Source: a virus. From it: a stretch of DNA of 64,000 nucleotides. A model generated the notes under the pieces. The model worked only from the letters and a program-made list of their open reading frames with translations. It was not told the DNA's origin and made no database searches. The position numbers and the translations under genes were made by a program. The DNA is taken from the IMG/VR virus record IMGVR_UViG_3300043411_001114, positions 48,367 through 112,366 of that record. One strand, written 5' to 3'. Of this stretch, positions 1 to 64,000 are shown piece by piece. Positions within the stretch are counted from its first letter, which is position 1; each line of letters opens with the position of its first letter.

Positions 1-552
1 ACGCCCACGACTCTGCTGGCCGGATCGCCCTACGAAATCGCCGGTATCGAGTGGACCAGCACCGGCCCGGTCGCCGGGACGGCCATCACCCTGAACTACA
101 TCTACAACCGGGTTCCCGAGGTCATGCAGGCGGTCATCAAGACCTCGAAGCAGATCGCCACCGACGTCATGGTCCACCAGGCCGGATACCAGCACCTGAA
201 GGTCTACCTCTCGGTCGAGTATGACCGTGGGTTTGTCGTCACCCAGGTCAACAACGCGATCAACGAGCGGCTCCGCTCGTATTTCGCCGGAATGCCCTTC
301 GGGGCCTGGATCGAAATCTCCGACCTCACCCTGGCCGTCCATCAGGTTCTCGGGGTCGACAACGTCAAGCTCACCTACGCCGACGATCCCGGGGTCGACC
401 CGGTGGCCAAGGACTACGGGATCAAGACCTACGGCGACTCGGCCGACGTCGTCTCCCTGACCGAGGATCCTTTCGAGGACGACTTCAAGCTGCGCGACAA
501 CCAGCTTCCCGTTTTCCTTGAGGCGATAGTCAGACGGCGGGCGAACCGATGA
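1..552 (+). CDS. Baseplate J-like protein, 3' part
   Basis: The frame is open from the first base, so the gene starts outside the window; 183 codons are visible. The part resembles the C-terminal domain of baseplate J / wedge proteins of contractile-tailed phages: a strand ITLNYIYNRVPEV, then VYLSVEYDRGF, the helix INERLRSYFAGMPFG and WIEISDLTLAVHQVLGV, the pattern in which J proteins end. Such proteins form the baseplate ring at the tail tip. It overlaps the next small gene by an ATGA junction, consistent with one structural operon. The assignment is from motif memory; another baseplate wedge protein is the main alternative. Confidence 0.7.
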   Translation, partial: TPTTLLAGSPYEIAGIEWTSTGPVAGTAITLNYIYNRVPEVMQAVIKTSKQIATDVMVHQAGYQHLKVYLSVEYDRGFVVTQVNNAINERLRSYFAGMPFGAWIEISDLTLAVHQVLGVDNVKLTYADDPGVDPVAKDYGIKTYGDSADVVSLTEDPFEDDFKLRDNQLPVFLEAIVRRRANR

Positions 553-692
553 TGGGAGTGATCCGCATGGCTAACCACCCCCTCAAGCCAGATCCTCACC
601 ACGCGGCGTATATCGGGCTGATCATGAGCCTGGTCGCCTTCGGCTTCGCTGTAGCGGCCTTGGGTGCGGCACTGGCGATGGGGGTGCGCTGA
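549..692 (+). CDS. Small membrane protein (47 aa)
   Basis: A 47-codon frame sits exactly between its neighbours, with ATGA overlaps at both ends (its ATG lies in the upstream stop; its TGA shares a base with the next ATG). Its second half is one hydrophobic helix (YIGLIMSLVAFGFAVAALG) after a polar, His-rich N-terminus. Function is unknown. The tight coupling on both sides is the main evidence that it is real. Confidence 0.6.
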   Translation: MMGVIRMANHPLKPDPHHAAYIGLIMSLVAFGFAVAALGAALAMGVR

Positions 693-3184
693 TGTCGTCA
701 TCAGCTTGGCCTCTCATGCCTCCGAAATCCACCGAGACCCGGCTGGAACATTTCGATGAACAGCTGTACACGGCCGATCCGACCACCCTGCTGTACAAGT
801 TCGTCGACGCCCTCTGTGGCGACGCCGGTGCGGGGAGCCTGAAGAAGGAGATATTCCTCCAACGTCTCTCTGGTGCCATGGACGGCATCTATGGCTCCGA
901 CTTGGATTACATCTTCGGCAACACCCGGGTGCTGTCCCGCGTCTCGTCGGAGGCGTACACCTACAACACCATGAGCCAGATGCTCACCTCCGACCAGTGG
1001 GACGAGGTGATGGCCAAGGATGCCTTATACCGCAACCGCATCCGGGAGTTCTTCATCGCCGCCGCCAAGGGCGGCACCGCCGAGGGAATCCGGCAGCTGG
1101 TGCATGCCGCCATCTCCTGCGACTGCCAGGTGCTGGAGAACTGGAGATATATTGATTGTGCAGATGAAGAGACAGAAATCCTTACTCGTTCAGGATACAA
1201 GCGTTATTCTGAGCTAAAAGAAGGTGAGGAGGTGCTTACACTGAACATATCTTCCGGGTTAGCGGAGTGGCAGGCCACCACCAAGATCAACGTCTTTCCC
1301 GTAATTGATCATGAAATGCTTTCTGTAGAGATGGGCGGCAGACACTCCTCCTTAACCACCATGAATCATCGCTGGCCTGTGAGCAGTAGGATTAAAAACA
1401 CCGAAGGAATCCGTGGGTATTCAGACATTCGCATTCGTGCATCCGCCGAAATAACAACCGAAGACAGATTTATTCGAGCCGCGCCAGCAATAAAATTAAC
1501 CGATTTCGCTAAATTTTCTGACTCTCTTGTCGAACTAGTCGCTTGGTTCGTGACTGAAGGTCATGTTCATGCCCAATCATCAGTTGTCACCATCGTGCAG
1601 TCCCACGCAGTTAATCCCACCAAAGTGGACAATATCAGGGCAGCTCTGACCACACTCATCGGAACTTCTGTCAAGAATTTTGATCGCACCGGGGCAAGAA
1701 AAGACCAAAGCCCTGCTTGGCGAGAATGGGTAAGTTGCTCTAAACCGGACATTACTGTATTTCGGCTCAATTCGGCTGCCGGGCGACTGTTGATCGCCCA
1801 GGCTCCTGAAAAAATAGCGTCGATGGATTTCATTAATTCATTGACACGATCCCAGCTTCAGCTTTTCCTAGACACCTGCATCGCCGCTGATGGACATGTT
1901 CGAGGAGATGGTTACCGATCTTTCATTCAAAAATCAATGGAGAGAACCGTTCCGATTCAGATTGCGGCGACTCTGCTTGGAATACCCACCTCCATCCAGA
2001 AGACGCAAGGAGTGTGCCACGTTTTAAGCCTTTGTGAGAGGCAGAAGTTCGTTCAACCTCTCGGACAAGGGCGGAAAAACGCAAAAATTGTCCGATACAC
2101 AGGAACCGTATGGTGCCCCACAACCCCTAACGGAACTTGGTTTGCTCGACGTCGGGGCACCACTTACTTCACAGGCAATTCCTTCGGTCTGGCCGGGGAT
2201 GTCGGGCGGGCCGGGGAGGGTGGGTCCTTCTCGGCGGTTGATCTCGCTACTGGACACGAGGTGATCCGCAAGACCCGCAACCAGGCCGAGTCCTACGCCG
2301 ACACCAGCGGCCTGGATGACGGGCCACACAATATCCGGGCTAACCAGGCCCGATCCGAAATCACCATCGTCCCCTACAAGACCGACCTTCACCCCCGGGA
2401 GACCCGGGTGCTGCGGGATATGCTTGACCGGATCACCCCGCAGGATACGGTGGTCACCATCAGCCCCGAGGGACTCAGCGTCAGTTCTCCCGTCACGGTA
2501 CGGGCGATCACCTCCGACTCGACGTACTACCAGGTCGAGAAGATGGTCACCGGCACCCCGGTATTGGACGAGCTTCCGCCGCCGGAGATGCTGGCGATCG
2601 ACCTCGATCCCACCGCGAACTGGCTCAACCCCCGAACCCCGGAACTGGCCCCCTACGCGCAGTTCAACATCACCCAGGAGTTCGGTTACTACTACCTGGT
2701 TTCGGGCGGTCGGCGGTCACCGATCGACGAGGTCACCTACGGGGTTCTGGAGGAGAACGACAAGGTCCGTCTGGAGGCGGCCTTCGAGTGGTACGAGCAG
2801 AACGAGCAGTTCGGGCCGTGGACCGAGTACGAGAAGGCCGACAGCCCCGACAACTACCCTGGTGGCAAGTTCGGGCTGACTCCCAACAGCCTCCCGGCCC
2901 GCAACCCAGACCGGAGTCCGTACCAGTTCCAGTACGAGTCGCAGTCGGCCTACATCACCCAGAAAAAACAGGAGGTGCTGGCGCTCGGCGGTAACGCCAA
3001 CGACACCAGATACCAGCTTCCGATACAGAAGTCGACGACGGCCAAGCGTGTCTACACACCCGACCTGGCCATCGCCTTCACGGCACCAGTTCGAGACTCG
3101 ACGGTAACCAGCAGTTGGACGTCTCGCAAGCCTCGCTACGTCAGCAGCGAGTTACGCAACTCATCGTCATTCATCCGGTCGTGA
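692..3184 (+). CDS. Baseplate-associated structural protein containing an intein
   Basis: The 830-residue product has three parts: N-extein (residues 1-155), intein (156-496) and C-extein (497-830). After splicing the host protein would be 489 residues, joining NWRYID to SFGLAGDV. The extein family is not one I can name; its place between baseplate J and a large minor tail protein suggests a baseplate or tail-tip role. The extein is GC-rich like the rest of the operon, while the intein is visibly richer in A and T. The ATG overlaps the previous stop codon. The virion should contain the spliced 489-residue form. Confidence 0.7.
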   Translation: MSSSAWPLMPPKSTETRLEHFDEQLYTADPTTLLYKFVDALCGDAGAGSLKKEIFLQRLSGAMDGIYGSDLDYIFGNTRVLSRVSSEAYTYNTMSQMLTSDQWDEVMAKDALYRNRIREFFIAAAKGGTAEGIRQLVHAAISCDCQVLENWRYIDCADEETEILTRSGYKRYSELKEGEEVLTLNISSGLAEWQATTKINVFPVIDHEMLSVEMGGRHSSLTTMNHRWPVSSRIKNTEGIRGYSDIRIRASAEITTEDRFIRAAPAIKLTDFAKFSDSLVELVAWFVTEGHVHAQSSVVTIVQSHAVNPTKVDNIRAALTTLIGTSVKNFDRTGARKDQSPAWREWVSCSKPDITVFRLNSAAGRLLIAQAPEKIASMDFINSLTRSQLQLFLDTCIAADGHVRGDGYRSFIQKSMERTVPIQIAATLLGIPTSIQKTQGVCHVLSLCERQKFVQPLGQGRKNAKIVRYTGTVWCPTTPNGTWFARRRGTTYFTGNSFGLAGDVGRAGEGGSFSAVDLATGHEVIRKTRNQAESYADTSGLDDGPHNIRANQARSEITIVPYKTDLHPRETRVLRDMLDRITPQDTVVTISPEGLSVSSPVTVRAITSDSTYYQVEKMVTGTPVLDELPPPEMLAIDLDPTANWLNPRTPELAPYAQFNITQEFGYYYLVSGGRRSPIDEVTYGVLEENDKVRLEAAFEWYEQNEQFGPWTEYEKADSPDNYPGGKFGLTPNSLPARNPDRSPYQFQYESQSAYITQKKQEVLALGGNANDTRYQLPIQKSTTAKRVYTPDLAIAFTAPVRDSTVTSSWTSRKPRYVSSELRNSSSFIRS
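1157..2179 (+). mobile_element. Intein with LAGLIDADG endonuclease in the baseplate-associated gene
   Basis: The 341-residue intein begins with Cys (CADEETEILTRSGYKRYSEL, splicing block A) and ends CPTTPNGTWFARRRG...YFTGN before Ser, the +1 extein nucleophile. The C-terminal Asn is present, but the penultimate residue is Gly rather than the usual His, a variant seen in some phage inteins. Two LAGLIDADG-like helices are visible, LVELVAWFVTEGH and LQLFLDTCIAADGH, so the homing endonuclease looks intact. The codon and base composition shift sharply at both borders, which fits recent horizontal entry. Boundaries come from the Cys codon and the Asn/Ser junction. Confidence 0.88.
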
Positions 3185-3205
3185 CCAGGCTGAGGAGAGC
3201 AAAAC

Positions 3206-6200
3206 ATGGCCGGTAAAACCGACTACTTTTATGACTTTCACTACCCACTGCCGTTTGTTGAGTTGATCCTCAAACTGCTCGGCAAAAAGCAGGACGGCAC
3301 CACGCAACTCACCGACACGGCGAACCGGGAATGGTTCTCCCAGCCCCGGCTGTCGTCCAGCGGCCAGACCGACTGCATCACGGTGAACTTCCGACTCCCG
3401 CTCTCGGTCAGCGAGATCAGCACCGAAATACTGCGGATGCCGTGCCTGGTGGAACTGTGGTACCAGGATCGCTCCAACAACTGGCGTCCCATCCTGGACA
3501 CCCAGCGGACCCCGCTGAAAGTCAATGTCTCCCGGTCGGACACCGCGTCGTGGTACAAGTATTTCTCGAAGTGCTACCCGATTGTGGCGAAGAAGGTGCA
3601 GTTCCGCATCACCCGCACCAACGATCCTGCAGTGGACGGGATCCCGTACCCGGTGGGGATGCGCAATACCCTGATCCGGCGCAACGTCTATGACCGCGAC
3701 TCGGGCGGCTCGTTCGAGGACGAGGTCGACATCATGGGCAACGTGGTGTCGAAGTACATCAAGGACTGGGATGCCCAGCGGGCCGCCGACGACAACTACC
3801 TGACCTTCTGGCGGTCGGCACCACAGCCCGACCCTGCAGCGGTGGTGAGCCTCTATCTCGACGTCCGCGACGAGGAGGGTCGACCGCAGGTCATCGACAA
3901 AATCTATCTCGATCCTGTCTACAGCGGTCAGCACCTGAACCTGTACTACAGCATCGACGGCCTGGTGGGCACACGATTCCTGTCACCCATCACGCTCGGG
4001 CCTGCGACGGGAACCGAGGAAGACCCGACGGTGTCGGGCATGGAGTGGCGTTCGGGGCAGGGTCTCCGGGATTCGTTGGACGTCGAGGACACCGACTCAT
4101 CGTTCTACACCTGGCCGCTGTCGATCGGCCCCCTGCCCACCCAGGACGGCTGGATCGGGGTCGAGTGGCGACCCAATTTCGAGTCGGCCAACGTCGAACT
4201 GAACCACAACCCGATTCTGTTCCAGGCCGAACAGGTTTCCGGCAAATTCAAGCCGACCCTGCTTTACGACCCCGAGAACCGGACTTTCGAACTGGTGCTC
4301 GGAACCGGGCACGTCTACACCAGTTCGGCGATCAGTCAGGAGTTCGTCGTCGGCGACTCGCTGCGCATCGTCGCCGGATGGCGGTATGTGTCGGGTGGTG
4401 ACGATGTGGTGGTCATCAAAGTCACCGACCAGCGGGGCCGAGTCCTGGCGAGCCTGAGCGAGGACACCGAACTGCCGGAGATCATCGGATTCGATGGCAC
4501 CTGTCGGGTGGCGGACTTCCGAGGAATCCTGCCCAACCTCATTGTGAAGCTGGAGAACCCGGAACTCTCGTCGGAGAACTTTCTCAAAAACCCTCTCTAC
4601 TACGTCGATCCCGACCCGGTGATTGTCGATGAGTCTGGTTCGCGCCCGGTGACGTCACTCAACAACGCCATCTACGCCGCGCCGTTCGTCGCCCGCGAGC
4701 ACGGCTCTGGCGGCTCGGACTCCAGTCATTTCGAGGACAAGGAATGGACCCCGATCTGGCGCGACTACACCGCCGTGCGGGGGATGCTGCACCTGCCCAA
4801 GCCGGTCTCGATGAGCTACCTCAAACTGGAGTTCACCAACCTGACAGAACAGCCCTACCCGATCTACGAGGCCGGAATCGAGACCTCCTACAAGGTCTTC
4901 CCGATCCAGGTCACCCAGCAGTCGTCAATCGGGCCGAAGCTCTACACCGGCGGCGGCGGCTTCCTCGGCATGGGGACATTCATCTCGATGAACGGCACCC
5001 GGTCGGTGAACTGGCTCGACCCGGTGTCGGTCATGCAGGCGGTGGGCAGCGTTCTCGGCCCCCAGACGCCACCGGTGATCATCAGCACCGCCACCCCCTA
5101 CATCGTTGACCGGCTGCCCAACAATGGGACGCAGGCCGTCGAGGAACAGACCCGGATCGAGGCCGCCTCGGCCTACGTCTACCCGAGGGAGGCCCTCAAC
5201 CCCTACATTCTGGCCCAGGACCAGTACAACACCACCATCAAAGCCGAGGGTCTGCAGGCCATCCAGCCCTACGTCGACGTCCCGTGGGAGGCTATCGAGG
5301 CCGCCAATCCCGGTTCTGTCACCAAGGTTCGGTCGACCGGCACCGTGCCGATCCGGGGCACCGACTGGTGGATTTATCCCGGCCAGCAGATCAAGGTCCC
5401 GGCGTCGGTGATGACCAAACTGACGTCGACCGAGACTGTCACCGAGCGCAAACTGACACTGGAGAACCGAACCCGGTTCAACACCACGTCGGTACACCGC
5501 TACGAGACCAGGACGGTCAAGAGGGATGCGGCGATCGCGTACTTCGCCGGGGTCCGGGAGGTTCAGCCCTACACCTCGACCTACATCACCGGCGAGGATC
5601 GGCCTTACTTCGAGTTCCCGAGCTACGACGCGACCCAGTGGACTTACGTCGAGGAGAACGCCCAGAAGTCCCCTCAAGGCCCCATCTCTGCCCGCTACCC
5701 GAACATTCCCCTGATCATCAGCAAACACTTCGAGACCCAGTCCGAGTTCGTCAAGGTCTCTATGGAATTTCAGGATTCGGGTTTGCTGAGGTCGAACTCG
5801 ATGTGGGCCGACATCGACCAGGCGGTGGCCGGGATCGAGGACACCAGACTCTCGCCCTACGTCAACACCGTCCCGGCCAACATCCCGGGCGGCAACTGGG
5901 CCGACGACCGTGCGGTCTGGCTCGACCCGGGAACGGTCTGGGGCGCGGTGCGTGGCCTGGTCTCGATCAATGTCGACAGCGACCGGCGTTACCAGGGCCG
6001 TCGGGTGCTGCACTTCACCCGGGCCGCCGGGTCTGGTGAGGCCGGTATCAGCCTCGATCAGTGGACTAATTTCGTCCCTGGTGCGCAGTTCCGGATGGGG
6101 GCCGTCTTCTATCGCCCGAACAATACCGACAACGAACTGGTGATGACCCTGACCCGCTCGGACGGGGTGGAGATTCACCGTGAGGTGCTCGACTACGCCC

Positions 6201-6997
6201 CGGTCGGACGGTGGTTCGAGCGCACCACCCAGTTCGTCGAGATACCCGAGACCTTGCCCAACAACACCTTCGACAGCGGGCTGCTCGGCTGGGTGCCACT
6301 GGGCGGCTCCTGGGCCGCCGAGACGGCGGTGGGCCGGTCGGGCACTAAATCCGCCCGGCTGACCACAAACGGCACCCTGTCCAGCCTGACCTCGTCTCGC
6401 ATGCAGTCGCTGACCGATACGGTGGTCACCGCCTCGGCCTGGGTCCGGTGGCAGGACTTGACCCCCGGCACCGACCTGATCTACCTACAGGTGCTGATGT
6501 ACGACAACGACGACGAGTTGGTGGCCACCCACACCCTGGAGAACAAAATCTCTCCGGCGCAGGCGACCATGACGTCGTGGGTACCGGTGTCGGGTTCGGT
6601 GACGGTTCCCGACGATCAGGGTGTCACCCAGGTGGCGTTCCGCATCCTGGTGGCGGTGGCGGCTGGCACGGGTGGCAAGGTCTGGGTCGATGACTTTGCC
6701 ACCGACGTACCCGGAGCGCCCCGGCAGCAGTTCACCGCCGCGCTGACGGTGGTGGGCGACGAGGAAGAGAGCCTGTACGTCTCCGACCTCTACACCGAGG
6801 TCACTCCGGTGCGGTATTTCGCCCGGCTGGGGACGGCACCGGAAGACCTCATCGAGGTCACCGACCTGCGCTACACCAAGGGGGTGGCCACCGTGACCAC
6901 CAGCCAGCCGGTGAACACCCTGGACGTCCAGGCGGTCATCAACAGCCCACGAGCCTGGGCTTTCGGCTGCAAAATAACTCCCGCCTACTTAAAATGA
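3206..6997 (+). CDS. Large minor tail protein with LysM-like and carbohydrate-binding-like parts
   Basis: This 1263-residue protein follows the baseplate genes after an AGGAG ribosome site. Around residues 665-735 a segment reads VDVPWEAIEAANPG ... YPGQQIKVPA, which matches the LysM pattern (helix with AANP, then PGQxIxVP); LysM binds N-acetylglucosamine polymers such as peptidoglycan. Near the C-terminus (about 1020-1175) TFDSGLLGWVPLGGSW ... KVWVDDFA resembles the jelly-roll of family 4/9 carbohydrate-binding modules. The combination suggests a tail-tip protein that touches cell-wall glycans. The other regions look beta-rich and are unassigned. It probably ends the tail operon, since a promoter lies immediately downstream. 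Confidence 0.65.
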   Translation: MAGKTDYFYDFHYPLPFVELILKLLGKKQDGTTQLTDTANREWFSQPRLSSSGQTDCITVNFRLPLSVSEISTEILRMPCLVELWYQDRSNNWRPILDTQRTPLKVNVSRSDTASWYKYFSKCYPIVAKKVQFRITRTNDPAVDGIPYPVGMRNTLIRRNVYDRDSGGSFEDEVDIMGNVVSKYIKDWDAQRAADDNYLTFWRSAPQPDPAAVVSLYLDVRDEEGRPQVIDKIYLDPVYSGQHLNLYYSIDGLVGTRFLSPITLGPATGTEEDPTVSGMEWRSGQGLRDSLDVEDTDSSFYTWPLSIGPLPTQDGWIGVEWRPNFESANVELNHNPILFQAEQVSGKFKPTLLYDPENRTFELVLGTGHVYTSSAISQEFVVGDSLRIVAGWRYVSGGDDVVVIKVTDQRGRVLASLSEDTELPEIIGFDGTCRVADFRGILPNLIVKLENPELSSENFLKNPLYYVDPDPVIVDESGSRPVTSLNNAIYAAPFVAREHGSGGSDSSHFEDKEWTPIWRDYTAVRGMLHLPKPVSMSYLKLEFTNLTEQPYPIYEAGIETSYKVFPIQVTQQSSIGPKLYTGGGGFLGMGTFISMNGTRSVNWLDPVSVMQAVGSVLGPQTPPVIISTATPYIVDRLPNNGTQAVEEQTRIEAASAYVYPREALNPYILAQDQYNTTIKAEGLQAIQPYVDVPWEAIEAANPGSVTKVRSTGTVPIRGTDWWIYPGQQIKVPASVMTKLTSTETVTERKLTLENRTRFNTTSVHRYETRTVKRDAAIAYFAGVREVQPYTSTYITGEDRPYFEFPSYDATQWTYVEENAQKSPQGPISARYPNIPLIISKHFETQSEFVKVSMEFQDSGLLRSNSMWADIDQAVAGIEDTRLSPYVNTVPANIPGGNWADDRAVWLDPGTVWGAVRGLVSINVDSDRRYQGRRVLHFTRAAGSGEAGISLDQWTNFVPGAQFRMGAVFYRPNNTDNELVMTLTRSDGVEIHREVLDYAPVGRWFERTTQFVEIPETLPNNTFDSGLLGWVPLGGSWAAETAVGRSGTKSARLTTNGTLSSLTSSRMQSLTDTVVTASAWVRWQDLTPGTDLIYLQVLMYDNDDELVATHTLENKISPAQATMTSWVPVSGSVTVPDDQGVTQVAFRILVAVAAGTGGKVWVDDFATDVPGAPRQQFTAALTVVGDEEESLYVSDLYTEVTPVRYFARLGTAPEDLIEVTDLRYTKGVATVTTSQPVNTLDVQAVINSPRAWAFGCKITPAYLK

Positions 6998-7046
6998 TGC
7001 TATAATTACGGGACACCACCACCACCCCCGTCAGGAGATCATCATC
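6998..7046 (+). promoter_or_regulatory. Extended -10 promoter with CACCACC leader
   Basis: TGC-TATAAT (hexamer 7001-7006) is followed by a leader rich in ACCACC and AGGAG 10 bases before the ATG at 7047. No good -35 box is visible; the TGn extension probably compensates. This is one of the dispersed promoter family shared by many small genes in the window. Confidence 0.7.
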
Positions 7047-7232
7047 ATGCCCGACACCAAGACCGTCATCGTCATGCCGACCCGCAAGATGTCCAAGGAG
7101 CAGCTCGCCGAGCAGGCCCACTTCGCGCGCCGGGCCGGTGCGGACGTCAACCGTGCCCGTCAGGCCCGCAAGGGGTTCGCCAAGGGCGGCCGGGCCGGTG
7201 GACGGCGTGCGGCGATCGCTTCGTTTGGGTGA
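7047..7232 (+). CDS. Small basic protein (61 aa)
   Basis: A promoter of the dispersed family and an AGGAG site precede this ATG. The product is strongly basic in its second half (FARRAGADVNRARQARKGF, then a run of GGR/GGRR) and ends IASFG. Such a composition suggests nucleic-acid or head-internal binding, but no family is recognised. Confidence 0.6.
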   Translation: MPDTKTVIVMPTRKMSKEQLAEQAHFARRAGADVNRARQARKGFAKGGRAGGRRAAIASFG

Positions 7233-7307
7233 AACCCCTGGATAACGCCTCCAAACCCACCTGAATAGGTGGAACGGCACCGGCCGCCGAACGGAGGTTT
7301 CCTCTCA

Positions 7308-7571
7308 GTGAGTCTGGCAGACCATTACGATCAAGCCAACAAGCAGGAACCCAAGCCGCGCGTCTGCAAGGTGTGTGACTGGTATCGGACTTTAGAGTCT
7401 CGGGACAGGATTTTCTTCGACGAAAAGGCCGAGGAAGCACTGTCCGGCCGGGGGAGCATGCAGCAACTCCGGCGCGCAATATTATCCACCGGTTTCTACG
7501 CGGCCCGTTCGACCTTCCAGGTCCACCTGAACGAGCACCATCGGGAACTGCTGCAGGAACTGCGGTCATGA
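7308..7571 (+). CDS. Hypothetical protein (87 aa) with a CxxC pair
   Basis: The start is taken as GTG because GGAGG lies ten bases upstream; an upstream ATG has no ribosome site. The product begins VSLADHYDQ and contains CKVCDWY, then a helical region. It overlaps the metallophosphoesterase gene by ATGA. Its first residues nearly repeat the start of that next protein (MSLEDHYND), so the two may share an N-terminal docking peptide. A CxxC after basic residues resembles that in the 252-residue protein at 32405. Function unknown. Confidence 0.6.
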   Translation: MSLADHYDQANKQEPKPRVCKVCDWYRTLESRDRIFFDEKAEEALSGRGSMQQLRRAILSTGFYAARSTFQVHLNEHHRELLQELRS

Positions 7572-8749
7572 GCCTGGAAGATCACTACAACGACCTGGAG
7601 CCATCCGGCGACGAGGCCGAAGAACACCCCTGGCGGGCCGACTGGGAGGGTGCTGAGGGCACCATCCAGACCGGTGCCCTGCCCGACGACTTCGATCCCC
7701 ACGACTTTTCTGCCGTCCTGCACCGTCTCGGGTACTCACCCGACGAGGTGAAAATGGAACTCGTCTCGGCCTCCCGCTGGGAGCAGCGCACCGCCGTCCG
7801 GGACGACGAGGGCCGCAAGACCGGCGAGATGGCGTCAACCTACCTCAACGCCTACAAATACAAGGCGGTGCGTAACGCGCTGTGCGTCCCCCTCCCGGCC
7901 CTGTACGCCGAGGTCAAGGCGTCCAAGCCGACTAAGAATGCCCCGTCCCCCACCGGACGCACGGCGGTGGTGGTGTTCGGCGACCTCCAGTGCGGCAAAG
8001 TCGATCACCTCGGTGGCCTAACCGAGATGCTGCACCGGCTGGACGAAAAACGAGCGGCACTGAAAAAGTACCTCAAATCGGCCAAGGTGGAGTCGGTGAT
8101 TATCGCCGACGTCGGCGACATCGTGGAGGGCTTCGAGAACATCCCGGCGCAGACCAGAACCAACTGCCTGTCGCTAATGGATCAGGTCGACGTCGCCGCC
8201 ACCGAATTATGGAAGACGATCCGGGTCGCCGAGAAGTTCGGGCCGGTCGACGTCCTGTCGGTGCCGAGCAACCATGCCCAGTGGAGACGTGGGAAGAGCC
8301 TGGTCGGCAAACCGACCGACGACTGGGGGCTGCACATCAATCAGCGCCTGGAAAGGCTCAATGAGGAAGCCGGTCTGCGGGTCGCCTTCCACCGCCCTCC
8401 AGACTGGGAAGAGACCCTGTCCTTCGAGGTTCAAGGAATCACGCTCGGGATGGCCCACGGCCACCAGGCCAACAGCCCCGACCGGGTCAAGGACTGGTGG
8501 GCGAAGATGACCCACGGCGGGGTGCTGGACTGCCAGATTCTGCTGACCGGCCACTATCACTTTCCCAGCCTCCGACCCAGCGGACGGGACGCCAAGACCG
8601 GACGCACCCGATGGCACATCCAGGCCTCCACCCTGGACAACGGTTCGGCCTGGGTGCGCAACAAGATGGGCGAGGATGGGGACCCGGCCATGACCGTTTT
8701 CGTCGTCGACCAGACCGGCTTCGACGTCCAGTCATTCAGTTTGCTGTGA
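7568..8749 (+). CDS. Calcineurin-like metallophosphoesterase
   Basis: The 393-residue product carries the family motifs in order: VVVFGDLQCGKVD (residues 134-146), IADVGDIVEGFEN (179-191), VPSNHAQW (about 235), MAHGHQ (about 300) and LTGHYHFPS (about 330). These supply the two-metal site of phosphoesterases acting on nucleotides, nucleic acids or phosphoproteins. The first motif has DxQ where the family usually has DxH. The first 130 residues are an acidic extension with no recognised fold. Repair or replication nuclease roles are known for phage members, but the substrate here is not known. Confidence 0.82.
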   Translation: MSLEDHYNDLEPSGDEAEEHPWRADWEGAEGTIQTGALPDDFDPHDFSAVLHRLGYSPDEVKMELVSASRWEQRTAVRDDEGRKTGEMASTYLNAYKYKAVRNALCVPLPALYAEVKASKPTKNAPSPTGRTAVVVFGDLQCGKVDHLGGLTEMLHRLDEKRAALKKYLKSAKVESVIIADVGDIVEGFENIPAQTRTNCLSLMDQVDVAATELWKTIRVAEKFGPVDVLSVPSNHAQWRRGKSLVGKPTDDWGLHINQRLERLNEEAGLRVAFHRPPDWEETLSFEVQGITLGMAHGHQANSPDRVKDWWAKMTHGGVLDCQILLTGHYHFPSLRPSGRDAKTGRTRWHIQASTLDNGSAWVRNKMGEDGDPAMTVFVVDQTGFDVQSFSLL

Positions 8750-8762
8750 GAGAGGAATCGCT

Positions 8763-9062
8763 GTGAAAATTTGGGTCATCAAAATGTTTGGCCGCAAAGT
8801 TCTGGAAATAGAATCCAGGGAGGAAGTCACCGTCGACGACGTGGTGCGCAGGATGGTGGCCGCCACCGTCGGGATCGTCGTGGACGACGAGTGCGACTGC
8901 GAAGAGGACTACCGGGGGATCATCGAGGGGTTGATCCCCTGCGAGTCGTGCGGCGAGATGTTCCTCCCCGACGATGAGGAAGCGGTGGACGCCGAGTTCG
9001 CCAACCTCACCGAGAGACTGATCTGGGGTCCCTCCCCGGAGGAAGAACCGGAAGAGGAGTAG
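8763..9062 (+). CDS. Acidic protein with possible zinc site (99 aa)
   Basis: A GTG start follows an AGAGGAA ribosome site. The product has CDCEED and CESCGE pairs, which could bind one zinc ion, and a very acidic C-terminus ending EEEPEEE. It is convergent with the regulator on the reverse strand and overlaps its end by 56 bases, an unusual tail-to-tail arrangement. Function unknown. Confidence 0.6.
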   Translation: MKIWVIKMFGRKVLEIESREEVTVDDVVRRMVAATVGIVVDDECDCEEDYRGIIEGLIPCESCGEMFLPDDEEAVDAEFANLTERLIWGPSPEEEPEEE

Positions 9063-9927
9063 CGTCGTCGGTAATTACCGGCTCGCGCTTGGTGGTGAGC
9101 AGGACACGCAACTTGTGCAACCCCTTCATGGTCACACGAACCTGCGGGGTGCCCAGATAGTAAACACCATCAGACCTATCGAAGTATCGTTCACCGATTT
9201 TTTCGGTCAGCCGACCGGCCTCAATTTGAGATTGATAGGGTCGCCAGTGAGACCGAGACCCCCTGGTTCGATAAATCCATCCCTGCTGTCCCATGAATTT
9301 GAACAATCGGTTGGCACCGATTTTGATGCCATAGTCGTTGTGAAGAATCGCCGAAACATCTGCGACAGCAAATGTCCCCCTAGCGTCTGCTAGGGCGAGC
9401 CAGCTTTCCGCGACCGGCTCAATGAGCTTCACATACTCCTGAGTGTCCTGGTGGTTTCGCTTTTCGTCGTCCAGCGCGTCCTGGGTGGCAATCAGCGCCG
9501 AGGCCAGCGCATCGGCACGGCGGGCCAGAAGCTGGGTCTGCAGCGCCAACTCGCGGGCGTCGGACGGCTCGTCCGGGGTGTGGCGCTGCTGCAGTTCTTC
9601 GCGCATCCGCCGGAAGGCCTGGATCAACTGGACCTTGAAGTCGACCACGGCCTCGTTGTTGCGCATGAAGGTCAACAGCAGGCTGGCCTGGTACTCGTTG
9701 AGCACGGCGTAGGTCTCGGGACGCCCCGGACCTGCGGTTATTTTTGCGATCTCAAATCGCAAAACGCCAAACTCCTCGAATTTGGCCTGATGGGTGCGAA
9801 CCAGGCGAAAAACAGAACGGTGATCGGAGTTGGTGCCCTGGGCGATCACCAGGGTCGTGGTGACGGGATCGCCGCCGTCAGCGGTTACCAGACCAACGGT
9901 GGTGTTGGTATGCTCAAGTTCTGGCAT
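9007..9927 (-). CDS. Rha-type phage regulatory protein with KilAC-like C-terminal domain
   Basis: The 306-residue product starts at the ATG preceded by GGAG; an ATG 28 codons upstream lacks a site and lies in a hairpin. Residues 10-110 match the Rha domain (TTLVIAQGTNSDHRSVFRLV ... YAVLNEYQASLLLTFMRN), found in phage regulators that act in lytic/lysogenic or host-control decisions. The C-terminal half (VADVSAILHNDYGIKIGANR, LFKFMGQQGWIYR) matches the KilA-C DNA-binding domain of phage antirepressors. It is one of only two reverse-strand genes, so it probably forms a separate regulatory unit with the helicase gene upstream. Confidence 0.82.
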   Translation of the reverse strand: MPELEHTNTTVGLVTADGGDPVTTTLVIAQGTNSDHRSVFRLVRTHQAKFEEFGVLRFEIAKITAGPGRPETYAVLNEYQASLLLTFMRNNEAVVDFKVQLIQAFRRMREELQQRHTPDEPSDARELALQTQLLARRADALASALIATQDALDDEKRNHQDTQEYVKLIEPVAESWLALADARGTFAVADVSAILHNDYGIKIGANRLFKFMGQQGWIYRTRGSRSHWRPYQSQIEAGRLTEKIGERYFDRSDGVYYLGTPQVRVTMKGLHKLRVLLTTKREPVITDDATPLPVLPPGRDPRSVSR

Positions 9928-9953
9928 GAGGACTCCGATTCCTTTTGTCGGAC

Positions 9954-9981
9954 GACCCCCGTCCCTGAACAGGCGGGGGTC
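9954..9981. other. Hairpin between the two reverse-strand genes
   Basis: GACCCCCG and CGGGGGTC form a perfect 8-bp stem around a 12-base loop. On the plus strand it is followed by ATTTATTT, so it looks like a terminator for plus-strand transcription entering the island from the left. On the minus strand no U-tract follows. It lies just after the helicase stop and before the Rha gene. Confidence 0.45.
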
Positions 9982-9983
9982 AT

Positions 9984-12914
9984 TTATTTGGCCTCCCCGA
10001 ACAGCAGCCATTCGAGATTCTTGGCCTCATCCGGGGTCTTAGAAGAACTATAGCTCAATTCCTCGCTGGTCCCCTGTACTGCGGCGGCCAGCGCGCGGCG
10101 CTCGTTGCATATCTGCCATATCCGTTCCTCCACCGAGTCCTCGGTGATGAGAACGTAGGCGGTCAAACCGTCCAGGTGGGAGTCTGTGCGGTCGATGCGG
10201 GCATTGCGCTGGGCCAGGTCGTCGTAGGAGTAGGTGGGGTCGACGCTGATGACATACCGGGCCTCCTGCAGGTTCAAGCCGTAGGTTCCCGCATCGGAGG
10301 AGCAGAAGGCGGTGATGTCGGGATCGGCCTTGAAGCGATCCTGAGCGGCCTGGGACTCCGCTGCGGACTGTCCGGTGGCGTAGTGCAGAACGTGCGGCAC
10401 CGTTAGATGTGGGGCCAGCGGGAGCAGTCCCAGTTCCGTCCAGTGGCAGAAGACCACCGCCTTGTCCTGAGCCTCCCGGACACCCTCCAGCATCCCGTTG
10501 AGGACCTCGATCTTCCCCGAGTGGGTGGCATCGAACAGGTCGGGCCGTTGGGCGAGAATGTCGGCGGCGACCTCGCTCTTCGAGTTGAGCAGCGCCGCCG
10601 GGTTGATGCAGGCGATCCGGGCCGCCAGGTAGTGGTGGGCGAGACTCTCGCCCTTATCCCGGGCCTGACGGGCGCTGTCGAGGATCAGGCCGAGCAACTG
10701 CTCGGTGCCCGGAGTGGCCTGGACGTACATCGGGATGGTCTCGATGCCCCGGAACTGCTCCTGCACCCCGGGGTCGGTCTTGCGGACAGCCATCGTCCAG
10801 TCGCCGACCCGGTGCCGTATCTCCTGCAGTTTGACGAGGTTCCAGTCGTAGGTGACGAACCCGAAGGATCGACCGGTTCGGGTCTTCATCGGGACATTGC
10901 GAACCCGGTCGGCGTAGCGCTGAATAAAGTCGGTCTTGGTCGATAGCGGGTTGTGCCCCTCCTGGCCGTCGAGGGAGAAGACGTCCCGGTACCGCAGCGG
11001 GTTGCCTCCGACCACGGTGGCACTCATCGGCCACACAATGGCATGACAGGCCCTCACCATCCTGTCGAGCGCCTGGCGGGCCTTGTTGGGGGTCGAGTCG
11101 GTGATCAGCTTGGAAGCCTCGTCAAGCACCCACAAGACCCGCTTCCCGGCAATCAGGGTGATCAAGTCTTCCTCGTCGTGCCAGAGTTTCTCGTAGTTCA
11201 TGACGTAGACCTGGTGACCGGCGGCGTACATCTTGCGGCGCTTGGCCTTGGTGCCGTCAGTGACCACCGCGTCCAGCCCGGCCGGGGCCTGGAAGGTGCG
11301 GCAGAGGTTGATTTTGAGTTTGGACAGCGTGCAGGCGATGACCAGGTCGACGTCGTCGTGATTGAACAACTCCAGGGCACCGGCCCCTGAGCAATGGCTA
11401 TTGTGAGTGACATTATGTCCCCGAGTAACGTAAAGATTGTTCTGAGCGGCTACGGTGATGCACACCTGTTCCTCAGACATACCTTCATCGAAGACGTTGG
11501 AAATGATTTTGTTCGGAATCTGACGCTGCACGGGCGGACAGTAGGCTTGGGCTTTGCGTGATAGCCGGAACGGCATGACGTCAGGCGGAAATACGATGCT
11601 GACACGCCAAGATTGACGACCAGGAATACGATCACCGTTTTTGTCGGTGTACTTGGTGATTCTTCCCGAGGAAATGGTGGCTCTGCCCCGCAGGCCACGA
11701 ACAAGATCAGCCACCTGATCCCGAAGAGCCTCACTGGTGGTGGAAAACTCCACTCCAGTCTTTCCTGAGTAGGCATGGCCATCGGTGTCCAGAAGTCCCT
11801 GGAGTAGGGCTAATCTCTCAGCAGCAGAAGATCGTAAATAGTTCTCGGGAACATGTTTCTCGTAAGAGAATTGTCCCCAAAGACCCATGTCCTTCAAAAC
11901 ACGCCTGATCGAAGCCGGAACCATGGCGACTGCAGTGTGTTCGGTTTCCGTCGCCGTCACACGATTCCATCCGAACTGATCAATAATTTCTTTATCGGTG
12001 TGAATACTGTCAGCTCGGAAACACCCATCTCCAAGAAGAACCCCGAGCATGTAGGGGGGTAGTGGCAAGGATTCTGGAAGCGGCGAAAAATGAACTGTCT
12101 CAAGCGCCGGAATCTGCCAGCGATGCTTTCCCCGTTCGGGCAGGTTGACCATGATTTCTTTGGTGGTGAGAGTTTTCCAAGGAGCCTCTTCGATACGCTC
12201 TTTTCTGGTCGGGTCACTGAGGGAAGGACCACGACGTCGGGTGCTGGATTTTCGTACATTCCAGAGGTGATCTCCGTCGCATCTGACGAAAGTCTTGTCG
12301 TTGAACTCGACGCGATAAACAGAACGCACACCCTGAGGGTGTACTGCAATCACCGAAGTGGCCATGCCGTCTGAGCCAATAACCTGATCGCCGGGCCGCA
12401 AATCCCCCATGGTGCGCCATCCTGTCGGGGTGAGCACAGGCTCACTGACGGGTTCCGCCTTCCCGGACCCGGCCGCCCAATTCCAGAACCAGAACCTGTC
12501 GGTGTTTGTCTGACCGTTCCTGGCCCGCTCCAGCGCCCGGTTCATACTGAACGTCTGGAACGGCTTGAGGGTGTAGCCCTCGATGTCCAGCGGGGCGTTC
12601 CAGCGGGCCACGTCCTCCCGGACGGCCTGCGCCGAGGGTGTCCAGACGGGATGGTAGCCGTCCTTTTCGAGCGCCTCGATGAACTGGTCGGCCAGGTGCA
12701 GGCCGTTGAGGATGAGATACCGGCTCACCCAGTCCTTGTGCCGTTCCAGGAACAGCCCACGGCTGGTCTCGTCCAGCGGTTCGAACGACAGGTTGTCGGG
12801 ATAGTCGGGATGCTGGTCGACCAGGATGATGCGCGATTCGGGGACACCGGAGTCGAGTAGGGCGATCACGTCCCTCTCGGTGGCATCGAGGGTCACGGTG
12901 TCCTGGTCGGTCAT
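9984..12914 (-). CDS. SNF2-like DNA helicase containing an intein
   Basis: The 976-residue product is a superfamily 2 ATPase interrupted by an intein inside its Walker A loop (WAAGSGK, intein, SHCSGAGAL). Other helicase motifs are LWVLDEASKLI (motif II), WPMSATVVGG (III), AGTYGLNLQEARYVISVD (V) and DLAQRNARIDR (VI), matching SWI2/SNF2-type translocases of phages. The mature enzyme would be 623 residues. It cannot bind ATP until the intein is removed, because the P-loop is split between Lys and Ser. It is transcribed leftward with Rha downstream and diverges from the rightward replication genes across 450 bp of folded DNA. Confidence 0.88.
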   Translation of the reverse strand: MTDQDTVTLDATERDVIALLDSGVPESRIILVDQHPDYPDNLSFEPLDETSRGLFLERHKDWVSRYLILNGLHLADQFIEALEKDGYHPVWTPSAQAVREDVARWNAPLDIEGYTLKPFQTFSMNRALERARNGQTNTDRFWFWNWAAGSGKAEPVSEPVLTPTGWRTMGDLRPGDQVIGSDGMATSVIAVHPQGVRSVYRVEFNDKTFVRCDGDHLWNVRKSSTRRRGPSLSDPTRKERIEEAPWKTLTTKEIMVNLPERGKHRWQIPALETVHFSPLPESLPLPPYMLGVLLGDGCFRADSIHTDKEIIDQFGWNRVTATETEHTAVAMVPASIRRVLKDMGLWGQFSYEKHVPENYLRSSAAERLALLQGLLDTDGHAYSGKTGVEFSTTSEALRDQVADLVRGLRGRATISSGRITKYTDKNGDRIPGRQSWRVSIVFPPDVMPFRLSRKAQAYCPPVQRQIPNKIISNVFDEGMSEEQVCITVAAQNNLYVTRGHNVTHNSHCSGAGALELFNHDDVDLVIACTLSKLKINLCRTFQAPAGLDAVVTDGTKAKRRKMYAAGHQVYVMNYEKLWHDEEDLITLIAGKRVLWVLDEASKLITDSTPNKARQALDRMVRACHAIVWPMSATVVGGNPLRYRDVFSLDGQEGHNPLSTKTDFIQRYADRVRNVPMKTRTGRSFGFVTYDWNLVKLQEIRHRVGDWTMAVRKTDPGVQEQFRGIETIPMYVQATPGTEQLLGLILDSARQARDKGESLAHHYLAARIACINPAALLNSKSEVAADILAQRPDLFDATHSGKIEVLNGMLEGVREAQDKAVVFCHWTELGLLPLAPHLTVPHVLHYATGQSAAESQAAQDRFKADPDITAFCSSDAGTYGLNLQEARYVISVDPTYSYDDLAQRNARIDRTDSHLDGLTAYVLITEDSVEERIWQICNERRALAAAVQGTSEELSYSSSKTPDEAKNLEWLLFGEAK
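11400..12458 (-). mobile_element. Class 3-type intein with LAGLIDADG endonuclease in the helicase P-loop
   Basis: The 353-residue intein begins with Ala (AEPVSEPVLTPTGW) instead of Cys or Ser, and ends NVTHN before extein Ser. It carries the three residues that define class 3 inteins: Trp in block B (DGDHLWNV, intein residue 66), Cys in block F (QVCITVAAQNNLYVT, residue 333) and Thr in block G (VTHN, residue 351). In this class the block F Cys replaces the missing N-terminal nucleophile. Two dodecapeptides, YMLGVLLGDGCF and LLQGLLDTDGHA, show a LAGLIDADG endonuclease. Boundaries were fixed by restoring GSGK-S. Confidence 0.88.
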
Positions 12915-13368
12915 CCTGCGATTTTACCCTGCCACCAGGGTGTTTTGCAGATTCTCAGACAGTGGTGGTACAAATTACGAAAATCCCTCGAACATAAGGA
13001 GACACCACCCCGGCGTTATGCGGACGAGTCCGCCGGGTTACCAAACCAACCGTTTCCTGCTGCTACCTGGCACCTAATACGTCCTCGTAGTTGTGCTCAC
13101 TCCCCAAACGCTCGGACAGGCGGGCTACCTGATCTGTGGGTCGCGAACCCGGTGATGGTCGGATCGAAGCCCCTTGGCCAGAAGAGGTCAAGGGGCCAGA
13201 CGTGGTGCGGGACAATCGGTGAGCGGTCAATGGGAGGTCATGGCCCTGGGAGGTCCCAGAGGGCATGGGTTACTTGTGTCCTCTTCCTCCGAGGAATAAC
13301 TGCAGGTCTGGAACACCACCAATACAGACTGAAGACTTTCAAACTACTTTTGAGCTACCCTGTAGGGC
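12915..13368. other. Folded non-coding divergent region
   Basis: These 454 bases separate the leftward helicase from the rightward genes and hold no convincing protein gene. Several stems are visible: CCCGGCG with CGCCGGG (13009-13015/13031-13037), which competes with an inner GCGGAC/GTCCGC stem; an 11-bp stem with one G-U pair and loop AGAAGA (13169-13179/13186-13196); and GCCC-TGGGA against TCCCA-GA-GGGC (13243-13264). A possible -10 TACAAA stands at 12970-12975. The density of stems suggests a structured RNA or an operator region; no tRNA signature was found. Confidence 0.5.
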
Positions 13369-13731
13369 ATGAAGGTTAAAGACGACCAGTCATGGTCCTT
13401 GCAGATGGCTGAGTTCTCCGCAGACGAGTCAAGCATCAAGTTCCGGGATTTTCTGGTGTTGTGGGTGGATACCGCAGAGATGGTCATGCAGGACGGTAAT
13501 GGCTCGAAGCACCCCCATGACAGTCTCAGCAAAGCATTCGAGGTAGCTGAGCAAAGTTTGGGGTATTTATCGGTGGAATGGCTGGGCCAGATGCTGCTGG
13601 TGATCGTCCAGCACTGGGTTAACGGCGATCGGGTGTGGGATGCCATGAGCGTGTGGGAGCGCAGGATGGTGGAGCAGGCCACCGCCCTGAAGCTGGTCGA
13701 ACTGCAGGGTTCTGCGCAGATGGGCGAGTAG
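13369..13731 (+). CDS. Hypothetical protein (120 aa)
   Basis: This ATG frame lies downstream of the folded divergent region and has no clear Shine-Dalgarno. The product is helical with segments IKFRDFLVLWVDTAEMVMQD and VEWLGQMLLVIVQHWVN. Its codon use is less GC-biased at third positions than its neighbours, so it may be a recent arrival. No family is recognised. Confidence 0.55.
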   Translation: MKVKDDQSWSLQMAEFSADESSIKFRDFLVLWVDTAEMVMQDGNGSKHPHDSLSKAFEVAEQSLGYLSVEWLGQMLLVIVQHWVNGDRVWDAMSVWERRMVEQATALKLVELQGSAQMGE

Positions 13732-13744
13732 TCTCCACACCGGC

Positions 13745-13815
13745 TTGACTTTACTGTTTTTATAGCTCATACTAATAGAGCAAGCAGCCACCACCACCAA
13801 CAAGGGAGTCACCAC
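13745..13815 (+). promoter_or_regulatory. Promoter with TTGACT box and ACC-rich leader
   Basis: TTGACT (13745-13750) matches a -35 box; -10 candidates are CATACT (17-base spacer) or the overlapping TACTAA (19-base spacer). The leader has CCACCACCACC and GGGAG before the ATG at 13816. It resembles the dispersed family in its leader but not in its -10. Confidence 0.55.
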
Positions 13816-14532
13816 ATGACCGCCACCATCGCCACCACCGACATCGCCACCATCCTGGCCAACGCGGAGGCCAACTACGTCAAGGCGATCCTGGCCAAGA
13901 CCGAGGCCGAGGCGCTGGAGAACGTCAAGAAGTCCGGCTCGTCGGTCGCCCAGCGCAAGGCCTCCATCAACAAGGCCCTCGCCGAGGCGAACAAGCAGGC
14001 CATCGCGGCCCATGTCGCGGCGTTGAAGTCGATCCCGACCGAGGCCTCGGCCCTCGCCGCGATCGGTGACGAGGTCTCCGACAACGGCCTGACCACCGAC
14101 CAGGCGGTCCTGGCGATGGAGCACGTCCTGCACATCAAGGCGGCGAAGGACCTGATCGACGCCACCTACGAGGCGACCCGGGCGATGGTCTACCGCACGA
14201 TGGACCTCGCCTTCGCCGACGAGGAGTTCCCCGAGCACACCAACGGGGTGATCGACGTCCCCGAGACCGGGAAGCGTTTCGCCCGCGAGGGTGCCGGTCG
14301 CAAGCCCGCCACCATCGACAACAAGGCCCTGGCCGACGCGATCGGTGCCGAGTTGTGGGACGAGATCAGCACCGAGCAGGTCACCGTCAAGCGTGTGATC
14401 GACGAGGAGAAGCTGGCGGCGGTGGTCGCCGACCACCCCGAACTGCTGGAGGCCATCCGGGGCGCAGTCGTCCCGGGCGAGTGGAAGACCCCGCGCCTGA
14501 TGGTGCGCAACATTCCCCCAACGAAGGAGTAG
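13816..14532 (+). CDS. Hypothetical protein (238 aa)
   Basis: This gene has its own promoter and leader. The product begins with a Thr/Ile/Ala-rich stretch and long helices (residues 15-130, probably coiled coil) and ends in a mixed domain with VPETGKRFAREGAGRKP and WKTPRLMVRNIP. It is followed within three bases by the MerR-like gene, so they are probably cotranscribed. No family is recognised; strong GC third-position use indicates a well-expressed resident gene. Confidence 0.65.
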   Translation: MTATIATTDIATILANAEANYVKAILAKTEAEALENVKKSGSSVAQRKASINKALAEANKQAIAAHVAALKSIPTEASALAAIGDEVSDNGLTTDQAVLAMEHVLHIKAAKDLIDATYEATRAMVYRTMDLAFADEEFPEHTNGVIDVPETGKRFAREGAGRKPATIDNKALADAIGAELWDEISTEQVTVKRVIDEEKLAAVVADHPELLEAIRGAVVPGEWKTPRLMVRNIPPTKE

Positions 14533-14534
14533 TG

Positions 14535-15098
14535 ATGGAGCACGACCTCGATGTGATCGACGTCGTCCCGACCGGAAGCCCCGAGGTTGACCCTCGGGGC
14601 GTTTCGGTTGTGGAGCCGCTGGAGATTGACGAGACCCCGGTGGAGAGGCCGGGCGGTGAGTTGATGGCCGATGCGGGACTGGAGTTGTCCTACTCAACCG
14701 ACTCGGCGGCAGAGTTCTTCAACCGCTCGAACCAGTGGCTTTACTGGGGCCTGCGGGAGGGGGTGTTCACCTACGAGGACGGCACCACGATCGAGCCGAT
14801 CCGCATCGGCCCCGATCAGCGCCGCCGATTCACCCTGGCGGTGATCAAAGAGATCATGAAGTGCTGCTACCGGCGCGGAAACTTCAGCAAGAACGACGTC
14901 GAGATCATCATGACCCGCATCAAGCTGGCCGAAAAGGGCGTCGAGTGGCGCGAGGTCGAGGGCTGGCGTTACGCCAAGACCGGCCGGTCGACCTGGCGGT
15001 GGGTTCCGCCCGACGAGGCGGTTCGAGACCAGTTCACCGGCGAGTGGGAGTGGGTCGGGAAGATCAAGCAGCGTCGGGGCAAGAAGCCGCGCCAGTGA
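14535..15098 (+). CDS. MerR-like helix-turn-helix DNA-binding protein (187 aa)
   Basis: The ATG at 14535 follows AAGGAGT. Residues 50-110 (YSTDSAAEFFNRSNQWLYWG ... RRRFTLAVIKEIMKCC) follow the winged helix-turn-helix layout of MerR-like phage proteins, in which an AAEFF helix is followed by a recognition helix and a wing. The C-terminus is basic (KIKQRRGKKPRQ). A role in transcription or replication control is likely. The next gene starts at a GTG overlapping this stop codon, so the two are translationally coupled. Confidence 0.65.
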   Translation: MEHDLDVIDVVPTGSPEVDPRGVSVVEPLEIDETPVERPGGELMADAGLELSYSTDSAAEFFNRSNQWLYWGLREGVFTYEDGTTIEPIRIGPDQRRRFTLAVIKEIMKCCYRRGNFSKNDVEIIMTRIKLAEKGVEWREVEGWRYAKTGRSTWRWVPPDEAVRDQFTGEWEWVGKIKQRRGKKPRQ

Positions 15099-16264
15099 CC
15101 AAGCCCGCCGACGCGATCAGATCGGTGATCGACGAGTCGCTTGCCGGTCAGCGCGACAACTTCCGTAAGGTTCTGGCGGCCCGATCCACCGACGAACCGC
15201 TGCCGGTGGCCCGCACCGAACTGCTGTACGTCTGGGATGCCTACGGCAATCAGTTCCTGGACTTCGGTGCCCTCAATGCGCCGATCGGCCACCTCTCCCC
15301 TGCGGTTCTGGGGCTGGTCAAAGACCAGATGCGGTACGCGATCACCGGACCCGAGCAGGGATCCTCCCTCGACCGGTGGCCGATACAGTACGCCGCCGAC
15401 CTGGCGTCCTCGTTCGCCGGACTCTGGGGCGGTGCCGGGGTGCAGGTGCTGTTCTGTGAGGGTCAGCACGATGCGGTCTCGACCGCCGCCAGGATGGTGT
15501 GGTCCAGCGACCGGACCCGGCTCACGGTGCTCTCATCCGGGCTGCACGACTGGCTCTCTCCGGCCCTGGGGAGGGTGAACCACCGCAGCCCGCTGGAGGT
15601 GCCACACATCGGGGGCTGGACGGGCGGGCTGCTGGTGTCTCCGGTGACGACGTCGGGACACGACATTCCGGCGCTGGGGGAGTGGATCAGCACCGCCCGA
15701 AAGGCCGCCGTCCCGGTGATCGTCGACGAGACCCTGTCCGGGTTCGGACGTCTCGGCGGCTCGATGTGGTCGCGGTGGGCCGAGTTCGCCGACGCGGTGA
15801 TCCTCGGCGGCCCGGTCGGTGCCGGTCTGCCGCTGGGGGCGATCGTGGCCCGCCGTTCGTTTTTCACCGACCGGCCGGGAACCGTCTCGCCCGGCCCCCA
15901 TGCCGGTTCGCCGGTCTCCTGCGCGGCAGGTTCGGGCCAGTGGGCGGCGATCACCCCCGACCTGCTCGACAATGTCGTGTCCTCGGGCGAGGCTATGTCT
16001 AGCGCGCTAGACGAACTGGTGAACCAGTTCCCTGATCTGGTGTCCGGTCACCACGGGCAGGGCCTGTACCGCGCCCTGAGGTTCCAGAACCCGATCCCCG
16101 ACTTCCACCTCCACGCCCGCCGTCACGGCCTCCTGCTGGCCCCCACAGACACCGATACGGCGATCCTGGCACCACCGCTGGTGATCTCCTCGCTGGAGGC
16201 CCGCCGTGGGGTGGATATGCTGGCCGACACCTTGTTGTCGCTGGACGGTGCCGGTCTGCGCTGA
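15095..16264 (+). CDS. Class III aminotransferase-fold protein lacking the PLP lysine
   Basis: The 389-residue product follows class III aminotransferases (glutamate-1-semialdehyde aminotransferase group): LLYVWDAYGNQFLDFGA, VPVIVDETLSGFGRLGG (the DExxxGFGR motif) and LGGPVGAGLPLGAIVARR followed by HAGSPVSCAA. In active enzymes the third motif reads LGKxLGGGLPLGA, with Lys forming the Schiff base to PLP; here that Lys is Gly. The phosphate-binding SGSEAN motif is also changed (CEGQHDAV). It is therefore probably not a transaminase and may be a binding or structural homologue. It starts at a GTG overlapping the MerR-like gene. Confidence 0.78.
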   Translation: MTKPADAIRSVIDESLAGQRDNFRKVLAARSTDEPLPVARTELLYVWDAYGNQFLDFGALNAPIGHLSPAVLGLVKDQMRYAITGPEQGSSLDRWPIQYAADLASSFAGLWGGAGVQVLFCEGQHDAVSTAARMVWSSDRTRLTVLSSGLHDWLSPALGRVNHRSPLEVPHIGGWTGGLLVSPVTTSGHDIPALGEWISTARKAAVPVIVDETLSGFGRLGGSMWSRWAEFADAVILGGPVGAGLPLGAIVARRSFFTDRPGTVSPGPHAGSPVSCAAGSGQWAAITPDLLDNVVSSGEAMSSALDELVNQFPDLVSGHHGQGLYRALRFQNPIPDFHLHARRHGLLLAPTDTDTAILAPPLVISSLEARRGVDMLADTLLSLDGAGLR

Positions 16265-16336
16265 CCAGGTGAAACTTCTGCCGAGAGACCAGAACCAGTG
16301 ACAGTAGTGACGGCCTATCAGTGCAAGGCGAGGGGC

Positions 16337-16705
16337 ATGGCGACCCGCATCGAAATAGGTCTCCCGCGAGACCAAATAATGCAAAAATACCTGGTCAGGC
16401 GCATCTTCAGGGAGGTCGAGTTTCGGGTCACCGAGTCGACCGGTGACGTCGTCGTGGGGTACATCACCGGCTTCGACGACCGGTGCCTGCAGATGTCGAC
16501 CTCCCCGGCGCACGTCGGGGATGAACCCCGGTCGGTTCTGATATTCTGGCCCGTCTCGCGCATCGAGGAGACCGGCCGCCGGGTCGATGACCTCGACCAC
16601 GAGCACCGGTCGAAGATTCGCAGCTACTCGCACGCCCTCAAACTCCAGTGCGAGAGTTTCCTGACCAACAGGGGCCAGGGCAACCGCCCCCGGGATGGGG
16701 TCTGA
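16337..16705 (+). CDS. Sm/Hfq-like small protein (122 aa)
   Basis: The start chosen is the ATG preceded by GAGGGG; a GTG 13 codons upstream is possible. Residues 20-75 follow the two Sm motifs: FREVEFRVTESTGDVVVGYI, TGFDDRCLQMS, then VLIFWPVSRIEET, comparable with the G-x-I-x-x-FD and (Y/F)KHAIS parts of Hfq. Sm-like proteins bind RNA as rings. The C-terminal helix is basic. The fold call rests on pattern only; the His of KHAIS is absent, so RNA binding may differ from Hfq. Confidence 0.5.
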   Translation: MATRIEIGLPRDQIMQKYLVRRIFREVEFRVTESTGDVVVGYITGFDDRCLQMSTSPAHVGDEPRSVLIFWPVSRIEETGRRVDDLDHEHRSKIRSYSHALKLQCESFLTNRGQGNRPRDGV

Positions 16706-16732
16706 CACGACCCCGAGGCCCGCTGAGTCCCG

Positions 16733-16784
16733 TGCTACAATAAGTGTCTAATTAGGGATTCGAGCAAAGGGATGGGGTGGTGGT
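16733..16784 (+). promoter_or_regulatory. Extended -10 promoter for the helicase-loader operon
   Basis: TGC-TACAAT (hexamer 16736-16741) precedes the replication operon. The leader contains AAAGGGATGGGG before the GTG at 16785. It shares the GTGCTACAAT core of the dispersed family but lacks the CACCACC leader. Confidence 0.6.
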
Positions 16785-17168
16785 GTGTTCTCCGACATGG
16801 ACCCTCTGGAAGAGGATATGGGCGTCCGGGTAGAAAACATGACCGTCGACCAGATCATCGCCTACGTCAAGGCCTACCACGCCGCCTTCGGGTTCACTGT
16901 CCGCATCGACGGCCAGCCCGAGCGGGCCATCTTCCGGTCCCTGCAGCGGGTGTACGGGCAGGCTGACGCGGGGCGGATTGTGAAGTGGGTGTTCTACAAA
17001 TACCGGGGCCACTACAACGACGAGTTCATCGGCCCGATGGCCTTCTCCAAGGGTCGCAAATGGTTCACCGACAAGATGCACTTGGAGATGCAGCAAGCCA
17101 TGAAAGAGCAAAAGCCCAGGTCGTACGCCCCCAAGGGGCTGGGTGTGCGGAGCCTGATCGACCTGTGA
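16785..17168 (+). CDS. Hypothetical protein of the helicase-loader operon (127 aa)
   Basis: The frame starts at GTG (or an ATG four codons later) and overlaps the helicase-loader gene by GTGA. It is helical with MTVDQIIAYVKAYHAAFGF, RVYGQADAGRIVKWVFYKY and a basic C-terminal tail. Position before the DnaC-like ATPase and DnaB-like helicase suggests a primosome accessory or origin-binding role, but no fold is recognised. Confidence 0.6.
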   Translation: MFSDMDPLEEDMGVRVENMTVDQIIAYVKAYHAAFGFTVRIDGQPERAIFRSLQRVYGQADAGRIVKWVFYKYRGHYNDEFIGPMAFSKGRKWFTDKMHLEMQQAMKEQKPRSYAPKGLGVRSLIDL

Positions 17169-17953
17169 GAGACATCCGCACCCGGTATCTTCCTGACGAC
17201 GAGTCGTCCCGGCTGTACCGCAACCATCCCCACATCGGCCGCTCCTACCTGGAGTACTGCCCGACCTGCAACGCTACCGGCACCTACCGCTGGCGCGGCA
17301 AGGAGCACTCCTGCGACTGCGAGGAGCAACTGCAGTTGCACAAGTGGTATCTGGCGTCCGGGATCGGGGTCACCTACCAGCGGCTCGACTTCGACGACTA
17401 CCAGGGTCCCACCGACGTCCTCGACGGGGTGGTGAAATACCTGGAGCGTCGAGAGGACTTCCTTGCCCGGGGGATGGGAATGTTTCTCGTTGGGAGCTAT
17501 GGAACTGGTAAAACGATGCTGGCCAATCTGGTGCTGAAGGAGATGGTGAAGGACGGCCATACCTGCTTCGCCACCACCTTTTCTCAGACCGTCGAGATGT
17601 TCACCGCCGGATGGAGCGACAAGGTCGAGAAGGAGTATTTCCAGCGCAAGTTCATCGGCTCCCGAGTCCTGTTGCTCGACGACCTCGGCCGCGAACTGCG
17701 GGGCACCAAACTGGCTTTGGCCGAGACCACCTTCGATGCGATCCTGCGGCAGCGGGTCCAGGCCGGGAGGGCCACCATCATCACCACCAACATGGAACCC
17801 GAGGAACTCGGCGACGGGTACGGGGCGGCGATCCTCAGCCTGATCCGGGAGAAGAGCCTGCAACTGGTGTTCGGTGGCTCCGACTTCCGCATCGAGGCCA
17901 ACAGCCGCGAGGTCGACGAGATCATGGCCGGAGAGACCAGGCCGATCGTATGA
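17165..17953 (+). CDS. DnaC-like AAA+ helicase loader
   Basis: The 262-residue product begins with a zinc-ribbon-like part (YCPTCNATG ... SCDCEE, residues 25-55), followed by an AAA+ core: FLVGSYGTGKTMLANLVL (Walker A), RVLLLDDLGRELRG (Walker B) and ATIITTNMEPEEL (sensor 1). Such ATPases place the replicative helicase on DNA. It is coupled by overlapping codons to the helicase gene downstream, which supports loader rather than transposition ATPase. GTG start, overlapping the upstream stop. Confidence 0.85.
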   Translation: MRDIRTRYLPDDESSRLYRNHPHIGRSYLEYCPTCNATGTYRWRGKEHSCDCEEQLQLHKWYLASGIGVTYQRLDFDDYQGPTDVLDGVVKYLERREDFLARGMGMFLVGSYGTGKTMLANLVLKEMVKDGHTCFATTFSQTVEMFTAGWSDKVEKEYFQRKFIGSRVLLLDDLGRELRGTKLALAETTFDAILRQRVQAGRATIITTNMEPEELGDGYGAAILSLIREKSLQLVFGGSDFRIEANSREVDEIMAGETRPIV

Positions 17954-19221
17954 CCGTCTCGATCGAGCGCAAGGTTCTCTCGCTGATGACCACCCAGTCC
18001 GGGATTTCCCGGGTCTGGGATATGGGTCTGCGGGCCGAGGTGTTCGACGACCCGATGAACCGGTTCGTCTTCACCTTCATGGTCGACTACTGGATCGACG
18101 CCCAGATGCGTCAGCCACCCACCTGGGTGGTTATGGAGGCCGAGTACCCCCAGGTGGTGCTGGAAGACCCGGATTCTATTGAGGAGTCGCTCGACTGGTT
18201 GGTGTCGTGGCTGCAGAAACGGTATGCCTCGGTCCAGGTGCAGGATCTGTTGCGTCAGGCCGCCAAGACCTGCAACGCCGACCCGTCGGCGACCGTGGAG
18301 CGGTTGTGGCACGACGCCTACGATGCGGCTCAGGTCAACGCCCCCCGATACAGCCGGGTCGACGTCACCAAGAACGTCGCCGCCCGCCGGGAGCGGTACA
18401 ACCGCGACCTGCAGGATCAGACCCGGGCCGGGGTTTCTATCGGGTTGACCGAACTCGATGACCACACCCGGGGCATTCTGCCGGGGGAACTCGCCGCCGT
18501 CGCCGCCTACACCAAGACAGGCAAGTCGTGGCTGCTGGCCAACGCCTTCGTCGCGGCGCTCAACAACGGACTGAGGCCGATGTTCTTCACCCTGGAGATG
18601 GGTGTCCCCGAGATTGAGGACCGGATCGACGCCATCTACTCCGGGGTCAGCTACCAGCGCTTCTCGCAGCGCCGGATGCTTCCGGCCGAGATGATCACCA
18701 TGCGGGAGGCCCAGAACCGGATGGAGGGCCAGCACGCCGGTTTCATCGAACGGCCCGACCGGGGCGAGCGGACGGTCAAGCACATGGTCTCCCGCGCCCG
18801 GCAGGAGGGTGCCGACCTGCTCATCATCGACCAGCTGTCGTTCATCGACGCCGAGCGCGAGTACGGCGGCGACTCTGCGCTGAGAATGAAGCACGGCGAC
18901 ATCATCTTCGGACTCAAGGACGAGATTGCCCGCGAGTCGGCCGGGAAGATACCCTGCCTGCTGGCCGTGCAGTTGAATCGTCAGTCCGCCGCTTCTGGCG
19001 GACGGGGGGAGCTGTATCACTTCGCCAACTCGTCGATGGTCGAGCAGACCGTCGACCTGGCTCTGGGACTGCGGCGCAACAATGAGATGCGCGACAACAA
19101 CGCGATGATCCTCGACATCATGGGCAGCCGCCGCTGCGACACCAAGAGCTGGACTTTGGCCTGGCACCTCACCGACCGAACCGAGATCAGAATCCGAGAG
19201 GAATATGTCGACAACACCTGA
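17950..19221 (+). CDS. dnaB: DnaB-like replicative DNA helicase
   Basis: The 423-residue product has an N-terminal helical domain and a RecA-like C-terminal domain: AAVAAYTKTGKSWLLANAF (Walker A, about residues 178-197), MFFTLEMGVPEIEDRI, DLLIIDQLSFIDAER (Walker B) and CLLAVQLNRQS. This is the hexameric helicase that unwinds the fork. The gene overlaps the loader gene by four bases and is followed by primase after two tiny genes. No intein is present, unlike many phage DnaB genes. Confidence 0.9.
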   Translation: MTVSIERKVLSLMTTQSGISRVWDMGLRAEVFDDPMNRFVFTFMVDYWIDAQMRQPPTWVVMEAEYPQVVLEDPDSIEESLDWLVSWLQKRYASVQVQDLLRQAAKTCNADPSATVERLWHDAYDAAQVNAPRYSRVDVTKNVAARRERYNRDLQDQTRAGVSIGLTELDDHTRGILPGELAAVAAYTKTGKSWLLANAFVAALNNGLRPMFFTLEMGVPEIEDRIDAIYSGVSYQRFSQRRMLPAEMITMREAQNRMEGQHAGFIERPDRGERTVKHMVSRARQEGADLLIIDQLSFIDAEREYGGDSALRMKHGDIIFGLKDEIARESAGKIPCLLAVQLNRQSAASGGRGELYHFANSSMVEQTVDLALGLRRNNEMRDNNAMILDIMGSRRCDTKSWTLAWHLTDRTEIRIREEYVDNT

Positions 19222-19348
19222 CAGCGGTGACACCGCTCACGTTCACACCTGGACCACCGACCGCCAACCCTGCTCGTGCGGGGAGCCGGTGCCGTCCTGG
19301 CTGATCGCGGCCTGGGACAGGTACGCCGAGAGGACGAGGAAGACATGA
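19205..19348 (+). CDS. Small protein with a CxC motif (47 aa)
   Basis: The ATG lies 17 bases before the end of the helicase gene and the stop overlaps the next ATG, so the frame fits exactly between two real genes. The product contains HVHTWTTDRQPCSCGEPVPS and a basic C-terminus, which may bind a metal ion. Function unknown. Confidence 0.55.
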   Translation: MSTTPDSGDTAHVHTWTTDRQPCSCGEPVPSWLIAAWDRYAERTRKT

Positions 19349-19605
19349 GGGTGTGGGTCGATGCCAGCCGCGAGCCGGAGGTCGACTGGGCCTGGTCGAA
19401 GATGCCGGTCAGCGCCATCCGCATGCTTGCCGGAGGGTGTGTCGAGAAGATCAGCCTCGCCCCCGACCAGCCGGAACTGACAGACCCGGTAGCCGAGTGG
19501 ATAAGTTCCCATGATGTTCGTCCCGTCACGACAACCCACGGAACCACCGATGGCGTCCGGTTCCCGCGTGGGCTGCTGACGGTCAAGGTCAGGGCGGTCT
19601 TGTGA
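19345..19605 (+). CDS. Hypothetical protein (86 aa)
   Basis: It is joined to both neighbours by ATGA/GTGA overlaps. The product starts MRVWVDASREPEVDWAWSK and is a mixed alpha/beta sequence without Cys clusters apart from one Cys. Located between helicase and primase. No family recognised. Confidence 0.6.
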   Translation: MRVWVDASREPEVDWAWSKMPVSAIRMLAGGCVEKISLAPDQPELTDPVAEWISSHDVRPVTTTHGTTDGVRFPRGLLTVKVRAVL

Positions 19606-20651
19606 AAAAGGCCCTCCCCAAACTCGACGCCTACAGCCGGTACAACGAGTTCCGCCGCCGCCTGGATGCCCGGGCGGTGCTCGACCACTACGGGATCGAG
19701 AACGAGCGCGACGAGCAGGGCAAGGATGACACCACCGAGGTGATTCACTCGTGCCTGCTCGACCGGGTGGAGCCGCACCACAATAACAATGACCAGAATC
19801 CCAGCGCATCCTGTAATTTGGAGAAAAAACTTTACGTTTGCCATGCCTACTGGGGCGGCGACCTTTTTCATCTGATCCAGAAGATGGAGAACAAAAACTC
19901 CTTCGAGGACATCGTCCCGTTCCTGTCGGGCTTCCTCGAAGGCAGTCAGGTCGAGCCGGATCGGTTCGCCGACGAGTTGGAGAAACTGCTCGCCGCCCCG
20001 GGTGGGTATTCGATCGAACTGCCGTCCTACGCCGATCGGGTGCTGGCACCGTGGGCCGTCGTGCACCCCTACCTGCACGAGCGGGGTGTCGACAGCGAGA
20101 CCGCGAGCCGACTCCAGGTCGGGTGGCGCGAGAACGACAACCGGATCACCATCCCGCACTTCTGGGAGGGCAAACTGGTCGGCTGGCAGGCCCGCGCCGT
20201 GCCCGATCGCCCCGGGCTGTGGCCGGGAACCGCCGACCCGATGCCGAAATACCGGTCGACCCCCGGCTTCCCGAAGTCGACCACCCTCTACTATGACCAT
20301 TCCCGGCCCTTCCCCCGGCCCGGCTCGACGGTGGTGGTGGTCGAGTCTCCGTTCTCGGTCATCAAGGCGACCGCGTTGGGTCTCGATATTCCGGTTCTGG
20401 CCACCTTCGGTGCCAAGGTGTCGACCCTCCAGACCACCATGCTGGCCGACTTCGGTGAGGTCATCCTCTGGCCCGACCCCGACGCCGCCGGTCAGGTGAT
20501 GGAACAGGTCGTCACTCAGCGACTGCGCCACCCGGGGCTGCGGATCGTCACCCCCGACCCGGGCAAGGACCTTGCCGACTACGACTCGCTGAGTAAGGTC
20601 GTCCAGAAGATCGGCGACGCCGAACCGGCGCTGCTGAAGTCGCTCGGATAG
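19602..20651 (+). CDS. dnaG: DnaG-like primase
   Basis: The 349-residue product has a CHC2-type zinc-finger region (residues 45-90; HSCLLDRVEPHH ... NPSASCNLEKKLYVCHAYWG) and a Toprim domain (VVVVESPFSVIKA, then VILWPDPDAAG), the catalytic core of RNA primases. The last zinc ligand, usually the second Cys of CxxC, appears to be Tyr, so zinc binding may be altered. It is much shorter than bacterial DnaG and lacks the helicase-interaction tail. GTG start overlapping the upstream stop. It works with the helicase and loader upstream. Confidence 0.85.
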   Translation: MKKALPKLDAYSRYNEFRRRLDARAVLDHYGIENERDEQGKDDTTEVIHSCLLDRVEPHHNNNDQNPSASCNLEKKLYVCHAYWGGDLFHLIQKMENKNSFEDIVPFLSGFLEGSQVEPDRFADELEKLLAAPGGYSIELPSYADRVLAPWAVVHPYLHERGVDSETASRLQVGWRENDNRITIPHFWEGKLVGWQARAVPDRPGLWPGTADPMPKYRSTPGFPKSTTLYYDHSRPFPRPGSTVVVVESPFSVIKATALGLDIPVLATFGAKVSTLQTTMLADFGEVILWPDPDAAGQVMEQVVTQRLRHPGLRIVTPDPGKDLADYDSLSKVVQKIGDAEPALLKSLG

Positions 20652-20661
20652 AAAGGTTCTC

Positions 20662-20901
20662 ATGGGCAAGAACAAGAACACCATCAGGAAACTGCCGACC
20701 GGTGAGAAGGTCGTGCACGCCCCCGACGAGAAGCTGACCCTGGTTTCCCCCAACCGGATGCTGCAGCTGCTCAACGCCACCTCCGGTGACCTCCAGGAGG
20801 CCGAACAGCAGCGCCAGGATCGCCTTCTGGAGGCGATCGTCACCAAGCGGGCGGCCCAGGACACCGGCGACGCGGTTCCTGCCGACAAGCGCCCTGTCTG
20901 A
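20662..20901 (+). CDS. Hypothetical small protein (79 aa)
   Basis: GAAAGG precedes the ATG ten bases after primase. The product has a basic start (MGKNKNTIRKLPTGEK), a helix LLNATSGDLQEAEQQRQDRL and a loose end. Possibly a small replication accessory; no family recognised. Confidence 0.6.
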   Translation: MGKNKNTIRKLPTGEKVVHAPDEKLTLVSPNRMLQLLNATSGDLQEAEQQRQDRLLEAIVTKRAAQDTGDAVPADKRPV

Positions 20902-20956
20902 GGTTTACGACTCCCGCCTCGATCCGGAGCCGGGGGCCGGTTTCCCCTCCTGCTCG

Positions 20957-21571
20957 GTGGCCCTGTGTCGATTACCCCGCAACCGCCGCGACCCGCACGG
21001 CTACTACGCCGAGATCGGCGTCCCTCCGTGGGCGTCCCCGGCCGAGATTCGCCGCGCCGTCCGGGGGCTGTACCGGGAACTGCACCCCGACACCGGGTCG
21101 AGGCCCGACACCAACCGCCTGCAGCGGGTCAAGCTCATCGCCGAGGTACTCCTCGACCCGGTGACCCGCCACCATTACGACACCACACCGCCCGGCCGCA
21201 GGCTCCTGGACAAGGTCTACCGGGCCGAACTCGGTGCCGTGGAGGAACTCGGGGACTTGAGTGCCGAGGAACTCGACCAGGTGCTTGCACCGGTCCCCAC
21301 CGCACCCTCCCGACCGGACTGGTACGACTACCTCAGCGTGGGGCGGCACCCGGACGATCGAGACAAGGTGCAGGGGTGGTACCGGTGCCTCACCGGTGTC
21401 GCGCCCCTGGTTGGCTACCGGTCACGGATCGTCGTCCTGATCCATGACGGCCCGGCCTTCTACCACCCCAGGACGTCGACCCTGGCGATTCCGCGATCCT
21501 GGGAGCCGTCGACAGCCCTGGCTCTGGGGCTTTTTGTTGCTGAGGTTGGTGCCTCACCCCACATGGTGTAG
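20957..21571 (+). CDS. J-domain (DnaJ-like) protein
   Basis: Residues 13-85 match a J domain: DPHGYYAEIGVPPWASPAEI, RRAVRGLYRELHPDTGS with the invariant HPD, and LLDPVTRHHYDTTPP. J domains stimulate DnaK-type chaperones, and phage members help remodel replication complexes, which fits the position between primase and polymerase. The remaining 120 residues (WYDYLSVGRHPDDRDK ...) are unassigned. The start is uncertain: GTG 20957 is the first reasonable codon, but the frame is open upstream to 20894 and no ribosome site is visible. Confidence 0.75.
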   Translation: MALCRLPRNRRDPHGYYAEIGVPPWASPAEIRRAVRGLYRELHPDTGSRPDTNRLQRVKLIAEVLLDPVTRHHYDTTPPGRRLLDKVYRAELGAVEELGDLSAEELDQVLAPVPTAPSRPDWYDYLSVGRHPDDRDKVQGWYRCLTGVAPLVGYRSRIVVLIHDGPAFYHPRTSTLAIPRSWEPSTALALGLFVAEVGASPHMV

Positions 21572-21638
21572 TATCGGTAACAACCGGCATGTGATTCGGT
21601 TCAGGTTTATCCTGCTTAACAACAAGAAAGAATGTGTG
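21546..21638 (+). promoter_or_regulatory. Promoter before the possible ssDNA-binding gene
   Basis: TTGGTG (21546-21551) and TAGTAT (21569-21574) are separated by 17 bases and overlap the end of the J-domain gene. An AT-rich leader with AAGAAAGA precedes the ATG at 21639. It does not belong to the CACCACC family. Confidence 0.55.
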
Positions 21639-22577
21639 ATGAGAACTGGTTTGGGTGCTATAGAGAAGGCACTGCAGAACACCGGCGGCGGCTCCGGTGG
21701 AGGTCCGAAGGGTCGGTATCTGACCTACTTCGGTCTCAAGGACGGCGAGTCCAAGGTCGTCCGGTTCCTGACCGACATCGGCGACCTGATCGCCTGCGAT
21801 TTCTACGAGTTCGTCCGCGACAAGAACGGGAAGTTCCAGACCTTCGTCGTCCCGGCCTCGCTGCACACCGAGGACCCGTCCTGGTCGGGCGAGGACTGGG
21901 TCATCAAGTTCGGTGGCAAGACCACCGACTACAACACCAAGGCGCTGGTCGATCCCACCGCCAAGGAGCGCATCGTCGGTCTGGCCGTCGAGCGCGAGGA
22001 GTTCCCGATGGACGTCGGCGGTCGCCGGGTCATGCGGACCCAGGACAAGCTCGATTCCTTCGAGTCCCGCGAGGGCAAGAAGTTCCCGACCCGGAACTTC
22101 ATGGTCGTCAAGCAGAACGCCAAGTTCTGGAACAGCCTCAAGGCGTACTACGACGAGTACGGCACCATCTGCGACCGTGACTACAAGATCACCCGCAACG
22201 GCACCGGTTTCGACATCTCCTACTCGATCATCGCCAAGCCCCAGGACGAGGGGTGGAACCTCGACGGTTCCTCGCTGGCCTCCCTGCGGCAGCGTTACGG
22301 GTACGGCACCGGCACCGACATGGACGGCAACGAGTTGACCTCCGAGTCCGAGGACCGGTTCCTGTACTGCTCTCAGACCCTGACCGAATGGGTCGAGAAC
22401 GCCGCCTCCGAGGAACGCGCCCGGTCGGCACTGGTCGCCGACGTGATCGACTCCCCTGCCTCGGAGGCACCGTCCTGGGCGACCTCGGCTCCGGACGAGC
22501 CGCAGGCTCAGGTGGCTCCACCGGCGGCCTCGCCGGACACCTCGTCGCTGCGCGCCCGCCTGGAACGTCACCGCTAG
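21639..22577 (+). CDS. Possible single-stranded DNA-binding protein
   Basis: The 312-residue product begins MRTGLGAIEKALQNTGGGSG and then YLTYFGLKDGESKVVRFLTD, a layout reminiscent of gp32-like ssDNA-binding proteins of large phages, in which a helical start and Gly-rich linker precede an OB core. The middle is beta-rich with many aromatic and basic residues. The C-terminus is Ser/Pro/Asp-rich, as in interaction tails, but ends in basic residues rather than the usual acidic tip. It has its own promoter and lies between J protein and polymerase. Function is inferred from layout and context only. Confidence 0.5.
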   Translation: MRTGLGAIEKALQNTGGGSGGGPKGRYLTYFGLKDGESKVVRFLTDIGDLIACDFYEFVRDKNGKFQTFVVPASLHTEDPSWSGEDWVIKFGGKTTDYNTKALVDPTAKERIVGLAVEREEFPMDVGGRRVMRTQDKLDSFESREGKKFPTRNFMVVKQNAKFWNSLKAYYDEYGTICDRDYKITRNGTGFDISYSIIAKPQDEGWNLDGSSLASLRQRYGYGTGTDMDGNELTSESEDRFLYCSQTLTEWVENAASEERARSALVADVIDSPASEAPSWATSAPDEPQAQVAPPAASPDTSSLRARLERHR

Positions 22578-22813
22578 GGTGATCCTAGACCCCTCACTCC
22601 GGTAGGCCTACGGGCCGACCCCATCGGAGACCCGGACGTTTGAGGACGCCGGTACGGGGCCGACCTCCGCTCGATATGGGGATAGCGAGCGGGGGTGCGG
22701 AAGGGCACCAGGAGGTCAATTGACCATCAGCCAGTCCCAGCCTCCTGGTGCTCTCCCCCACCCCGGATCATTCCCACTAAACACCACCACACCGACAGGC
22801 GGGCCTTTTCCGA
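22578..22813. other. Structured non-coding region before DNA polymerase
   Basis: These 236 bases hold no protein gene I can support but several perfect inverted repeats: GTAGGCCTAC (22602-22611); CCGCTCG/CGAGCGG (22667-22673/22686-22692, 12-base loop); and an 11-bp stem GCACCAGGAGG/CCTCCTGGTGC (22705-22715/22741-22751). A 12-base palindrome GGTCAATTGACC (22714-22725) overlaps the left arm and loop of the last stem. The elements suggest an operator plus a folded leader or small RNA. Confidence 0.55.
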
Positions 22814-24211
22814 GTGACTCTCCACCAGCACAGCGAGTTCTCCTTCCTCGATGGCAGGGCCAGGACGATGGAGATCGCCCAGGCAGCCCAGGCCGCCGGG
22901 TACGACTCGGTGGCCATCACCGACCACGACGAGGTCGGTGGCCACATCGACTTCCAGAAATCGTGCAGGAAGGTGGGAATCAAGCCGATCTTCGGCACCG
23001 AGGCCCGCTGGGTACGTTCGATCGGGGCTAGCCGTGAAGCTAAGTCTGCCGGTCGCGACTCGTCGCACATCGTGCTGCTGGCACAGAATCAGACCGGACT
23101 GCGTAACCTGTGGGCCTTGTCTTCGCTGGCCTACGAGCCTCACTACTTCTACGGTAAACCTCAACTCGACGTCGACCTGATGTCTCGTTATTCGGATGGA
23201 CTCTGGGCGAGCGACGGATGCTCACTCACCAGATTTACCGGCTTCGTCAATGACAATGACGAGGATTCGGCCCTGGAGGAGTGGGGTATCCTGCAGGATA
23301 TCTTCGGTGACCGGTTCTACTCCGAGTTGCACACCTTCCAGATCATCGACCCGGTGACTGACGAGGATAAGGCGCTTAACGCCCGCGTCACGGCAATGAA
23401 TCAGGCCAAGATGCGGTTTGCCGAAAAGCGTGACGTCCGGCTGGTCGCCGTCCATGACGCCCACTACGCCTACCGGCACCAGTGGGAGGAACATCGGCTG
23501 GTCTACAACCTGTCCACCCAGGCCTACCGCAAGGATCAGGTCGAGTCCAAGGGCCAGGCCGCCGACTGGCTGATGGACCCCGACGACACGGTGTACTTTC
23601 TGGGCCGTCACGGCATTCCCACCTCGACCGCCCGGTCGGCGATCGCCAACGCCCGCGAGATTTCCGATCTGTGCAACGTCGAGATCAATCCCACCCTGTC
23701 GATGCCGCGCCTGTACCCGTCCGACGCCGAGGACTCGGCGGCCTTCCGCGCCGCGATCGAGGAGGGGTTCCGTCGTTTCGTCGTCGACAAGGGGTTGCCC
23801 GAGGACGTCTACCGCCGCCGTCTGGAGTACGAGTCCGAACTCATCGTCGATCAGGGCATGCCGGGATATTTCAACGTGGTCGCCGATTACGTCCGTAGCG
23901 CCCGGGACGGCACCTACATTCAGTGGGTCGACCGAACCGCCAAACCCAGTCCCTGCCTGTGCGGCCCGGGCCGTGGTTCGGGCGGCGGCTCGCTGGTCAA
24001 CTATGTCCTGGGCATCACCAGCCTCGACCCGATCAAATATGACCTGATGTTCGAGCGGTTCATCAACCCTGATAGGGCGAGCGAAAAGAGAAGAATAGAA
24101 TTAGATTCTGGTGAAGTTCTAGAACTCAATCCAGGTGACTCGGTGCAACTCAGTGATGGTCGCGTTGTTGTGGCGAGGGACCTCAAGGAGGGGGACGATA
24201 TATCTTGCTAG
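22814..24211 (+). CDS. dnaE: DNA polymerase III alpha, N-terminal half with Hint-like tail
   Basis: The 465-residue product holds the PHP domain (TLHQHSEFSFLDG, VAITDHDEVGGHI) and the first palm motif (GRGSGGGSLVNYVLGITSLD), then reaches FERFINPDR, where intact alpha subunits continue to the catalytic PDIDVDF. Instead about 45 residues follow: IELDSGEVLEL, VQLSDGRVVVARDLKEGDD, then a stop. That tail is AT-richer and resembles the second strand block of Hint/intein domains (dG-v-A-dL-eGD), though the usual Cys1 block is absent. The start is GTG 22814; no good ribosome site is visible and a stop lies 12 codons upstream. Confidence 0.85.
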   Translation: MTLHQHSEFSFLDGRARTMEIAQAAQAAGYDSVAITDHDEVGGHIDFQKSCRKVGIKPIFGTEARWVRSIGASREAKSAGRDSSHIVLLAQNQTGLRNLWALSSLAYEPHYFYGKPQLDVDLMSRYSDGLWASDGCSLTRFTGFVNDNDEDSALEEWGILQDIFGDRFYSELHTFQIIDPVTDEDKALNARVTAMNQAKMRFAEKRDVRLVAVHDAHYAYRHQWEEHRLVYNLSTQAYRKDQVESKGQAADWLMDPDDTVYFLGRHGIPTSTARSAIANAREISDLCNVEINPTLSMPRLYPSDAEDSAAFRAAIEEGFRRFVVDKGLPEDVYRRRLEYESELIVDQGMPGYFNVVADYVRSARDGTYIQWVDRTAKPSPCLCGPGRGSGGGSLVNYVLGITSLDPIKYDLMFERFINPDRASEKRRIELDSGEVLELNPGDSVQLSDGRVVVARDLKEGDDISC

Positions 24212-25075
24212 AAAAAGTGAAGAACGAGAAGTTCCGTCGCGCCAAGTGTTTGTTGGTAATAGATCGAGATTGGCTTTCTGAAAAATATCTTGAAGAAAGA
24301 CTCTCTAAGAGGGAGATAGCTAAGCAGGCTGGGTGCGATGTTAGTATTATTACGCGCGAGGTTGTTCGTCATGGGTTTTCAAGAAAAAGACCGGAGTGCA
24401 AGCCTCGAATCATTCTTCCCGACACGGAGTTCAGGGAAGATTATTTGTCCGGAAAACCAATGACAGACATGGCTGTTCGGTTTGGTTGTTCGGAGGACGT
24501 TATCAGACGTGAAGCTCGTAGGTTTGGTCTTCCTCCGAGGAAAAATGTTCCCATTCCTCAGGACCTGGAAGAGCTTTTGGTGGAGCGCAAGTGGTTGTGT
24601 TCCAGAGTTGCACGACATTATCAGGTTTGTGAAGATACCGTCTATAAATGGATAAGAGAAACTGGGCTTAGTGATAGGCACCCAGTCCTTGCCAGGAGGG
24701 GAAGGCGGGGAATCAGGGGTTATCGGCATGATCTAGGCATGAGTTTTCGTAGCCGTTGGGAAGCCAATTACGCCAGAATACTCAATTATGAAGGAATTGT
24801 TTTTGAGTACGAGAAGCATAAAATTGAGGTCGAAAACGGACATAAATACGTTCCCGATTTTCGATTGATGAACGGTACGTTTGTTGAAGTGAAAGGACTT
24901 TCGACCAGAAGTAATTTGTGGAAGTTTGAGGATGCTGTTCGGCGCTATCCAGACAAGAATTTTGTTCTTGTGGACAAGCCTGTTTATAAGATTTTGGAGC
25001 GCGAATATCGCCATCTTCCTGGATGGGAGACCAATGCCTAAGGTTGTTGCGGTTTCTGTTATTCGTACAGGAGAC
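24077..25075 (+). mobile_element. Homing element that splits the polymerase gene
   Basis: About one kilobase of AT-rich sequence lies between the NPDR codons of the N-half and the LPDIDVDF codons of the C-half. It encodes the Hint-like tail, a free-standing endonuclease and a 13-14-residue leader (MPKVVAVSVIRTG) on the C-half. Each frame overlaps the next by a few bases, so three proteins are made where one is expected. Borders are set where base composition and polymerase similarity change. Whether the halves are joined by protein trans-splicing, RNA splicing or only non-covalent assembly cannot be decided from the sequence. Confidence 0.75.
24205..25041 (+). CDS. Free-standing homing endonuclease, three HTH repeats plus PD-(D/E)XK domain
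   Basis: The 278-residue product starts at TTG after AAGGAGG encoded in the upstream Hint-like tail. Three helix-turn-helix repeats follow one another (LSKREIAKQAGCDVSIITRE; PMTDMAVRFGCSEDVIRREA; SRVARHYQVCEDTVYKWIRE). The C-terminal nuclease part reads FRSRWEANYARILNYEGIVF, then YVPDFRL and FVEVKG, a PD-(D/E)XK active site like Vsr-type homing enzymes. It probably cuts polymerase genes that lack the insertion. AT-rich codon use marks it as foreign. Similar endonucleases between halves of split-intein genes are known as fractured genes. Confidence 0.8.
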   Translation: MLEKVKNEKFRRAKCLLVIDRDWLSEKYLEERLSKREIAKQAGCDVSIITREVVRHGFSRKRPECKPRIILPDTEFREDYLSGKPMTDMAVRFGCSEDVIRREARRFGLPPRKNVPIPQDLEELLVERKWLCSRVARHYQVCEDTVYKWIRETGLSDRHPVLARRGRRGIRGYRHDLGMSFRSRWEANYARILNYEGIVFEYEKHKIEVENGHKYVPDFRLMNGTFVEVKGLSTRSNLWKFEDAVRRYPDKNFVLVDKPVYKILEREYRHLPGWETNA

Positions 25076-27187
25076 CTTCCTGACATCGACGTCGACTTCC
25101 AGAAGTCGAAGCGCGGCGACGTCAAGATGTATCTCGGTGCCCGATACGGGCACGACAATGTCTGCTCGATCGGCACCCGCTCCCGCTCTGGCCCCAAGCA
25201 GATGGTCAAAGACCTCGGCCGCGCCCTGAAGATCGACTGGGTCGACATCCAGAAGATCGCCGACCTCATCGGTGAGGTCGACGATATTGAGGCTTCCGAG
25301 GACGATCTTGCCGACGACCTGGCCGCCCCGACCTGGAGCGAGGTGGTGGCCGCCCTCGACTCCGACCTGGCCCCCTGGGCGCGCAAGTACCCCGAACTCT
25401 TCGACCGGCTGGAGAACATGGTCGGCCTGGTGCGTCAGGCCGGGGTGCACGCCGCCGGGGTGGTGGTCAACACCGAACCGCTGCTCGGCAATATCCCGAC
25501 CAGAATCAAAAAAGGCATCCGTTCCACTCAGTTCGACATGCATGAATGCGCTGAACTCGGCGGCGTGAAGGACGACCTGCTGGCCAACAAGGGCCTGGAC
25601 GTCCTCGACGTCGCTCGCACCCTGATCTGGGAGCGGCATCAGGTCTGGCTCGACTATGACGGCTTCGGTTTTGGCATCCCCGAGGGGTGCCCGAAGCATC
25701 GCGTGGTGACCTTCGGCGACGAGCATTACGCCGACCCGGCCATCTGGGAGCAGATCGACCTGGGCATGACCGCCGGTATCTTCCAGATCGGCACCCCGTC
25801 GGGCACCAAGCAGGCGATGCGGTTCAAACCCCGGTCGTTGCCCGAACTGGCCGACCTCGCCTCCATCAACCGTCCCGGCGTGATCCGGGCCGGGCAGTTG
25901 GATCACTACCTCAAGCGCCGTAACGGTGACGAGGACATCACCTACGACCACCCGCTGATGGAGCCGATCACCGCCCGCACGATGGGCATCCTGGTCTACC
26001 AGGAGGACATGATCCGCACCGCCCGCGAACTGGCCGGATTCACCGCCGGTCAGGGCGAGGAACTCCGTAAGGCGATCGGCAAGAAGCTGGCCGACAAGAT
26101 CGCCGAGATCAAGCCCCGTTTCATCGAGGGTTGTATGGCCAATCCGGACTTCACCGGCCCGGGCGGCACCAGGTCTACCGCCATGAAGATTTGGGCCTCG
26201 CTGGAAGCCGCCGGAGCCTACAGCTTCAATAAAGCCCACGCCACCGGGTACGCGATGCAGCCGTGCTGGGAGATATGGACCAAACACCACTACTTCGATG
26301 AGTTCATCGTCGCCTGCCTGACGGTAATGCCGGAGAAGACCGTCCAGCTGGTGCGGGAGTGCCGGAAAAAGGGTCGTCCCATCCTGCCCCCCGACATCAA
26401 CACCTCGGGCGAACACTTCACCTTGACCGACGCCGGTATCCGATACGGGCTGACCGATATTCGGGGGGTCGGCAAGGCCGCCGCCGTTGACATTCTGGCC
26501 AATCGCCCTTACCGGGGCATCGGTGACTACTTGCATCGCACCCACCCCAACAAGGGCGGTAAGAAGGGGGTCATCGACTCGCTGGTGAAGGTGGGGGCCT
26601 TCGACTCCATCGCTCACGGGATGGACCGTCAGGCCCTTCTGGACGAGGTCTACTACCACCGGGCCGGGCTGGAGGTCTCGCCCAACAAGTGGGGGAAACT
26701 CGGCCAGGACGAGAGGGACGCCATCGTCGCCTCCAAGTGGGACAAGAACCCCGACGACTACCCGGTGTTCCCCTTCGGGGACGAGAAGTTCATTGTCGCC
26801 CTGGAGACCGAACTGCTGGGCACCCACGTCAGTATCGACCCGATGGCTCCGTATGCGGCCATGATCGAGGCTGAGTGCATCTCACACCCTGCGGAGGTCG
26901 ATGACTACGACACCTCCTCCCTGATCGCCATCGGTGGCGAACTGGTCAAGGTCAAGCAGCACAAGCAGCGCAACGGCAAGGACATGGCGTTCCTCGGCAT
27001 CCGGTGGAATGAGGAGGACTTCGACGTCGTCGCCTTCGCCGACTCGTGGGAGGCTAATCGCGCCATGCTGCAGGAGACCGGGGTGCCTGTCGTCTGCGAG
27101 GCCATCAAGCTGCCCGGCAAGGGTTGTCTGCTCAGTCAGGTCATCCGTCTGGACTGGATGTGTGAAGAATCGAAAACAGGAGAATGA
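25034..27187 (+). CDS. dnaE: DNA polymerase III alpha, C-terminal half
   Basis: The 717-residue product starts at ATG 25034 (GGGAG upstream). After a 13-residue AT-rich leader it continues GDLPDIDVDFQKSKRGDV, which contains the catalytic aspartates, then fingers and helix-hairpin-helix parts (LADLASINRPGVIRAGQLDH, YQEDMIRTARELAGFTAGQG, FNKAHATGYAMQ, YGLTDIRGVGKAAA) and an OB-like end (LVKVKQHKQRNGKDMAFLGI). The PHP domain and the first palm motif are on the separate N-half, so both are needed. The end overlaps the recombinase start. Confidence 0.88.
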   Translation: MPKVVAVSVIRTGDLPDIDVDFQKSKRGDVKMYLGARYGHDNVCSIGTRSRSGPKQMVKDLGRALKIDWVDIQKIADLIGEVDDIEASEDDLADDLAAPTWSEVVAALDSDLAPWARKYPELFDRLENMVGLVRQAGVHAAGVVVNTEPLLGNIPTRIKKGIRSTQFDMHECAELGGVKDDLLANKGLDVLDVARTLIWERHQVWLDYDGFGFGIPEGCPKHRVVTFGDEHYADPAIWEQIDLGMTAGIFQIGTPSGTKQAMRFKPRSLPELADLASINRPGVIRAGQLDHYLKRRNGDEDITYDHPLMEPITARTMGILVYQEDMIRTARELAGFTAGQGEELRKAIGKKLADKIAEIKPRFIEGCMANPDFTGPGGTRSTAMKIWASLEAAGAYSFNKAHATGYAMQPCWEIWTKHHYFDEFIVACLTVMPEKTVQLVRECRKKGRPILPPDINTSGEHFTLTDAGIRYGLTDIRGVGKAAAVDILANRPYRGIGDYLHRTHPNKGGKKGVIDSLVKVGAFDSIAHGMDRQALLDEVYYHRAGLEVSPNKWGKLGQDERDAIVASKWDKNPDDYPVFPFGDEKFIVALETELLGTHVSIDPMAPYAAMIEAECISHPAEVDDYDTSSLIAIGGELVKVKQHKQRNGKDMAFLGIRWNEEDFDVVAFADSWEANRAMLQETGVPVVCEAIKLPGKGCLLSQVIRLDWMCEESKTGE

Positions 27188-28287
27188 TGAGTAATACCGC
27201 CGTGGTCGACAAGCTGCTGGGCGAACTGCAGTCCAAGTTCGGGGCCGGGGCGGTGATGCGGGCCAACGAGGTTCCTATCCGGCCGCCCATCACCTCGGGG
27301 AGCCTGTCTCTGGACTTCGCCACCGGTATCGGGGGCCTGCCCTCGGATCGGGTCATCGAGGTCGCCGGGGACGAGGGTAGCGGAAAAACTACGCTTGGTC
27401 TGTTATCTATGATGCACTTCCTCGACACCTCCCCCGACCGGGTCGCGGTCATCATCGACACCGAGCACAAGCTCACCATGGACTGGGTCGAGTACCTGAT
27501 CGGCATCGACCGGATGCAGAGGGTCATCTACCTCTCGCCGGATCATATGGAGCAGGCCACCAACATGTACGTCGACGCCGTCTCGTCGGGTCAGGTCGGT
27601 TTCGTCCTGTTCGACTCGATCGGCGGCAGCCCCACCAAGGCCGCCACCGAAAAGGAGGCCGAGAAGGTTCAGGTCGGCGGCAATGCCGGGGCGGTCACCA
27701 AGTTCGCCCGCCTGGCCTCCACCCACGCCAGCAAATATCACTGCCTGACCTTCTGTATCAACCAGGTCCGCACCGACATGGAGGGCTTCCGGCGTCACAT
27801 GACACCGGGTGGGCACGGCTTCAAGCACGCCTGCGTGATGCGGATCAAGCTCCGGCGTGTCACCTCCGACAAGGTCGAGGCGGTGGTCAACGGCGAGAAG
27901 ATGGTCGTCGGCTTCAAGGTGGCGGCCTCGGTCATCAAGAACCAGGTAGGGGCACCGGGCAGAACCGCATGGTGGTGGTTCTACAACGTCGACACCCCCG
28001 AGTACGGGTTCGGGATCGACACCCTGGAGGAGGTCGTCCGGCTCTCGGTCGCCACCAAGATCGTCGCCCAGAACGGTTCCTGGTACAGCCATCCGGCGCT
28101 GCCCGAGTACAAGACCTCCGGCGAGCACAAGGTGCAGGGCATCAGCGGACTGCGGTCTCTGATCGCCGCCGACCCGGCCCTGCAGCAGACCATCGTGTCC
28201 GAGACGATGGCCGTCCTGAAGGACGACACCGCGCTCGCCTCCGAGATCGCCCCGTTCGACCCCGAGGCCGTCGAGGAAGACTTGTGA
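27187..28287 (+). CDS. recA: RecA-like recombinase
   Basis: The 366-residue product has RecA-family motifs: LSLDFATGIGGLPSDRVIEV, VAGDEGSGKTTLGLL (Walker A), VGFVLFDSIGG (Walker B) and HCLTFCINQVRTDMEG. It would form filaments on single-stranded DNA for repair and recombination-dependent replication. Of two adjacent ATGs (27184, 27187), the second has the better distance from AGGAG. It follows the polymerase by overlap and leads a run of nuclease genes. The C-terminal domain of cellular RecA is shortened and altered, as in UvsX-like phage proteins. Confidence 0.85.
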   Translation: MSNTAVVDKLLGELQSKFGAGAVMRANEVPIRPPITSGSLSLDFATGIGGLPSDRVIEVAGDEGSGKTTLGLLSMMHFLDTSPDRVAVIIDTEHKLTMDWVEYLIGIDRMQRVIYLSPDHMEQATNMYVDAVSSGQVGFVLFDSIGGSPTKAATEKEAEKVQVGGNAGAVTKFARLASTHASKYHCLTFCINQVRTDMEGFRRHMTPGGHGFKHACVMRIKLRRVTSDKVEAVVNGEKMVVGFKVAASVIKNQVGAPGRTAWWWFYNVDTPEYGFGIDTLEEVVRLSVATKIVAQNGSWYSHPALPEYKTSGEHKVQGISGLRSLIAADPALQQTIVSETMAVLKDDTALASEIAPFDPEAVEEDL

Positions 28288-28781
28288 CGGTTGGTTGGGT
28301 TCTTTCACACCGGGCTGATCCCGAGGTTGTCCCTATGGCCGACCGTCACTACAACCGTCAGAAGATTGGTAGTCCGCAATTCGTGCCGCCGGGCCGGTGT
28401 CATGTCCTCAAGATCGGCACCGCAGAACAGTTGAGAACTCCCGATTCCGGAGGGGCGTTCTGGGTAACCTCCTATCCTTTCGCTGAATATGTCAAGCATG
28501 CCTGGGCGGGTGCCTGGGTATGTTCGGCTTTCAGGAATGAGGGTGCCGGTGTTTCTTCGGAACTGATTAAGGGAGCGGTGTTGTCGACTCGATCGAAGTG
28601 GGAGGTTCCTGAGTTGGGGATGGTGTCTTTTATTGACCCGTCAAAAGTTCAGCCGAGACCGATAAGGGGTCGAAAGACGTGGGGGCACTCCTGGTTTGAG
28701 GCAGGGTTTTCCCATGTCGGATACACCAAGGCCGGTTTGTGGGTTTTCCAGATTCTTCCCGATCGCATTGGGGCACTGTGA
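28284..28781 (+). CDS. Conserved actinobacterial/phage protein of unknown function (165 aa)
   Basis: The product carries ADRHYNRQKIGSPQFVPPG, AEYVKHAWAGAWVCSAFRN and HSWFEAGFSHVGYTKAGLWV. I recognise these as the signature of a family common in actinobacteria and their phages and often left unannotated; the order suggests an acetyltransferase-like fold, which I cannot confirm. GTG start overlapping the RecA stop; an ATG at MADRHYNRQ is the alternative. GC content falls in the middle of the gene. Confidence 0.6.
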   Translation: MTVGWVLSHRADPEVVPMADRHYNRQKIGSPQFVPPGRCHVLKIGTAEQLRTPDSGGAFWVTSYPFAEYVKHAWAGAWVCSAFRNEGAGVSSELIKGAVLSTRSKWEVPELGMVSFIDPSKVQPRPIRGRKTWGHSWFEAGFSHVGYTKAGLWVFQILPDRIGAL

Positions 28782-29257
28782 GGGCCGTGGAGCCGGGCTG
28801 GGATGCACGGTTCTGGGCCAAGGTTCAGAAGACCGATGGCTGCTGGCTCTGGACTGGCCATGTCACCCCCGAGGGTTATGGTCGGTTTTCTCGCCAGCGC
28901 CGCCTGGTCGGCCCGCACAGGCTTTCCTACGAGATGGTTCATGGTCCTATCCCTGACGGCATGCAGGTAGACCATCACCACACCTGCCCCAAGAACTGCG
29001 TCAACCCAGACCATCTCCGCCTGGCCACCCAGAAGCAGAACATGGAGAACCTGAATGGCGCGACGGCCCGGAGCAAGAGTGGAGTTAGAGGCGTCTGGTG
29101 GAACGAACAGCGCCAGCGGTGGTGTGCCCAGATTTGTCACAACTACAAGATGATTCACGTCGGTCGGTATCTCACCCTGGAGGAAGCCAAGGCTGCTGTG
29201 GTCGCCAAACGCAACGAGCTTTTCACTCACAGCGACATGGACACGGGGAGCAGGTAA
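28778..29257 (+). CDS. HNH endonuclease with AP2-like domain
   Basis: The 159-residue product has an HNH nuclease core: KTDGCWLWTGHVTPEGYGRF, HRLSYEMVHGPIP, QVDHHHTCPKNCVNPDHLRL. An AP2/ERF-like DNA-binding part follows (GVRGVWWNEQRQRWCAQI ... HVGRYLTLEEAKAAV). This is a common free-standing homing endonuclease layout in phages. It sits between overlapping genes without obvious damage to either. Confidence 0.85.
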   Translation: MRAVEPGWDARFWAKVQKTDGCWLWTGHVTPEGYGRFSRQRRLVGPHRLSYEMVHGPIPDGMQVDHHHTCPKNCVNPDHLRLATQKQNMENLNGATARSKSGVRGVWWNEQRQRWCAQICHNYKMIHVGRYLTLEEAKAAVVAKRNELFTHSDMDTGSR

Positions 29258-29622
29258 TGCGACACGAGCTTGGGTGGGAGGCGTTTGAGCGCTACGTCAA
29301 CCGGGTGCTGGGACTGCAGGCCACCGTCGCTTCGGGCAGCAAGGACTATGACCCCGGCGACGGGGTGGATCGCCGCCATCACACCGAGACCGACTACGCC
29401 CTGATGGTTGACGCCAAGTTCACCGAGCGCAAATCTTTCTCGTTCTCGGCCAAGGTGATGGGTCAGTACGTCCGTCGTGCCGCGATGGCCGGGAAGAAAT
29501 TTGTCCTCCCCGTGCGCCTTCTGGACACCGCCAGCGGCGAGAATCATGATTATGTTGTTGTTCCCCTACAGGATTATGTAGCGTTGCTGGAAACCTACCG
29601 AAAGAGTGCCGAAATTGACTAA
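29257..29622 (+). CDS. Possible PD-(D/E)XK nuclease (121 aa)
   Basis: The product has VASGSKDYDPGDGVDRRHHT and ETDYALMVDAKFTERKS, where D...(D)xK residues could form a restriction-like nuclease site, as in small phage resolvase-like enzymes. It overlaps the HNH gene by one base and the exonuclease gene by 17. Context among RecA, an exonuclease and another nuclease supports a recombination role. The Mg-binding residues are guessed. Confidence 0.5.
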   Translation: MRHELGWEAFERYVNRVLGLQATVASGSKDYDPGDGVDRRHHTETDYALMVDAKFTERKSFSFSAKVMGQYVRRAAMAGKKFVLPVRLLDTASGENHDYVVVPLQDYVALLETYRKSAEID

Positions 29623-30382
29623 AGCCTATGGTTCAATTCTGGACTCCCTCGCCGACCAGCAGTTGCTGATTCCGTACTTCCGCAATGCTTTGGTGAGCGG
29701 GAAGTGGCCCGACAGCTATCAGGTGAAAATCGACTCCAGCCCCTACTACGGCACCGGCGACGGGTATTTTCACCCCTCCACCCACTCCCTGATGGGGGCC
29801 AGGGAGTTGTACTACCGCTTCCATCCAGAACACCGGGATCATGTCATTCGGGAGCCGCGCAACCCGCAGTCGGAGATGACCTTCGCGGTCGGGTCTGCTA
29901 TTCACGGGGTGGTGCAGACCCAGTTCCAGATGGCCGGTCTGATCCGCGACGAGTCCGACGTCGAGGTCGAGTATGTGATCGACGAGCACCACGTCCGGGG
30001 CCGCATCGACTTCATTGTCCACCACCCGGACGGCAACACCTACCCGGTGGAACTCAAGACGACGTCCAGCCGAAACTACTCGTTCCTCAAGGGCATCAAA
30101 GAATCCTGGGACGCCCAGCTGTCGATGGGCCTGTACGGCACCGGCTACGCCACCGGAATCCTGTTGGTGCAGGAGGTCGGCTACCCCTACCAGATGCAGG
30201 AGTTCCGGGTCGACCGCAACGACGAACTGCTGTCGGAGATCTTCGACAAGTTCGCCCGGGTTCGGGAGTGCATCGCCAATAACACCCCGCCCGAGCACTG
30301 TTGCCCCTCCGACTCGGTGGCGATGAAGGCCTGCCCGGCCCGCTATTCCTGCTGGCTCAAGGATAGGGTTGTCGTCGAGTGA
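29606..30382 (+). CDS. Cas4/RecB-family exonuclease
   Basis: The 258-residue product has the family active site GRIDFIVHHPDG ... PVELKTTSS (D-x(n)-ExK) and an AIHG helix (VGSAIHGVVQ), with a C-terminal Cys group (CCPSDS, CPARYSCW) that may hold an iron-sulfur cluster together with an upstream Cys. Cas4-like exonucleases resect DNA ends for recombinases. It lies a short way downstream of RecA. GTG start inside the preceding gene. Confidence 0.78.
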   Translation: MPKLTKAYGSILDSLADQQLLIPYFRNALVSGKWPDSYQVKIDSSPYYGTGDGYFHPSTHSLMGARELYYRFHPEHRDHVIREPRNPQSEMTFAVGSAIHGVVQTQFQMAGLIRDESDVEVEYVIDEHHVRGRIDFIVHHPDGNTYPVELKTTSSRNYSFLKGIKESWDAQLSMGLYGTGYATGILLVQEVGYPYQMQEFRVDRNDELLSEIFDKFARVRECIANNTPPEHCCPSDSVAMKACPARYSCWLKDRVVVE

Positions 30383-30762
30383 CCAGGAGCCGTTCCTCCG
30401 CCCGCGCCGCCGGTTCCCGAACCGAGCGGCTGGTCGCCGACTATCTCGCGGCCTCTCTGGATGACGACCGTATCGACCGCAGGCCCAAGTACGGCTCCAA
30501 GGATCGGGGCGACGTCGGCGGCCTCAGGGTTCATGGACAGCGTCTGGTGGTGGAGGTCAAAGACTGCGCCCGCACCGACCTGCCCGGGTGGACGTCCGAG
30601 GCCCACGTCGAGGCCTGCAACGATGACGCCCTGGCCGGTGTGGTGGTCGCCAAGCGTCGGGGAACCACCGAGCCGGGGAAGTTCTGGGTCTTCATGACCG
30701 TGGACGACCTGCTGGCTTTGATGACCGGCGAGCGGCACGGACACCGGAAGGACATCGTGTGA
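30379..30762 (+). CDS. Holliday-junction-resolvase-like endonuclease
   Basis: The 127-residue product has a basic start (MTRSRSSARAAGSRTERLVA) and the pattern RRPKYGSKDRGDVGGLRV ... QRLVVEVKDCART, i.e. GD(V) plus ExK, typical of small PD-(D/E)XK resolvase-like nucleases in actinophages. It completes a recombination cluster of RecA, two other nucleases and an HNH enzyme. ATGA and GTGA overlaps on both sides. Confidence 0.65.
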   Translation: MTRSRSSARAAGSRTERLVADYLAASLDDDRIDRRPKYGSKDRGDVGGLRVHGQRLVVEVKDCARTDLPGWTSEAHVEACNDDALAGVVVAKRRGTTEPGKFWVFMTVDDLLALMTGERHGHRKDIV

Positions 30763-31481
30763 GTTTCGACCACGAGGGTGATATGGCCGAGGCCGTCTCC
30801 CGCCGACTGCACTCCGAGCACCTGGAGGCCATCGCCGCAGCGGGCGACACTTTCGTTGACGAAGAGCCGGTGATGGTAGCCAACGTCAAGGCGCTCTTTG
30901 ATCGGATAACCTTCCGCTGGCGGGCTGATGAGAGGTCTCAACTCGACCGCATCCGCGCCGCCGCCGACACCATCGTCAAAGACATGTTCGTCGACGCCTA
31001 CGGCGCGATGGATGACTTCTTCGCCGAGGTGAGGGTTCCCGAGATCAATGAGCACGGGGTCGTCCTGCACGATCAGGACGGGAGGATCGTTTGGCGCTGC
31101 GACGACCGGGGCGACCCGATAGAGGACTGGTCATGCATGACCGGCCAGGACATCGAGGCCTGCCTGTTCCGCCTGAGTCGCATCAAACTGTCGGTCGCCT
31201 CGCAGGTTCACGAACTGCTCATGGAGGCCGTGTTCGCCAAACACGTTCATGACGACCAGTACCAGGAAGCCTATGCTGAAATGCTGGACGAGACCATTCC
31301 CGGCAGGAACGCCTACGCCTCCCGGAAAACCCGTCAGGATAAATACCATGCTTTTTTCAGGTATTACCTGTGGAGTACGTCTAAGGTGTTTCTCGATGAG
31401 GTCACTAATTTCTGTCGCCTGCTGGAGCGGGTTCGGTATTGGCGGATCGACGATATGAAGATTCAGGCGAAGCGGGCCTGA
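30759..31481 (+). CDS. Hypothetical helical protein (240 aa)
   Basis: GTG start overlapping the resolvase-like gene. The product is mostly helical (MVANVKALFDRITFRWRADE, HELLMEAVFAKHVHDDQYQE, FFRYYLWSTSKVFLDEVTN) with a beta insert around residue 95-125. Base composition becomes less GC-rich toward the end. No family recognised. Confidence 0.6.
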   Translation: MSFDHEGDMAEAVSRRLHSEHLEAIAAAGDTFVDEEPVMVANVKALFDRITFRWRADERSQLDRIRAAADTIVKDMFVDAYGAMDDFFAEVRVPEINEHGVVLHDQDGRIVWRCDDRGDPIEDWSCMTGQDIEACLFRLSRIKLSVASQVHELLMEAVFAKHVHDDQYQEAYAEMLDETIPGRNAYASRKTRQDKYHAFFRYYLWSTSKVFLDEVTNFCRLLERVRYWRIDDMKIQAKRA

Positions 31482-31485
31482 ATCA

Positions 31486-32046
31486 ATGGGACGCCGATTA
31501 CCTCCCTATGACCCTGATCGGGATGGCGATTACGCTACCTCGAAACGCAGGATTCAGGTCTTTAAGAGGGTGTATCAGCACTACTACCACTGGCAGTCAC
31601 TGAGGGAGACCGGGGAGGTCGGTGACACTCTGTCGGTGGACGGCGAGGAGATTTACATCGGTGACCTGATGGTGGGCATCGACACCCTTCCCAACCGCCA
31701 GCGTCAGGCCTTCGAGTTGATCTGCTTGCGGGGGTTCACCGAGTCGGCGGCGACCGCCATCCTCCTCCCCCACTCCCGGTGGTCGACCCCCGTCCAGCAG
31801 TACAGTGACGACGGCTTGAAGAAGATGGTCGCCGCCTACGACGCCAAGCAGAATGGAACGTGGGATTCCCGGGCGGCGAAGCTGAAGAAACGAAAATCAT
31901 GTAATGACCCGCCGCAGAGTTATGAAATAACGAATAACAAAGACTTCGGATGTAGCCTGACTGCAGAACTGAACAGTAATGCAATTCAGGATTCGGCTCT
32001 GCAGTCAGAGTCCGAAATCGCCCCCGACGACGATGATCAAAAGTAG
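31486..32046 (+). CDS. Sigma-70 region 4-like helix-turn-helix protein
   Basis: The 186-residue product holds LPNRQRQAFELICLRGFTES, AATAILLPHSRWSTPVQQYS and DDGLKKMVAAY, a sequence like region 4.2 of sigma factors that contacts the -35 box. No clear region 2 is seen, so it may act as a partial sigma, anti-sigma partner or HTH regulator. The last 55 residues (Asn/Ser-rich, ending DDDDQK) are coded by distinctly AT-rich DNA. It could be the factor reading the dispersed promoter family, but that is speculation. Confidence 0.62.
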   Translation: MGRRLPPYDPDRDGDYATSKRRIQVFKRVYQHYYHWQSLRETGEVGDTLSVDGEEIYIGDLMVGIDTLPNRQRQAFELICLRGFTESAATAILLPHSRWSTPVQQYSDDGLKKMVAAYDAKQNGTWDSRAAKLKKRKSCNDPPQSYEITNNKDFGCSLTAELNSNAIQDSALQSESEIAPDDDDQK

Positions 32047-32118
32047 TTCGGAGCGCAGGGGTGACTGAAAACCAAGTTTTCTCACGCCTTAGTGGGCATC
32101 TGGCTATGAAGGGTCACG

Positions 32119-32385
32119 ATGTCTTTGTTGGACGGTCTTTACAGCGGAATAAAGTCCAATCTGGAGGAGCAGGCCAACGCTATCCTGCGCGAGGGACGCA
32201 AGGGGGTCACCGCCCTCTCGGAGAAGAAGGACTACCTGACCGAGGAGCAGTTGAGCCTGCGCCAGGCCAGGGAGGTTCTCAACTCGAACGGGTTCCCCGA
32301 CCCCTCGATTCGGCAGGGCCTTTATCGTCGGGCGCACAGCCCGACGGCCGGGAAGCGACCCGGCCGTCACCATCACGAGGACTGA
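32119..32385 (+). CDS. Hypothetical protein (88 aa)
   Basis: GAAGGG precedes the ATG. The product has helices LLDGLYSGIKSNLEEQANAI and LTEEQLSLRQAREVL and a basic, His-rich tail (KRPGRHHHED). A longer overlapping frame starting at 32061 lacks coding character. Function unknown. Confidence 0.55.
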   Translation: MSLLDGLYSGIKSNLEEQANAILREGRKGVTALSEKKDYLTEEQLSLRQAREVLNSNGFPDPSIRQGLYRRAHSPTAGKRPGRHHHED

Positions 32386-32404
32386 TCGACCTCAGAGGAT
32401 CACC

Positions 32405-33163
32405 ATGACCCGCTCCCGCAGGAACCATCCCCGGGTTGATGCCCGCGAACTGCAGCGGGAGGTCAACCAGGAGGTGAGGGAGATTCAGGCCTCCACCGGA
32501 GGCAGGCTCCCCGAGCACCGGTGTCGGGTCTGTCAGGACCCCGAGTCACGGAAGCGGGTTAATCGCCTCCTGGCTTACGGGATGCGTGTCCCGGAGATCG
32601 TTGAGCATGTCGCCGATCTCAACGAGAAGCGCCCGAAGAACGGGCAGATCACCTACTGGTCGATTCTGCGTCACTCCGAACGGCACTTCAATGTGCAGGA
32701 CCCGGCCAATGCCGCCTATCGACGCATTCTGGAGCGGCGCAAGAAGCAGGCCGAACAGGATCTGGGTGAGGGTGCCGCACACCTCCTCACCGGCATGGCC
32801 TTCCTCGACATCGTCGCCCAGAAGGGCTTCGAGCACCTCATCGACGAGACCACCGTCGTCGAGTACCAGGAGGGCCTCAAGGCCCAGTTGAAGCTGGAGG
32901 AGATGCAGCGCGAGGGGTCGATCGAGGAACAGGTCGCCGAGATGCGGCGCGACGTCTCCATCCTTCAGCAGGCCGTCAAGGATGTGGTTCCCACCGCCCT
33001 GCTGGCCGAGATTTCTTCCCGCATTGACGAACTGAAGGGCACCACCCGCGACGATGCCATTGACGCCGAGCTGGTCGATGACGACTATGATGACGAGGAC
33101 GATGATCGTGGTTACGATCCGATGATCGGCCCCGACTCCGGGGACCCCTTGGAGGATGCGTAA
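32405..33163 (+). CDS. Hypothetical coiled-coil protein with CxxC, possibly terminase-small-like
   Basis: The 252-residue product begins with basic helices and a possible zinc site (EHRCRVCQDPESRKRVNRLL), an HTH-like part (YGMRVPEIVEHVADLN ... ILRHSERHF), a long coiled coil (residues 100-220) and an acidic tail rich in Asp. The HTH plus coiled-coil layout recalls small terminase subunits, although the large subunit lies 15 kb away. That remains a guess. It ends next to the large adhesin-like gene. Confidence 0.55.
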   Translation: MTRSRRNHPRVDARELQREVNQEVREIQASTGGRLPEHRCRVCQDPESRKRVNRLLAYGMRVPEIVEHVADLNEKRPKNGQITYWSILRHSERHFNVQDPANAAYRRILERRKKQAEQDLGEGAAHLLTGMAFLDIVAQKGFEHLIDETTVVEYQEGLKAQLKLEEMQREGSIEEQVAEMRRDVSILQQAVKDVVPTALLAEISSRIDELKGTTRDDAIDAELVDDDYDDEDDDRGYDPMIGPDSGDPLEDA

Positions 33164-36100
33164 ATGGTCACCGAGGCCACCCGCCAGGTCATTCACTCCT
33201 CGGTCGACCTGCCCGGGTTCAGTGTGTCCACCGCGTCCCGGACACCCGAGTCGCCGCGCGCCGGATCGCTCTACGACACCACCACCATCGCCGCCGCCGT
33301 CCCGGTCTGGTTTCATCCCGGCCCGGATGGAAACTACATCGTTCTGTTCTCGCGTCGATTGACGGCGGCCAGCCCGTCGGCTCAGGCCCCCACCGGACCC
33401 ATCTTCTACGGCAGCGCCACCGCCGCCAGCGATCCGTGCTGGATGGTCGTCAACCCCTCCGGTTCGGTGGTCAGCAAGGTCGTCACCATCCCCAGCCAGA
33501 CCTCCGGAACCAGAGTCCTCACCTCGGCCGCCAGTTCCGGTGAGTACCTGTTCGTCCTCAATCGGTATCAGGCCGAGGAAGACGGTCCGTTCACGGCGCT
33601 GCTGCAGCACTTCCGCATCTCCCGGGAGCAGGGGGTCAGCCTCGTCGCCGAGGAGGAGGTGCCCCGCGATCTGTCTCTGGGACTCTTCGTCGATCGCAGC
33701 CACATCTGGGTTTTCGGTGATGACGGCACCGGGAAGTTGGCGATGGCCCGCAAGAACTGGGGCCGTATCGGCGGCTCCGACCTCAGCCCCTCGCGCGACT
33801 GGCAGTTCCGTTCCTCGCTCGGCTGGAACTCCAGTCCCGAGCAACTCATCGCCCTCCCTGGTGACATTCCCGCCGCCGGGCCGTGTTCGGTGGCCCGGTA
33901 CCGAGATCACTACTACCTGGTGGCCACCGAGTCGATCCCCGCCGCCTCAGGGGCGAGCGGTGCCTCCGGTGCCTCCGGTGCCTCGGGGGCCAGTGGGCTT
34001 CCCGTCAGCCCCATCCAGACCATCCTGAACCAGCTGGTCGCGGTTCTCAACGGCGTCATCAATGGCTTCATCACCGTCGGTGCCGGAGCGATCGCGGTCA
34101 TCACCGACCTACTCACCCGTGCCGTGGAGGCGATCACCGAAATACCGGGAGCCAACGAGTCCGGCATCCCCGCCCTGGTGTCCGGTTTCCTCAATGCCCT
34201 CACCGGGATCGGGACGGTCATCAGCAACCCGGCGAATGCTCTGGCCAACATCATCGCCGCCATCGCTGACCTTCCCGTCATCGGCGGTGTGGTGACGATG
34301 GCACAGGATTTTCTGGAGTCGGCGATCGACACTATTATCGGCATCGCCACCCCCATTCTGGCCGGGCCGATCGCGCTCCTGGAGCAGATCATTCGCACCA
34401 TCACCGGAATCTTCATTCCCGGCGCGAGTGGTGCTTCGGGCGCGAGTGGTGCCTCAGGCGCATCCGGTGCTTCGGGGGCCTCCGGTCCTCCCACCCTGTA
34501 CTCCCGGGCCTTCACCAGCCGCCGTGTCGATGCCAAGTGGGACCCCTACCCACTTGCTCATGAACTCGGAATCCCCGACGAGCAGTACCTCGGTTCCGGG
34601 GTGTACCTGCAGGGGCAGTTGCCCGTAGCTCCCGGATTCACCACCACCGTCACCTCATCGGGTGTCACCATCCTCGAACCGTCCAGCGACCACGTCCAGG
34701 TCTTCACCGGCTCGTCTCCGCACACCGTCATCCTTCCCGCCGCCGCCAAACGCACCGGAACGATCACCAACCCGGACGGCACCGTCATCACCCCCGAGGT
34801 CGTGCTCCCCGTCATCACCATCGCCGACGCCACCATCTCCGAAGGCCGTTCGGGCACCACCTCCATCGTCAGGATCACCGTCACCCTGTCCGAGCCGTCC
34901 GACGTTCCCGCCTCGGTCTCGTACAAGACCGTCGAAGATGAGGACGGCGAAGACCCGGCCACGCCGGGAACCGACTACACCGAGGTGTTGGAGGGAAGCA
35001 TCGTCTTTGCGCCCGGGGTCATCGAACAGCAGGCGATCGTGTCGGTGCGGGGCGACATTGTCATCGAGGAGGACGAGACCTTCCTGGTCACGCTCTTCGA
35101 TCCTGTCAATGCCGCACTTGACGAGGATGACACGGCGGTCGTCACCGTCGAAAACGATGACAATGTCGTCTCCATCATCGAGTCGCTGATAGAGGACTTT
35201 CAGAACATCGTCAACGGAGTCATCAGCGGTGCCATCAAGATCGGTTCGGCGGTGGTCACCACCGTGGCCACCATCCTGGAGCAGGCGGCCCGCACCTTCA
35301 CCGGTGTGGTGGGCAGCGTTGGTGGTCTGGCGGTCGGGCTGATCAGCGACTTCCTGTCGCTGATTTCCGGCGGCGCTCTGGAGATTCCCGACGCCCCCGA
35401 CCCGGCCGACGTCCTGGCGCAGATCATCTCCCAGATCACCGGATTCGGCAGCTCGGTAGAGGGTTCGATCGTCCTGCTGGCGCAAACCTTCTACAACACC
35501 GTCACCACCACCGTCACCAACACCATCGTCCGATCGGTCAATCTGTTTCGGGACCTGGTCGCGGCGATTACCGGAATCTTCGGCGGTGGGTCGTCGCTGA
35601 TGATGACCCTGGGCGACGTCGGTGCCTCGGGGGCCTCGGGGGCCTCTGGTCCTCCCCCGATCTCCTACCTGCCCTACACCATCCATAACCAGTCCACCGC
35701 CGACGTTCAGGTCATGCCGTATGCCCGCGACAAGATGATTCGGGTTCCGCACGGGAGCGGCATGACCTTCACCCCTTACGTCGCCGATCCGGTGTCGATC
35801 AAGAACTGGTCGTGGGTGTTCGCCTTCGACCGGGCACCCCGCCCCCGCAGCGGCTTCCCCTATGTCCTCACCACCCGGCTGACCCACTCCGATTTCCCGG
35901 ACAGGTTCACCTACTGGACACGGTGGGACGTCCTGGACCCCGTCGCCCCGAAGACCGTTCTCAGCGGTTTGATCGCCGCCGACCCGGCGCTTCTGCCCGC
36001 GCCCCCCGAAGAGGTTGTTGATGCGATGAGCCGCTTCGTCAGCGTGGTCGGGGCGGTGGTCGACGGCGTCATCGCGGTCGGTGCCGGGGTGGTGGGAACG

Positions 36101-36406
36101 GTCAGCGACATCATCACCGAAGCGGTGCGGGCGATCACCGGAAGCGATCCCACCCCCAGCGCCGACGTCCCCGGTCTGGTGACGGGATTCCTGCAGGAGT
36201 TGGCCACCGCCGGGGTCACCCCCGACGCGGCCCTGTCCTTCGAGAACCTCATCCGGCAGATCACCGGCGGCACCAGTACCAATGTTCCCGACCCGCTGGA
36301 GTTCGTCACGGCGGCGGTGGACGGCATTGAGGACGTCATCGAGGATATTTTCGAGGCCATCGCCGCACTGTTCCAGTCTCTTGTGCGGGGCATCACCGGG
36401 CAGTGA
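33164..36406 (+). CDS. Large collagen-like / Calx-beta virion-surface protein
   Basis: The 1080-residue product has a beta-rich N-terminal 250 residues, three Gly-Ala-Ser triplet runs (around residues 263-280, 422-441, 822-832) each followed by a Pro-containing turn, a Calx-beta domain (about 545-665; ITIADATISEGRSGTTS ... IEEDETFLVTL) and three hydrophobic helical modules such as VAVLNGVINGFITVGAGAIA. GAS triplets fit collagen-like triple helices, and Calx-beta domains occur in adhesins. A fibre or capsid-surface adhesin is the best guess. The start is ATG 33164 after GGAGG. Confidence 0.65.
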   Translation: MVTEATRQVIHSSVDLPGFSVSTASRTPESPRAGSLYDTTTIAAAVPVWFHPGPDGNYIVLFSRRLTAASPSAQAPTGPIFYGSATAASDPCWMVVNPSGSVVSKVVTIPSQTSGTRVLTSAASSGEYLFVLNRYQAEEDGPFTALLQHFRISREQGVSLVAEEEVPRDLSLGLFVDRSHIWVFGDDGTGKLAMARKNWGRIGGSDLSPSRDWQFRSSLGWNSSPEQLIALPGDIPAAGPCSVARYRDHYYLVATESIPAASGASGASGASGASGASGLPVSPIQTILNQLVAVLNGVINGFITVGAGAIAVITDLLTRAVEAITEIPGANESGIPALVSGFLNALTGIGTVISNPANALANIIAAIADLPVIGGVVTMAQDFLESAIDTIIGIATPILAGPIALLEQIIRTITGIFIPGASGASGASGASGASGASGASGPPTLYSRAFTSRRVDAKWDPYPLAHELGIPDEQYLGSGVYLQGQLPVAPGFTTTVTSSGVTILEPSSDHVQVFTGSSPHTVILPAAAKRTGTITNPDGTVITPEVVLPVITIADATISEGRSGTTSIVRITVTLSEPSDVPASVSYKTVEDEDGEDPATPGTDYTEVLEGSIVFAPGVIEQQAIVSVRGDIVIEEDETFLVTLFDPVNAALDEDDTAVVTVENDDNVVSIIESLIEDFQNIVNGVISGAIKIGSAVVTTVATILEQAARTFTGVVGSVGGLAVGLISDFLSLISGGALEIPDAPDPADVLAQIISQITGFGSSVEGSIVLLAQTFYNTVTTTVTNTIVRSVNLFRDLVAAITGIFGGGSSLMMTLGDVGASGASGASGPPPISYLPYTIHNQSTADVQVMPYARDKMIRVPHGSGMTFTPYVADPVSIKNWSWVFAFDRAPRPRSGFPYVLTTRLTHSDFPDRFTYWTRWDVLDPVAPKTVLSGLIAADPALLPAPPEEVVDAMSRFVSVVGAVVDGVIAVGAGVVGTVSDIITEAVRAITGSDPTPSADVPGLVTGFLQELATAGVTPDAALSFENLIRQITGGTSTNVPDPLEFVTAAVDGIEDVIEDIFEAIAALFQSLVRGITGQ

Positions 36407-36465
36407 TTTCGTGGTGTAGTCTCTACCCAATAACCCACCCCACCATTTTCTGAACAGGAGTTACC

Positions 36466-37488
36466 TTGCTGGTCGCAGACTTGAAATCTCACCTCTCACA
36501 GGTGGATGAGCGTGCTATTGAAACCACCCTCGGTGCCCTGGAGGTCGACCCCGAGGCCCGGTACATCCGCACCGCCTCCGGCGAGGAGTTCGCCCTCGAC
36601 GAGCAGGCCGAGCGGAGCCTGTCCGCCTACCTCGGGGTCTCCAAAACCTACCTCGCGAAGTGCCCGCCCGACCTCAAGTCGCACAACCTCAACTACTGGC
36701 TGCAGCGCCGCGAGAACGCTGCCGCCGTGATCGAGGCCACCGGAGACCACTGGGTGACCATCCACAAGCCGGGGTTGATCGTACTCCCTCTGGCCCGGGT
36801 CGCCGACGTCATCACCGCCACGATGGACCCCTCCTACGAGATCGTCCAACTGCTGCGCGACGACACCCGGTTCCATGTCGACATCATTACCCCGCATCAT
36901 GTTGAGATTCCTCGCGACGAGCGCATCGAGGATCGTACCCGGCCCAATGACGAGCACCAGGTGGGCGACATCACCCACGGCGGGGTTCGCATCCTGTCCA
37001 ACCCGTCCGAGCAGCAGGCTCCCCAGGTGTTGACCTACCTCCACCGGCTCTGGTGCACCAACGGGTCCACCAGCCCCGAGGCGGAGGGCATCATCAAACT
37101 CAAGGGCCACACCCTCGATGACATCTTTGTCGAGATGGAGGCCGCCTGCCGCCGGGTGATGGGTGACCTCGACCAGAAACTGGCCGACTACGCCGCCCTG
37201 GCACACACCTACCCGCCCGGTAGCCCGACCCGGTTCGCCTACCAGCTGGGCCGCGAATACGGGCTGGGTCAGCGCCTGATGGATCGGGTGATGGAGCGGG
37301 TCAGCATTCTGCCCGAGGACGCCTCCCTCTACGACGTTCAGCAGATTTTCACCGAACTCGCTAACTCCGGTTCGGTCAACTACAAGACGATGGTTCGTCT
37401 TCAGCACCTCTCGGGTGATCTGGCTTTCTCCACCGATGCCGTCACCCATCGTTGCGGCCAGTGCGAGAGGTTGTTCCCCGGTGAGTGA
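36466..37488 (+). CDS. DUF932-like phage/plasmid protein
   Basis: The 340-residue product starts at TTG after AGGAG. Its layout (YLGVSKTYLAKCPPDLKSHN, GDHWVTIHKPGLIVLPLA, LTYLHRLWCTNGSTS) matches the DUF932 group of phage and plasmid proteins of unknown function. A Cys pair near the end (HRCGQCERLFPG) may bind zinc. The 59 bases upstream are AT-rich and may hold a promoter with TAGTCT. Confidence 0.55.
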   Translation: MLVADLKSHLSQVDERAIETTLGALEVDPEARYIRTASGEEFALDEQAERSLSAYLGVSKTYLAKCPPDLKSHNLNYWLQRRENAAAVIEATGDHWVTIHKPGLIVLPLARVADVITATMDPSYEIVQLLRDDTRFHVDIITPHHVEIPRDERIEDRTRPNDEHQVGDITHGGVRILSNPSEQQAPQVLTYLHRLWCTNGSTSPEAEGIIKLKGHTLDDIFVEMEAACRRVMGDLDQKLADYAALAHTYPPGSPTRFAYQLGREYGLGQRLMDRVMERVSILPEDASLYDVQQIFTELANSGSVNYKTMVRLQHLSGDLAFSTDAVTHRCGQCERLFPGE

Positions 37489-37918
37489 GATTATCGACCT
37501 CTCCCAGTTGGGAAAGCAGAGGGCACCCCAGCCGCCGCCCGAGGCGGTTGAGGTGTATCCCTCGGAGATGCCCAAGATCAAGGCGGCCCTGAAGTCTTTG
37601 GAAGACATGTTCGCGCGCAAGGTGGTCGATGATCCCCTCGCCGCCGCCGAGGCTTTCAATCAGGCCGCCGGTAACGTCTTCCATGATCTCGGGTTCGTCG
37701 TCGAGGTCGAGTGGTTCGAGGCCAAGGAAAACCCCTACGGCGAGGCCAAAATGCACATCCCCCGGGTGAGTATCGCCGGACGGGTTCGCAAAGAGTCCGA
37801 GGTCGACCACGACCGGATGCGTCACGACGTCGTCACCGGCTTGGCGGACGGCCGCCCCGGCTACATCCGGGAGGACGGCACCGAGCACGAGGACCCGATC
37901 CGGAAGGTCATCACCTAA
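37481..37918 (+). CDS. Hypothetical protein (145 aa)
   Basis: GTG start overlapping the previous gene by eight bases. The product begins VSEIIDLSQLGKQRAPQPPP, has helices LKSLEDMFARKVVDD and AAEAFNQAAGNVFHDLGFVV, and a basic-acidic C-terminal part. No family recognised. Confidence 0.6.
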   Translation: MSEIIDLSQLGKQRAPQPPPEAVEVYPSEMPKIKAALKSLEDMFARKVVDDPLAAAEAFNQAAGNVFHDLGFVVEVEWFEAKENPYGEAKMHIPRVSIAGRVRKESEVDHDRMRHDVVTGLADGRPGYIREDGTEHEDPIRKVIT

Positions 37919-37920
37919 CC

Positions 37921-38322
37921 ATGCCCGACCTGCCCGCCAAGGCCACCGCTCAGACTTTCTCTGCCGAGATGGCCACCGAGAGGGGGCTTTCTCCGGTGCA
38001 GTGGAGCGATAAGTGTTTCCTGTGCAGCAGGGAGATCGCCGAGTCCGATCCCCGGCAGTTCTATCAGGGCAAGTCGGCGATGATGCTCTGCCACACCGGG
38101 TGCCTGAATATCATGACCACCAGCGGCGGTAAGCCCGCCGACTACCATCGGGCCGTGGCCGGTAAGGCCGCCCCGCCACCGGCGGAGCCGGGTTACACCG
38201 GCCCGGGCTGGCTTGATTTTCCCACCCTGGCTGCCCTCCAGGACTACGTTAGGGCCAAGGGGGACATACCGTCCCACATCAAGGTGACGGTGGCCAGGGC
38301 TGTCATCCAGGCCGGTGAGTGA
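37921..38322 (+). CDS. Protein with a zinc-site motif (133 aa)
   Basis: The product contains CFLCSREIAESDPRQFYQGK and MMLCHTGCLN, a CxxC...CHxxC arrangement fit for one zinc ion, and a C-terminal helix-rich part. ATG start two bases after the previous stop. Function unknown. Confidence 0.6.
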   Translation: MPDLPAKATAQTFSAEMATERGLSPVQWSDKCFLCSREIAESDPRQFYQGKSAMMLCHTGCLNIMTTSGGKPADYHRAVAGKAAPPPAEPGYTGPGWLDFPTLAALQDYVRAKGDIPSHIKVTVARAVIQAGE

Positions 38323-38572
38323 GTCACCTCAGCCTCGTGTCGAGGTAGACATCAGGGGAACCCTGGTGGGTTTCTTGCGCCGCGACGTCCGGCAACTCAG
38401 CAATGACGAGCGGAGTCGGGTCGAGGATCTGGTCGCCGAACAGCAGCGCGAGGCCGGTCCGGGACGGTCGGTGACCCGACTGGTCATCGAGACCGACTAT
38501 CCCGACCCGGATCGTTTGTCCTACGTCGCCAGCTACCGGGTGACCATGTCGGGAGACTCGGAGGCGTCGTGA
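38315..38572 (+). CDS. Hypothetical protein (85 aa)
   Basis: GTG start inside the end of the previous gene. The product alternates charged residues (VDIRGTLVGFLRRDVRQLSN) and ends in a beta-rich part (RLSYVASYRVTMSG). No family recognised. Confidence 0.55.
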   Translation: MSESPQPRVEVDIRGTLVGFLRRDVRQLSNDERSRVEDLVAEQQREAGPGRSVTRLVIETDYPDPDRLSYVASYRVTMSGDSEAS

Positions 38573-38623
38573 ACCTGCACTCCTGGCGGTCACTCCCTAG
38601 AAGAGTTGAGGGAAGGGTGGCCG

Positions 38624-38725
38624 ATGACGATACCAAGAATCGCGCTCGTCCTGGTGGCGTCGGCCCTGATTGGATTCGGTACCGTGTATCTGGCCGTGTG
38701 TGAGTTTGCGAGTTCGGTGGAGTGA
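38624..38725 (+). CDS. Tiny membrane protein (33 aa)
   Basis: GAGGGAAGGG precedes the ATG. The product is a single hydrophobic helix (IALVLVASALIGFGTVYLAV) with a short tail. An alternative frame (GTG 38569 to 38703) overlaps the previous stop by GTGA but gives a polar product without character; only one of the two is likely real. Confidence 0.45.
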   Translation: MTIPRIALVLVASALIGFGTVYLAVCEFASSVE

Positions 38726-38727
38726 CC

Positions 38728-38874
38728 ATGATTATGGGTGAGCATCCGGCGCTGTCGGATCAGGAAATTGAGGCCATCGCCCGGCAGCGGTGGGAGTCCG
38801 GCCTCAAGACCTCCCTCTTCGAGTTCGTGCCCTTCGTCATCGGTGTCTCCGACGAGTGGGTGCATTACTCATGA
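38728..38874 (+). CDS. Small protein (48 aa)
   Basis: The ATG follows the tiny membrane gene by two bases and its stop overlaps the next ATG by ATGA. The product starts MIMGEHPALSDQEIEAIARQ and ends with FEFVPFVIGVSDEWVHYS. Function unknown. Confidence 0.55.
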   Translation: MIMGEHPALSDQEIEAIARQRWESGLKTSLFEFVPFVIGVSDEWVHYS

Positions 38875-39194
38875 GGTGTGAGGTCAAAGAGTTCGCCCGC
38901 GCCTGGTGGGCGCACGGCGGTGGTGCCGCCATCCTCTTCCTGACCATTGTCACCGGGGTGTTCCGCTCCCCTCGTGACGTCCTGTTCTGGTTCTCCGCGC
39001 TGTTCCTGGTCGCTCACACCGTCATGGCCCTGCACCACTACCTCAAATCCCGTTCGATGCGGGTCACCGCCGTGGTGGAGAGTGTGTATCCCTCCCGCCC
39101 CGTGCCGGTCCAGACCTTCCTGCCGCCCCCGATCACCAGCCTGGTCTCCCTGCACATTCCGCCGAATCTTCTGGGGAAGAGTTCCAAGACTTGA
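38871..39194 (+). CDS. Membrane protein (107 aa)
   Basis: Two hydrophobic segments are visible: GGAAILFLTIVTGVF and VLFWFSALFLVAHTVMALHH, followed by a basic linker and a Pro-rich tail. ATG start overlaps the previous stop. Probably an inner-membrane protein; function unknown. Confidence 0.6.
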   Translation: MRCEVKEFARAWWAHGGGAAILFLTIVTGVFRSPRDVLFWFSALFLVAHTVMALHHYLKSRSMRVTAVVESVYPSRPVPVQTFLPPPITSLVSLHIPPNLLGKSSKT

Positions 39195-39264
39195 TGCTTG
39201 GGCTATAGATGGGTTACAATTAAGGGGTACGCACCGCCACCACCACCCCGAAGGAGTAGCCGAC
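39191..39264 (+). promoter_or_regulatory. Promoter of the dispersed family
   Basis: TTGATG (39191-39196), an 18-base spacer containing GCTATAGATGG, and TACAAT (39215-39220) are followed by TTAAGGGG, an ACC-rich leader and AAGGAG before the ATG at 39265. Confidence 0.75.
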
Positions 39265-39840
39265 ATGGCCCTCACCTACCCCGCCTCCCCGGCCCGGATC
39301 AAGTTCATGCGCGACCTGCTGGTCGAGCGCGACGTCCCGGCCGAGGCCGCCGCCCGCCTGTCCTCCCGTCTGGACGACAACAACGTCACCAGCAACGAGG
39401 CCAAGAGCTACATCGAGTGGATGCTGGCCCGCCCCCGCGTCGCCACCGCCGCACCGCGCCGCTCCGGCCCGCAGGTCGGTGAGGGGTTCTACTTCCATCA
39501 GGGTCAGGTGGTGAAGGTCGAGCGCTCCGATCGTGGCGGCTACCTCTTCGCCCGCATTGTCACCGGCGCGAAGTTCCTGAAGGCCCCCAAGGGGATGCTG
39601 TACCGCATCACCCCCGACGAGGAGATGACCCCCGAGGCGGTCGCCGCCTACGGTGTGCAGCACGAGGTCTGCTGCAACTGCGCGACCAAGCTGTCCGATC
39701 CGGTCAGCAAGAAGGTCGGCCTCGGCACCAAGTGCGGCCCCGACCTGCTGGGTAGCGACTCCTACAAGGCGGCCCGCAAGGCTGCGGAGGCCGAACTGGC
39801 CACCGCCAACGATGACCTGGTGGCGCACTTCACCGCCTGA
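39265..39840 (+). CDS. DUF6011-like protein with Cys cluster (191 aa)
   Basis: The N-terminal 60 residues are helical (FMRDLLVERDVPAEAAARLS). The middle is beta-rich with GEGFYFHQGQVVKVERSD, and the end has VCCNCATKLSDPVSKKVGLG, TKCGPDLLG, a zinc-knuckle pattern typical of DUF6011-type proteins in actinophages and actinobacteria. Strong own promoter and Shine-Dalgarno suggest high expression. Function unknown. Confidence 0.6.
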   Translation: MALTYPASPARIKFMRDLLVERDVPAEAAARLSSRLDDNNVTSNEAKSYIEWMLARPRVATAAPRRSGPQVGEGFYFHQGQVVKVERSDRGGYLFARIVTGAKFLKAPKGMLYRITPDEEMTPEAVAAYGVQHEVCCNCATKLSDPVSKKVGLGTKCGPDLLGSDSYKAARKAAEAELATANDDLVAHFTA

Positions 39841-39847
39841 AAACTCC

Positions 39848-39893
39848 AACAAGGCCGGGAGCGGAGAAAATCCGCCCCGGTTTTGTTGTTTCT
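39848..39893 (+). terminator. Rho-independent terminator
   Basis: A hairpin with GCGGA/TCCGC at its tip and CCGG and AACAA/TTGTT further down is followed by a T-rich tract. The next promoter's -35 box (TTGTTT) lies inside the T tract. Confidence 0.7.
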
Positions 39894-39951
39894 TAACCTG
39901 TAGCCATGCTATAATTAAAGGACACCACCACCCACCACCAAGGAGCCAGAC
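39886..39951 (+). promoter_or_regulatory. Promoter of the dispersed family
   Basis: TTGTTT (39886-39891), 18-base spacer with TGTAGCCATGC, TATAAT (39910-39915), then TAAAGGACACCACCACC leader and AAGGAG before the ATG at 39952. This is the best complete copy of the consensus. Confidence 0.8.
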
Positions 39952-40644
39952 ATGACCGCCACCACCGCCACCAAGACCGTCACCTTCAAGTCCGGCCTGC
40001 TGGGCACCGTCGTCCTGAACTCCTACGTCGACCCCTTCCCGGGCGCGAAGGGCACCGACACCAAGCCGGGCACTTGCCCCCGCTGCGGCGGCTCCGGCTA
40101 CTTCGACTGCTTCCGCCACATCTACTCCGGTCGCTGCTTCAAGTGCTTCGGCGTCGGCACCGTTCCGGTCAAGGTATCCACCCACCGGCGGCACGCCAAG
40201 ATCGCCGCCTTCGCCACCGAGTACGCCGATCAGATCGCCAACGCCAATGCCGTCTTCGAGGCCGCTCAGCAGGCCGCCCGCGCGGCCGAGGACTTCGCGG
40301 CCGACTGGGATGCCGCCCACGCCGAGGCCGCCATCCGCAACGCTCGCGTCCAGGGATTCCTCGGCGAGGTCGGCGAGAAGATCGCCGCCACCGGCACGGT
40401 CGCGGTCGCCAAGTACATGTCCGGCTCCTACAACCGCTCGGCTACGATGTTCCTGATTGTCAACGTCGACGGCGGCCAGGTCATCAAGATCTCCGGCTCT
40501 GCCAACAGCCTCTTCTCCGTCAGCCGGGGCGATCGGGTTCAGGTCACCGGCAAGGTGAAGGCCCACACCGTCTACAACGGTCAGGATCAGACCGTCCTGA
40601 CCTTCGCCCAGGCGACCGTGCTGGATGCCCCTGAGGAGGTCTGA
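39952..40644 (+). CDS. DnaJ-type zinc-finger protein with possible OB-like end (230 aa)
   Basis: Residues 42-65 read CPRCGGSGYFDCF ... GRCFKCFGVG, like one repeat of the DnaJ central zinc finger. A long alanine-rich helix follows (residues 85-140), and the C-terminal part (FLIVNVDGGQVIKISGSANS, GDRVQVTGKVKAHTVYNGQD) is beta-rich and OB-like. The combination could bind nucleic acids. It has its own strong promoter and a terminator behind it, so it is a single-gene unit. Confidence 0.65.
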   Translation: MTATTATKTVTFKSGLLGTVVLNSYVDPFPGAKGTDTKPGTCPRCGGSGYFDCFRHIYSGRCFKCFGVGTVPVKVSTHRRHAKIAAFATEYADQIANANAVFEAAQQAARAAEDFAADWDAAHAEAAIRNARVQGFLGEVGEKIAATGTVAVAKYMSGSYNRSATMFLIVNVDGGQVIKISGSANSLFSVSRGDRVQVTGKVKAHTVYNGQDQTVLTFAQATVLDAPEEV

Positions 40645-40661
40645 TCGCCTCCCTCTCGACC

Positions 40662-40705
40662 GCTCAGCCCCCGGGAACCCCCGTCCCCCGGGGGTTGAGC
40701 TTTAT
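40662..40705 (+). terminator. Rho-independent terminator
   Basis: A 14-bp stem (GCTCAGCCCCCGGG against CCCGGGGGTTGAGC, one G-U pair) with an 11-base loop is followed by TTTAT. Confidence 0.85.
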
Positions 40706-40722
40706 CCGAAAGGTTTCTGTCC

Positions 40723-41055
40723 ATGAATGAAGATGACCCCCATGACATTCCGGTGCCTCCCCACCTGCGTCACCCGCCTCGGGTGGAACTCACCTTCATC
40801 TGCCTGGCCTGGATGCACCGCCTCGCCGAGGCGGTCGGATCCGAGGTCTTCGCCGAGAGGCGCGAGCGTGCCCTGTACTACCTCGCGCACGCCGAGAGTC
40901 GGGTAGTCACCCCGGCCGAGAGGATTGTCGTCGAGGGGCTGCACTTCACTCTTGAACTGCTGGTCGAGGAGGATAAGCGGGTGCAATCGCTCATCGCTGC
41001 CGCCTGCGCGCAGATGCGGGTGGACGACATGGTGAAGATGAATGAGTTGGATTAG
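40723..41055 (+). CDS. Hypothetical protein (110 aa)
   Basis: GAAAGG stands ahead of the ATG. The product is helical with FICLAWMHRLAEAVGSEVFA and ESRVVTPAERIVVEGLHFTL. It lies between a terminator and a leaderless-type promoter. Function unknown. Confidence 0.6.
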   Translation: MNEDDPHDIPVPPHLRHPPRVELTFICLAWMHRLAEAVGSEVFAERRERALYYLAHAESRVVTPAERIVVEGLHFTLELLVEEDKRVQSLIAAACAQMRVDDMVKMNELD

Positions 41056-41076
41056 GTTTTCGGGTTCTGGTGTGTG

Positions 41077-41088
41077 TATAATTGAGGC
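41077..41088 (+). promoter_or_regulatory. Leaderless-type promoter
   Basis: TATAAT (41077-41082) is followed by six bases and then the ATG of the next gene, so transcription should begin at or next to the start codon. Confidence 0.65.
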
Positions 41089-41259
41089 ATGCTCACCACC
41101 GCCGCCATCCAGAACATCCCGGAGCGTGTCTCCTGCCCCCAGTGCGATCACAGCGCACGCATCGTCGAACTCCGCGCCTTTGGGGTCGACCGCCACCGTT
41201 CCACCCTGTCCTGCGGTCACGTCGTGACCAGGGACTCGATCGGGCTAGACGTCAACTAG
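41089..41259 (+). CDS. Small zinc-finger-like protein (56 aa)
   Basis: The product contains VSCPQCDHSARIVELRAFG and TLSCGHVVTR, i.e. CxxC and CGH groups fit for one zinc ion. It starts six bases after a -10 box and has no Shine-Dalgarno, so it is probably translated from a leaderless mRNA. A terminator follows. Confidence 0.6.
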   Translation: MLTTAAIQNIPERVSCPQCDHSARIVELRAFGVDRHRSTLSCGHVVTRDSIGLDVN

Positions 41260-41333
41260 CCCCACAAGGCTGCGGGTTGCCATTGCCGGGTTTGGTGGTG
41301 GTGCTAAAAACCTGGCGACAGCGCCACCCGCAC

Positions 41334-41375
41334 AAGTCCCCCCGGGAGAGCAATCCCCCGGGGGGACTTTCTTGT
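41334..41375 (+). terminator. Rho-independent terminator
   Basis: A perfect 13-bp stem (AAGTCCCCCCGGG with CCCGGGGGGACTT) and a ten-base loop are followed by TCTTGTT. Confidence 0.88.
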
Positions 41376-41391
41376 TACCATAGTTTTCAAC

Positions 41392-41520
41392 ATGAGCCGT
41401 TACGCCGATAAGAGAACCAGGCCCGGGTGTCGTGTCGAGGGGTGCCAGCATACCGCCGTCCAGTTGAGAATCCGAATGGGCATCCTGGGTTGGTACTGCG
41501 CAGAGCATCTAAATAAGTGA
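41392..41520 (+). CDS. Small Cys/His-rich protein (42 aa)
   Basis: The product MSRYADKRTRPGCRVEGCQH and, at the end, WYCAEHLNK places two Cys and a His, then Cys and His, as in a small zinc finger. It follows the terminator; the 16 bases before the ATG hold CATAGTTTT but no clear ribosome site. Function unknown. Confidence 0.5.
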   Translation: MSRYADKRTRPGCRVEGCQHTAVQLRIRMGILGWYCAEHLNK

Positions 41521-41533
41521 GAGGAATGTTGTT

Positions 41534-41647
41534 GTGACCAGCCCTGAAGTCGTGGGTGGCGACGATGATCCTGTCGCCGACACCGCAGACCTGGACACCC
41601 GCAACAACGCGAACACCCCGGGAATGTGGGAGGACAATTTCTCGTGA
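41534..41647 (+). CDS. Small acidic protein (37 aa)
   Basis: The frame begins at GTG after GAGGAA and its stop overlaps the next GTG. The product is acidic (VVGGDDDPVADTADLDTRNN). Evidence is position and ribosome site only. Confidence 0.4.
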   Translation: MTSPEVVGGDDDPVADTADLDTRNNANTPGMWEDNFS

Positions 41648-41901
41648 AGGGACCAGGTCTCGTGACACCACCACCACCCCAGCGCCCCCTCCCTCCCCCC
41701 GAGCCGTTCGAGAAGAAGATTGTTACCGGATACCTCACCGACCGCATCTCGATCGGCAAGAAGGACGGTTCGGTGGCTCTGGTGCTGTCCAGCCCGGTCT
41801 CTGACCTCAACCTGATCTTCGAGACCAGCCCGGCCGGTGCCCGCCAGGTGGCGGCCTCGCTGCTCAACCAGGCCGACGCCCTCGACCCCCCGACGACGTG
41901 A
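41644..41901 (+). CDS. Hypothetical protein (85 aa)
   Basis: It starts at GTG overlapping the previous stop and ends overlapping the glycosyltransferase start. The product has a Pro-rich start (TPPPPQRPLPPPEPFEKK) and a beta-rich body (SVALVLSSPVSDLNLIFETS). Function unknown. Confidence 0.55.
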   Translation: MKGPGLVTPPPPQRPLPPPEPFEKKIVTGYLTDRISIGKKDGSVALVLSSPVSDLNLIFETSPAGARQVAASLLNQADALDPPTT

Positions 41902-43220
41902 CCATCGACCTCAGCATTCTGGTTTGCAGCACCCACACCAGGTGGGACAATTTCGGCCAGGAGATTCAGCGCCAGCTGTGGGGTCAGTACAACGACCTTC
42001 CCGAGGAGTACCAGGCCCGGGTCGAGATTCTGATGCTCACCGACAACAAGTCGATGATGCTCGGCCATAAGCGCAACATTCTGGTCGGGATGGCTCAGGG
42101 ACGCTACGTCCAATTCGTCGACGACGACGACCGCATCGAGCCGGACATGCTGCGCACCATCCTCGACGCCACCGACAAGAACACCGACGCCATCACTTTC
42201 CTGGCGGCCGTCTCGCTCAATGGTGAGCCGCCCAAGACGTGCCGTTACTCGCTGCGGTACCTGAAGGACAAGAACACCGCCACCGGCTACGAGCGGGTGC
42301 CCAACCATATCTGCGCCATCAAGCGGGAATTGGCGACCAGGGTATCGTTCCCGCATCTTCCCTTCGGGGAGGACTCCGGCTATGCCAAACTGCTGCGCCC
42401 CCTCCTGAAGACTGAGGCCCATATCGACCGGGTGTTGTATCGGTATGATTACAATTCCGAGACCACCGAGACCCAGCAGCATCTGCGCAATCGTCCGGCA
42501 CCGGCCCGGGAGGGTGTTGCTCCGGTGGCCGACATTGTCATCCTCTCCAATGCCACCACCAAAGACCTGAGGGCCTTGACCCAGGCCGCCGTCGACAGTT
42601 GCCGCTCTGGGGCCAACGGCCTCCCGATCGGGATCGCCGTCCTCGAACAGAAGCCGGGGATCGTCTACCGCCGCTGCGCCACCATCCACATGGATCAGCC
42701 GTTCCACTACAACCGCTTCGCCAACTTCGGTGCCGGTCGGGGGTCGGCATCCTGGATCGTCATCGCCAACAACGACCTGGTCTTCTACGACGGCTGGCTC
42801 CACCAACTGATCGCCGCCGATCACCCGCTGGTGTCTCCGAAGTGTCCCCGTGACCCGCGTCAGGCCGAGTTCACCACCAACACCACCGGCGACCGCACCG
42901 GCAGGCACCTGTCGGGCTGGTGTTTTATGATTTCCCGCGACCTGTGGGAGAAGATCGGCGGCTTTGATGAGTCGGTGAGTTTCTGGTGCTCCGACGACGT
43001 GGTCATTGAGCAGGCCCGGTCTGAGGACGTGCTGCCGATGCTCGTCCCGGCGTCGGTGGTTGAGCATGTCCAGTCGGCGACCCTCAAGACCCAGCGCAAC
43101 CGCGACGACCTCACCTGGAAGCAGGTCGACATCTTCATCAACAAGTACGGCAGCCACCGTCTGCGGGATCACCCCGAATATCTTCGGTGGAAGAAGAGTC
43201 AGGCTATAATTAGTCAGTGA
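41898..43220 (+). CDS. Tandem-domain family 2 glycosyltransferase
   Basis: The 440-residue product shows two GT-A units. The first has LSILVCSTHTRW, KRNILVGMAQGRYVQFVDDD and the metal-binding DDDD (about residues 76-80). The second begins VADIVILSNATTKDLRALTQ and has WIVIANNDLVFYDGWL and GWCFMISRDLWEKIGGFDES. Family 2 enzymes move sugars from nucleotide donors. Neighbouring genes (a second glycosyltransferase and a structural protein) suggest virion glycosylation. GTG start in an overlap. Confidence 0.8.
   Translation: MTIDLSILVCSTHTRWDNFGQEIQRQLWGQYNDLPEEYQARVEILMLTDNKSMMLGHKRNILVGMAQGRYVQFVDDDDRIEPDMLRTILDATDKNTDAITFLAAVSLNGEPPKTCRYSLRYLKDKNTATGYERVPNHICAIKRELATRVSFPHLPFGEDSGYAKLLRPLLKTEAHIDRVLYRYDYNSETTETQQHLRNRPAPAREGVAPVADIVILSNATTKDLRALTQAAVDSCRSGANGLPIGIAVLEQKPGIVYRRCATIHMDQPFHYNRFANFGAGRGSASWIVIANNDLVFYDGWLHQLIAADHPLVSPKCPRDPRQAEFTTNTTGDRTGRHLSGWCFMISRDLWEKIGGFDESVSFWCSDDVVIEQARSEDVLPMLVPASVVEHVQSATLKTQRNRDDLTWKQVDIFINKYGSHRLRDHPEYLRWKKSQAIISQ
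43205..43216 (+). promoter_or_regulatory. Leaderless-type promoter inside the glycosyltransferase gene end
   Basis: GC-TATAAT (43205-43210) lies within the last codons of the upstream gene and six bases before the GTG of the next, so it can drive the second glycosyltransferase alone. Confidence 0.6.
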
Positions 43221-43954
43221 ATTTCAGCATCGGGATCGTCGCCCACCACTCTCGCCATGACCGCGCCACCAACCTCGCCGATGCCGTCGGTGCCGAGGTG
43301 GTGATGGTCGATCCTGGCCACATTAAGGCCGGTAAGAATCACGAGAGGTGCTATGAGTGGCTGGCCGAGACCGGGGCGTCGCCGTGGTCTGTGGTCATTG
43401 AAGACGATGCCATTCCTGTCACCGACTTCCGACAGCAGTTGGCCGCCGTGCTGAAGGTTACGCCCAGCCCGATCACCAGCCTGTATCTCGGCAGGTTCCG
43501 GCCCCCGCACTGGCAGTCCCAGATCGCCCAGAAGATTGGTGGCGATCAGCATTTTCTGATGGCCACCGAACTCCTCCATCATGTCGGTGTGGCCGTCAAG
43601 ACGTCACTGATTCCCGGCATGCTGGATTTCCTCAACAATGACTCCGACTATCGCACCAAGCGCAGGCTCCCCATCGACGAGGCGATCGGTCGTTGGGTTC
43701 GGGCCGAGGGCAGGAGAGTCGCCTACACCACCCCCTCGATTCTCGATCACGAGCATCGGATCCCCACCGTCATCACCAAGCACCTGAGTCAGCACAAGGG
43801 TGAGACCGGCAAGCGGCCCGGTAATCAGCCTCGCAAGGCCTGGGTCTTCGGTGCCCGGCCCGACTGGAAGTCTTACGTCGCCGATATTCCCGAACCCTGC
43901 CAGCCCCGCATCAAGCCACTCAAATCAGTGACGACGACCAGCGAGGAATCATGA
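43217..43954 (+). CDS. Possible glycosyltransferase (GT25-like)
   Basis: The 245-residue product begins VNFSIGIVAHHSRHDRATNL and has WSVVIEDDAIPVTDF, comparable with the EDD motif of GT25-like enzymes, then YLGRFRPP and a DEA motif before a basic C-terminus. It is coupled by overlap to the tandem glycosyltransferase upstream and to a structural gene downstream. Function inferred from the acidic motif and context. Confidence 0.6.
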   Translation: MNFSIGIVAHHSRHDRATNLADAVGAEVVMVDPGHIKAGKNHERCYEWLAETGASPWSVVIEDDAIPVTDFRQQLAAVLKVTPSPITSLYLGRFRPPHWQSQIAQKIGGDQHFLMATELLHHVGVAVKTSLIPGMLDFLNNDSDYRTKRRLPIDEAIGRWVRAEGRRVAYTTPSILDHEHRIPTVITKHLSQHKGETGKRPGNQPRKAWVFGARPDWKSYVADIPEPCQPRIKPLKSVTTTSEES

Positions 43955-44553
43955 CCCTACCCAAACGCACTCTGACCGTGAATTTTCAGCGTTCGGTCAC
44001 TGCCGGGCAGGCCGACCTCCTTGAGGTCACGGTGACTCCCCTCGCCGAGCCGAGCGCCCCCTCCCAGTCGTCTCTGGTCGGGTTCAGCACCACCCAGGTC
44101 GTTGTCCTGGCCGATGAGTCCAATGCCGTGGAGTTCGAGTTGGTGCCCACCGACCATCCCGGCCTAACCGAGCGTGTCCTGTACCGCATCGCCTGGCGTC
44201 ACCGTTACCTCGGACGACAGTACGTCAAAGACTTCGTGATGCCCGACTTCGATGTCGCCTTCGAGGACTTGGAAGAACTCGGTAACGTCATTGGTGGCGA
44301 GACCTACGTCCAGTGGTCGGACCTCGACAGCCTGCCCCGCAAGGTCAACGTCGCGGTCGTCCCCACCACCGGTGCCGACGCCACAGTCACCCACAATCTG
44401 GGCACTGATGACCTGATCGCCGTCTTCCGGGACTCCAACACCGACGAGTCGGTGGTGCCTGTCTCATGGGCACCTATCGGCAGCAACACCATCACCGTGA
44501 CGTTTGAGACGGCACCCACCACCGGTCAATACCGGGCCATCGTCATCGGGTAA
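43951..44553 (+). CDS. Probable structural protein (200 aa)
   Basis: The product is beta-rich: an N-terminal Ig-like part (LTVNFQRSVTAGQADLLEVT ... YRIAWRHRYLGRQYVK) and a C-terminal part (DATVTHNLGTDDLIAVFRDS ... ITVTFETAPTTGQYRAIVIG) of the kind found in phage head-decoration or tail proteins. ATGA overlap with the glycosyltransferase suggests it may be the modified substrate. Lysis genes follow. Confidence 0.55.
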   Translation: MTLPKRTLTVNFQRSVTAGQADLLEVTVTPLAEPSAPSQSSLVGFSTTQVVVLADESNAVEFELVPTDHPGLTERVLYRIAWRHRYLGRQYVKDFVMPDFDVAFEDLEELGNVIGGETYVQWSDLDSLPRKVNVAVVPTTGADATVTHNLGTDDLIAVFRDSNTDESVVPVSWAPIGSNTITVTFETAPTTGQYRAIVIG

Positions 44554-44605
44554 AAAAGCCGCCCTGCCGCCAGCGGGTTTTCGGACTTGAATAGGTGGAA
44601 GGCGG

Positions 44606-45778
44606 GTGGTTCGGGTGACGCAACGGTTCTGGCCTCTCGCTGCGGGCCGCATCATCACCAGCCCTTACGGCCCCCGCGACGGCGGCTATCACTACGGCAC
44701 CGATTTCGGGTTCCCGGGCGGCTCCGCCGGGAAGCCGGTGTTTGCCATCGACTCGGGAATCGTCGTGTACAGCGGTGCCGCCCAAGGCTACGGCGGCCCC
44801 GACCCGGCCGGGTGGATCGTCATCAAGTCCGACTCCGGGGTCTGGGAGTACGGACACATCGTGCGGGAGCCTCACATCCGCCCGGGGGTGATGGTCGACG
44901 CCGGGACGAAGATCGCCACCATCAACCCCAACAGTGCCACCAACGGCGGTACCGCACCGCACCTGCACCTGTCCTGGATGCCGGGAAGGTATGACCCCAA
45001 CCAGAAGAAGGACCCGATCCCGGTTCTGCGTGACGCCGCCGAACCCGGGCCGATCAAGGAGAAGAACGTGGGCTGGAGTGGAGACCCCGTCTGGCTGGCT
45101 GACGTCCTGAAGAACTGGAAGAAGGGTTCTCGTCTCAAAACCGTCGAGATGCCCGACTGGAACCAGTACGGGCATGGCGACTTCGGGCAGATCTGGGGGG
45201 TGATGGTCCACCACACCGGCAACGCCAACGCCGACGCGATGTCGATCCGCAATGGCCGCCCCGACCTCGCCGGTCCGCTCTCCAACCTGCACATCGCCCA
45301 GGACGGGACGGTCACTGTGGTCGCGGCCGGGGTCTGCTGGCACGCCGGGTACGGCTCCTATCCGGGCATCCCCACCAACGGCGGCAATCAGGTTCTGATC
45401 GGCATCGAGTGTGCCTGGCCCCGCGACACCTCCATCACCCCGGCCACTCAGACCCGGGAACGGTGGCCCGACCCGCAGATCATCGCCATGCGTGACACGG
45501 TGGCCGCCATCCTCGACCGTCTCGGATATGGCCCCGACCGGGTGATTGCTCACAAGGAGTACGCCGGTCGCTCCCAGGGAAAATGGGACCCCGGCAACCT
45601 GGACATGAACTGGTTCCGCTCCGAGGTCGGCCTGGCCCAGCGTGGTCAGTTCATCCCCAAGCCGACACCCGTCCCCACACCGCCGGACACTTCCAAGGTC
45701 TATCCGCGCGACTACACCGACCGCGAGCTTCTCGAAGACATCTGGAAGACCCTGCAACCCCTGAAAGGCAAGTCATGA
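44606..45778 (+). CDS. lysA: Endolysin (LysA) with M23-like and amidase domains
   Basis: The 390-residue product has an M23 peptidase-like N-terminal domain (SPYGPRDGGYHYGTDFGFPG, then APHLHLSW) and an N-acetylmuramoyl-L-alanine amidase domain (WGVMVHHTGNANADAMSIRN ... LIGIECAW ... VIAHKEYAGRSQGKWDPGN), whose His residues bind zinc. It degrades peptidoglycan at lysis. The start is GTG 44606 or GTG 44615, which leaves GGAAGG at a better distance. Holin follows by overlap. Confidence 0.85.
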   Translation: MVRVTQRFWPLAAGRIITSPYGPRDGGYHYGTDFGFPGGSAGKPVFAIDSGIVVYSGAAQGYGGPDPAGWIVIKSDSGVWEYGHIVREPHIRPGVMVDAGTKIATINPNSATNGGTAPHLHLSWMPGRYDPNQKKDPIPVLRDAAEPGPIKEKNVGWSGDPVWLADVLKNWKKGSRLKTVEMPDWNQYGHGDFGQIWGVMVHHTGNANADAMSIRNGRPDLAGPLSNLHIAQDGTVTVVAAGVCWHAGYGSYPGIPTNGGNQVLIGIECAWPRDTSITPATQTRERWPDPQIIAMRDTVAAILDRLGYGPDRVIAHKEYAGRSQGKWDPGNLDMNWFRSEVGLAQRGQFIPKPTPVPTPPDTSKVYPRDYTDRELLEDIWKTLQPLKGKS

Positions 45779-46170
45779 TCTCCCTCCTGAAGCTCGACCC
45801 CCAGGTTCGGCAGTGGCTCTATGCGGTCGCCGCCTTCGCCTCGGCCCTCGTCCCGCTGCTGGTGACCTACAACGTCATCAGCGCCGAGTCCTCCAACTCC
45901 TGGCTGCAGTTGATCGGGATTCTCGGTGGTGTGGGTGCCGCCGGTGCCACCACCGCTGCGGTGGTCACCTCCAAGCAGCGCAAGGAGGGCACCCTGGACT
46001 TCACCGGTTCGGCCGACGAGCAGGCCGTCCAGGCTATCGAGTACACCGCCCACGCCGCCTCGGAGGGGGTGGCCCGGCTGCAGAAGATCATCCAGGCCGC
46101 CTCTTCCGCCGTGCCGCCCAACCCGGTGTCCCCCAACAGCGACCCGTCCAGCGCCAACTATCAGCCCTGA
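45775..46170 (+). CDS. Holin-like membrane protein
   Basis: The 131-residue product has two membrane segments (WLYAVAAFASALVPLLVTYN and LQLIGILGGVGAAGATTAAV) and a long cytoplasmic tail, a usual holin layout. It starts in the endolysin stop codon and precedes LysB, so the lysis order endolysin-holin-esterase is preserved. Holins set lysis time by opening the inner membrane. Confidence 0.75.
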   Translation: MISLLKLDPQVRQWLYAVAAFASALVPLLVTYNVISAESSNSWLQLIGILGGVGAAGATTAAVVTSKQRKEGTLDFTGSADEQAVQAIEYTAHAASEGVARLQKIIQAASSAVPPNPVSPNSDPSSANYQP

Positions 46171-46179
46171 GGATCATCT

Positions 46180-46830
46180 ATGTACATCGGCGGTCAGTGG
46201 GTAGGTCTCGGCCTGGGTGACAGCAGCCCCGAGGTGCGGGAACTCAAGCGCTTCATGAGGCGCAAGTTCTCCTACGCCAAGAACCTCGACGACACCACGC
46301 TCTACGACCAGGCGATGGTGACCGCTGTCGCCGACATGCAGGATGATGACGTTGTGGAAGAGTGGCGTTCTGTTTCGGGATATCCCGACTATGAGGTGTC
46401 AGATCAGGGACGAGTGCGGTCGTTTCGGAGAAACCGGCAGGGACAAGTGTTGCGCGTAAATCGCATCACTAACGGATACCTTCAGGTGAATCTGTACATA
46501 GGATCGGGAAAGGGGTCTCGCAAGCTGGTGCATCGGTTGGTTCTGGAGGCGTTTGTGGGACCGAAACCGTCTGGCCATGAGGCCTGTCATAACGACGGGG
46601 ATCAGACAAACAATCGACTCACCAACCTGCGTTGGGATACTCCTAAAAACAATGCTCGTGATGTGAAATTGCACGGTCGTCAATTTCAGGAAAACAAGAC
46701 TGAGTGCCCCCGGGGTCACAGCTATTCGGGAGACAACATCTACCACCGTCCTGGCGGCGGCCGGGGGTGCAAAGCGTGCCGCGCCGAAGCGACACGAAGG
46801 AGCAGGGCTAGAAGGTCATCATGCGTATAG
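46180..46830 (+). CDS. NUMOD4-HNH endonuclease fused to the displaced LysB N-terminus
   Basis: The 216-residue product begins with 54 residues (MYIGGQWVGLGLGDSSPEVR ... TAVADMQ) about 63% identical to the start of the LysB protein downstream. It then continues as a NUMOD4-HNH enzyme: EEWRSVSGYPDYEVSDQGRV, VHRLVLEAFVGPKPSGHEAC, HNDGDQTNNRLTNLRW and CPRGHSYSGDNIYHRPGG. The first 162 bases are GC-rich like the native gene; the endonuclease is AT-richer. The likely reading is that an HNH gene entered lysB and took over its original 5' end. GAGGATC precedes the ATG. Confidence 0.82.
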   Translation: MYIGGQWVGLGLGDSSPEVRELKRFMRRKFSYAKNLDDTTLYDQAMVTAVADMQDDDVVEEWRSVSGYPDYEVSDQGRVRSFRRNRQGQVLRVNRITNGYLQVNLYIGSGKGSRKLVHRLVLEAFVGPKPSGHEACHNDGDQTNNRLTNLRWDTPKNNARDVKLHGRQFQENKTECPRGHSYSGDNIYHRPGGGRGCKACRAEATRRSRARRSSCV

Positions 46831-47000
46831 GTGGACAGTACGTTGGCATAGGTCTTGGGGATTCCAGCGAAGAAGTCGGCAAGATTCGTGATTTTGGAAG
46901 ACGAAAGTTTTCGTACTGGAAGGACCTTCCTGACGCGCGAAACGCACAGGGGCTTCCGTTGTATGACGAGGCGATGGCCGCCGCTGTAGCCGAGACTCAG
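46342..47000 (+). mobile_element. HNH element with a recoded replacement of the LysB 5' end
   Basis: The segment from after the first ADMQ codons (ending 46341) to the matching AETQ codons (ending 47000) contains the HNH body plus a second version of the LysB N-terminal region. That version is AT-richer and differs from the displaced copy at nearly every third position. If the segment is removed, ADMQ joins ARYNTGF and a normal LysB results. So the element appears to carry a repair patch that restores its target. Borders are inferred from the two protein copies. Confidence 0.7.
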
Positions 47001-47855
47001 GCCCGCTACAACACCGGTTTCGGTCAGTTGGCGACCGGCAAGTATGTCCCGGGCATCGTCAACTACGAGACCAAGGTCGTGATGGGCTTCATTCCCCGAC
47101 CGAAGCGTCCCGACCAGCGCCCGATGCTGTTCAGCGTCTGCGGCACCGGGGTCCCGTGGTGGGTCGGCCCGGACGCCGACACCGCCCGCGCGGTCGAGGA
47201 CAAGTACCGCTGGCAGCCGATCGGCTACCCGGCCACCGCCGTCCCGATGGGCAAATCCATCCAGGCCGGGAAGGACGAACTGGAGAACCAGTTCCACATC
47301 CACCGCGAGCAGATCATCGCCTACGGTGCCGCGCTCCTAGGCTACAGCCAGGGCGCGATCGTCGTCTCCGAGTTGTTCGAGGAGCAGATTCGTCCGATCT
47401 CAGGCCGTCTTCGGTGGGCCTACCTTCACCTCACCAAGGCCTGCACCTGGGGCAATCCGAGCCGCGAGAAGGGCAAGGTCTGGCCCGACGCCGGTGGGCC
47501 GCCCGCCTCACCGCACACCCGGGGTGTCGTCGACAATCGCATGATCGACACCCCCGACTGGTGGCGTAACTACGCCCATAAGGGCGATCTGTACACCGAC
47601 TGTCCGGACGATGAGTCGGGCGAGAACCGGACCGCGATCTGGAAGCTGATCCGTAACGGAGACGCCTTCCGAGGCCCCGACAGCCTGCTGCGCCAGGTGC
47701 TGGAGTTGACCGGCACCGTCCGCGACGCCCACCAGATCAGCGAGACGACCGGGATGGTGAAGGCGATGATGGATGCCCTGATCTTCTTCGGCAAACAAAC
47801 TCGCCCTCATGTGAACTATTCGACCTCCGAGGCGATTGCGTACCTGAGGTCATGA
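46821..47855 (+). CDS. lysB: LysB mycolylarabinogalactan esterase
   Basis: The 344-residue product has an N-terminal peptidoglycan-binding-like part (residues 1-85) and an alpha/beta-hydrolase domain with the nucleophile motif ALLGYSQGAIVVSE, then DTPDWWRNYAHKGDLYT. LysB enzymes cut mycolic acids from arabinogalactan in the last lysis step, which implies a mycolate-bearing host. The first about 60 codons are AT-richer and differently coded from the rest, with the switch near 46975-47000. The ATG lies inside the HNH gene, after GAAGG. Confidence 0.85.
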   Translation: MRIGGQYVGIGLGDSSEEVGKIRDFGRRKFSYWKDLPDARNAQGLPLYDEAMAAAVAETQARYNTGFGQLATGKYVPGIVNYETKVVMGFIPRPKRPDQRPMLFSVCGTGVPWWVGPDADTARAVEDKYRWQPIGYPATAVPMGKSIQAGKDELENQFHIHREQIIAYGAALLGYSQGAIVVSELFEEQIRPISGRLRWAYLHLTKACTWGNPSREKGKVWPDAGGPPASPHTRGVVDNRMIDTPDWWRNYAHKGDLYTDCPDDESGENRTAIWKLIRNGDAFRGPDSLLRQVLELTGTVRDAHQISETTGMVKAMMDALIFFGKQTRPHVNYSTSEAIAYLRS

Positions 47856-47880
47856 CCCGCCACGCTATACGCTGGGTGTC

Positions 47881-50061
47881 ATGACCAAAACCGTATTGGT
47901 TAACAACTTCGATCCCATCGGTCAGTTCAAGTCTGGAATCTCCTCCGGCACGCCCTGGGATTCGATTGTTGATTTCGCCACCAGCAAATCATTCTGCGGT
48001 AAGAGGCTCTATCCCCGGCAGATGACCCTGCTCAAGCTGATCTACCTCGAAACCGAGTCGATGACCGACTACGACATGGAGGTCATCGGTCAGTGGGCCG
48101 AGGGGTTCAAGAACGTCAATCACCCGACCGGTGTCCAGCCCGACATCTGGGACCGGATCGACTACCTCAAGGCCAACGGCTTCACCCATTTCCCGCACGT
48201 CCAGATGGTGATGGGCCGCCGCGCCTCCAAAGGCATCATCGGCAGTATTCTGGCCACCGAACGGATCGCCTGGCTCTACTCGCTCGGTTCCTGGCAGCAG
48301 CATTTCAACCAGGTTCCCGGTCAGGTCGCCGAGATCACCGTCGTCGCCAACAGCCTGACCCAGGCCGTGACCCGGCAGTTTCGGGATATTCGCAACGCCG
48401 TGTTCGCCTGCGAGTATCTGAGGCCACACATAGTCGGCGATAAACAAACCGAATTTTATATCCGCACCCCGGGCGATGAGCAGACCATTATCGAGAACAA
48501 CCTGGCCGGAATCACCTCCGACCGGGAGATCGCCACCATCTACTGCAAGGCCTCCAGTTCGGTCTCCACCAGCGGTCGTGGCGGCACAGGGCTTTTCAAC
48601 GCCTACGACGAGTTTGCCCACATGCTGGCCGGTACCGGCTCCACCAAGACCGGCGAGGAAATCTACGACGCCTTCCAGCCCTCGCTCGACCAGTTCGGTC
48701 ATCACGCCATGACCTACTGTGCCTCTTCGCCCTTCTCGAAAATCGGCAAATTTTATGATCTGTACCAGCAGGGCCGGATCACCACGGATTCCTACAACCT
48801 GCGCGAGGGGAAGCTGAAGACCACCAGCTTCATTGAGGAGGCCCAGTCCCAGGACATCGACCTCGACCCCGACGAGATCAGCGCCGCCGTCGCCGAGCCG
48901 ACCTTCCTGGTCGTCCAGTTGCCCAGCTGGGACACCTACCGCGACTGGGAGCGGTCGCGTGAGATTCCGATACTTCCCGGCCGCACCCGAACCTTCCCCC
49001 GCTGGAACTCCCCGGTGCAGTACGAGCCGAAAGAGGACGGCACCCCTGACGAGCGGGTGCAGTACCGCCGGATGCGTCGCAACCCCGACAAGTTCAAGGT
49101 CGAGCGGGGCGGCCAGTTCGCCACTGTTCAGGACGCCTACCTCAATGAGGTGATGGTCGACCGGATGTTCGAGCCGCCCGACTGGCGTCCTCCGCTGGAA
49201 ATCCAGCATCAGGGCAAGCTGTCGCTGTCCTATCGTGCCCACGCCGACCCGTCACGCACCAACGCGAATTTCGGATTCTGCATCGCCCACCTCGAACAGG
49301 CACCGCCCGACGAGCACGGCATCTCCTGGCCGCACGTCATCATCGACGTCCTGCACGTCTGGAAGCCCGAGGACTTCAAAGACCACACCATCGACTATGT
49401 CCAGGTCGGTGAGGAACTCGACGACTACCTGCGCCGCTTCCCCTCGACCACCAAGATGACCTACGACCAGTTCAACTCGGCGGGCCTGATCGCCCACCAG
49501 AAGCGGGCCTTCCCCAATATCCGGGTTCTGGAGAAAACTTTCACCCTCAAGGAAAACCAGGATCGCTGCGAGCGCTTCAAGAGCGCCCTCAATCTCGGCT
49601 GGTTGCACGCGCCCCGAGACACCCTCGCCGATGAGGGACAGTCGCTGCTCGAACTGGAATTGAAGTTCCTTCAGGAGAAGAACGGCCGGGTAGACAAGCA
49701 GGACATCGGCCCGATCCAGACCAAAGACCTCGCCGACGCGGCGATGGTCGTGGTCACCGACCTCCTGCACGACAGCCTGGACAAGTGGTGGACCGCCATC
49801 AACCGCACCTCGGTCGGCTCGACCGACTCGGTAGGCCTGCGCTCCGGCCGCGAACTCGACAGGATCAGCGCCTACAGCGCCCCCGGTACGGGCGACCCGA
49901 TGCAGCGCTACTTGGCCGAGGAGGCCAACCGCTATGAGCGCAAGACGATCCGCGCCGAGCGGAACAGGACCGTGATCGGGGCCAACAAGCTGGAGCGCGC
50001 CCGCCGCAAGTCGGGTCATGTTCCGACCTATAGTAACTCTAGAACCAGAGGGTTCCGGTAG
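47881..50061 (+). CDS. terL: Terminase large subunit
   Basis: The 726-residue product has a P-loop-like motif (VMGRRASKGIIGSILATER), Walker B with catalytic acid (GLFNAYDEFAHML) and a C-terminal RNase H-like nuclease part with spaced acidic residues (LSYRAHADPSRTN, HVIIDVLHVWKPED, MTYDQFNSAGL, DIGPIQTKDLADAAMVV). This ATPase packages DNA into heads. The ATG follows CTATACG by nine bases without a Shine-Dalgarno, so the mRNA may be leaderless. It stands apart from other head genes. Confidence 0.85.
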   Translation: MTKTVLVNNFDPIGQFKSGISSGTPWDSIVDFATSKSFCGKRLYPRQMTLLKLIYLETESMTDYDMEVIGQWAEGFKNVNHPTGVQPDIWDRIDYLKANGFTHFPHVQMVMGRRASKGIIGSILATERIAWLYSLGSWQQHFNQVPGQVAEITVVANSLTQAVTRQFRDIRNAVFACEYLRPHIVGDKQTEFYIRTPGDEQTIIENNLAGITSDREIATIYCKASSSVSTSGRGGTGLFNAYDEFAHMLAGTGSTKTGEEIYDAFQPSLDQFGHHAMTYCASSPFSKIGKFYDLYQQGRITTDSYNLREGKLKTTSFIEEAQSQDIDLDPDEISAAVAEPTFLVVQLPSWDTYRDWERSREIPILPGRTRTFPRWNSPVQYEPKEDGTPDERVQYRRMRRNPDKFKVERGGQFATVQDAYLNEVMVDRMFEPPDWRPPLEIQHQGKLSLSYRAHADPSRTNANFGFCIAHLEQAPPDEHGISWPHVIIDVLHVWKPEDFKDHTIDYVQVGEELDDYLRRFPSTTKMTYDQFNSAGLIAHQKRAFPNIRVLEKTFTLKENQDRCERFKSALNLGWLHAPRDTLADEGQSLLELELKFLQEKNGRVDKQDIGPIQTKDLADAAMVVVTDLLHDSLDKWWTAINRTSVGSTDSVGLRSGRELDRISAYSAPGTGDPMQRYLAEEANRYERKTIRAERNRTVIGANKLERARRKSGHVPTYSNSRTRGFR

Positions 50062-50095
50062 CTATTCGGGTGCATAAACGCATCTCCGCATGTGT

Positions 50096-50108
50096 TACAA
50101 TTCTTGTC
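50096..50108 (+). promoter_or_regulatory. Leaderless-type promoter
   Basis: TGTGT-TACAAT (hexamer 50096-50101) is followed by seven bases and an ATG without Shine-Dalgarno. Confidence 0.65.
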
Positions 50109-50219
50109 ATGAACCCGAACTCTCCACCCACCTGGATCACCACCATGACCCTCTCCCTGTGCTCGGCCTCGATCGTCTTGGGACTCGGCTCGATCTTCAT
50201 CTGGGCGCTGAACCGGTGA
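50109..50219 (+). CDS. Tiny membrane protein (36 aa)
   Basis: The frame starts seven bases after a -10 box and ends in a GTGA overlap with the next gene. The product is one hydrophobic helix (MTLSLCSASIVLGLGSIFIW) with a short N-terminus. First gene of an operon of small proteins. Confidence 0.6.
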   Translation: MNPNSPPTWITTMTLSLCSASIVLGLGSIFIWALNR

Positions 50220-50509
50220 GCAACAACAACGACCCCGGCCGCGAGGCCCGTAAGGATCGCCAGTTCCACAGCGCCCGAGACTTCGAGATGGCCTCCTCCC
50301 AGATCGGTGACGTCGATCCGCTCGACGACGAGGTGAAGGCGAAAATCCAGAAACTCATCGCCGCCAACGCCGCCGGTGACACCCATGAGGATAAGGTCGC
50401 CGACGTCACCATGCTGATGCGCATGCTCGGTGTCCATCCCGATGACGTCTACGACTCGTCGGTGATGACCACCTCGCTGTCCCACCCGGCGATGGGGTCG
50501 CTGCGATGA
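50216..50509 (+). CDS. Hypothetical protein (97 aa)
   Basis: GTG start overlapping the membrane gene. The product is helical and charged (DPGREARKDRQFHSARDFEM, DDEVKAKIQKLIAANAAGDT). No family recognised. The next ATG overlaps its stop. Confidence 0.6.
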   Translation: MSNNNDPGREARKDRQFHSARDFEMASSQIGDVDPLDDEVKAKIQKLIAANAAGDTHEDKVADVTMLMRMLGVHPDDVYDSSVMTTSLSHPAMGSLR

Positions 50510-50766
50510 ACCCCTCCCTCCAGGTCCTCGCCCACGACTCGGTCTCCCATGTCGTCGAATCCGATGCGGGACTCTTCCTGATCGCGATCCTGATCCTCCT
50601 GATGGGCATCTTCGTCGGCCACCGGTGGGCCACCGAGTCGCGCAGGCTTGACGACTACATCGCCCACATCGAGGACGAGGCCCCTGACCCGGACCTGATC
50701 CCCTGGCAGCGCCACAACACCACCCACAGCCCCCACAGCGAGACGAACGGCAGGGAGGGCTGGTGA
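50506..50766 (+). CDS. Membrane-anchored protein (86 aa)
   Basis: One membrane segment (GLFLIAILILLMGIFVGHRW) is followed by an acidic helix (RRLDDYIAHIEDEAPDPDLI) and a polar His-rich tail. Overlaps both neighbours by ATGA and GTGA. Function unknown. Confidence 0.6.
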   Translation: MNPSLQVLAHDSVSHVVESDAGLFLIAILILLMGIFVGHRWATESRRLDDYIAHIEDEAPDPDLIPWQRHNTTHSPHSETNGREGW

Positions 50767-50957
50767 CCTACCACTACGACACCGACGACGAACTCCTGGC
50801 CTTGTACCAGGAGGATGCGGCGAAGCTGGCGATCCACCGCAGCCTATTGGCGTCGGGTTTCACCAACCCCAACCCCCACCTCTGGGTCGCGGTCAACACC
50901 CTGGTATCCCAGTTGTCCCGCCACGGCTACACGATCGGCCTCAAGGAGAAGAAATGA
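50763..50957 (+). CDS. Hypothetical protein (64 aa)
   Basis: GTG start in an overlap; product begins VTYHYDTDDELLALYQEDAA and has a helix HLWVAVNTLVSQLSRHGY. No family recognised. Confidence 0.55.
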   Translation: MTYHYDTDDELLALYQEDAAKLAIHRSLLASGFTNPNPHLWVAVNTLVSQLSRHGYTIGLKEKK

Positions 50958-51352
50958 CCGACACCACCAACGCCACCACCACCGACCTCTCGCTACGCGC
51001 CCGGGTCGCCGAACTGGAGTCCCGCATCGAGTTCCTCACCACCATCTCCTCGGAACTGGTGGACATCCTGTCTGTCATCGTCGCCGGGAGCGCACCATCC
51101 CCGCTCCATGACAGTCTGCTCTTACTGCTGCCCCAGGAGGCCAGTGAAGTGCAGCACTGCCACCCGCAGAGTGATGGTGAAAATATCTCCCAGTCGCCAC
51201 TGAAGGTCACGGTCTCGGTCACCCCTCCCGACGTCACAATCCACTCCGAGCCGGGTGCCGGACACGAACCTCAGCAACAGGTCTACATTCCGTCTACCAC
51301 CGTAGACACCGACCCCCACCCGCACCTGAGCCTGGTGAGGAACCCGCAGTAG
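50954..51352 (+). CDS. Hypothetical protein (132 aa)
   Basis: The first 60 residues form a coiled coil (LRARVAELESRIEFLTTISS) and the rest is Ser/Pro/His-rich and probably disordered. Last gene of the 50.1-51.35 kb operon. An AT-rich gap follows. Function unknown. Confidence 0.55.
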   Translation: MTDTTNATTTDLSLRARVAELESRIEFLTTISSELVDILSVIVAGSAPSPLHDSLLLLLPQEASEVQHCHPQSDGENISQSPLKVTVSVTPPDVTIHSEPGAGHEPQQQVYIPSTTVDTDPHPHLSLVRNPQ

Positions 51353-51458
51353 CCTCTCGTTTATCACCTTACAGTCTCCTGTGCAGGCACTACAGGCTCT
51401 GACTACAGCATTACTACAGATCGACTATCGTTTTTTGCAATAGAACTATAGGCATCTG

Positions 51459-51514
51459 TGCTACAATTACAGGACACCACCCACCACCCACCACCACCTC
51501 AAGGAGCCACCACC
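51459..51514 (+). promoter_or_regulatory. Promoter of the dispersed family
   Basis: TGC-TACAAT (hexamer 51462-51467) with a CACCACC leader and AAGGAG before the ATG at 51515. The 100 bases upstream are AT-rich; no clear -35 is at the right distance. Confidence 0.75.
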
Positions 51515-51856
51515 ATGACGAACACCACCATTGCCGCCCGCGAGGAAATCCGGGCCGTGGCCAAGTCCCACGGCTGGGAGTCCAGCAAGTCCGGCCTGTG
51601 GCACGACACCTTCCTGCGCCCCGCCGAGTTGGGGGCCGACAGCGTCCTGGCTGGATTTTTCGTCGCCTCCGGGCACTCCCCGCTGGATAAGGTATTTGTC
51701 GGCTACGACTACCTGGGCCGGGTCATCGACGCCAGCTGGGCCACCCCGGGCCAGCAATCGGCCCTCCTCGGCTACCACGTCGGCTCCACCGACATCACCG
51801 GCACCGGCAAGCGCGCCCAGGTGCTCCAACTGCTCACCGAAGGGCTGCCCTCATGA
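51515..51856 (+). CDS. Hypothetical protein (113 aa)
   Basis: It has its own promoter and strong ribosome site. The product begins MTNTTIAAREEIRAVAKSHG and has a small alpha/beta body (WHDTFLRPAELGADSVLAGF, VFVGYDYLGRVIDASW). It overlaps the next gene. Function unknown. Confidence 0.6.
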   Translation: MTNTTIAAREEIRAVAKSHGWESSKSGLWHDTFLRPAELGADSVLAGFFVASGHSPLDKVFVGYDYLGRVIDASWATPGQQSALLGYHVGSTDITGTGKRAQVLQLLTEGLPS

Positions 51857-52068
51857 CGAACACCGACGAACTCGACGTCACCTCCTGGGAGGCCGAGGAT
51901 GCGGCCCGCAGGGTTGAGCGCTACCAGACCGACATGCTGATCGCCAAACTGCGCCACGCGGCCGCCCTGCTCTCCGAAATCAACGACGAGTACGAGGGCC
52001 TGAGGTTCAACTGGAACCCCTACGGCCTGTCTTCCGAGGCCGACTACCTGGAGAGTAGAAACAAGTGA
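51853..52068 (+). CDS. Hypothetical protein (71 aa)
   Basis: ATG overlapping the previous stop; acidic helical product (WEAEDAARRVERYQTDMLIA, LLSEINDEYEGLRFNWNPYG). Function unknown. Confidence 0.55.
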   Translation: MTNTDELDVTSWEAEDAARRVERYQTDMLIAKLRHAAALLSEINDEYEGLRFNWNPYGLSSEADYLESRNK

Positions 52069-52547
52069 CCGAACTGAACCTCAACCTTCTCAAGAAGGTG
52101 CTCGACAAGATCGTCAGTGACCCGGACGACCACAACCAGAGCCAATGGATGGTCGTCACCGGCCCGATAGAACCCACCAGAGAGGTTCGATCCACCGATG
52201 GGGTTCTGGCCGGTGTGGAGCTGTCGTGTCCCACGACGGCCTGTGTGGCCGGTTGGGCCTGCGCGCTCGCGGGTGATGTCCCGTTTATCGCCTGGTGGGA
52301 GCTGAACCGAATTGGGTGTGAGGAAGAGCTTCCCTGGGGGATATGTGGGTGTGAGGAAGGACTCCCCTACATCGAGCAGGTCGTCACCCCCGAGGGTGAG
52401 GTTCACTACATCAAGAACCGGGCGGCGGCCCTTCTCGGTCTGGACTGCGATGTTGCGTACGACCTGTTCGACGCCTGCAACACCCGGGGCTACGTCACCA
52501 ACCGGCTGAGCGAACTGATCAAAGAGGCCGAAAGAAAACTTCTCTAA
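52065..52547 (+). CDS. Conserved phage protein (160 aa) with a CVAGW motif
   Basis: The product has CPTTACVAGWACALAGDVPF, a segment seen in a widespread actinophage family of unknown function, followed by IKNRAAALLGLDCDVAYDLF. Several Cys pairs occur in the middle (GICGCEEG). GTG start overlapping the previous stop. Confidence 0.6.
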   Translation: MTELNLNLLKKVLDKIVSDPDDHNQSQWMVVTGPIEPTREVRSTDGVLAGVELSCPTTACVAGWACALAGDVPFIAWWELNRIGCEEELPWGICGCEEGLPYIEQVVTPEGEVHYIKNRAAALLGLDCDVAYDLFDACNTRGYVTNRLSELIKEAERKLL

Positions 52548-52571
52548 GTGTATTCAGGTCACCTAAAGCCA

Positions 52572-52586
52572 TGCTACAATTAAGGC
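52572..52586 (+). promoter_or_regulatory. Leaderless-type promoter
   Basis: AAAGCCATGC-TACAAT (hexamer 52575-52580) matches the dispersed family upstream, but the ATG of the next gene follows after only six bases (TAAGGC). Confidence 0.7.
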
Positions 52587-53492
52587 ATGACGAACACCAC
52601 AGCCACCGCCACCTTCACCCGCGAGCAGGCGAAGGCCGCCGACAAGGAACTCTACGACGCCATGCTGGTCGTCGCCGACAAGGCGGCCCGCATCGAACGC
52701 GCCCTCAACAACATCCACTACGCCGCCGGTGACTCCTACCGTCGCCGGTACGACAGCCGGTCGGGCTGGAAGATGACCGACGCCGAGGCCATCGCCCAGG
52801 TTGCTAAGATCGCCGCCGGGATCACCTACTCGGCCGACGAGGCCCAGAATGACCTCGACCGCCTGACCGCCGCCGGGGCCGAGCTGGATCAGGCCCGCGA
52901 CGCCAAGGAGATGGCCGACAAGTGGGCCGACAACGGCCGCTGGAACCGCTACGCGGTCGTCCCCGGTGGACACATCCACACCAACGATGGCTGCTTCACC
53001 TTGAGGTGGAACACCGACGTGCGGTGGGCCTACCAGATCTCCGGTGATTCGGTCGCCGACGCCATCGACGCCTACGGCGAGGCGCTGTGCAGCCACTGCT
53101 ACCCCGAGGCCTCGGTCGCGCAGACCCTGGGCAAGGTCGCCACCGACCCCAACGGTCACCCGATCACCCGCGCCGAGGCCCAGGCCGCGCTGGCCGCCAA
53201 GGAGGCCGAAAAGGCCGCCAAGGAGGCCGCGAAGAACGCGGCTGCGGTGATCGACCCCGAGACCGGCAAGGTGCTCTTCAAGACCGAGCGGGGCGCGACC
53301 AACGCCATCGCCAGCGAGTTGTCCGACGCCCTGCACTACGGGCCGACCCACCCGGACTTCAGCCGGTGGATCGCCTACATCGACCGGATCGTGGCCGCCC
53401 TGGCCGCCAAGTGGAACCGCCCGGCCGCCGAGGTCAAGGCCGAACTGCAGGCCAAGGCTGAGAAGAAGGCCAAGAAGACCCTGGCCTCCTGA
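52587..53492 (+). CDS. Conserved phage protein with His/Cys segment (301 aa)
   Basis: The middle of the product reads WNRYAVVPGGHIHTNDGCFT ... YGEALCSHCYPEAS, a His/Cys arrangement found in a common actinophage family that I know only as unannotated. Long helices precede it, and an Ala/Lys/Glu-rich coiled coil follows (residues 205-230). The N-terminus lacks a Shine-Dalgarno; translation probably starts on a leaderless mRNA. A terminator follows. Confidence 0.65.
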   Translation: MTNTTATATFTREQAKAADKELYDAMLVVADKAARIERALNNIHYAAGDSYRRRYDSRSGWKMTDAEAIAQVAKIAAGITYSADEAQNDLDRLTAAGAELDQARDAKEMADKWADNGRWNRYAVVPGGHIHTNDGCFTLRWNTDVRWAYQISGDSVADAIDAYGEALCSHCYPEASVAQTLGKVATDPNGHPITRAEAQAALAAKEAEKAAKEAAKNAAAVIDPETGKVLFKTERGATNAIASELSDALHYGPTHPDFSRWIAYIDRIVAALAAKWNRPAAEVKAELQAKAEKKAKKTLAS

Positions 53493-53502
53493 GGCCGGTG
53501 GG

Positions 53503-53540
53503 CCACCCCGGTCAAAAAAAACGGCCGGGGTGGTTCTCTT
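53503..53540 (+). terminator. Rho-independent terminator
   Basis: CCACCCCGG and CCGGGGTGG form a perfect 9-bp stem around an A-rich loop, followed by TTCTCTTC. The run of eight A in the loop is unusual. Confidence 0.75.
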
Positions 53541-53554
53541 CACCCCTACAGTCA

Positions 53555-53604
53555 TGCTACAATTAATGGACACCGCCACCCACCACCCCAAAGGAGTCAC
53601 CACC
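53555..53604 (+). promoter_or_regulatory. Promoter of the dispersed family
   Basis: ACAGTCATGC-TACAAT (hexamer 53558-53563), TTAATGGACACCGCC leader and AAAGGAG before the ATG at 53605. Confidence 0.78.
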
Positions 53605-54009
53605 ATGACAAACACCACCACCACCACCAAAGACATCGCCATCCAGAGCATCATCGACTCCATCGAGCGCGACATGACCCGCAGCCGCACCAAGATCGCC
53701 CGCTTCCTGGAAGGGGTGGCCGAGGCCACCGTAGGCCGGGCCTCGACGGCCGCCGAGAACCTGATCCGGGCTGAGTACGCCCTCGCTGAGGCGCGTTATG
53801 TCCGGGACTGCATCGAGGACTTCGGAAAAGACGGTGACGGGATGGCCGAGACCCTCCTGCGTGCGATGCACTACATCGCCCTGCGGCAGGGTGATGCGGC
53901 CATGAACATGGGCAACGAGTCCAAGCCCGCCATCGAGGGCAGGATCGCCGCGCTGCGTCAGGCCGCCCTGGCGGTAAGCCAGGCATTCGAGGACAGTAAG
54001 AAGAAGTGA
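53605..54009 (+). CDS. Hypothetical helical protein (134 aa)
   Basis: The product is almost fully helical (IQSIIDSIERDMTRSRTKIA, ENLIRAEYALAEARYVRDCI) after a Thr-rich start and ends in Lys residues. Single-gene unit with its own family promoter. Function unknown. Confidence 0.6.
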   Translation: MTNTTTTTKDIAIQSIIDSIERDMTRSRTKIARFLEGVAEATVGRASTAAENLIRAEYALAEARYVRDCIEDFGKDGDGMAETLLRAMHYIALRQGDAAMNMGNESKPAIEGRIAALRQAALAVSQAFEDSKKK

Positions 54010-54035
54010 AATCGGCCAGATTCACTCTGTAGCCA

Positions 54036-54080
54036 TGCTACAATTAAAGGACACCACCACCTAGCCCCCAGGAGGCCAGC
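54036..54080 (+). promoter_or_regulatory. Promoter of the dispersed family
   Basis: TGTAGCCATGC-TACAAT (hexamer 54039-54044) with TAAAGGACACCACCACC leader and AGGAGG before the ATG at 54081. Confidence 0.8.
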
Positions 54081-54383
54081 ATGACCACCACCACCACCCT
54101 CGTCACCGACCTGGCCTGGAACTCCCGCGCCTGCAAGAATGGCAATACTCGTCGCCGGGGTGCCCTGGAAGGCACCCTGCTCGGGGTGCCGGTCAATGGC
54201 CGCACCATCGGCAAGGGGGTGGCCTTCCAGTTCGGTCTGATCACTGGCGAGGTTCGCACCGCCTGGTGGGACGGCACGTTGTACTACGGCTCGCCGTGCC
54301 TGTTCGACATCGACACTCACGAGCCGCTGTCGTTCAGCCCCGAGGCGTTCGTGTGGTTCGACCTGCTGTCCAACGTCAGCTAG
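54081..54383 (+). CDS. Hypothetical protein (100 aa)
   Basis: Beta-rich product with a basic patch (NSRACKNGNTRRRGALEGTL) and aromatic C-terminal half (TAWWDGTLYYGSPCLFDI). Own family promoter. Function unknown. Confidence 0.6.
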   Translation: MTTTTTLVTDLAWNSRACKNGNTRRRGALEGTLLGVPVNGRTIGKGVAFQFGLITGEVRTAWWDGTLYYGSPCLFDIDTHEPLSFSPEAFVWFDLLSNVS

Positions 54384-54414
54384 TACCAGGGCTTGCGTTT
54401 CACCCCTGTAGCTA

Positions 54415-54464
54415 TGCTACAATTAAAGAACACCACCACCCACCACCGAAAGGACACCACCACC
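54415..54464 (+). promoter_or_regulatory. Promoter of the dispersed family
   Basis: TGTAGCTATGC-TACAAT (hexamer 54418-54423) with TAAAGAACACCACCACC leader and AAAGGA before the ATG at 54465. Confidence 0.8.
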
Positions 54465-54878
54465 ATGAGCGTCACCTTCGATGCCGGAACCTCTTCCTGG
54501 AACGAGACCTTCCAGGCCAACGTGCTCTCCTCGACCTCGCCCGAGGAGATCGGGGTCAACATGAGCAACACCAACGCCCACCGGGTCGCCCAGACCCTCG
54601 GGATCGACCTCGACCCCGACTGGTGCGGTCACATGGCGGCCGAGGACTTCCTGGGCCGTGTTCTGGTGGCGCTGGCCATCAGCCCCGCCGATGAGGGGAT
54701 GCCCTCGCACACCCTGCAACCCGGCGACGACGCCGGTGTTTTCGGCACCGTCCGCGAGGGCGGGCCGACCATCGTCGCGGGCGCTCGCCGCCCCGGCTAC
54801 CTGCAGGAGCGGCTTACCGAACTGCACGAGCTGGCGCTGTGGGCGGTCGCCAACGACGCGGTGGTGATGTGGGGGTAA
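54465..54878 (+). CDS. Hypothetical protein (137 aa)
   Basis: The product starts MSVTFDAGTSSWNETFQANV and has helical segments with WCGHMAAEDFLGRVLVALAI and a C-terminal helix ending VVMWG. Single-gene unit with its own family promoter. Function unknown. Confidence 0.6.
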   Translation: MSVTFDAGTSSWNETFQANVLSSTSPEEIGVNMSNTNAHRVAQTLGIDLDPDWCGHMAAEDFLGRVLVALAISPADEGMPSHTLQPGDDAGVFGTVREGGPTIVAGARRPGYLQERLTELHELALWAVANDAVVMWG

Positions 54879-54902
54879 AACCCCGCTCTGCCGCTATAGC
54901 CG

Positions 54903-54959
54903 TGCTACAATTGGGCCTCGACTAGCCTTCCCACCACCCACTACCAAGGAGCCACCACC
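54903..54959 (+). promoter_or_regulatory. Promoter of the dispersed family
   Basis: TATAGCCGTGC-TACAAT (hexamer 54906-54911) with a CCACCACC leader and AAGGAG before the ATG at 54960. Confidence 0.75.
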
Positions 54960-55148
54960 ATGAGTTACGTCTACGGGCCTCGCGTTTACTACGGCCCAAT
55001 CACCGACCCGGCCGACGAGCCGGAGGTCTACTGCGAGTGCGGTAGGTCGGTCTGGGGCTGCCCGGGCAACTGCTACCAGATGAGCCTTCTGCAGTTGGTC
55101 GACCCGGTCACCGGGGAGCGCCCGCTCCCGATGAGTGACCACCAGTGA
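54960..55148 (+). CDS. Small protein with Cys pairs (62 aa)
   Basis: The product has VYCECGRSVWGCPGNCYQMS, with Cys spaced as in a small zinc or disulfide fold. Own family promoter. Function unknown. Confidence 0.55.
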   Translation: MSYVYGPRVYYGPITDPADEPEVYCECGRSVWGCPGNCYQMSLLQLVDPVTGERPLPMSDHQ

Positions 55149-55218
55149 CTCTGGCGATACCCTATCGTCGCCAGCAGGAAAGCGAAGAACCAACCAACCA
55201 GGAAGTGAGTATCACACA

Positions 55219-56205
55219 GTGAAGATCGCAGAGATGGAAACCGTAGACGAGGTGGACCCCACCTTCGTCACCCAGTTCTTGACCGGTGGCATGACTTTCA
55301 CGACCAAGAAGATCATGCGCGGCTGGCTCACCCCTGAACTGGCCGAGCAGCTGCTCAAGCGCAACCCCCACAATCGGACGATGCAGCCCAACTGGGTCAC
55401 CCTGCTGGCCCGCCAGATGTCCGCAGGCCGCTGGCAGGAGAACGGGGAGACCATCATCGTCGGCAAGTCCGGCAATCTCCTCGACGGCCAGCACAGGCTC
55501 CAGGCTGTGATCCAGTCGGGTGTCTCGATCATGGCCATCATCGTCTTCGGGGTCGACGATGATGAGGCGATGGTGATGGCCTCGATCAACCAGTGCAAGG
55601 TCCGCACCGTCACCGACATCCTCAAGCTGTCCGGACACCAGGTCTCGCTCACCGCCAAGGCCGCCTCGAACCTGCTGGCCAGCCTCACCGAGGGCGACCA
55701 CCTGCGCAAGACCCGGCCCGAGCAGGCCGAGTTCCTCCTCAACCACGTCGAGGAACTCGAACCCTGGGTCGACTGGGCCGACGGCATCAACAAGGCGTCG
55801 CCCCTGATCGAGCGCAAGATGCGCAGAAGCCGGTCGATCAGCGCCTCGACCCTGACCGTCCTCAGCGTCCACATGGAGCGCCGGAAGACCGACATCGACG
55901 GCTGGTCGGAGTTCATCGAGGGTTGCGTCGGCGAACTGCCGGTGTCCCGGCTGCGTCAGCTCTCCGACAACCGGGCCGACCTCCTGCACCGCATGCACAA
56001 GCGCCTGCACGGCGGGATCGGCCTGGAGTCGGCCAGCGGTGGGGTGCACATGCCCAAGATGTTGGCCGAGATGGCGTTCTACGTCCGGGTCTACAACCTG
56101 TACGCCATCGACAAGAAGCCCAACGGTCGGCTGCGGATCTACAACTCCGACCTGGGCTACCGTTTCCTGACCGAGCTTCCTGCGGTCGAGGAGCGGTTCC
56201 TGTGA
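55219..56205 (+). CDS. ParB-like nuclease-domain protein
   Basis: The 328-residue product starts at GTG 55219 (a longer frame from 55135 lacks coding character). It has WQENGETIIVGKSGNLLDGQ followed by HRLQAVIQSG, the DGxHR core of ParB/Srx-type domains, then helical parts with basic residues. Phage members act in DNA binding, partition or as nucleases/CTPases. The next gene overlaps its stop. No partner ParA is seen in the window. Confidence 0.75.
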   Translation: MKIAEMETVDEVDPTFVTQFLTGGMTFTTKKIMRGWLTPELAEQLLKRNPHNRTMQPNWVTLLARQMSAGRWQENGETIIVGKSGNLLDGQHRLQAVIQSGVSIMAIIVFGVDDDEAMVMASINQCKVRTVTDILKLSGHQVSLTAKAASNLLASLTEGDHLRKTRPEQAEFLLNHVEELEPWVDWADGINKASPLIERKMRRSRSISASTLTVLSVHMERRKTDIDGWSEFIEGCVGELPVSRLRQLSDNRADLLHRMHKRLHGGIGLESASGGVHMPKMLAEMAFYVRVYNLYAIDKKPNGRLRIYNSDLGYRFLTELPAVEERFL

Positions 56206-56477
56206 CCGGCATCCGGGTGCGGCTGCTGGCCCTGGGGGCCTCGGTACTGGTGGCTGGCGGCCTCGCTGCGGGAGTTTTCTCGCCCGAGGCTGCCGCTCTA
56301 CCCGGCCAGTGCATGAACACCCCGTGGGGAGGTTTCTGCGACTCCTACGGGTGGGCTGACGGCAGCTTCTCGCACTGCGAGGGCGCGTTCGGATTCTCGA
56401 ATTGCTTCAGGGCCTGCCATGACCCGGTTATCAACCGGGCCGTCCCTACGGACTTAGACCCCAGGACTCCCTGCTGA
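56202..56477 (+). CDS. Secreted cysteine-rich protein (91 aa)
   Basis: The N-terminus is a clear signal peptide (basic VTGIRVR, hydrophobic LLALGASVLVAGGLAAGVF, then SPEAAALPG). The mature part of about 60 residues has six Cys (QCMN, FCDS, HCEG, NCFR, ACHD, TPC), likely three disulfides. It resembles small exported proteins of mycobacteria and their phages with a WGGFCDS...HCE layout. It would act outside the cytoplasm, perhaps in superinfection control. GTG start overlaps the ParB-like gene. Confidence 0.65.
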   Translation: MTGIRVRLLALGASVLVAGGLAAGVFSPEAAALPGQCMNTPWGGFCDSYGWADGSFSHCEGAFGFSNCFRACHDPVINRAVPTDLDPRTPC

Positions 56478-56875
56478 TGATCGCCACCAACATCAAGACA
56501 TTGACCCTGTCCGACTTCGCGTCCCTGCCCCCAGCCTGGCCGGAGCAACTGGACGACGGTGGGGTACTCATCGCTCGTATCCACCCGGATGGCAATCGGG
56601 CCGAAGGGGATGAGCATGTGCTGGCCCGGGCTTTGGTGTTCGACCCTGAGGCGCTCGGCGAGCACTCCTGTCTTCGCAGGCTGACCATCCGGACAACCAA
56701 TCTGGTCCCGGTGGTGCCGGACGGGATGGACGCCCCGGCCAGTCTCTCCGAGGCCGAGCGTGAGCACTGGAACGAGCATCGCGAGTTCAACTGGAAGATG
56801 GCCCTGGAGTACCCGAAGGCCTATGTCCGCACCCTGCACGCGGTCATGAATCTGCCGGTGATCCGGCTCAAGTAA
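56477..56875 (+). CDS. Hypothetical protein (132 aa)
   Basis: ATG overlapping the previous stop. Beta-rich start (NIKTLTLSDFASLPPAWPEQ, GVLIARIHPDGNRAEGDEHV) and helical end. No family recognised. A folded leader follows. Confidence 0.55.
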   Translation: MIATNIKTLTLSDFASLPPAWPEQLDDGGVLIARIHPDGNRAEGDEHVLARALVFDPEALGEHSCLRRLTIRTTNLVPVVPDGMDAPASLSEAEREHWNEHREFNWKMALEYPKAYVRTLHAVMNLPVIRLK

Positions 56876-56883
56876 AAAGCCAC

Positions 56884-56992
56884 GGGGGTGGGGCGTCAAA
56901 GTGAGTGCTTTATCCGGCTTCCTCTCGCCAAGCCTGGTTCATGATCCCTCTTACCTCTGTTCAGGGAGAGACCAGTGCTGCGCCCCACCCCC
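56884..56992 (+). other. Long-range stem enclosing an 85-base loop
   Basis: GGGGGTGGGGCG (56884-56895) and CGCCCCACCCCC (56981-56992) are perfectly complementary over 12 bp and enclose 85 bases that hold no gene. The element ends 28 bases before the ATG at 57021, so it is a leader structure, a small RNA or both. Confidence 0.6.
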
Positions 56993-57020
56993 TCCGCACC
57001 ATCCCAACGAGAGACGAGAG

Positions 57021-57401
57021 ATGAGAAACCAGCGCCCCCTGACCGTCGACGAGAAGGCCGAACTAGAAGCCCTCAACGAGGCGGTGACCAACGCCATCGA
57101 GACCCGCCGCAGGTGGCTCGATGAGAAGATGGTCGAGACCTCCGTCCTGCAGGTGGGGGACGGAATCTACGACCTCGACACCGGCTCCCGGGTCGGGACC
57201 GTCACCCGGCTGTACCGGGTGAACGCCAAGAATCACAACGGCATCTACGACACCTCGGTCTCGTGCTACTACGAGTACGAGAAGGCCCCGCGCAGCTTCG
57301 ACAACACCTCGCGCCAGACCGGCCGCCGCCTCGGCCCCAAGCCTGCCCTGGTGGAGCGGCTGCTCAACACCTTTATCACCAGCCTGGTCGACGACCGCTG
57401 A
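57021..57401 (+). CDS. Hypothetical protein (126 aa)
   Basis: ATG 57021 is preceded by GAGAGACGAGAG. The product starts with a helix (DEKAELEALNEAVTNAIETR) and continues in a beta-rich part (VGDGIYDLDTGSRVGTVTRL). It is the first gene behind the long-range stem. Function unknown. Confidence 0.58.
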   Translation: MRNQRPLTVDEKAELEALNEAVTNAIETRRRWLDEKMVETSVLQVGDGIYDLDTGSRVGTVTRLYRVNAKNHNGIYDTSVSCYYEYEKAPRSFDNTSRQTGRRLGPKPALVERLLNTFITSLVDDR

Positions 57402-57419
57402 GGAATCTTGCGTTTCGAG

Positions 57420-57490
57420 TTGTAACCCACCTATAGCTAGGCTACAATTAAGGGACACCGCCCACCCACCACCGAAAGGCCACCACCACC
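57420..57490 (+). promoter_or_regulatory. Promoter of the dispersed family
   Basis: TTGTAA (57420-57425), 17-base spacer with TATAGCTAGGC, TACAAT (57443-57448), TTAAGGGACACCGCC leader and GAAAGG before the ATG at 57491. One of the few copies with a good -35 box. Confidence 0.8.
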
Positions 57491-57649
57491 ATGACCAACC
57501 GGATGCTCGGAACCTGCGGCCAGCCGCCCTGCGGCAAGTGTTGCGGTTGGAAGACCAAGACCGACAACCAGGCCAACAAGCGCCGCTTCCGGCGCATCGA
57601 GCGCCGCGAGGCCGCCCGCATCGTTTTCGAGGAGGTCTGGGGGAAATGA
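57491..57649 (+). CDS. Small Cys-rich basic protein (52 aa)
   Basis: The product has GTCGQPPCGKCCGWKTKTDN and a strongly basic helix (KRRFRRIERREAARIVF). Own family promoter; the next ATG overlaps its stop. A nucleic-acid-binding role is possible. Confidence 0.6.
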   Translation: MTNRMLGTCGQPPCGKCCGWKTKTDNQANKRRFRRIERREAARIVFEEVWGK

Positions 57650-57873
57650 AATACGCCGCCGCCGAACCGGGCTTCCCGGCCCGCCTGGAACTGAGTCGCC
57701 GGAACCTGCTTGCCCTTCTGGCGAAACTTGACGACCCGCTATCGCAGCGCACCCTGGGTAAGGAGAGCGACAGTGGCGACTTGATTTGTGTCGTCGCCGT
57801 AGAGGATGACGAGCACTACAGCGACCGGAGTCCGGGGATTGTCTACATGCCGACCAGCAAGGAGACTTACTGA
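57646..57873 (+). CDS. Hypothetical protein (75 aa)
   Basis: ATGA overlaps on both sides. Helical start (RLELSRRNLLALLAKLDDPL) and a beta-rich acidic end (LICVVAVEDDEHYSDRSPG). Function unknown. Confidence 0.55.
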   Translation: MKYAAAEPGFPARLELSRRNLLALLAKLDDPLSQRTLGKESDSGDLICVVAVEDDEHYSDRSPGIVYMPTSKETY

Positions 57874-58121
57874 TGACGAACACCATTACCGACACCCGTC
57901 CCACCCTGACCAAGATGTTCTCCCGCAAGGGGATGGCCGGGCAGTTCTCGGTGCAGGTCACCGTCACCTACCCGGGCGAGGAGCCGCGCGTCGTGGAGTT
58001 CGTGGGCAGCGTCTACGGCGGCCCGGTTCTCATGGTGACCGACGCCGGACAGACCTGGGTCACCGACCCGGCTCGGTTCGGAAAGTTCGGCAAGGGCTGG
58101 GTTTCGAGGTTCTTCGCATGA
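57873..58121 (+). CDS. Hypothetical protein (82 aa)
   Basis: Beta-rich product (GQFSVQVTVTYPGEEPRVVE, GPVLMVTDAGQTWVTDP) with basic C-terminus. Overlaps both neighbours. Function unknown. Confidence 0.55.
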   Translation: MTNTITDTRPTLTKMFSRKGMAGQFSVQVTVTYPGEEPRVVEFVGSVYGGPVLMVTDAGQTWVTDPARFGKFGKGWVSRFFA

Positions 58122-58300
58122 CCATCACCCCCAAGGCCCGTCGGGCCATGCACACCGACTTCCTGCTGACCGCCGCCCACACCCTGCGCCACTACGGTCG
58201 CCCCGAACTTGGGGACGAACTGGCCGACCTGGCGGCCAAGATCAGGGACGGCTCGGTCGGGCCGGTGTCTGTCGTGTCAGACAATGAACTGTCGACTTGA
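58118..58300 (+). CDS. Hypothetical protein (60 aa)
   Basis: ATG overlaps the previous stop. Helical product (MTITPKARRAMHTDFLLTAA, ELADLAAKIRDG). Function unknown. Confidence 0.5.
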   Translation: MTITPKARRAMHTDFLLTAAHTLRHYGRPELGDELADLAAKIRDGSVGPVSVVSDNELST

Positions 58301-58305
58301 TGTGT

Positions 58306-58361
58306 TATAATTTCTGTTCGATCAGGCTGAATTTTCCACTCCTCAAGAAAGCAGAAATGGT
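58306..58361 (+). promoter_or_regulatory. Promoter before the DNA methyltransferase
   Basis: GTGT-TATAAT (hexamer 58306-58311) is followed by a 50-base AT-rich leader with AAGAAAG and a TTG start at 58362. It has the -10 of the family but no CACCACC leader. Confidence 0.6.
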
Positions 58362-58931
58362 TTGAAGATCGGCTCATTATTCACTGGTGCGGGAGGGCTG
58401 GATATGGCCGTCTCTGCCGCCTTCGGCGGAAATGTCGTCTGGCACTGTGAGGTGGAAAAAAGCGTCAATAAGTTGCTGGAGCACCGCTTCCCTGAAGTCC
58501 CTAATCTGGGAGACGTCAGTCAGGTCGACTGGAACTCAGTCGAGAGGGTGGATGTCCTTTGTGGGGGATTCCCCTGCCAAGATGTTTCCAGCGCGGGGAA
58601 AAGAGCGGGAATAGTTCCGGGAACCCGTTCTGGTCTGTGGACAATGTTCGCCAGCGCTATTGAGGTCATCCGGCCCCGTCATGTCATCATCGAAAATGTG
58701 AGAGGAATCTTGAGTGCTAAAGCCCATCGCAGTGTGGAATCCGGAGAAGGAGATTTGGGAGAAGGAGAATCCCTCATCCTCAAAGCAATGGGTGCTGTTC
58801 TCGGCGACCTTTCCGACCTCGGGTATGATGCGCGGTGGAAAACTGTTTCCGCTGCCTCAGTCGGTGCCCCCCACCGCAGAGACCGAGTCTTCATCCACGC
58901 CTATCCCCGAAGAGTGTTTTCACACACCTGA
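58362..58931 (+). CDS. C5 cytosine DNA methyltransferase, catalytic part
   Basis: The 189-residue product holds motifs I (IGSLFTGAGGLDMAV), IV with the catalytic Cys (GGFPCQDVSSAGKRAGIV), VI (HVIIENVRGIL) and VIII (VGAPHRRDRVFIHAY). It ends shortly after motif VIII, while motifs IX and X lie in frames further on. Its last 218 bases overlap the next frame. A +1 shift at CCCC near 58910 would fuse it to that frame. TTG start. Methylation would protect phage DNA from host restriction. Confidence 0.82.
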   Translation: MKIGSLFTGAGGLDMAVSAAFGGNVVWHCEVEKSVNKLLEHRFPEVPNLGDVSQVDWNSVERVDVLCGGFPCQDVSSAGKRAGIVPGTRSGLWTMFASAIEVIRPRHVIIENVRGILSAKAHRSVESGEGDLGEGESLILKAMGAVLGDLSDLGYDARWKTVSAASVGAPHRRDRVFIHAYPRRVFSHT

Positions 58932-59289
58932 CACCGCTCCTGACGCACCGAACAAAGGATCGAATACCAGGAGCAAGCCTGCCGGACTGGGCAACCGGGT
59001 CAAGGAACTGGGTGAATCGTTGATGCTCACCCCGAACGCCAGTGACTACCAAGGTCAGCCTGGTCGGCCTTCCCGAGACAGACATCAGTCGTCAGTCGGC
59101 GATCAGGTCGTGGCACCGCTGCGCACACCTCAGGCGGCGGTGACCGAACCGAAGCGCGGCATTAAGTTGGAAGGCCGCACCCCCTCCGATCCCCAGGTCG
59201 GTTTGGCTGATCAGGTGGCGGTTCTTGGCGAGCAAGCAAGAGAGCCATTGTGCAGTTGCTCTTGTGCTCGTCACGGGGTGGAGAATTGA
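58714..59289 (+). CDS. Methyltransferase middle frame (overprinted on the catalytic frame)
   Basis: The frame starts at GTG with AGAGGAA seven bases upstream and runs in +1 relative to the catalytic frame for 218 bases. It encodes VWNPEKEIWEKENPSSSK, FSATFPTSGMMRGGKLFPLP and ESSSTPIPEE, which resemble the conserved WPxSGMTRxG...LP segment of phage C5 methyltransferase target-recognition regions, then LMLTPNASDYQ and PLRTPQAA repeats. So the same DNA seems to encode motif VIII in one frame and this segment in another. It ends just before the third frame. Confidence 0.65.
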   Translation: MLKPIAVWNPEKEIWEKENPSSSKQWVLFSATFPTSGMMRGGKLFPLPQSVPPTAETESSSTPIPEECFHTPDTAPDAPNKGSNTRSKPAGLGNRVKELGESLMLTPNASDYQGQPGRPSRDRHQSSVGDQVVAPLRTPQAAVTEPKRGIKLEGRTPSDPQVGLADQVAVLGEQAREPLCSCSCARHGVEN

Positions 59290-59291
59290 AG

Positions 59292-60614
59292 GTGAAGTTG
59301 CTCCCCACGCCTCGTGTCAGTGACAGTAAGGGTGTGGACAACGAAACCGAATGGGCACGCCATTCGCCCGGCCTGGCCGCCATGTCGTTCCACCTCCGCA
59401 GCGATGACGATCAGGCCGGACGCGACGACGAGAAGCTGTTCTCCACCCCGCAGGCACGCGACTGGAAGGGTGTGCCCGGCGACACCTACAACTCGCACAA
59501 CCTGGCCCGCGATATCAGCAGGCTGGTGGCTGAGGAGCCGGATGTCCTGCTGCTGCCCGCGCCTCGTGCCATACGCGGCGGGTCAGCCACCGAGACTCTC
59601 AATCTTCTCCAGCCAATCCCGGAGCAGACCGAGAAGCTGCCGATGCTCCCCACGCCTCGTGCCATACGCGGCGGGTCAGCCACCGAGACTCTCAATCTTC
59701 TCCAGCCAATCCCGGAGCAGACCGAGAAGCTGCCGATGCTCCCCACCCCGACCGCCGAGGAGGCCCTGACCCTCTTCCCTACCCCAGGCGCGTCTGACGG
59801 CAACGGCGGCAAGTCACCGAAGGACCTGAGTGCGACGACCAGGGCATCCGGCGCGAAGCGCCAGGTCTGCCTGCCCGAGGCGGTCAAGCTGCTGCCCACC
59901 CCACAGTCGCGTGACGCTACCGGCGGGAAACCTGCCGCTGTGGAGCGTGGCCGGGGCTACGGTGCGAACATGAATGATGTGGCGGCAGCCGGTCTGTTCG
60001 ACCAGGGCGGCGACGATCCACTGCTCCCCACCCCGATGGCCAAAGAGATCGGACTCTCGCCTGAGCAGTTTGACTCGTGGGCTGACAGGCTCAAGGGCAA
60101 GGGTTACAACGGCAACGGTCGGGGTAAGTCACTGGCCGTAGAGGTGCAACGCTTTAAACTGACAGACGCTGTACTGGACAAAGACTTGGGAGAGAACGTG
60201 GACGATATCTTGCCGACCCCGAAGACGCATCAGCTCGGCGACTGCCCGTCCGAGCGGGAGCGCAACAGCCCTGACTTGGCGGCGGTGACCCACCACTTCC
60301 CCGTCGAGGAGCAGCCGCAGGCCATTCCGGTTTTGTGGGGGAAGTACGATCCTGCGGTTCGTCGCTGGGAAAAACTCACCCGTCCGGCTCCGATTCCGAC
60401 TGAACCTAACAAGAACGGTAACCCGAGGTTGGCGGCACCCTTTTCTGAATGGATGATGGGGTGGCCGGAAGGATGGGTGACAGACCCGGAGATCGGGTTG
60501 CCCAGGACCGCTCAGCTTAAAATCATCGGTAATGGCGTCTGCCCTCAGCAGGCGTATTCGGCAATCACCGAACTCCTGTCGATTCATGCCTCAGAGGAAA
60601 AGATGATCCAATGA
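59292..60614 (+). CDS. Methyltransferase C-terminal frame with LLPTP repeats
   Basis: GTG 59292 follows GGAG. The product (440 aa) consists of repeats beginning KLLPTPRVSD, LFSTPQARD, MLPTP, LLPTPQSRD, LLPTPMAKE and ILPTPKTH, then WGKYDPAVRRWEKLTRPAPI, FSEWMMGWPEGWVTD and IIGNGVCPQQAYSAI (motif X). That is the usual C-terminal half of actinophage C5 methyltransferases. Motif IX/X must combine with the catalytic frame, so three polypeptides or frameshifting must make the enzyme. It contains an exact tandem 93-base duplication. Confidence 0.75.
   Translation: MKLLPTPRVSDSKGVDNETEWARHSPGLAAMSFHLRSDDDQAGRDDEKLFSTPQARDWKGVPGDTYNSHNLARDISRLVAEEPDVLLLPAPRAIRGGSATETLNLLQPIPEQTEKLPMLPTPRAIRGGSATETLNLLQPIPEQTEKLPMLPTPTAEEALTLFPTPGASDGNGGKSPKDLSATTRASGAKRQVCLPEAVKLLPTPQSRDATGGKPAAVERGRGYGANMNDVAAAGLFDQGGDDPLLPTPMAKEIGLSPEQFDSWADRLKGKGYNGNGRGKSLAVEVQRFKLTDAVLDKDLGENVDDILPTPKTHQLGDCPSERERNSPDLAAVTHHFPVEEQPQAIPVLWGKYDPAVRRWEKLTRPAPIPTEPNKNGNPRLAAPFSEWMMGWPEGWVTDPEIGLPRTAQLKIIGNGVCPQQAYSAITELLSIHASEEKMIQ
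59561..59745 (+). repeat. Tandem 93-bp duplication in the methyltransferase gene
   Basis: Two directly adjacent 93-base units (59561-59653 and from 59654) look identical by eye and add 31 residues (from PRAIRGGSATETLNLL to KLPMLPT). The perfect match indicates a recent event and the length keeps the frame. Confidence 0.85.
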
Positions 60615-60913
60615 CTCAAGCCCGCGCCCGACGCACCGACCCCGTCACCTCACACCAGGCGGCGGCCAGCATCGACGGGGAGCGGATCAGGCTCAGCCAG
60701 CATGCGGTGCTGCGTCATTTTCGTCGCCACGGCCCGATGACCGACACCGAGCTGATCGAGGGCTACGACGGCAAGATTCCGCAGACCGACAGCGGTCTGC
60801 GCACCCGCCGTAGTGAGCTGGTGAAGAAGGGCCTGCTGGTCGACACCGGCCGCCGTGAACTGCTCGACACCGGCCGCTCCTCCAAGGTGTGGGGATTGCC
60901 ACCCAAGAAGTGA
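60611..60913 (+). CDS. Winged-helix DNA-binding protein (100 aa)
   Basis: ATGA overlap with the methyltransferase. The product has a wHTH-like pattern (LSQHAVLRHFRRHGPMTDTE, LRTRRSELVKKGLLVDTGRR) with the basic TRRSELVKKG recognition helix. A regulator linked to the methyltransferase is plausible. Confidence 0.65.
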   Translation: MTQARARRTDPVTSHQAAASIDGERIRLSQHAVLRHFRRHGPMTDTELIEGYDGKIPQTDSGLRTRRSELVKKGLLVDTGRRELLDTGRSSKVWGLPPKK

Positions 60914-60947
60914 CCTGCCCGACACCCCTGTTCCGCTTCAAATAGGG

Positions 60948-61067
60948 GTGAGGCCCGGACTCTGGACTGCCGTTCTTGCGGTGACGATCGTGACCGCTCT
61001 GGTCATGTATGTCATGTTCGGTGGAACCCTCATGCTGCCGCCCTGCATCGGCCCCTGCGGTTTGTGA
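60948..61067 (+). CDS. Tiny membrane protein (39 aa)
   Basis: GTG start after AATAGGG. One hydrophobic segment (TAVLAVTIVTALVMYVMFGG) and a short Cys-containing tail (PPCIGPCGL). Function unknown. Confidence 0.45.
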   Translation: MRPGLWTAVLAVTIVTALVMYVMFGGTLMLPPCIGPCGL

Positions 61068-61070
61068 CCA

Positions 61071-61135
61071 AACCCCTCACTGTAAACCTTCGCCTCTTGA
61101 TTCTGAAGAGTTGAAGGCCACCAATGTGAGGGGTT
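61071..61135 (+). promoter_or_regulatory. Leader hairpin that covers the Shine-Dalgarno of the glycosidase-like gene
   Basis: AACCCCTCAC (61071-61080) pairs perfectly with GTGAGGGGTT (61126-61135). Two inner helices, CCTTC/GAAGG (61087-61091/61113-61117) and CTCTT/AAGAG (61094-61098/61106-61110), complete a nested structure with loop GATTCTG. GAGGGG in the last arm is the only ribosome site for the ATG at 61141, so the fold would block translation. Confidence 0.72.
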
Positions 61136-61140
61136 AATCC

Positions 61141-62046
61141 ATGCCGGTATCGGCTACAGCGGCCCGCGTCAGCGCCGCAGTTCCCAACGCTTTGTCTCTC
61201 GACCAGAATGGGATCAATCAGGTCATCGCCGGTGCCAAGGCGGTGAACATCAACCACCTGACGATCACCGTGCCCTGGAACGCGGTACAGACCTCGTCGA
61301 CGTTCTGGAACTTCACCGCCACCGACCGGGCGGTCAACTCGGCCACCAACGCCGGTATGGGGGTCACGATCATCCTCGACGGACCCCGGCCCTCCTGGTC
61401 GAAGAATCCGCTCGATCCGGTCCAGTTCGCCAATTTCGCCACCAACATCGCCTCCCGGTACCGCAAGGTCACCGAGTTTCAGGTCTGGAACTATCCGAAC
61501 ATCTCCGACTACTGGCCACCGGCCCCCGACGGCCCGGAGTACACCGCCCTGCTCAAGGCCGTATATCCGGCCCTGAAGAAGGTCAATCCGTCCATCAAGG
61601 TGATCTTCGGCCTACTGCAGGCCGCCGTGCCCAGCAAGGCCCGCGCGGTGGTGAGTAAGGTCGGCCGAGGGTCGACCGTCCGGACTTCGGCCCCCACCGA
61701 ACTCTCGCCGGTCCAGTTCCTCACCGCCTGCTACACCGCCGGTGCGAAGTCGTACTTCGACATCATGGCCTACGCGCCGCTCTCGCTGAGTGTGGTGCAG
61801 TTGTCCACCCGGGCACCGGCCCCGTCGGGGAACTCGATCAAGCAGGCCGATGACCTCCGGGCTTTGATGTCCCAGCGCGGCGACTCGGCCAAGAAGGTCT
61901 ACTGGACCTTCGGCTACGACACCGACACCAATAAGTTCACCCAACTTCAGCAGTCCCTCTACCTCGACACCATGCGCTGGCTGGCCGAGACCCGCAAGGA
62001 CCACGTCACCGGCCTGAACATCTACACCTACCGCGACGAGAACTGA
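61141..62046 (+). CDS. Glycoside-hydrolase-like TIM-barrel protein without the acid/base Glu
   Basis: The 301-residue product follows a GH-A clan barrel: INHLTITVPWNAVQTSSTFW, GVTIILDGPRPSW, FQVWNYPNISDYWPPAPDGP, YPALKKVNPSIKVIFGLL, FDIMAYAPLS and VTGLNIYTYRDE. In active relatives the strand-4 motif is WNEPN, with Glu as acid/base; here it is WNYPN. It may bind rather than cut glycans, for example on the virion or cell wall. Translation is probably controlled by the leader hairpin. Esterase gene follows ten bases later. Confidence 0.65.
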   Translation: MPVSATAARVSAAVPNALSLDQNGINQVIAGAKAVNINHLTITVPWNAVQTSSTFWNFTATDRAVNSATNAGMGVTIILDGPRPSWSKNPLDPVQFANFATNIASRYRKVTEFQVWNYPNISDYWPPAPDGPEYTALLKAVYPALKKVNPSIKVIFGLLQAAVPSKARAVVSKVGRGSTVRTSAPTELSPVQFLTACYTAGAKSYFDIMAYAPLSLSVVQLSTRAPAPSGNSIKQADDLRALMSQRGDSAKKVYWTFGYDTDTNKFTQLQQSLYLDTMRWLAETRKDHVTGLNIYTYRDEN

Positions 62047-62056
62047 GGATAACCGG

Positions 62057-63322
62057 ATGCCCAAGCACGGACTCACCACCAGCAGCAACTCCAACAAGAC
62101 CGCCCGGGCGACCGTCGCCCGGTGGAACGACAAGGTCAAGCGCCACACCCTTTACACGGTGTGCGGCACCAGCCAGGACGGCTGGGGGCTGATGACCCGG
62201 CCCACCGACTCGAATGGCCTCAACGCGCTGCTGGCCCTGGCCCGGACCCTGACCGGCAACAACTCGCTGCAGTTGAGCGACCTCCCGTCCACCGGCGAGT
62301 ACACCCCGGTGTGGGCCTCCTCGTTCGACACCGCCACCGCGCGCCAGGTGAACTCCAGCCTGTACAACTGGGTGCCGATCAGCTACCCGGCCGGTGGCCC
62401 GGGGGTCAACGGCGGACTGGAGAACAACTGGCAGCCGACCGGGTTGTCGATGGCGGCCTCGGTCAAGATGGGTGTCGATGAGTTGACCCGTCAGATCAAG
62501 GCGACCCCGGGTACCTTCGCCCTGATCGGCATGAGCCAGGGTTCGGTGGTGATCAGCCAGGTCCTTAAATCGCTGCTCCCCGGCGGCGCGCTGGCCAGCC
62601 GCTACAAAGACTGCATCGCAGGGGTCGCGTTCGGCAACCCGTGCCGGGCAATCGGGGCCTCCTTCCCGGGCGGCACCCCCGCCTTCGGTGGTGGCGTGTT
62701 GACCTTCCCCAACCCGGCCGAGCCGATCACTGGCGGCCTGAACGGGGTCAAGACCCCGAACTGGTGGTGGGAGATGTCGCTGACCGGAGACTTCTTCTCC
62801 TCGGCCCCGATGCACACCGCCGCCGGGCCGATCCTCACCCCGGCCGTCCAGGCCCTGTTCCGTTTCCCGGGCGGGATGGCGCTGGACGCCAACAGTCTGG
62901 TCGTGATCCTCGGCCTGCTCACCGGTGCCGGGGCCTCGCTGCCGTTGCTGCTGGCCTCCCTGGTGCGGACCGGTTTCTTCAACGCCTCCACGATCTCCAG
63001 CTTCATGGGCGGCGGCGAGGCGAAGGGTCTGCTCTCGATGCTGGCCCAGAAGCAGAAGCAGTCAGCCTCCTCCATCCTCTCGCAGTGGATTTACGACCAG
63101 ATCGGGGCGCTGAACCTCGGTGCCAGCCTGGCCACCGGTGCCCCGGTGATCACCCCGAGCAACACCTACCCGAACGCGAACCCGCACATCCGGTACGGGC
63201 TGGATAAGCCGCCGACCCTGCCGGTCTGGTCGGGCCTGACCGGCCTCAACGGAAACTCGACCTTCGTCGACGTCGCGGTCGCCTACCTCAATCGTCGGGC
63301 GGTCGAGGTCGCGCCCCGGTAA
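62057..63322 (+). CDS. Cutinase/LysB-like serine esterase
   Basis: The 421-residue product has a serine-esterase nucleophile elbow (FALIGMSQGSVVISQVLKSL) and FGNPCRAIGASFPGG, the layout of cutinase-like and LysB-like enzymes. A hydrophobic insert is seen around residues 290-310 (LVVILGLLTGAGASLPLLLA). It is a second potential cell-wall lipid esterase besides LysB and is paired with the glycosidase-like gene, so the two may be virion-associated proteins acting on the host envelope. A terminator follows. Confidence 0.72.
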   Translation: MPKHGLTTSSNSNKTARATVARWNDKVKRHTLYTVCGTSQDGWGLMTRPTDSNGLNALLALARTLTGNNSLQLSDLPSTGEYTPVWASSFDTATARQVNSSLYNWVPISYPAGGPGVNGGLENNWQPTGLSMAASVKMGVDELTRQIKATPGTFALIGMSQGSVVISQVLKSLLPGGALASRYKDCIAGVAFGNPCRAIGASFPGGTPAFGGGVLTFPNPAEPITGGLNGVKTPNWWWEMSLTGDFFSSAPMHTAAGPILTPAVQALFRFPGGMALDANSLVVILGLLTGAGASLPLLLASLVRTGFFNASTISSFMGGGEAKGLLSMLAQKQKQSASSILSQWIYDQIGALNLGASLATGAPVITPSNTYPNANPHIRYGLDKPPTLPVWSGLTGLNGNSTFVDVAVAYLNRRAVEVAPR

Positions 63323-63342
63323 CTGAACAGCGTCACATCGAC

Positions 63343-63383
63343 AAAGACCCTGCCGACACACCGGTGGGGTCTTTGTTTTTCTC
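63343..63383 (+). terminator. Rho-independent terminator
   Basis: AAAGACCC and GGGTCTTT form a perfect 8-bp stem around a 16-base loop and are followed by GTTTTTCTC. Confidence 0.85.
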
Positions 63384-63521
63384 TATAGTCGATCTATAAT
63401 CAGAGGTACCAAATCTTCCGACCGCCCCGGGTGCATCGTCCTCGGGGCGGACGGTTGTGAGGAGTATCACCTGCCAATTCGTGTCCGAATGGTATCAATG
63501 ACTAACAGGAGGAAAATCTCG
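63373..63521 (+). promoter_or_regulatory. Promoter and folded leader before a small membrane operon
   Basis: TTGTTT (63373-63378), a 16-base spacer with CTATAG, and TATAAT (63395-63400) overlap the terminator tail. The 120-base leader holds a strong hairpin (CCG-A-CCGCCCCG against CGGGGCGG-A-CGG, 63418-63454), then AGGAGG nine bases before ATG 63522. Confidence 0.7.
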
Positions 63522-63704
63522 ATGACTATGACCGAACGGCTGCGGCTGATGGCTTTCGGACTCTTCGGCTGGTCGGCGACCCTGTTCACCGCCTACGGTT
63601 CCTCCGATCCCCTCATCGTCCCGGCCTCGGCCGCGCAGGCCGGTCTGATGGCCGCCTGCTTCGGTGCCGCGCTCCTCCCGGGAAGGATGGCCCGGTTCTC
63701 GTGA
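63522..63704 (+). CDS. Small membrane protein (60 aa)
   Basis: The start is fixed by AGGAGG at 63508-63513. Two hydrophobic segments (LMAFGLFGWSATLFTAYGS and AAQAGLMAACFGAALLPG) flank a short loop. First of three overlapping membrane genes. Confidence 0.6.
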   Translation: MTMTERLRLMAFGLFGWSATLFTAYGSSDPLIVPASAAQAGLMAACFGAALLPGRMARFS

Positions 63705-63781
63705 CGGAATTTCTGGTGTGGATGATGGCAACCGGGGCCTTCCTGGTCGGCGCATTCTGGATCGTGAGCGGCAGATGGTGA
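63701..63781 (+). CDS. Tiny membrane peptide (26 aa)
   Basis: GTGA overlaps join it to both neighbours. The product is one helix (FLVWMMATGAFLVGAFWIV). Only position supports it as a gene. Confidence 0.42.
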   Translation: MTEFLVWMMATGAFLVGAFWIVSGRW

Positions 63782-63948
63782 GGGCCATCGGTTCGGCGGC
63801 GACGGTGATCACCGTCCTGGCCGGGTGGTTTCTCATGCTGCTCTGGATGGTGCTCTCGGTGTCCCAGATGGCCGTAGAGAGGACGGCGATCCCCGCCGTG
63901 TCCTGTCTCTCTGATTCCCAGGAGCCTGGCTGTGAGCCGCCGCTCTGA
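63778..63948 (+). CDS. Small membrane protein (56 aa)
   Basis: GTG overlapping the previous stop; one helix (TVITVLAGWFLMLLWMVLSV) and a Cys-containing polar tail (SCLSDSQEPGCEPPL). Function unknown. Confidence 0.52.
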   Translation: MRAIGSAATVITVLAGWFLMLLWMVLSVSQMAVERTAIPAVSCLSDSQEPGCEPPL

Positions 63949-64000
63949 CGTCTTCGGCAATCTGCACACCGCCACCGATCATCGGGGCTGGACGGTGCTG
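63932..64000 (+). CDS. Partial gene at the right edge
   Basis: A GTG after AGGAGCC opens a frame (VSRRSDVFGNLHTATDHRGW) that runs off the window. It overlaps the preceding gene by 17 bases. Too short to assign. Confidence 0.45.
   Translation, partial: MSRRSDVFGNLHTATDHRGWTVL

What the first reader, a model, noticed from the sequence alone, without database searches (positions are those of the whole stretch)
22814..27187. DNA polymerase III alpha fractured at its catalytic aspartates by a Hint-like tail and a free-standing endonuclease
The polymerase is broken between FINPDR and LPDIDVDF, one of its most conserved spots. The N-half carries about 45 extra residues resembling Hint block B (dGrvvvArdLkeGDd) but lacking the Cys1 block. 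The C-half has only about 13 extra residues (MPKVVAVSVIRTG) and no terminal His-Asn. Between them lies a TTG-start endonuclease with three HTH repeats and a PD-(D/E)XK domain. The organisation matches fractured genes with split inteins, but the intein parts are too short for any canonical type. It may be a minimal trans-splicing system, a decayed split intein whose halves assemble non-covalently, or an intron.
Basis: partly seen in the sequence, partly recalled or inferred. Interest (0 to 1): 0.9.

Follow-up and report, generated by a model that had tools for sequence, protein, structure and literature searches.

The report
Two-piece phage polymerase with dead split-intein tails
This phage's copying enzyme is cut in two right next to its active site by a mobile endonuclease gene, and each piece carries leftover parts of a protein-splicing domain that can no longer splice but probably acts as a clasp; the same design turns up, conserved, in many other phages, including laboratory-grown ones.

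Summary
A DnaE-type polymerase is broken at NPDR|PDIDVDF by a 993-bp, AT-richer insert carrying a T7-endonuclease-I-like gene. No intron is detectable and protein splicing is excluded on sequence grounds. The 44-residue tail of the N-half is a real Hint (intein) remnant: it scores 24 bits against homologous tails (0 of 20,000 shuffles). A related phage contig carries a canonical, intact-looking split intein at exactly the same site, and more than 20 other two-piece phage DnaEs carry tails there that have lost the splicing residues. These include cultured Cellulophaga phage phiST, Tenacibaculum phage Larrie and Bacteroides phage BS-TP1. The tails are acidic and the C-half leaders neutral to basic, and tails that could be compared are under purifying selection. 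A model of the tail plus leader of one relative matches inteins and Hint domains (best Z 9.9; the first 20 rows are all Hint-related) although no intein was in its alignment. The retained pieces correspond to the 'capture' segments of split inteins; the catalytic pieces are gone. Best explanation: a split intein reduced to a non-covalent docking module holding a two-subunit polymerase together, here with its endonuclease still in place. Docking is inferred, not shown.

The parts
22814..24076 (+). DnaE N-half, polymerase part (PHP domain and first part of the palm, ending FERFINPDR)
   Evidence: PF02811 1e-34 and PF07733 positions 4-100 of 260; 60-74% identity to uninterrupted relatives
24077..24208 (+). 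44-residue Hint-derived tail of the N-half (distal half of an N-intein; block-B TxxH replaced by NPGD; no block A); TAG stop 24209-24211
   Evidence: 24.1 bits against homologous tails, 0/20,000 shuffles; alignment
24185..24191 (+). Shine-Dalgarno AAGGAGG for the endonuclease, lying inside the tail codons for LKEG
   Evidence: sequence
24205..25041 (+). free-standing endonuclease gene, TTG start, overlapping the N-half stop; three HTH units (about residues 19-63, 75-113, 123-155) and a T7 endonuclease I-like PD-(D/E)XK domain (residues 178-238)
   Evidence: PF05367 2.2e-10, HTH_28, HTH_23; PHROG HTH-type matches; phmmer to T7 endonuclease I structures 5e-7
25025..25029 (+). likely ribosome binding site GGGAG of the C-half
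   Evidence: sequence
25034..25072 (+). 13-residue leader of the C-half, MPKVVAVSVIRTG, in the place of the first strand of a C-intein; no His-Asn
   Evidence: position and comparison with leaders of phiST, Larrie, L194, L196; too short for an independent homology test
25073..27187 (+). DnaE C-half, polymerase part (DL-PDIDVDF onward, catalytic aspartates, fingers, HHH)
   Evidence: PF07733 positions 100-260, PF17657, PF14579; 58% identity to Bxz1-type mycobacteriophage DnaE
24077..25069 (+). whole insert relative to the uninterrupted relatives (993 bp)
   Evidence: DNA comparison with L003, L006, L011

Best explanation
The phage's DnaE polymerase is made as two polypeptides that meet just before the catalytic PDIDVD strand. 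The insert derives from a 'fractured gene': a split intein plus a free-standing endonuclease gene. The extein-proximal, catalytic parts of both intein halves have been lost (N1 with block A; C2 with blocks F and G). What remains is the inner part: the acidic distal half of the N-intein as a tail on the N-half, and the first basic strand of the C-intein as a leader on the C-half. In split inteins these are the parts that first capture each other. The two remnants probably pair as a partial Hint fold and hold the polymerase halves together without any peptide bond being made, so the active site is rebuilt from two chains. The three reading frames overlap and are probably translationally coupled. 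The endonuclease, with a T7 endonuclease I-like nuclease domain, probably spreads the insert by cutting uninterrupted dnaE at this site. Shown by computation: the two-piece gene, the homology of the tail to Hint remnants, the absence of splicing residues, the same arrangement in cultured phages, and selection on relatives' tails. Inferred: docking, polymerase activity and homing.
For: (1) A canonical split intein at the same site in a related DnaE: L155..SIER|CLPKETK.. and ..FLTHN|SDYPDIDIDF; further canonical ones, L172-L186, with HN|S[PSN]PD[IL]DIDF. (2) A conserved series of splicing-incapable two-piece DnaEs at this site: class 'PER[C/A/G]GL' with ~80-aa tails and 33-aa leaders without His-Asn (L156-L171, BS-TP1 and others) and a minimal class with 52-56-aa tails and 17-18-aa leaders (phiST, Larrie, L194, L195, L196). 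(3) Window tail 24.1 bits against the minimal class; SW against the phiST tail 0/5,000 shuffles. (4) Class tails against canonical N-inteins by profile comparison: probability 86.7%, E 4e-6, score 34 against a null maximum of 18 in 200 column shuffles. (5) Structure: class tail matches inteins/Hint at 1.3-1.6 A over 42 columns (E-values weak); L195 tail plus leader model matches inteins, Z 9.9 at 1.9 A/66 residues, the first 20 rows all inteins or other Hint-family domains and unrelated rows from Z 3.5 down; the leader strand is modelled at pLDDT ~91 although joined only by a mostly disordered linker. (6) Tail dN/dS 0.09-0.35. (7) Tails net -3 to -17, leaders 0 to +5, as in the capture step of split inteins (PMC11766414). 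(8) No other DnaE in the 112-kb contig. (9) Split NrdA of Aeh1 and split gp43A/B of Aeromonas phage 25 are active without splicing (PMC2988022).
Against: No experiment shows association or activity. The window's own insert is a single sequence, so selection could be tested only on relatives. The 13-aa leader is too short to prove homology; even the class leaders give only p about 0.05 against canonical C-inteins. The structure models are of relatives' tails, not of the window's halves; the tail-plus-leader model used an artificial read-through linker and a small alignment that included other remnant tails and the window tail. Tail homology to canonical inteins alone is modest (9.3 bits). Class-b tails were first collected with a pattern requiring Cys after ER, so counts of that residue are biased. 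The halves could associate through polymerase surfaces alone.
Confidence: 0.72

Rival explanations
1. Plain gene in pieces: the endonuclease cassette split dnaE, the halves reassemble through ordinary polymerase surfaces, and the Hint-derived tail and leader are only scars that also supply ribosome binding sites.
For: Precedents without intein tails: Aeh1 NrdA, gp43A/B (PMC2988022). DnaE pieces split elsewhere exist in Krampusvirus Rie18 and Arthrobacter phage Wollypog. The LKEG codons of the tail are the Shine-Dalgarno of the endonuclease.
Against: Tails of relatives are under purifying selection, and tails persist in phages with no endonuclease gene between the halves (phiST, Larrie), where a scar has no reason to stay. 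Tail and leader model together as a partial Hint fold, with opposite charges.
Confidence: 0.2
2. Broken gene or assembly artefact: the insert killed the polymerase, or the contig is chimeric or carries deletions, and nothing functional is made.
For: A single metagenomic contig; no reads were available to check.
Against: Both halves are fully open over about 1,150 aa, catalytic residues are kept, ribosome binding sites and overlaps are intact, there is no other DnaE on the contig, and the same architecture recurs in independent genomes including cultured phages.
Confidence: 0.04
3. Minimal or non-standard trans-splicing joins NPDR to the PDIDVDF half.
For: Canonical split inteins occur at the same site.
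Against: No block A, no first nucleophile with its fold, no block B Thr/His, no terminal His-Asn, no Cys/Ser/Thr at +1. In relatives position 1 varies between Cys, Ala, Gly, Met and Thr.
Confidence: 0.02
4. A self-splicing intron removes the insert from mRNA.
For: From general knowledge: introns with endonuclease genes are common in phage polymerase genes.
Against: No Rfam match even at E up to 10 other than a chance lncRNA hit; only 28 nt between the endonuclease stop and the 3' junction; no in-frame U...G junction pair for group I and no GUGYG start for group II (my reading); the tail is protein-homologous.
Confidence: 0.01

Closest known systems
Fractured genes with split inteins and free-standing endonuclease (Dassa et al. 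2009, PMC2677866, cited in PMC11766414); examples found here: L155, L009
   Same: Gene broken at a conserved catalytic motif; N-half with tail, free-standing endonuclease, C-half with leader; same insertion site as the split intein of L155
   Different: Intein reduced to 44 + 13 residues, all splicing residues missing; endonuclease is T7 endonuclease I-like with HTH units rather than the Vsr-like family I recall for the published cases
Genes in pieces made by homing endonucleases (Aeh1 nrdA/mobE; gp43A/43B of Aeromonas phage 25; PMC2988022)
   Same: Endonuclease gene associated with a split essential gene; two polypeptides reassemble without splicing
   Different: Those extra tails are not described as intein-derived; here the tail is a Hint remnant shared with many other two-piece DnaEs
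Two-piece DnaE of Cellulophaga phage phiST (gp044/gp045) and Tenacibaculum phage Larrie
   Same: Same break point, same kind of acidic Hint-like tail and short basic leader, no splicing residues
   Different: No endonuclease between the halves; a different phage and polymerase lineage; annotated only as two DNA polymerase III alpha subunits
Capture step of natural split inteins (Npu DnaE residues 51-102 with cationic IntC; Shah et al. 2013, as described in PMC11766414)
   Same: The retained parts are the distal N-intein and the proximal C-intein, with acidic/basic charges
   Different: No collapse into a catalytic Hint domain and no splicing; the polymerase halves would stay non-covalent

Membership tests
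Fractured gene with functional split intein | Gene split at a conserved motif with both parts at one locus | tested here: met
Fractured gene with functional split intein | Free-standing endonuclease gene between the parts | tested here: met
   24205-25041, Phage_endo_I domain plus HTHs
Fractured gene with functional split intein | N-intein with block A nucleophile and block B Thr-x-x-His | tested here: not met
   Tail starts ASEKRR and is homologous only to the distal half; TxxH replaced by NPGD
Fractured gene with functional split intein | C-intein with blocks F and G ending His-Asn and a Cys/Ser/Thr +1 residue | tested here: not met
   Leader is MPKVVAVSVIRTG followed by DLPDID; canonical example L155 for comparison
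Hint/intein homology (descent, not function) | Sequence similarity of the tail to Hint N-fragments above chance | tested here: met
   24.1 bits to remnant tails; remnant tails to canonical N-inteins, hhalign 86.7%, E 4e-6; 9.3 bits direct, 0/4,000
Hint/intein homology (descent, not function) | Hint-like fold | tested here: met
   Tested on relatives' tails, not on the window halves: the first 20 structural matches are inteins or other Hint-family domains, best Z 9.9; Foldseek 5o9j prob 0.84
Gene in pieces (Aeh1 nrdA type) | Two complete ORFs for the two halves, no intact copy, endonuclease gene between | tested here: met
   (no intact copy on the 112-kb contig, which may be incomplete)
Gene in pieces (Aeh1 nrdA type) | Halves assemble into an active enzyme | not testable with these tools
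   Needs co-expression and assay
Group I / group II intron | Catalytic RNA core | tested here: not met
   No match in Rfam at E up to 10; a divergent core cannot be wholly excluded
Group I intron | In-frame U.G 5' site and omega-G 3' site | tested here: not met
   Reading of junction bases: codon-final T at 24070/24073 would need a G before the exon-2 codon at 25064/25067/25070/25073; none is G
T7 endonuclease I-like homing endonuclease | PD-(D/E)XK domain of the Phage_endo_I family | tested here: met
   PF05367 2.2e-10; T7 endonuclease I structures 5e-7
T7 endonuclease I-like homing endonuclease | Site-specific cleavage of uninterrupted dnaE and homing | not testable with these tools
   No close relative of the full protein found in viral or genome collections

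The most novel reading that the evidence does not exclude
A mobile endonuclease cassette can live inside an essential polymerase gene without RNA or protein splicing, because it brings a splicing-dead Hint module that clasps the two polymerase halves. This would be a third way, beside introns and inteins, and it has been fixed as a standing two-subunit DnaE in whole phage lineages.
Probability: 0.45. Interest if true: 0.9.

Novelty: new variant of a known kind. Interest (0 to 1): 0.83.

Why it matters
Inteins are usually seen either as working self-splicing parasites or as ones on the way to loss. Here a split intein appears to have lost splicing yet been kept as a clasp in a replicative polymerase, in several phage lineages including ones that can be grown. 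It makes a direct test possible: whether splicing-dead Hint fragments can serve as natural heterodimer tags, and whether a DnaE active site can be rebuilt from two chains joined just before its catalytic aspartates.

Tried and rejected
Intron search and intron search in the interrupted polymerases of phi127 and MMB025: nothing. Pfam, PHROG and NCBIfam scans of the tail alone: no intein family passed; the lead came from phrog_13169 scoring 8.7 bits higher with the tail than without, but I did not establish what its members are. TIGR01445 finds no intein N-terminus on the contig and TIGR01443 hits only the helicase intein. Relatives of the endonuclease are ordinary phage endonuclease I / resolvase genes, not contexts like this one, and none was found in cellular genomes. 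Homology of the class leaders to C-inteins: p about 0.05, not claimed. Scans with the junction region return almost only uninterrupted genes. Two alignments misplaced the short leaders and were not used.
Full report
WHAT IS THERE. The window is part (48367-112366) of a 112-kb IMG/VR virus contig, whose polymerase is related to that of Bxz1-type mycobacteriophages. DnaE is encoded in two pieces: N-half 22814-24211 (465 aa) and C-half 25034-27187 (717 aa), with an endonuclease gene 24205-25041 between them. Relatives 60-74% identical have one gene reading FINPDR-PD[Y/F]-PDIDVDF. The insert is therefore 24077 to about 25069, 993 bp, GC 0.46; GC3 is 0.43-0.44 in tail and endonuclease against 0.82-0.85 in the polymerase cores. 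It adds 44 residues to the N-half (ASEKRRIELDSGEVLELNPGDSVQLSDGRVVVARDLKEGDDISC) and 13 to the C-half (MPKVVAVSVIRTG). The TTG of the endonuclease overlaps the N-half stop, and the C-half ATG overlaps the endonuclease stop; both starts have Shine-Dalgarno sequences. The endonuclease has HTH units and a T7 endonuclease I-like nuclease domain. Only one DnaE, in two parts, is found on the contig.

NOT AN INTRON, NOT A WORKING INTEIN. Rfam gives no intron; only 28 nt lie between the endonuclease stop and the 3' junction; junction bases do not allow an in-frame group I splice. Block A, the block B Thr/His pair and the terminal His-Asn with a +1 nucleophile are all missing, so protein splicing by any known class is excluded on sequence grounds.

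THE TAIL IS AN INTEIN REMNANT. The first hint was a PHROG of polymerase N-halves that scored 8.7 bits more with the tail than without. Searching viral contigs for intein junctions at PDIDxDF found L155: its DnaE is fractured at exactly the same site by a canonical split intein..LLFSRFLSIER|CLPKETK...GDEIIEIEND* and ...HEFYMSQNESDYFLTHN|SDYPDIDIDF. A second group of canonical split inteins at the site is in L172-L186. Searching the N side then found a large set of two-piece DnaEs at the same site whose tails no longer have the splicing residues. In one class the tail (about 80 aa) follows PER and starts Cys, Ala or Gly, lacks TxxH, and the 33-aa leader lacks His-Asn. In a minimal class the tail is 52-56 aa and the leader 17-18 aa. 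Cultured members are Bacteroides phage BS-TP1 (halves separated by a helicase gene), Cellulophaga phage phiST and Tenacibaculum phage Larrie; tblastn hits of the same extent are in Cellulophaga phages phi13:1 and phi19:2. Chryseobacterium phage MA9V-3 has the uninterrupted gene.

STATISTICS. The window tail scores 24.1 bits with an HMM of the minimal class (phiST, Larrie, L194, L195, L196; window excluded), 0/20,000 shuffles and 0/6,175 real 44-mers from the window; local alignment with the phiST tail beats all 5,000 shuffles. The class tails match canonical N-inteins by profile comparison (hhalign probability 86.7%, E 4e-6, score 34; best of 200 column-shuffled nulls 18). Against canonical N-inteins directly the window tail scores 9.3 bits, 0/4,000 shuffles. 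The class leaders do not reach significance against C-inteins (10 of 200 nulls as good), so the leader rests on position and on the structural model. Part of the KEGD motif is also the endonuclease's Shine-Dalgarno, but the match extends over about 36 residues.

STRUCTURE. With an alignment of remnant tails only, AlphaFold2 gives a beta domain (pLDDT 75-81 over residues 31-70). Its best-probability Foldseek matches are inteins and Hedgehog Hint domains at 1.3-1.6 A over 42 columns, though E-values are weak because the piece is short. For L195, reading through from tail to leader, the tail reaches pLDDT 91-95, the meaningless linker under 50 over much of its length, and the leader strand about 91. 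The structural second look lists inteins and other Hint-family domains in the first 20 rows (best: Pyrococcus PolII mini-intein, Z 9.9, 1.9 A over 66 residues, spanning tail and leader); the first unrelated row has Z 3.5. These models are of relatives, not of the window's own halves.

SELECTION AND CHARGE. In the closely enough related pairs of class-b tails that could be compared, tail dN/dS is 0.09-0.35 against 0.01-0.08 in the adjoining polymerase core (two saturated comparisons between different classes are left out): the tails are constrained, less than the core. Tails are acidic (-3 to -17), leaders neutral to basic (0 to +5); window -5 and +2. In natural split inteins the acidic distal N-intein and the basic C-intein capture each other first (PMC11766414, citing Shah et al. 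2013). The window keeps just these parts and has lost the two catalytic parts.

HOW IT PROBABLY WORKS. A fractured-gene cassette (split intein plus endonuclease) entered dnaE at its most conserved motif. Splicing became dispensable once the halves could assemble; the catalytic parts next to the polymerase were then lost and the capture module kept. Precedent shows that two-piece enzymes associated with endonuclease insertion can be active: NrdA of Aeh1, gp43A/B of Aeromonas phage 25 (PMC2988022). In phiST and Larrie there is no endonuclease gene; in the window it is still there, which suggests a younger or still mobile stage; L162 has an HNH-type endonuclease ORF among the genes between its halves (my reading). 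Whether the window insert descends from the same element as the Bacteroidetes-phage ones, or arose separately from split inteins at this site, is open.

WHAT IS NOT SHOWN. Association of the halves, polymerase activity, and homing are inferences. The window insert is one sequence from a metagenome. My literature search of an open-access library found no description of splicing-dead split inteins acting this way, which is not proof of novelty.

Noticed in passing
9984-12914 (-): Helicase with an intein right after its P-loop (WNWAAGSGK|AEPVSEP...VTHN|S): starts with Ala, Trp in block B (GDHLW), Cys in block F (EEQVCITV), LAGLIDADG domain (PF14528); looks like a class 3 intein.
   Followed up: partly
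28739-29257 (+): HNH-type endonuclease-like ORF a short way downstream of the polymerase and recombinase genes.
   Followed up: no
L155 8965-10302: ORF upstream of the fractured DnaE joins zinc-finger-like repeats, a weak TnsA-like nuclease match and a dCMP deaminase domain.
   Followed up: no
L012 6007-8298 against L008: Another DnaE split by a canonical split intein at GPGRG|S without an endonuclease, with an uninterrupted near-identical sister.
   Followed up: partly
L009 5983-10985: DnaE with a split intein in the fingers (GFNKSLQ|ANETIN ... LLTSN|S) and a free-standing endonuclease that looks Vsr-like between the halves.
   Followed up: no
L147 2014-5890 and L062 3992-7343: DnaE in pieces at another point in cultured phages: Arthrobacter phage Wollypog (HNH endonuclease gene between) and Microbacterium phage Rie18 (no endonuclease).
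   Followed up: partly
L191 4324-8148: Bacteroides phage SJC03 DnaE is uninterrupted but has an insertion of about 62 aa at this same site (..IAAKYFEGDELGGGI..), possibly a fused fossil of such a module.
   Followed up: no
L063 2977-5258 with L064: Mammaliicoccus phage phi127 DnaE is interrupted near this site by a GIY-YIG-like endonuclease gene; no intron found by Rfam gathering thresholds.
   Followed up: partly
L053 1181-5543: Alicyclobacillus phage MMB025 DnaE interrupted further downstream by an endonuclease gene with untranslated flanks.
   Followed up: no

Follow-up and report, generated by a model that had tools for sequence, protein, structure and literature searches.

Comparison with related phages indicates that an HNH endonuclease element displaced the 5′ end of a lysB gene and brought a divergent replacement with it. 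This reading, first made from the sequence alone, held in our analysis: empty sites in relatives match the displaced copy, while the replacement groups with cluster F1 mycobacteriophages. The locus lies in the window, the whole stretch of 64,000 nt that was analyzed, which comes from a single metagenomic contig. We consider it likely that the element is a free-standing NUMOD4-HNH homing element composed of a nuclease gene and a diverged end of its target gene, here called the patch. The comparisons reveal paired gene ends, empty sites, a foreign and HNH-linked second copy of the lysB start, joint spread of the nuclease and the patch, and the same layout at other genes.

Organization and Codon Use of the Interrupted lysB Locus

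ORF A (46180-46830, + strand, 216 aa) joins LysB residues 1-54, ending in AVADMQ, in frame to DDDVVEEWRSVSGYPDYEVS, the beginning of a protein with NUMOD4 and HNH_3 domains. Its first part, copy 1 (46180-46341, +; codons 1-54, MYIGGQWVGLG...AVADMQ), is the displaced native lysB 5′ end, as judged from its identity to HNH-less relatives and from a third-position GC content (GC3) of 0.89, as in the flanking genes. As judged from the spacing to the ATG at 46180, the original lysB start probably used TGAGGA at 46168-46173 (+) as its ribosome-binding site, which would now serve the LysB-HNH fusion. The endonuclease part (46342-46830, +; stop codon TAG at 46828-46830; GC3 0.57) matches PHROG 1492 (E 1e-64) and contains a NUMOD4 domain at residues 60-106 (PF07463, E 6e-13) and an HNH_3 domain at residues 115-160 (PF13392, E 2e-12), the latter Pfam profile being matched over its whole length. 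Residues H63, C81-H82, N90-R91, and N94-L95 are invariant in five lysB-linked HNH proteins.

ORF B (46821-47855, +, 344 aa) is open throughout and encodes a complete LysB (PHROG 102, E 1.8e-97). Its start overlaps the HNH stop codon, the overlap being 10 bp, and AGAAGG (46810-46815, +), located within the HNH gene 5 bp ahead of the ATG, is the probable ribosome-binding site of the patched lysB. Codons 1-47 (46821-46961, +; GC3 0.49) form the core of copy 2, the element-linked replacement 5′ end. They are followed by a transition zone of intermediate codon use (codons 48-60, 46962-47000, +) that contains the right recombination junction, and then by the native LysB body (47001-47855, +), a cutinase-like mycolylarabinogalactan esterase region recognized by its identity to relatives, a GC3 of 0.87 and the match to PHROG 102. 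The two N-termini are 63% identical, and copy 2 has an extra 6-aa insertion. The sequence-only reading had described two LysB N-terminal versions flanking a NUMOD4-HNH gene, the first fused in frame to it and the second starting inside it with its own ribosome site, and each of these points was borne out.

The left flank, in the same operon, consists of a LysA-like endolysin gene (44606-45778, +), taken from the ORF list and compared with the operon of the relatives L011-L016, and a small gene between lysA and lysB (45776-46170, +), holin-like by position only, which has the same place in the gene order of L010-L016. Two more proteins of the same 112-kb contig weakly resemble the LysB esterase region (38% and 32%); they are encoded at contig positions 110666-111181 (about 62300-62815 in the window) and 44108-44440.

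None of 1,259 47-codon windows in flanking genes had a GC3 as low as that of copy 2, the minimum being 0.68, and the two copies share the same codon at only 13 of the 34 residues at which they are identical. Copy 2 had been described as AT-rich with changed wobble bases. The description stands, but the wobble differences are those expected of a long-diverged homologue, so that there is no need to invoke deliberate recoding. On the left side, the junction is sharp and follows directly on ATGCAG at 46341. The right junction lies somewhere in ORF B codons 48-60, with the best statistical breakpoint at about alignment codon 54 (permutation p = 0.0005); given the intermediate codon use in this zone, the claim that composition switches back to native exactly where copy 1 ends was not upheld, as the junction is not codon-exact.

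Uninterrupted Relatives and the Ancestry of the Second 5′ End

At least seven HNH-less IMG/VR relatives (L010, L011, L014, L041, L042, L044, and L050) encode LysB in one piece, with the 6-aa insertion missing, and L014 reads ADMQARYNTG straight across the insertion site of the window, which is the direct joining of native ADMQ to ARYNTG that had been anticipated for genes without the HNH insertion. The operon of the relatives runs from a lysA-like gene through the small gene to lysB and usually terminase, with no HNH gene in L010, L011, L014, or L015/L016. The HNH gene is a present/absent polymorphism at one site, which is empty in L010-L016 and L041-L050. A search of genome contigs yielded two LysB relatives only, both without HNH. 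The LysB body of the window is 72-74% identical to the bodies of L010, L011, and L014. Copy 1 is 67-72% identical to the N-termini of most of the relatives L010, L011, L014, L041, L042, and L044, compared to 52-67% for copy 2, and the L050 N-terminus is 60% identical to copy 1 and 57% to copy 2. HNH-less relatives could have favored copy 2; the close ones match copy 1 instead.

In relatives, the counterparts of copy 1 and the native body lie almost directly next to each other, which is expected of a clean insertion and would also suit a self-splicing intron with an HNH ORF. In that case, splicing would remove the 662-base segment that separates copy 1 from the body and join the two into LysB. 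HNH genes are often found in group I introns, which are usually preceded by a U. In JalFarm20 (L039:1748-3485), a window-related HNH gene lies antisense within a split lysA whose annotation joins two pieces. However, the base before the left junction is G, and copy 2 retains its start codon and ribosome site and is in frame with the body. Furthermore, F1 phages and the environmental relative L051 keep no more than 4-8 codons from the native start, so the patch must encode LysB there. There was no Rfam match at 45900-47300, although this negative is weak because the split lysA region of JalFarm20 gave none either. We regard an intron as very improbable. As ORF A ends in a stop codon, the element is not an intein.

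A search of 50,697 phage records gave the LysB N-termini of cluster F1 mycobacteriophages as the best matches to copy 2. The band of 80-90% identity to copy 2 comprised 22 records, and the same 22 have an HNH gene, annotated or not, directly upstream. Copy 2 is 83% identical to the N-terminus of KingMidas and 78% identical to that of Ramsey, whereas the bodies of these proteins are 59% and 58% identical to that of the window. In the N-terminal tree, copy 2 grouped with the HNH-linked F1 phages Ramsey, Eish, Galactic, and KingMidas (bootstrap 98), unlike in the body tree, where the window LysB grouped with its environmental relatives. AU tests on the N-terminal tree rejected both copy 1 and copy 2 as sisters (p = 0.005) and a position of copy 2 among native N-termini (p = 0.006). 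A topology with copy 1 beside copy 2 and the F1 clade was not rejected (p = 0.13), as expected for trees built on 61 columns. Because it groups with the HNH-linked F1 starts despite a body identity of 58-59%, copy 2 is, on these comparisons, a gene end of foreign origin that goes with the nuclease, and not a local duplicate. What had been called a recoded replacement is indeed a divergent replacement, but the identities and trees are better read as those of an old foreign homologue that is linked to the nuclease. A related N-terminus (72-75%) occurs without an upstream HNH gene in cluster O phages, so this type of N-terminus is not exclusive to the element.

The presence of two homologous N-termini could also be due to an ancient tandem duplication of this part of LysB that the HNH gene split later. 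Tandem N-termini in relatives lacking an endonuclease had been named as a sign of such a history, and none were seen in the HNH-less relatives inspected. In addition, the copies are not each other's closest relatives according to the rejected sister topology, and copy 2 is closest to F1 phages with the low body identities given above. A duplication origin is therefore extremely improbable.

Joint Spread of Nuclease and Patch in Mycobacteriophages

Of 337 records matching the Ramsey HNH-lysB segment, 22 carry the HNH gene and the patch and match across the segment, and the HNH-less records listed among these matches all match from lysB codon 48 onward only. The LysB bodies of Ramsey and PopTart are 96% identical, compared to 69% for their N-termini. 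In HNH-bearing F1 phages, near-identical N-termini are joined to LysB bodies whose monophyly is rejected (AU test, 3e-7), which indicates that several lysB lineages have received the nuclease together with the patch. When these genes are compared with their closest HNH-less counterparts, the lysB sequences become nearly identical from codon 46-49 onward in six F1 phages and from codon 15 in Mozy (ArcusAngelus was left out of this scoring). When 97 LysB loci were surveyed, the insertion-type N-terminus was present at 8 of 11 HNH-bearing loci vs. 2 of 86 others, both of the latter from cluster O; the three remaining HNH-bearing loci have a changed start (Mozy and MisterCuddles) or a displaced remnant (Mozy and L051).

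In MisterCuddles and Girr, the element precedes a different LysB, with 28% identity to that of the window. The lysB DNA of MisterCuddles is mostly 96-100% identical to that of HNH-less LilSpotty from about codon 31, compared to 46-63% before this point, and the GC3 of the first 14 codons is 0.43 in MisterCuddles vs. 0.79 in LilSpotty. The patch is about 14 codons long in Mozy, about 30 in MisterCuddles, and 45-48 in the Ramsey and KingMidas types. In the window, Mozy, and MisterCuddles, which have three diverged elements, HNH stop and lysB start overlap as GCGTATAG. Expression of Girr gp32, an HNH protein of the MisterCuddles type, was moderately toxic to M. smegmatis (PMC11075535), in keeping with an active nuclease. 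The HNH gene between lysA and lysB is apparently unannotated in Eish (NC_051651.1), Inventum (KM066034.1), ArcusAngelus (MH744415.1), and Flathead (MN369752.1).

As the window derives from one metagenomic contig, one might suspect an assembly chimera of two related phages. The same layout nevertheless recurs in numerous isolate genomes (Ramsey, KingMidas, Mozy, Girr, and others) as well as at unrelated genes, and the HNH and lysB genes of Mozy and MisterCuddles share the exact 10-bp overlap of ORFs A and B. An assembly artifact is thus scarcely credible.

Remnants of the native start differ in length. Between the lysA stop and the HNH gene, Mozy has the displaced start ATGCGCATCGACGGGCAGTATGT (8 codons) and KingMidas has ATGCGCATCGAC (4 codons). 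L051, whose body is 66% identical to that of the window, has the remnant GTGAGGATCGACGGAGCATTGGG of about 8 codons, followed by a leader, the HNH gene and the new lysB start. The patched lysB of L051 lacks an ATG, GTG, or TTG where a start is expected (L051:1619-1700), and would start at ATT or from an ATG within the HNH gene.

A shared two-hairpin leader opens the HNH genes at lysB in Ramsey, Mozy, L051, and MisterCuddles and at lysA in L129 (L002:2428-2500, L001:2415-2490, L032:1744-1816, L051:912-985, and L129:2927-3000). It reads TAACCC...GAGGGGCTAGCA, the second hairpin includes a GAGGGG ribosome site, and the hairpins have compensatory change in two pairs among six sequences. Rfam symR matches in the leader were far below threshold and were ignored. 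A translational brake has reportedly been found for mobE, and by analogy the leader could possibly be one. The window element has no leader, and its nuclease would be read from the old lysB start. The suggestion that the element gains the translation start of its target applies to the window and to the L154 and L193 loci described below, in which the nuclease is in frame from the displaced start, but not to most F1 phages, where it keeps its own leader and start.

Paired Gene Ends Beyond lysB

At related HNH loci, we looked for peptides that recur on the two sides of the HNH gene, with ORFs of the same contigs as controls. Since loose criteria produced 19 false matches in 380 control positions, the counts are based on a strict criterion. 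In this way, 9 of 175 non-identical HNH loci were positive, compared to 1 of 316 control ORFs (Fisher p = 0.0006, or p = 0.02 with the largest family, of 3′-end genes, collapsed to one event). The window falls just short of the cut-off of 60% gapped identity and does not belong to these nine. Matches at L026, L166, and L223 were chance-like and were discounted as cases, although L223 is still counted among the nine. The prevalence obtained is a lower bound, since remnants under about 11 codons are missed.

The sequence-only reading had suggested looking for other HNH genes between paired target-gene ends, and such pairs, with the two ends encoded differently, were found at lysA, at ATPase and YqaJ genes and at 3′ ends. 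At the AAA/Sak4-like ATPase gene of L154, the displaced MPTLDTVDTGSA is in frame with the HNH gene and the patch reads MPSLDTVDTGSA; an HNH-less close relative of this ATPase was looked for and not found. At the YqaJ recombinase gene of L193, the displaced MMQVFTDLEQGSEAW is fused at the HNH protein's own W and the patch reads MVVFTDLEQGSEVW, with a visible 5′ identity dip relative to HNH-less L343 in a comparison whose offsets are imperfect. At lysA of L129, a mycobacteriophage-like contig, the displaced VSFTWFAARPLHTRGVHEL is followed by the leader, the HNH gene and the patch MSFVWLAERPLMTREEIARAVHEV; this case came from the looser scan and was confirmed by eye.

The layout is found mirror-wise at the 3′ ends of two small genes, one in the L020/L160/L169 family and one in L200. 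In the former (L020, L160, L169, L296, and partly L295), KNSKGKYVMRIEDIS stands before the HNH gene and the displaced native KNVKGRYVLRVEDIS after it. L288, L289, L291, and L293 of this family have the patch and no visible remnant, as expected if remnants decay. Third-base identity between L283 and L169 is 94% in the patch and 37% in the gene body, where it is saturated, which indicates that the patch travels with the nuclease and not with the gene.

As counter-evidence, not every HNH insertion has a patch. We compared the tape measure gene in Dylan, Catdawg, and Firecracker (L377, L378, and L379) and found that in Firecracker a different HNH gene lies directly after the tape measure ATG, with ACG where the ATG of the gene itself would be, and without a patch. 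The tape measure gene left without an ATG matches an open start-codon puzzle in PMC4351075. A patch at the cluster O tape-measure HNH, suspected from the same paper, was ruled out, the insertion being a simple one.

Discussion

We propose that the element moves when an HNH-less phage meets an HNH-bearing one and the nuclease introduces a nick or cut into the uninvaded lysB, close to the 5′ end of the gene. Repair from the HNH-bearing genome, with the lysB body as one homology arm, would copy in the nuclease and the patch together. The patch would then provide a full 5′ end, in frame and with a ribosome site of its own, keeping LysB functional, and the patched allele should no longer be a nuclease substrate because its DNA differs from the native end. 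The native 5′ end, stranded upstream, would decay unless it serves as the translation start of the nuclease, as appears to be the case in the window. We infer cutting, repair and immunity, as well as expression of the patched LysB and of the fusion nuclease, from the arrangement of the genes; it is most likely that the element restores the gene it cuts, and it probably protects it.

Since the native DNA of copy 1 is intact, the window would still contain any target confined to codons 1-54. The target must therefore span the codon 54/55 junction, or the nuclease must be inactive. A predicted target to consider for the window nuclease is GCCGACATGCAG^GCCCGCTACAAC, and the layout predicts in the same way where each nuclease would cut. 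The idea is directly testable, since sequenced M. smegmatis phages exist with the element (Ramsey, KingMidas, Mozy, and Girr) and without it (BuzzLyseyear and PopTart).

Alternatively, a foreign lysB start may merely have been copied along with the HNH gene during homing, as ordinary co-conversion, without being a maintained part of the element. Co-conversion of flanks is a known result of phage homing (PMC2988022), and the related N-terminus of HNH-less cluster O phages and the variable patch lengths (about 14 to 48 codons across the Mozy, MisterCuddles, and Ramsey/KingMidas types) are in line with it. However, all HNH-bearing lysB genes that are comparable with close HNH-less genes keep a divergent start, and patches are HNH-like in composition (GC3 0.4-0.5 in the first codons) within GC-rich genes. 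Moreover, the same HNH-stop/lysB-start overlap recurs in three diverged elements, and the conservation of third positions in the 3′-end patch, next to a saturated body, indicates that the same patch stayed with the nuclease through many recipients. We consider co-conversion alone unlikely, and favor a patch that is a maintained part of the homing element.

The closest precedent is provided by the mORFs of fungal mitochondria, found in Allomyces macrogynus atp6 and in Glomus/Rhizophagus atp6, atp9, cox2, and nad3 (PMC3630166). These likewise consist of an endonuclease ORF beside a foreign end that makes the invaded gene whole again, with the native end displaced; the native and foreign ends are strongly diverged at wobble positions (63.5% DNA and 91% protein identity for atp6), and trees suggest horizontal transfer (PMC3630166). 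In the window, too, native and foreign end copies flank an endonuclease gene, and the inserted end is in frame and phylogenetically foreign. Differences lie in the mitochondrial setting of mORFs, their LAGLIDADG or GIY-YIG nucleases and their patches, which are C-terminal only (PMC3630166), whereas elements of the window type reside in phage genomes and have NUMOD4-HNH nucleases and patches at both 5′ and 3′ ends. The window element works like a mORF, yet is not a member of that group, as it is a phage element with an HNH nuclease and an N-terminal patch.

Several phage systems share some of these features. The free-standing SegA-G and MobA-E of T4-like phages resemble the window element in having a nuclease beside its presumed target, a sporadic distribution and co-conversion of flanks, but they cleave within different genes, at distances of hundreds to thousands of bp from their own, and the available part of PMC2988022 describes no carried, duplicated target-gene end for this intronless homing. 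Aeh1 mobE in nrdA and T4 mobA in gene 60 are also HNH homing genes within essential phage genes; nrdA and gene 60 are split into separately encoded parts, while the lysB of the window is restored as one continuous gene. The tape measure HNH of Corndog and Firecracker is inserted exactly at the gene start and takes over the ATG (PMC4351075), but it is a simple insertion without a patch and the tape measure gene keeps 99% native DNA. Finally, the I-HmuI-like HNH endonucleases of lactococcal Skunavirus are a phage family with varied insertion sites for which marker exclusion was shown in vivo; carried gene ends are not mentioned in the abstract of PMC12724721. A description of patch-carrying homing elements in phages was not found in the open-licence literature. 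Gene-end patching in phages would thus be a new version of a known fungal-type arrangement, and there is good evidence for its generality.

Homing endonuclease genes are thought to be tolerated through sitting in introns, inteins or between genes. The layout reported here points to another route in phages, which is to invade a coding sequence and carry the repair. It seems fairly probable that phages host a general class of homing elements, each consisting of a nuclease and a gene-end patch, that invade the edges of essential genes at the 5′ or 3′ end and restore the coding sequence from a cleavage-resistant version that the element carries. Such elements would be natural counterparts of 'recode and rescue' gene drives and offer a natural parallel to engineered rescue drives. 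In mycobacteriophages, they would explain the abrupt mosaicism of LysB N-termini, which otherwise resembles ordinary recombination.

Follow-up and report, generated by a model that had tools for sequence, protein, structure and literature searches.

Two-chain C5-methyltransferases are already known, M.EcoHK31I and M.AquI among them. In M.EcoHK31I, the small gene is nested inside the large gene in another reading frame, and the single-chain enzyme M.HhaI contains a full target-recognition domain. According to PMC3404938, M.EcoHK31I (YGGCCR) comprises a larger chain with motifs I–VIII and X and a smaller chain with motif IX, while in M.AquI (CYCGRG) the larger chain carries motifs I–VIII and the smaller one motifs IX–X. 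M.EcoHK31I is also called a naturally split enzyme in PMC3439449. An actinophage DNA methylase gene can also contain an out-of-frame ORF of another kind, described as the ShiLan domain, a hidden HNH endonuclease (PMC11855218). The ShiLan domain is a mobile HNH insertion, whereas the segment described here, termed beta-N, is part of the methyltransferase itself, and a second methyltransferase chain is given no mention in the accessible part of PMC11855218. A literature search, which covered few subscription journals, returned no paper on the recurrence of the overlap in phages or on beta-N. What is new here is the extent of the arrangement, the proof of dual coding, a third module that switches chains and the missing annotation of beta.

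The window (the whole 64,000-nt stretch of DNA that was analysed, positions 48,367 to 112,366 of IMG/VR record IMGVR_UViG_3300043411_001114) comes from a viral record of 112,366 bp, and the features of its methyltransferase locus are collected in Table 1. The locus is best read, with a probability of roughly 0.82, as a naturally split phage C5-cytosine methyltransferase with overlapping genes, the chains of which assemble into one enzyme. In the proposed mechanism, alpha (motifs I–VIII) would carry the cofactor site and the catalytic cysteine, and a second gene would start within alpha, right after motif VI, at a GTG served by a ribosome site built from alpha codons. The N-terminal 60 residues of the second chain, beta-N, would be the +1 reading of the DNA for alpha motif VIII and may act as a conserved assembly segment with a docking role. 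The third module, gamma, would contribute the variable LPTP-repeat region as well as motifs IX and X, being fused to beta-N or alpha in relatives and probably expressed in the window as its own ORF that begins where beta-N ends. The chains would join non-covalently to form a single sequence-specific cytosine methyltransferase, with target recognition presumably provided by the repeat part, and its methylation probably shields the phage DNA from host restriction.

Table 1. Positions of the split methyltransferase genes, their parts and two further genes in the window
Feature	Position	Strand	Description
Terminase large subunit	47881-50058		
alpha	58362..58931	+	Catalytic chain with C5-methyltransferase motifs I-VIII; TTG start, stop just past motif VIII
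ENV codons of alpha	58692..58700	+	Motif VI; followed by AGA GGA (Arg-Gly) codons that form the beta-N ribosome site
AGAGGA	58701..58706	+	Ribosome-site-like, within alpha codons; ends 7 nt 5' of the beta-N GTG
beta-N ORF	58714..59289	+	+1 relative to alpha; GTG start; SGMxR segment, then the first LTP-type units
Dual-coding overlap	58714..58931	+	218 nt; codes for both the motif VIII part of alpha and the start of beta-N
SGMMRGG	58819..58839	+	beta frame, over the alpha-frame LGYDARW region
GAPHRRDRVFI	58863..58895	+	alpha frame; motif VIII
gamma ORF	59292..60614	+	alpha frame; LPTP-type repeats, WGKY..RWE segment, motifs IX (FSEWMMGWP) and X (IIGNGVCPQQ)
93-bp tandem duplication in gamma	59551..59746	+	2.1 copies, 98% matches; 31 aa of LPTP repeat
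Endolysin	62057-63319		

The alpha ORF, whose coordinates agree with those of the first-pass annotation of this DNA, encodes 189 aa and belongs to Pfam family PF00145 (E=4e-35; 122.2 bits against a cut-off of 22), with the catalytic PC motif found in GGFPCQD; the match extends over residues 1–181 and covers model positions 1–161 of 324 only. Alpha also matches PHROG_363 (E=5.7e-68) and, in a phmmer comparison, M.HhaI (E=3.6e-15). The beta-N ORF encodes 191 aa, and an in-frame TGA is located immediately 5' of its GTG. Residues 3–136 match PHROG_1008 (DNA methyltransferase) with E=3.5e-14, and the 59-aa core of beta-N matches it by itself (E=1.9e-10), which dispels the concern that the +1-frame similarity might not be significant. 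The gamma region (59250-60614), the open frame of which begins at 59211, matches the same family with E=9.2e-65, and both motifs IX and X of the window enzyme are present on the gamma ORF. The first-pass annotation had claimed that two conserved methyltransferase segments are encoded in different frames of the same 218 bases and that the +1 segment matches C-terminal regions of phage C5-methyltransferases. The first claim holds, the two segments being motif VIII GAPHRRDRVFI and SGMMRGG, and so does the second in that the segment forms part of a C-terminal C5-methyltransferase partner chain. The near-exact 93-bp duplication in gamma suggests that the LPTP array grows and shrinks.

The relatives of the window were assigned by us to architecture classes from their motif layouts, with motifs IX and X located by short regular expressions, for which misses or miscalls are possible, chiefly outside named phages. 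In type A, the alpha frame encodes motifs I–VIII and X, and beta extends from SGMxR to IX (most of 52 loci, several being without a detected IX or X). In type B (14 loci), alpha contains motifs I–VIII and beta extends from SGMxR to X. In type C (16 loci with L034), the alpha frame encodes motifs I–VIII, IX and X and contains a short nested beta-N; motif IX was not detected by the regular expression in L024 and L033. In the window, L003 and L007, alpha, beta-N and gamma are not joined as in types A–C, and neither IX nor X was found within reach in L007.

By motif layout, most type A relatives thus resemble M.EcoHK31I, with beta nested in the +1 frame, while type B relatives share the split of M.AquI. 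The window shares with M.EcoHK31I, as that system is generally understood, a second chain in another frame of alpha (here with a 218-nt overlap), but its alpha ends after motif VIII without X, motifs IX and X are on a third ORF and, unlike M.EcoHK31I, it has an LPTP-repeat array. With M.AquI it shares the division of motifs I–VIII (alpha) from IX–X (gamma); however, it consists of three ORFs rather than exactly two chains (type B has two), 218 nt of its beta-N lie over the motif VIII region in the +1 frame, and its gamma is a separate ORF. Because X lies off alpha and there are three ORFs, the window is filed under neither type. The likeness to M.HhaI lies in the sequence of alpha and in the predicted fold of the alpha–gamma chain from a type C relative, but M.HhaI, unlike the window enzyme, is a single chain with no overlap and no beta-N.

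The recurrence of the overlap across methyltransferase pairs, which had been proposed as a check, was assessed with a beta-N profile grown from residues 1–66 of the window beta. Beta-N was found in the +1 frame of alpha at 86 of 87 loci (the window and 85 of the 86 other first-fetched loci), and the sole exception, L032, is cut off by a contig end before the region. In L001, alpha is frameshifted in the record, and the second alpha piece is still in the +1 relation to beta-N. Because 80 of the first-fetched loci had been obtained with alpha as the query, separate searches used beta-N as the only query. Bacterial and archaeal genomes were scanned with a closely related 10-row alignment, a diverse 28-row beta-N alignment having no conserved stretch, and alpha was present in the -1 frame at 24/24 loci, which according to record titles represent several bacterial phyla and one archaeal bin. 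Whole-genome searches with beta-N yielded matches in one class (22 of 296 genomes) and in one phylum (5 of 299 genomes); at the 33 distinct places identified in these genomes and five further ones, alpha was found by profile in the -1 frame relative to beta-N in 31 cases. At the remaining two places, L134 and L143, alpha is damaged and the expected frame retains a motif-VIII-like remnant, for which decay or trans-complementation are possible explanations; the beta-N frame match remains strong at both, and one TAG interrupts the open frame of L143. Viral scans returned one locus with the window beta and two loci with one type B beta. The overlap has been found across many phages as well as in bacteria and one archaeal bin.

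No beta-N outside an overlap was found among the first-fetched loci, the beta-N genome scans or the 33 whole-genome places, and an SGMxR segment placed well downstream in a single frame, clear of alpha, the layout that would have argued against overprinting, was not seen. The beta-N profile was built from the +1 frames of alpha genes and its matches are biased towards overlaps, so the absence of non-overlapping copies falls short of proof; synonymous shuffles and ordinary PF00145 loci served as controls for this bias. Two alpha/beta-N overlaps, both +1, are located close together in phage Tweety (L183) and in Streptomyces sp. LBL (L110).

The impression that both frames look like selected protein, recorded in the first-pass annotation, is confirmed by the conservation of fourfold sites, by shuffles and by the codon positions at which changes occur. 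Among 85 sequences, alpha-frame fourfold-site identity rises from 0.323 upstream to 0.584 in the overlap (MWU p=7e-12). The rise is significant separately in type A (0.313 to 0.542), in type B with the window counted in (0.317 to 0.556) and in type C (0.465 to 0.697, p=5e-6), with L003, L007 and L034 entering only the set of all sequences. It starts near residue 101 in the group with the earlier beta start and after residue 110 in the other group, and third-position conservation peaks at alpha residues 151–160, at SGMxR, where fourfold identity reaches 0.87 and 0.89 in the two groups. The codon tests left out L006 (the window's own genome), L032 (contig end) and L001 (broken alpha), and the first round of codon-position pair tests left out L084 as well.

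The positions of changes were compared in 14 disjoint close pairs and the window/L007 pair, earlier pair tests having shared sequences between pairs. In the disjoint pairs, 70–86% of changes 5' of the overlap fall at alpha position 3. Inside the overlap, the share of alpha position 1 is 0.31–0.39 and that of position 3 is 0.55–0.57, and past it the largest share (0.41–0.74) falls to alpha position 1, the third position of the beta codons. This shift is significant in each of types A, B and C, both between the upstream region and the overlap (p from 1.4e-3 to 5.6e-3) and between the upstream region and that beyond the overlap (p<1e-20). In type C, the pattern past the beta stop moves back towards the alpha frame (position 3 share 0.53). 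In the single window/L007 pair, the shift between upstream and overlap was not significant (p=0.82), and that between upstream and beyond the overlap gave p=1.6e-3.

The +1 similarity might also be regarded as a shadow of the strong conservation of alpha DNA, beta-N being no protein at all. Synonymous alpha shuffles, scored with a beta-N model trained only on the other group, indicate that part of the similarity is indeed of this kind, since they average 22.0 bits in the window's group (32 sequences) and 18.1 bits in the other group (52 sequences); the +2 frame also beats its shuffles, as must follow if third positions are held fixed. However, the real sequences reach means of 53.7 and 43.9 bits, respectively, a real score being attained by 0/3,200 shuffles in the first group and 33/5,200 in the second, and the window itself reaches 56.7 bits, the best of its shuffles 42.0. 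Of the real sequences, 83/84 have an open +1 frame, compared with 25% and 34% of shuffles in the two groups and 0/100 shuffles of the window, whereas the +2 frame is open in 9/84. The +2 control was used only for frame openness, because its score is confounded by the third positions held by beta, which conserve +2 too. Of 30 PF00145 loci, comprising 28 distinct genes, in 40 genomes belonging to the same class, six exceed 20 bits for beta-N in the +1 frame (23.7 to 81.0), and the other 24, as ordinary C5-methyltransferase genes, do not exceed 5.4 bits. Moreover, alpha third positions are held inside the overlap only, and past it substitutions track beta codon positions, so that a mere shadow is already contradicted by the position-of-change data and its probability is negligible. 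With fewer synonymous changes confined to the overlap and the accompanying codon-position shift, the overlap in the window is genuine dual coding, in which both frames are selected as protein.

On the alpha tree, the bootstrap of which is not fully settled, type A lies on one side of a branch (100/99), and the four classes together need 7 changes against the least possible 3; L002 (type B, phage Inventum) and L005 (type C, phage mcgavigan) are close sisters. Gamma switches chain repeatedly, even between sister phages that are almost identical, while the overlap persists, as a non-covalent assembly of the modules would lead one to expect. Most type C beta stops are located directly 5' of an LPTP unit starting in the alpha frame (L027 is without such a unit), and since the stops abut these units, the two frames share out the DNA. 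The number of LPTP units differs among relatives.

The three ORFs of the window could also have resulted from a recent break of a single-chain methyltransferase gene by frameshifts or sequencing errors, and a damaged alpha does occur in a few members (L134, L143 and the alpha record of L001). Such a pseudogene is nevertheless very improbable, as many independent genomes share the two sites of frame change, namely the beta start past motif VI and the beta stop directly 5' of an LPTP unit. In addition, any one-frame version must lose either motif VIII or SGMxR, because both use the same bases. The module layouts also bear on whether beta-N could be a separate protein with its own job, for example as a regulator or an anti-restriction factor, encoded within the alpha gene. 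The type C chain already contains motifs I–X, yet its beta-N stays selected, as the fourfold identities given above demonstrate, which would suit an independent function. In types A and B, on the other hand, beta-N is covalently joined to motif IX or IX–X of the same enzyme and is therefore tied to the methyltransferase, which makes a separate role unlikely.

The start of beta-N is conserved in the window's group, where a GTG occurs in the same ENVRG-type motif VI context of alpha at 31 of 33 loci (the exceptions being L027 and L087), with a Shine–Dalgarno match of at least 4 nt at 23 of those 31; a beta-frame stop is present no more than 42 nt upstream of the beta-N core at 24 of the 33 loci. 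The ribosome site of beta-N had initially been described as strong; the site is present and recurs in relatives, but its strength, judged from AGAGGA, is moderate. In type A (L035–L086), no start codon is kept near beta-N, though the frame is open and selected. This lack, together with the succession of frames (+1, then -1), would fit the production of beta from alpha by programmed ribosomal frameshifting, or of gamma from beta-N by a -1 shift. Frameshifting is improbable given the GTG and Shine–Dalgarno matches kept in the window's group and the preceding beta-frame stop, which in the window stands directly before the GTG. Furthermore, selection on the alpha frame continues through motif VIII, and a frameshift product would not contain this motif. 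The window gamma has starts of its own, the likely one being GTG 59292 with GGAG 8 nt upstream, while an alternative TTG at 59286 overlaps the beta-N stop as TTGA; no slippery heptamer was seen by eye at that stop. In L007 and L034, GTGA is found at the beta stops.

In the phages DotProduct (L180), Inspectinfecti (L181) and Lennon (L187), alpha contains an insertion at the beta start, at about 1514-2003. The insertion is annotated as an endonuclease or HNH ORF in Inspectinfecti and Lennon, and DotProduct contains a similar stretch without a separate annotation. In all three phages, the stop of the inserted beta-frame ORF directly abuts a new ATG for beta-N. Seen from beta, the 'hidden HNH' sits between genes and not within one.

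The 320-aa alpha–gamma chain of L027 (type C) was predicted with a mean pLDDT of 75, and the model resembles M.HhaI (Z 21.6, 221 residues, 2.9 A), with residues 192–229, the stretch overlapping beta, being disordered. In this model, a chain with motifs I–X seems to be without an ordered recognition domain, and the missing domain may be supplied by beta-N and the repeats. Type B beta modelled alone (10 sequences) gave a mean pLDDT of 48, with only the last third ordered, and was left out of the fold search. In sequence searches of the PDB, the beta-N profile had no match at E<=1 and the type B beta profile none at E<=0.1; a comparison of the 10 type B betas with Pfam likewise gave no family at E<=0.1. 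The idea that the overlap itself corresponds to the recognition region is not supported: the overlapped part is the best conserved of beta and is therefore unlikely to recognise the sequence, whereas the variable LPTP repeats are located past the alpha end.

The suggestion that the +1 segment arose from the catalytic core is consistent with its never having been found elsewhere, and an origin of beta-N by overprinting is plausible. A fuller scenario can be put forward only tentatively. According to it, beta-N would have been born by overprinting on the motif VI–VIII region before the actinophage/type A split and would be an obligatory subunit that never left the overlap. The enzyme would then comprise three freely re-linked modules, with gamma hopping between frames and chains, and the alpha frame past motif VIII might in many genomes be a mere by-product of beta.

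The catalytic motif shares its DNA with the second conserved segment, and each therefore constrains the evolution of the other. The alpha/beta-N overlap thus offers a clean natural system in which dual coding can be measured, while the movement of motifs IX–X between chains provides ready-made variants for studies on the assembly of split methyltransferases. In 13 named phage records with 14 places, beta is annotated from its start at two, truncated past its start at four and absent at eight. Since beta is often unannotated, so-called 'single-chain' methyltransferases may be inactive if cloned alone. In the record of Gordonia phage McKinley (L003), alpha (2137-2685) is unannotated, and beta-N (gp4) and the next methyltransferase ORF (gp5) are annotated.
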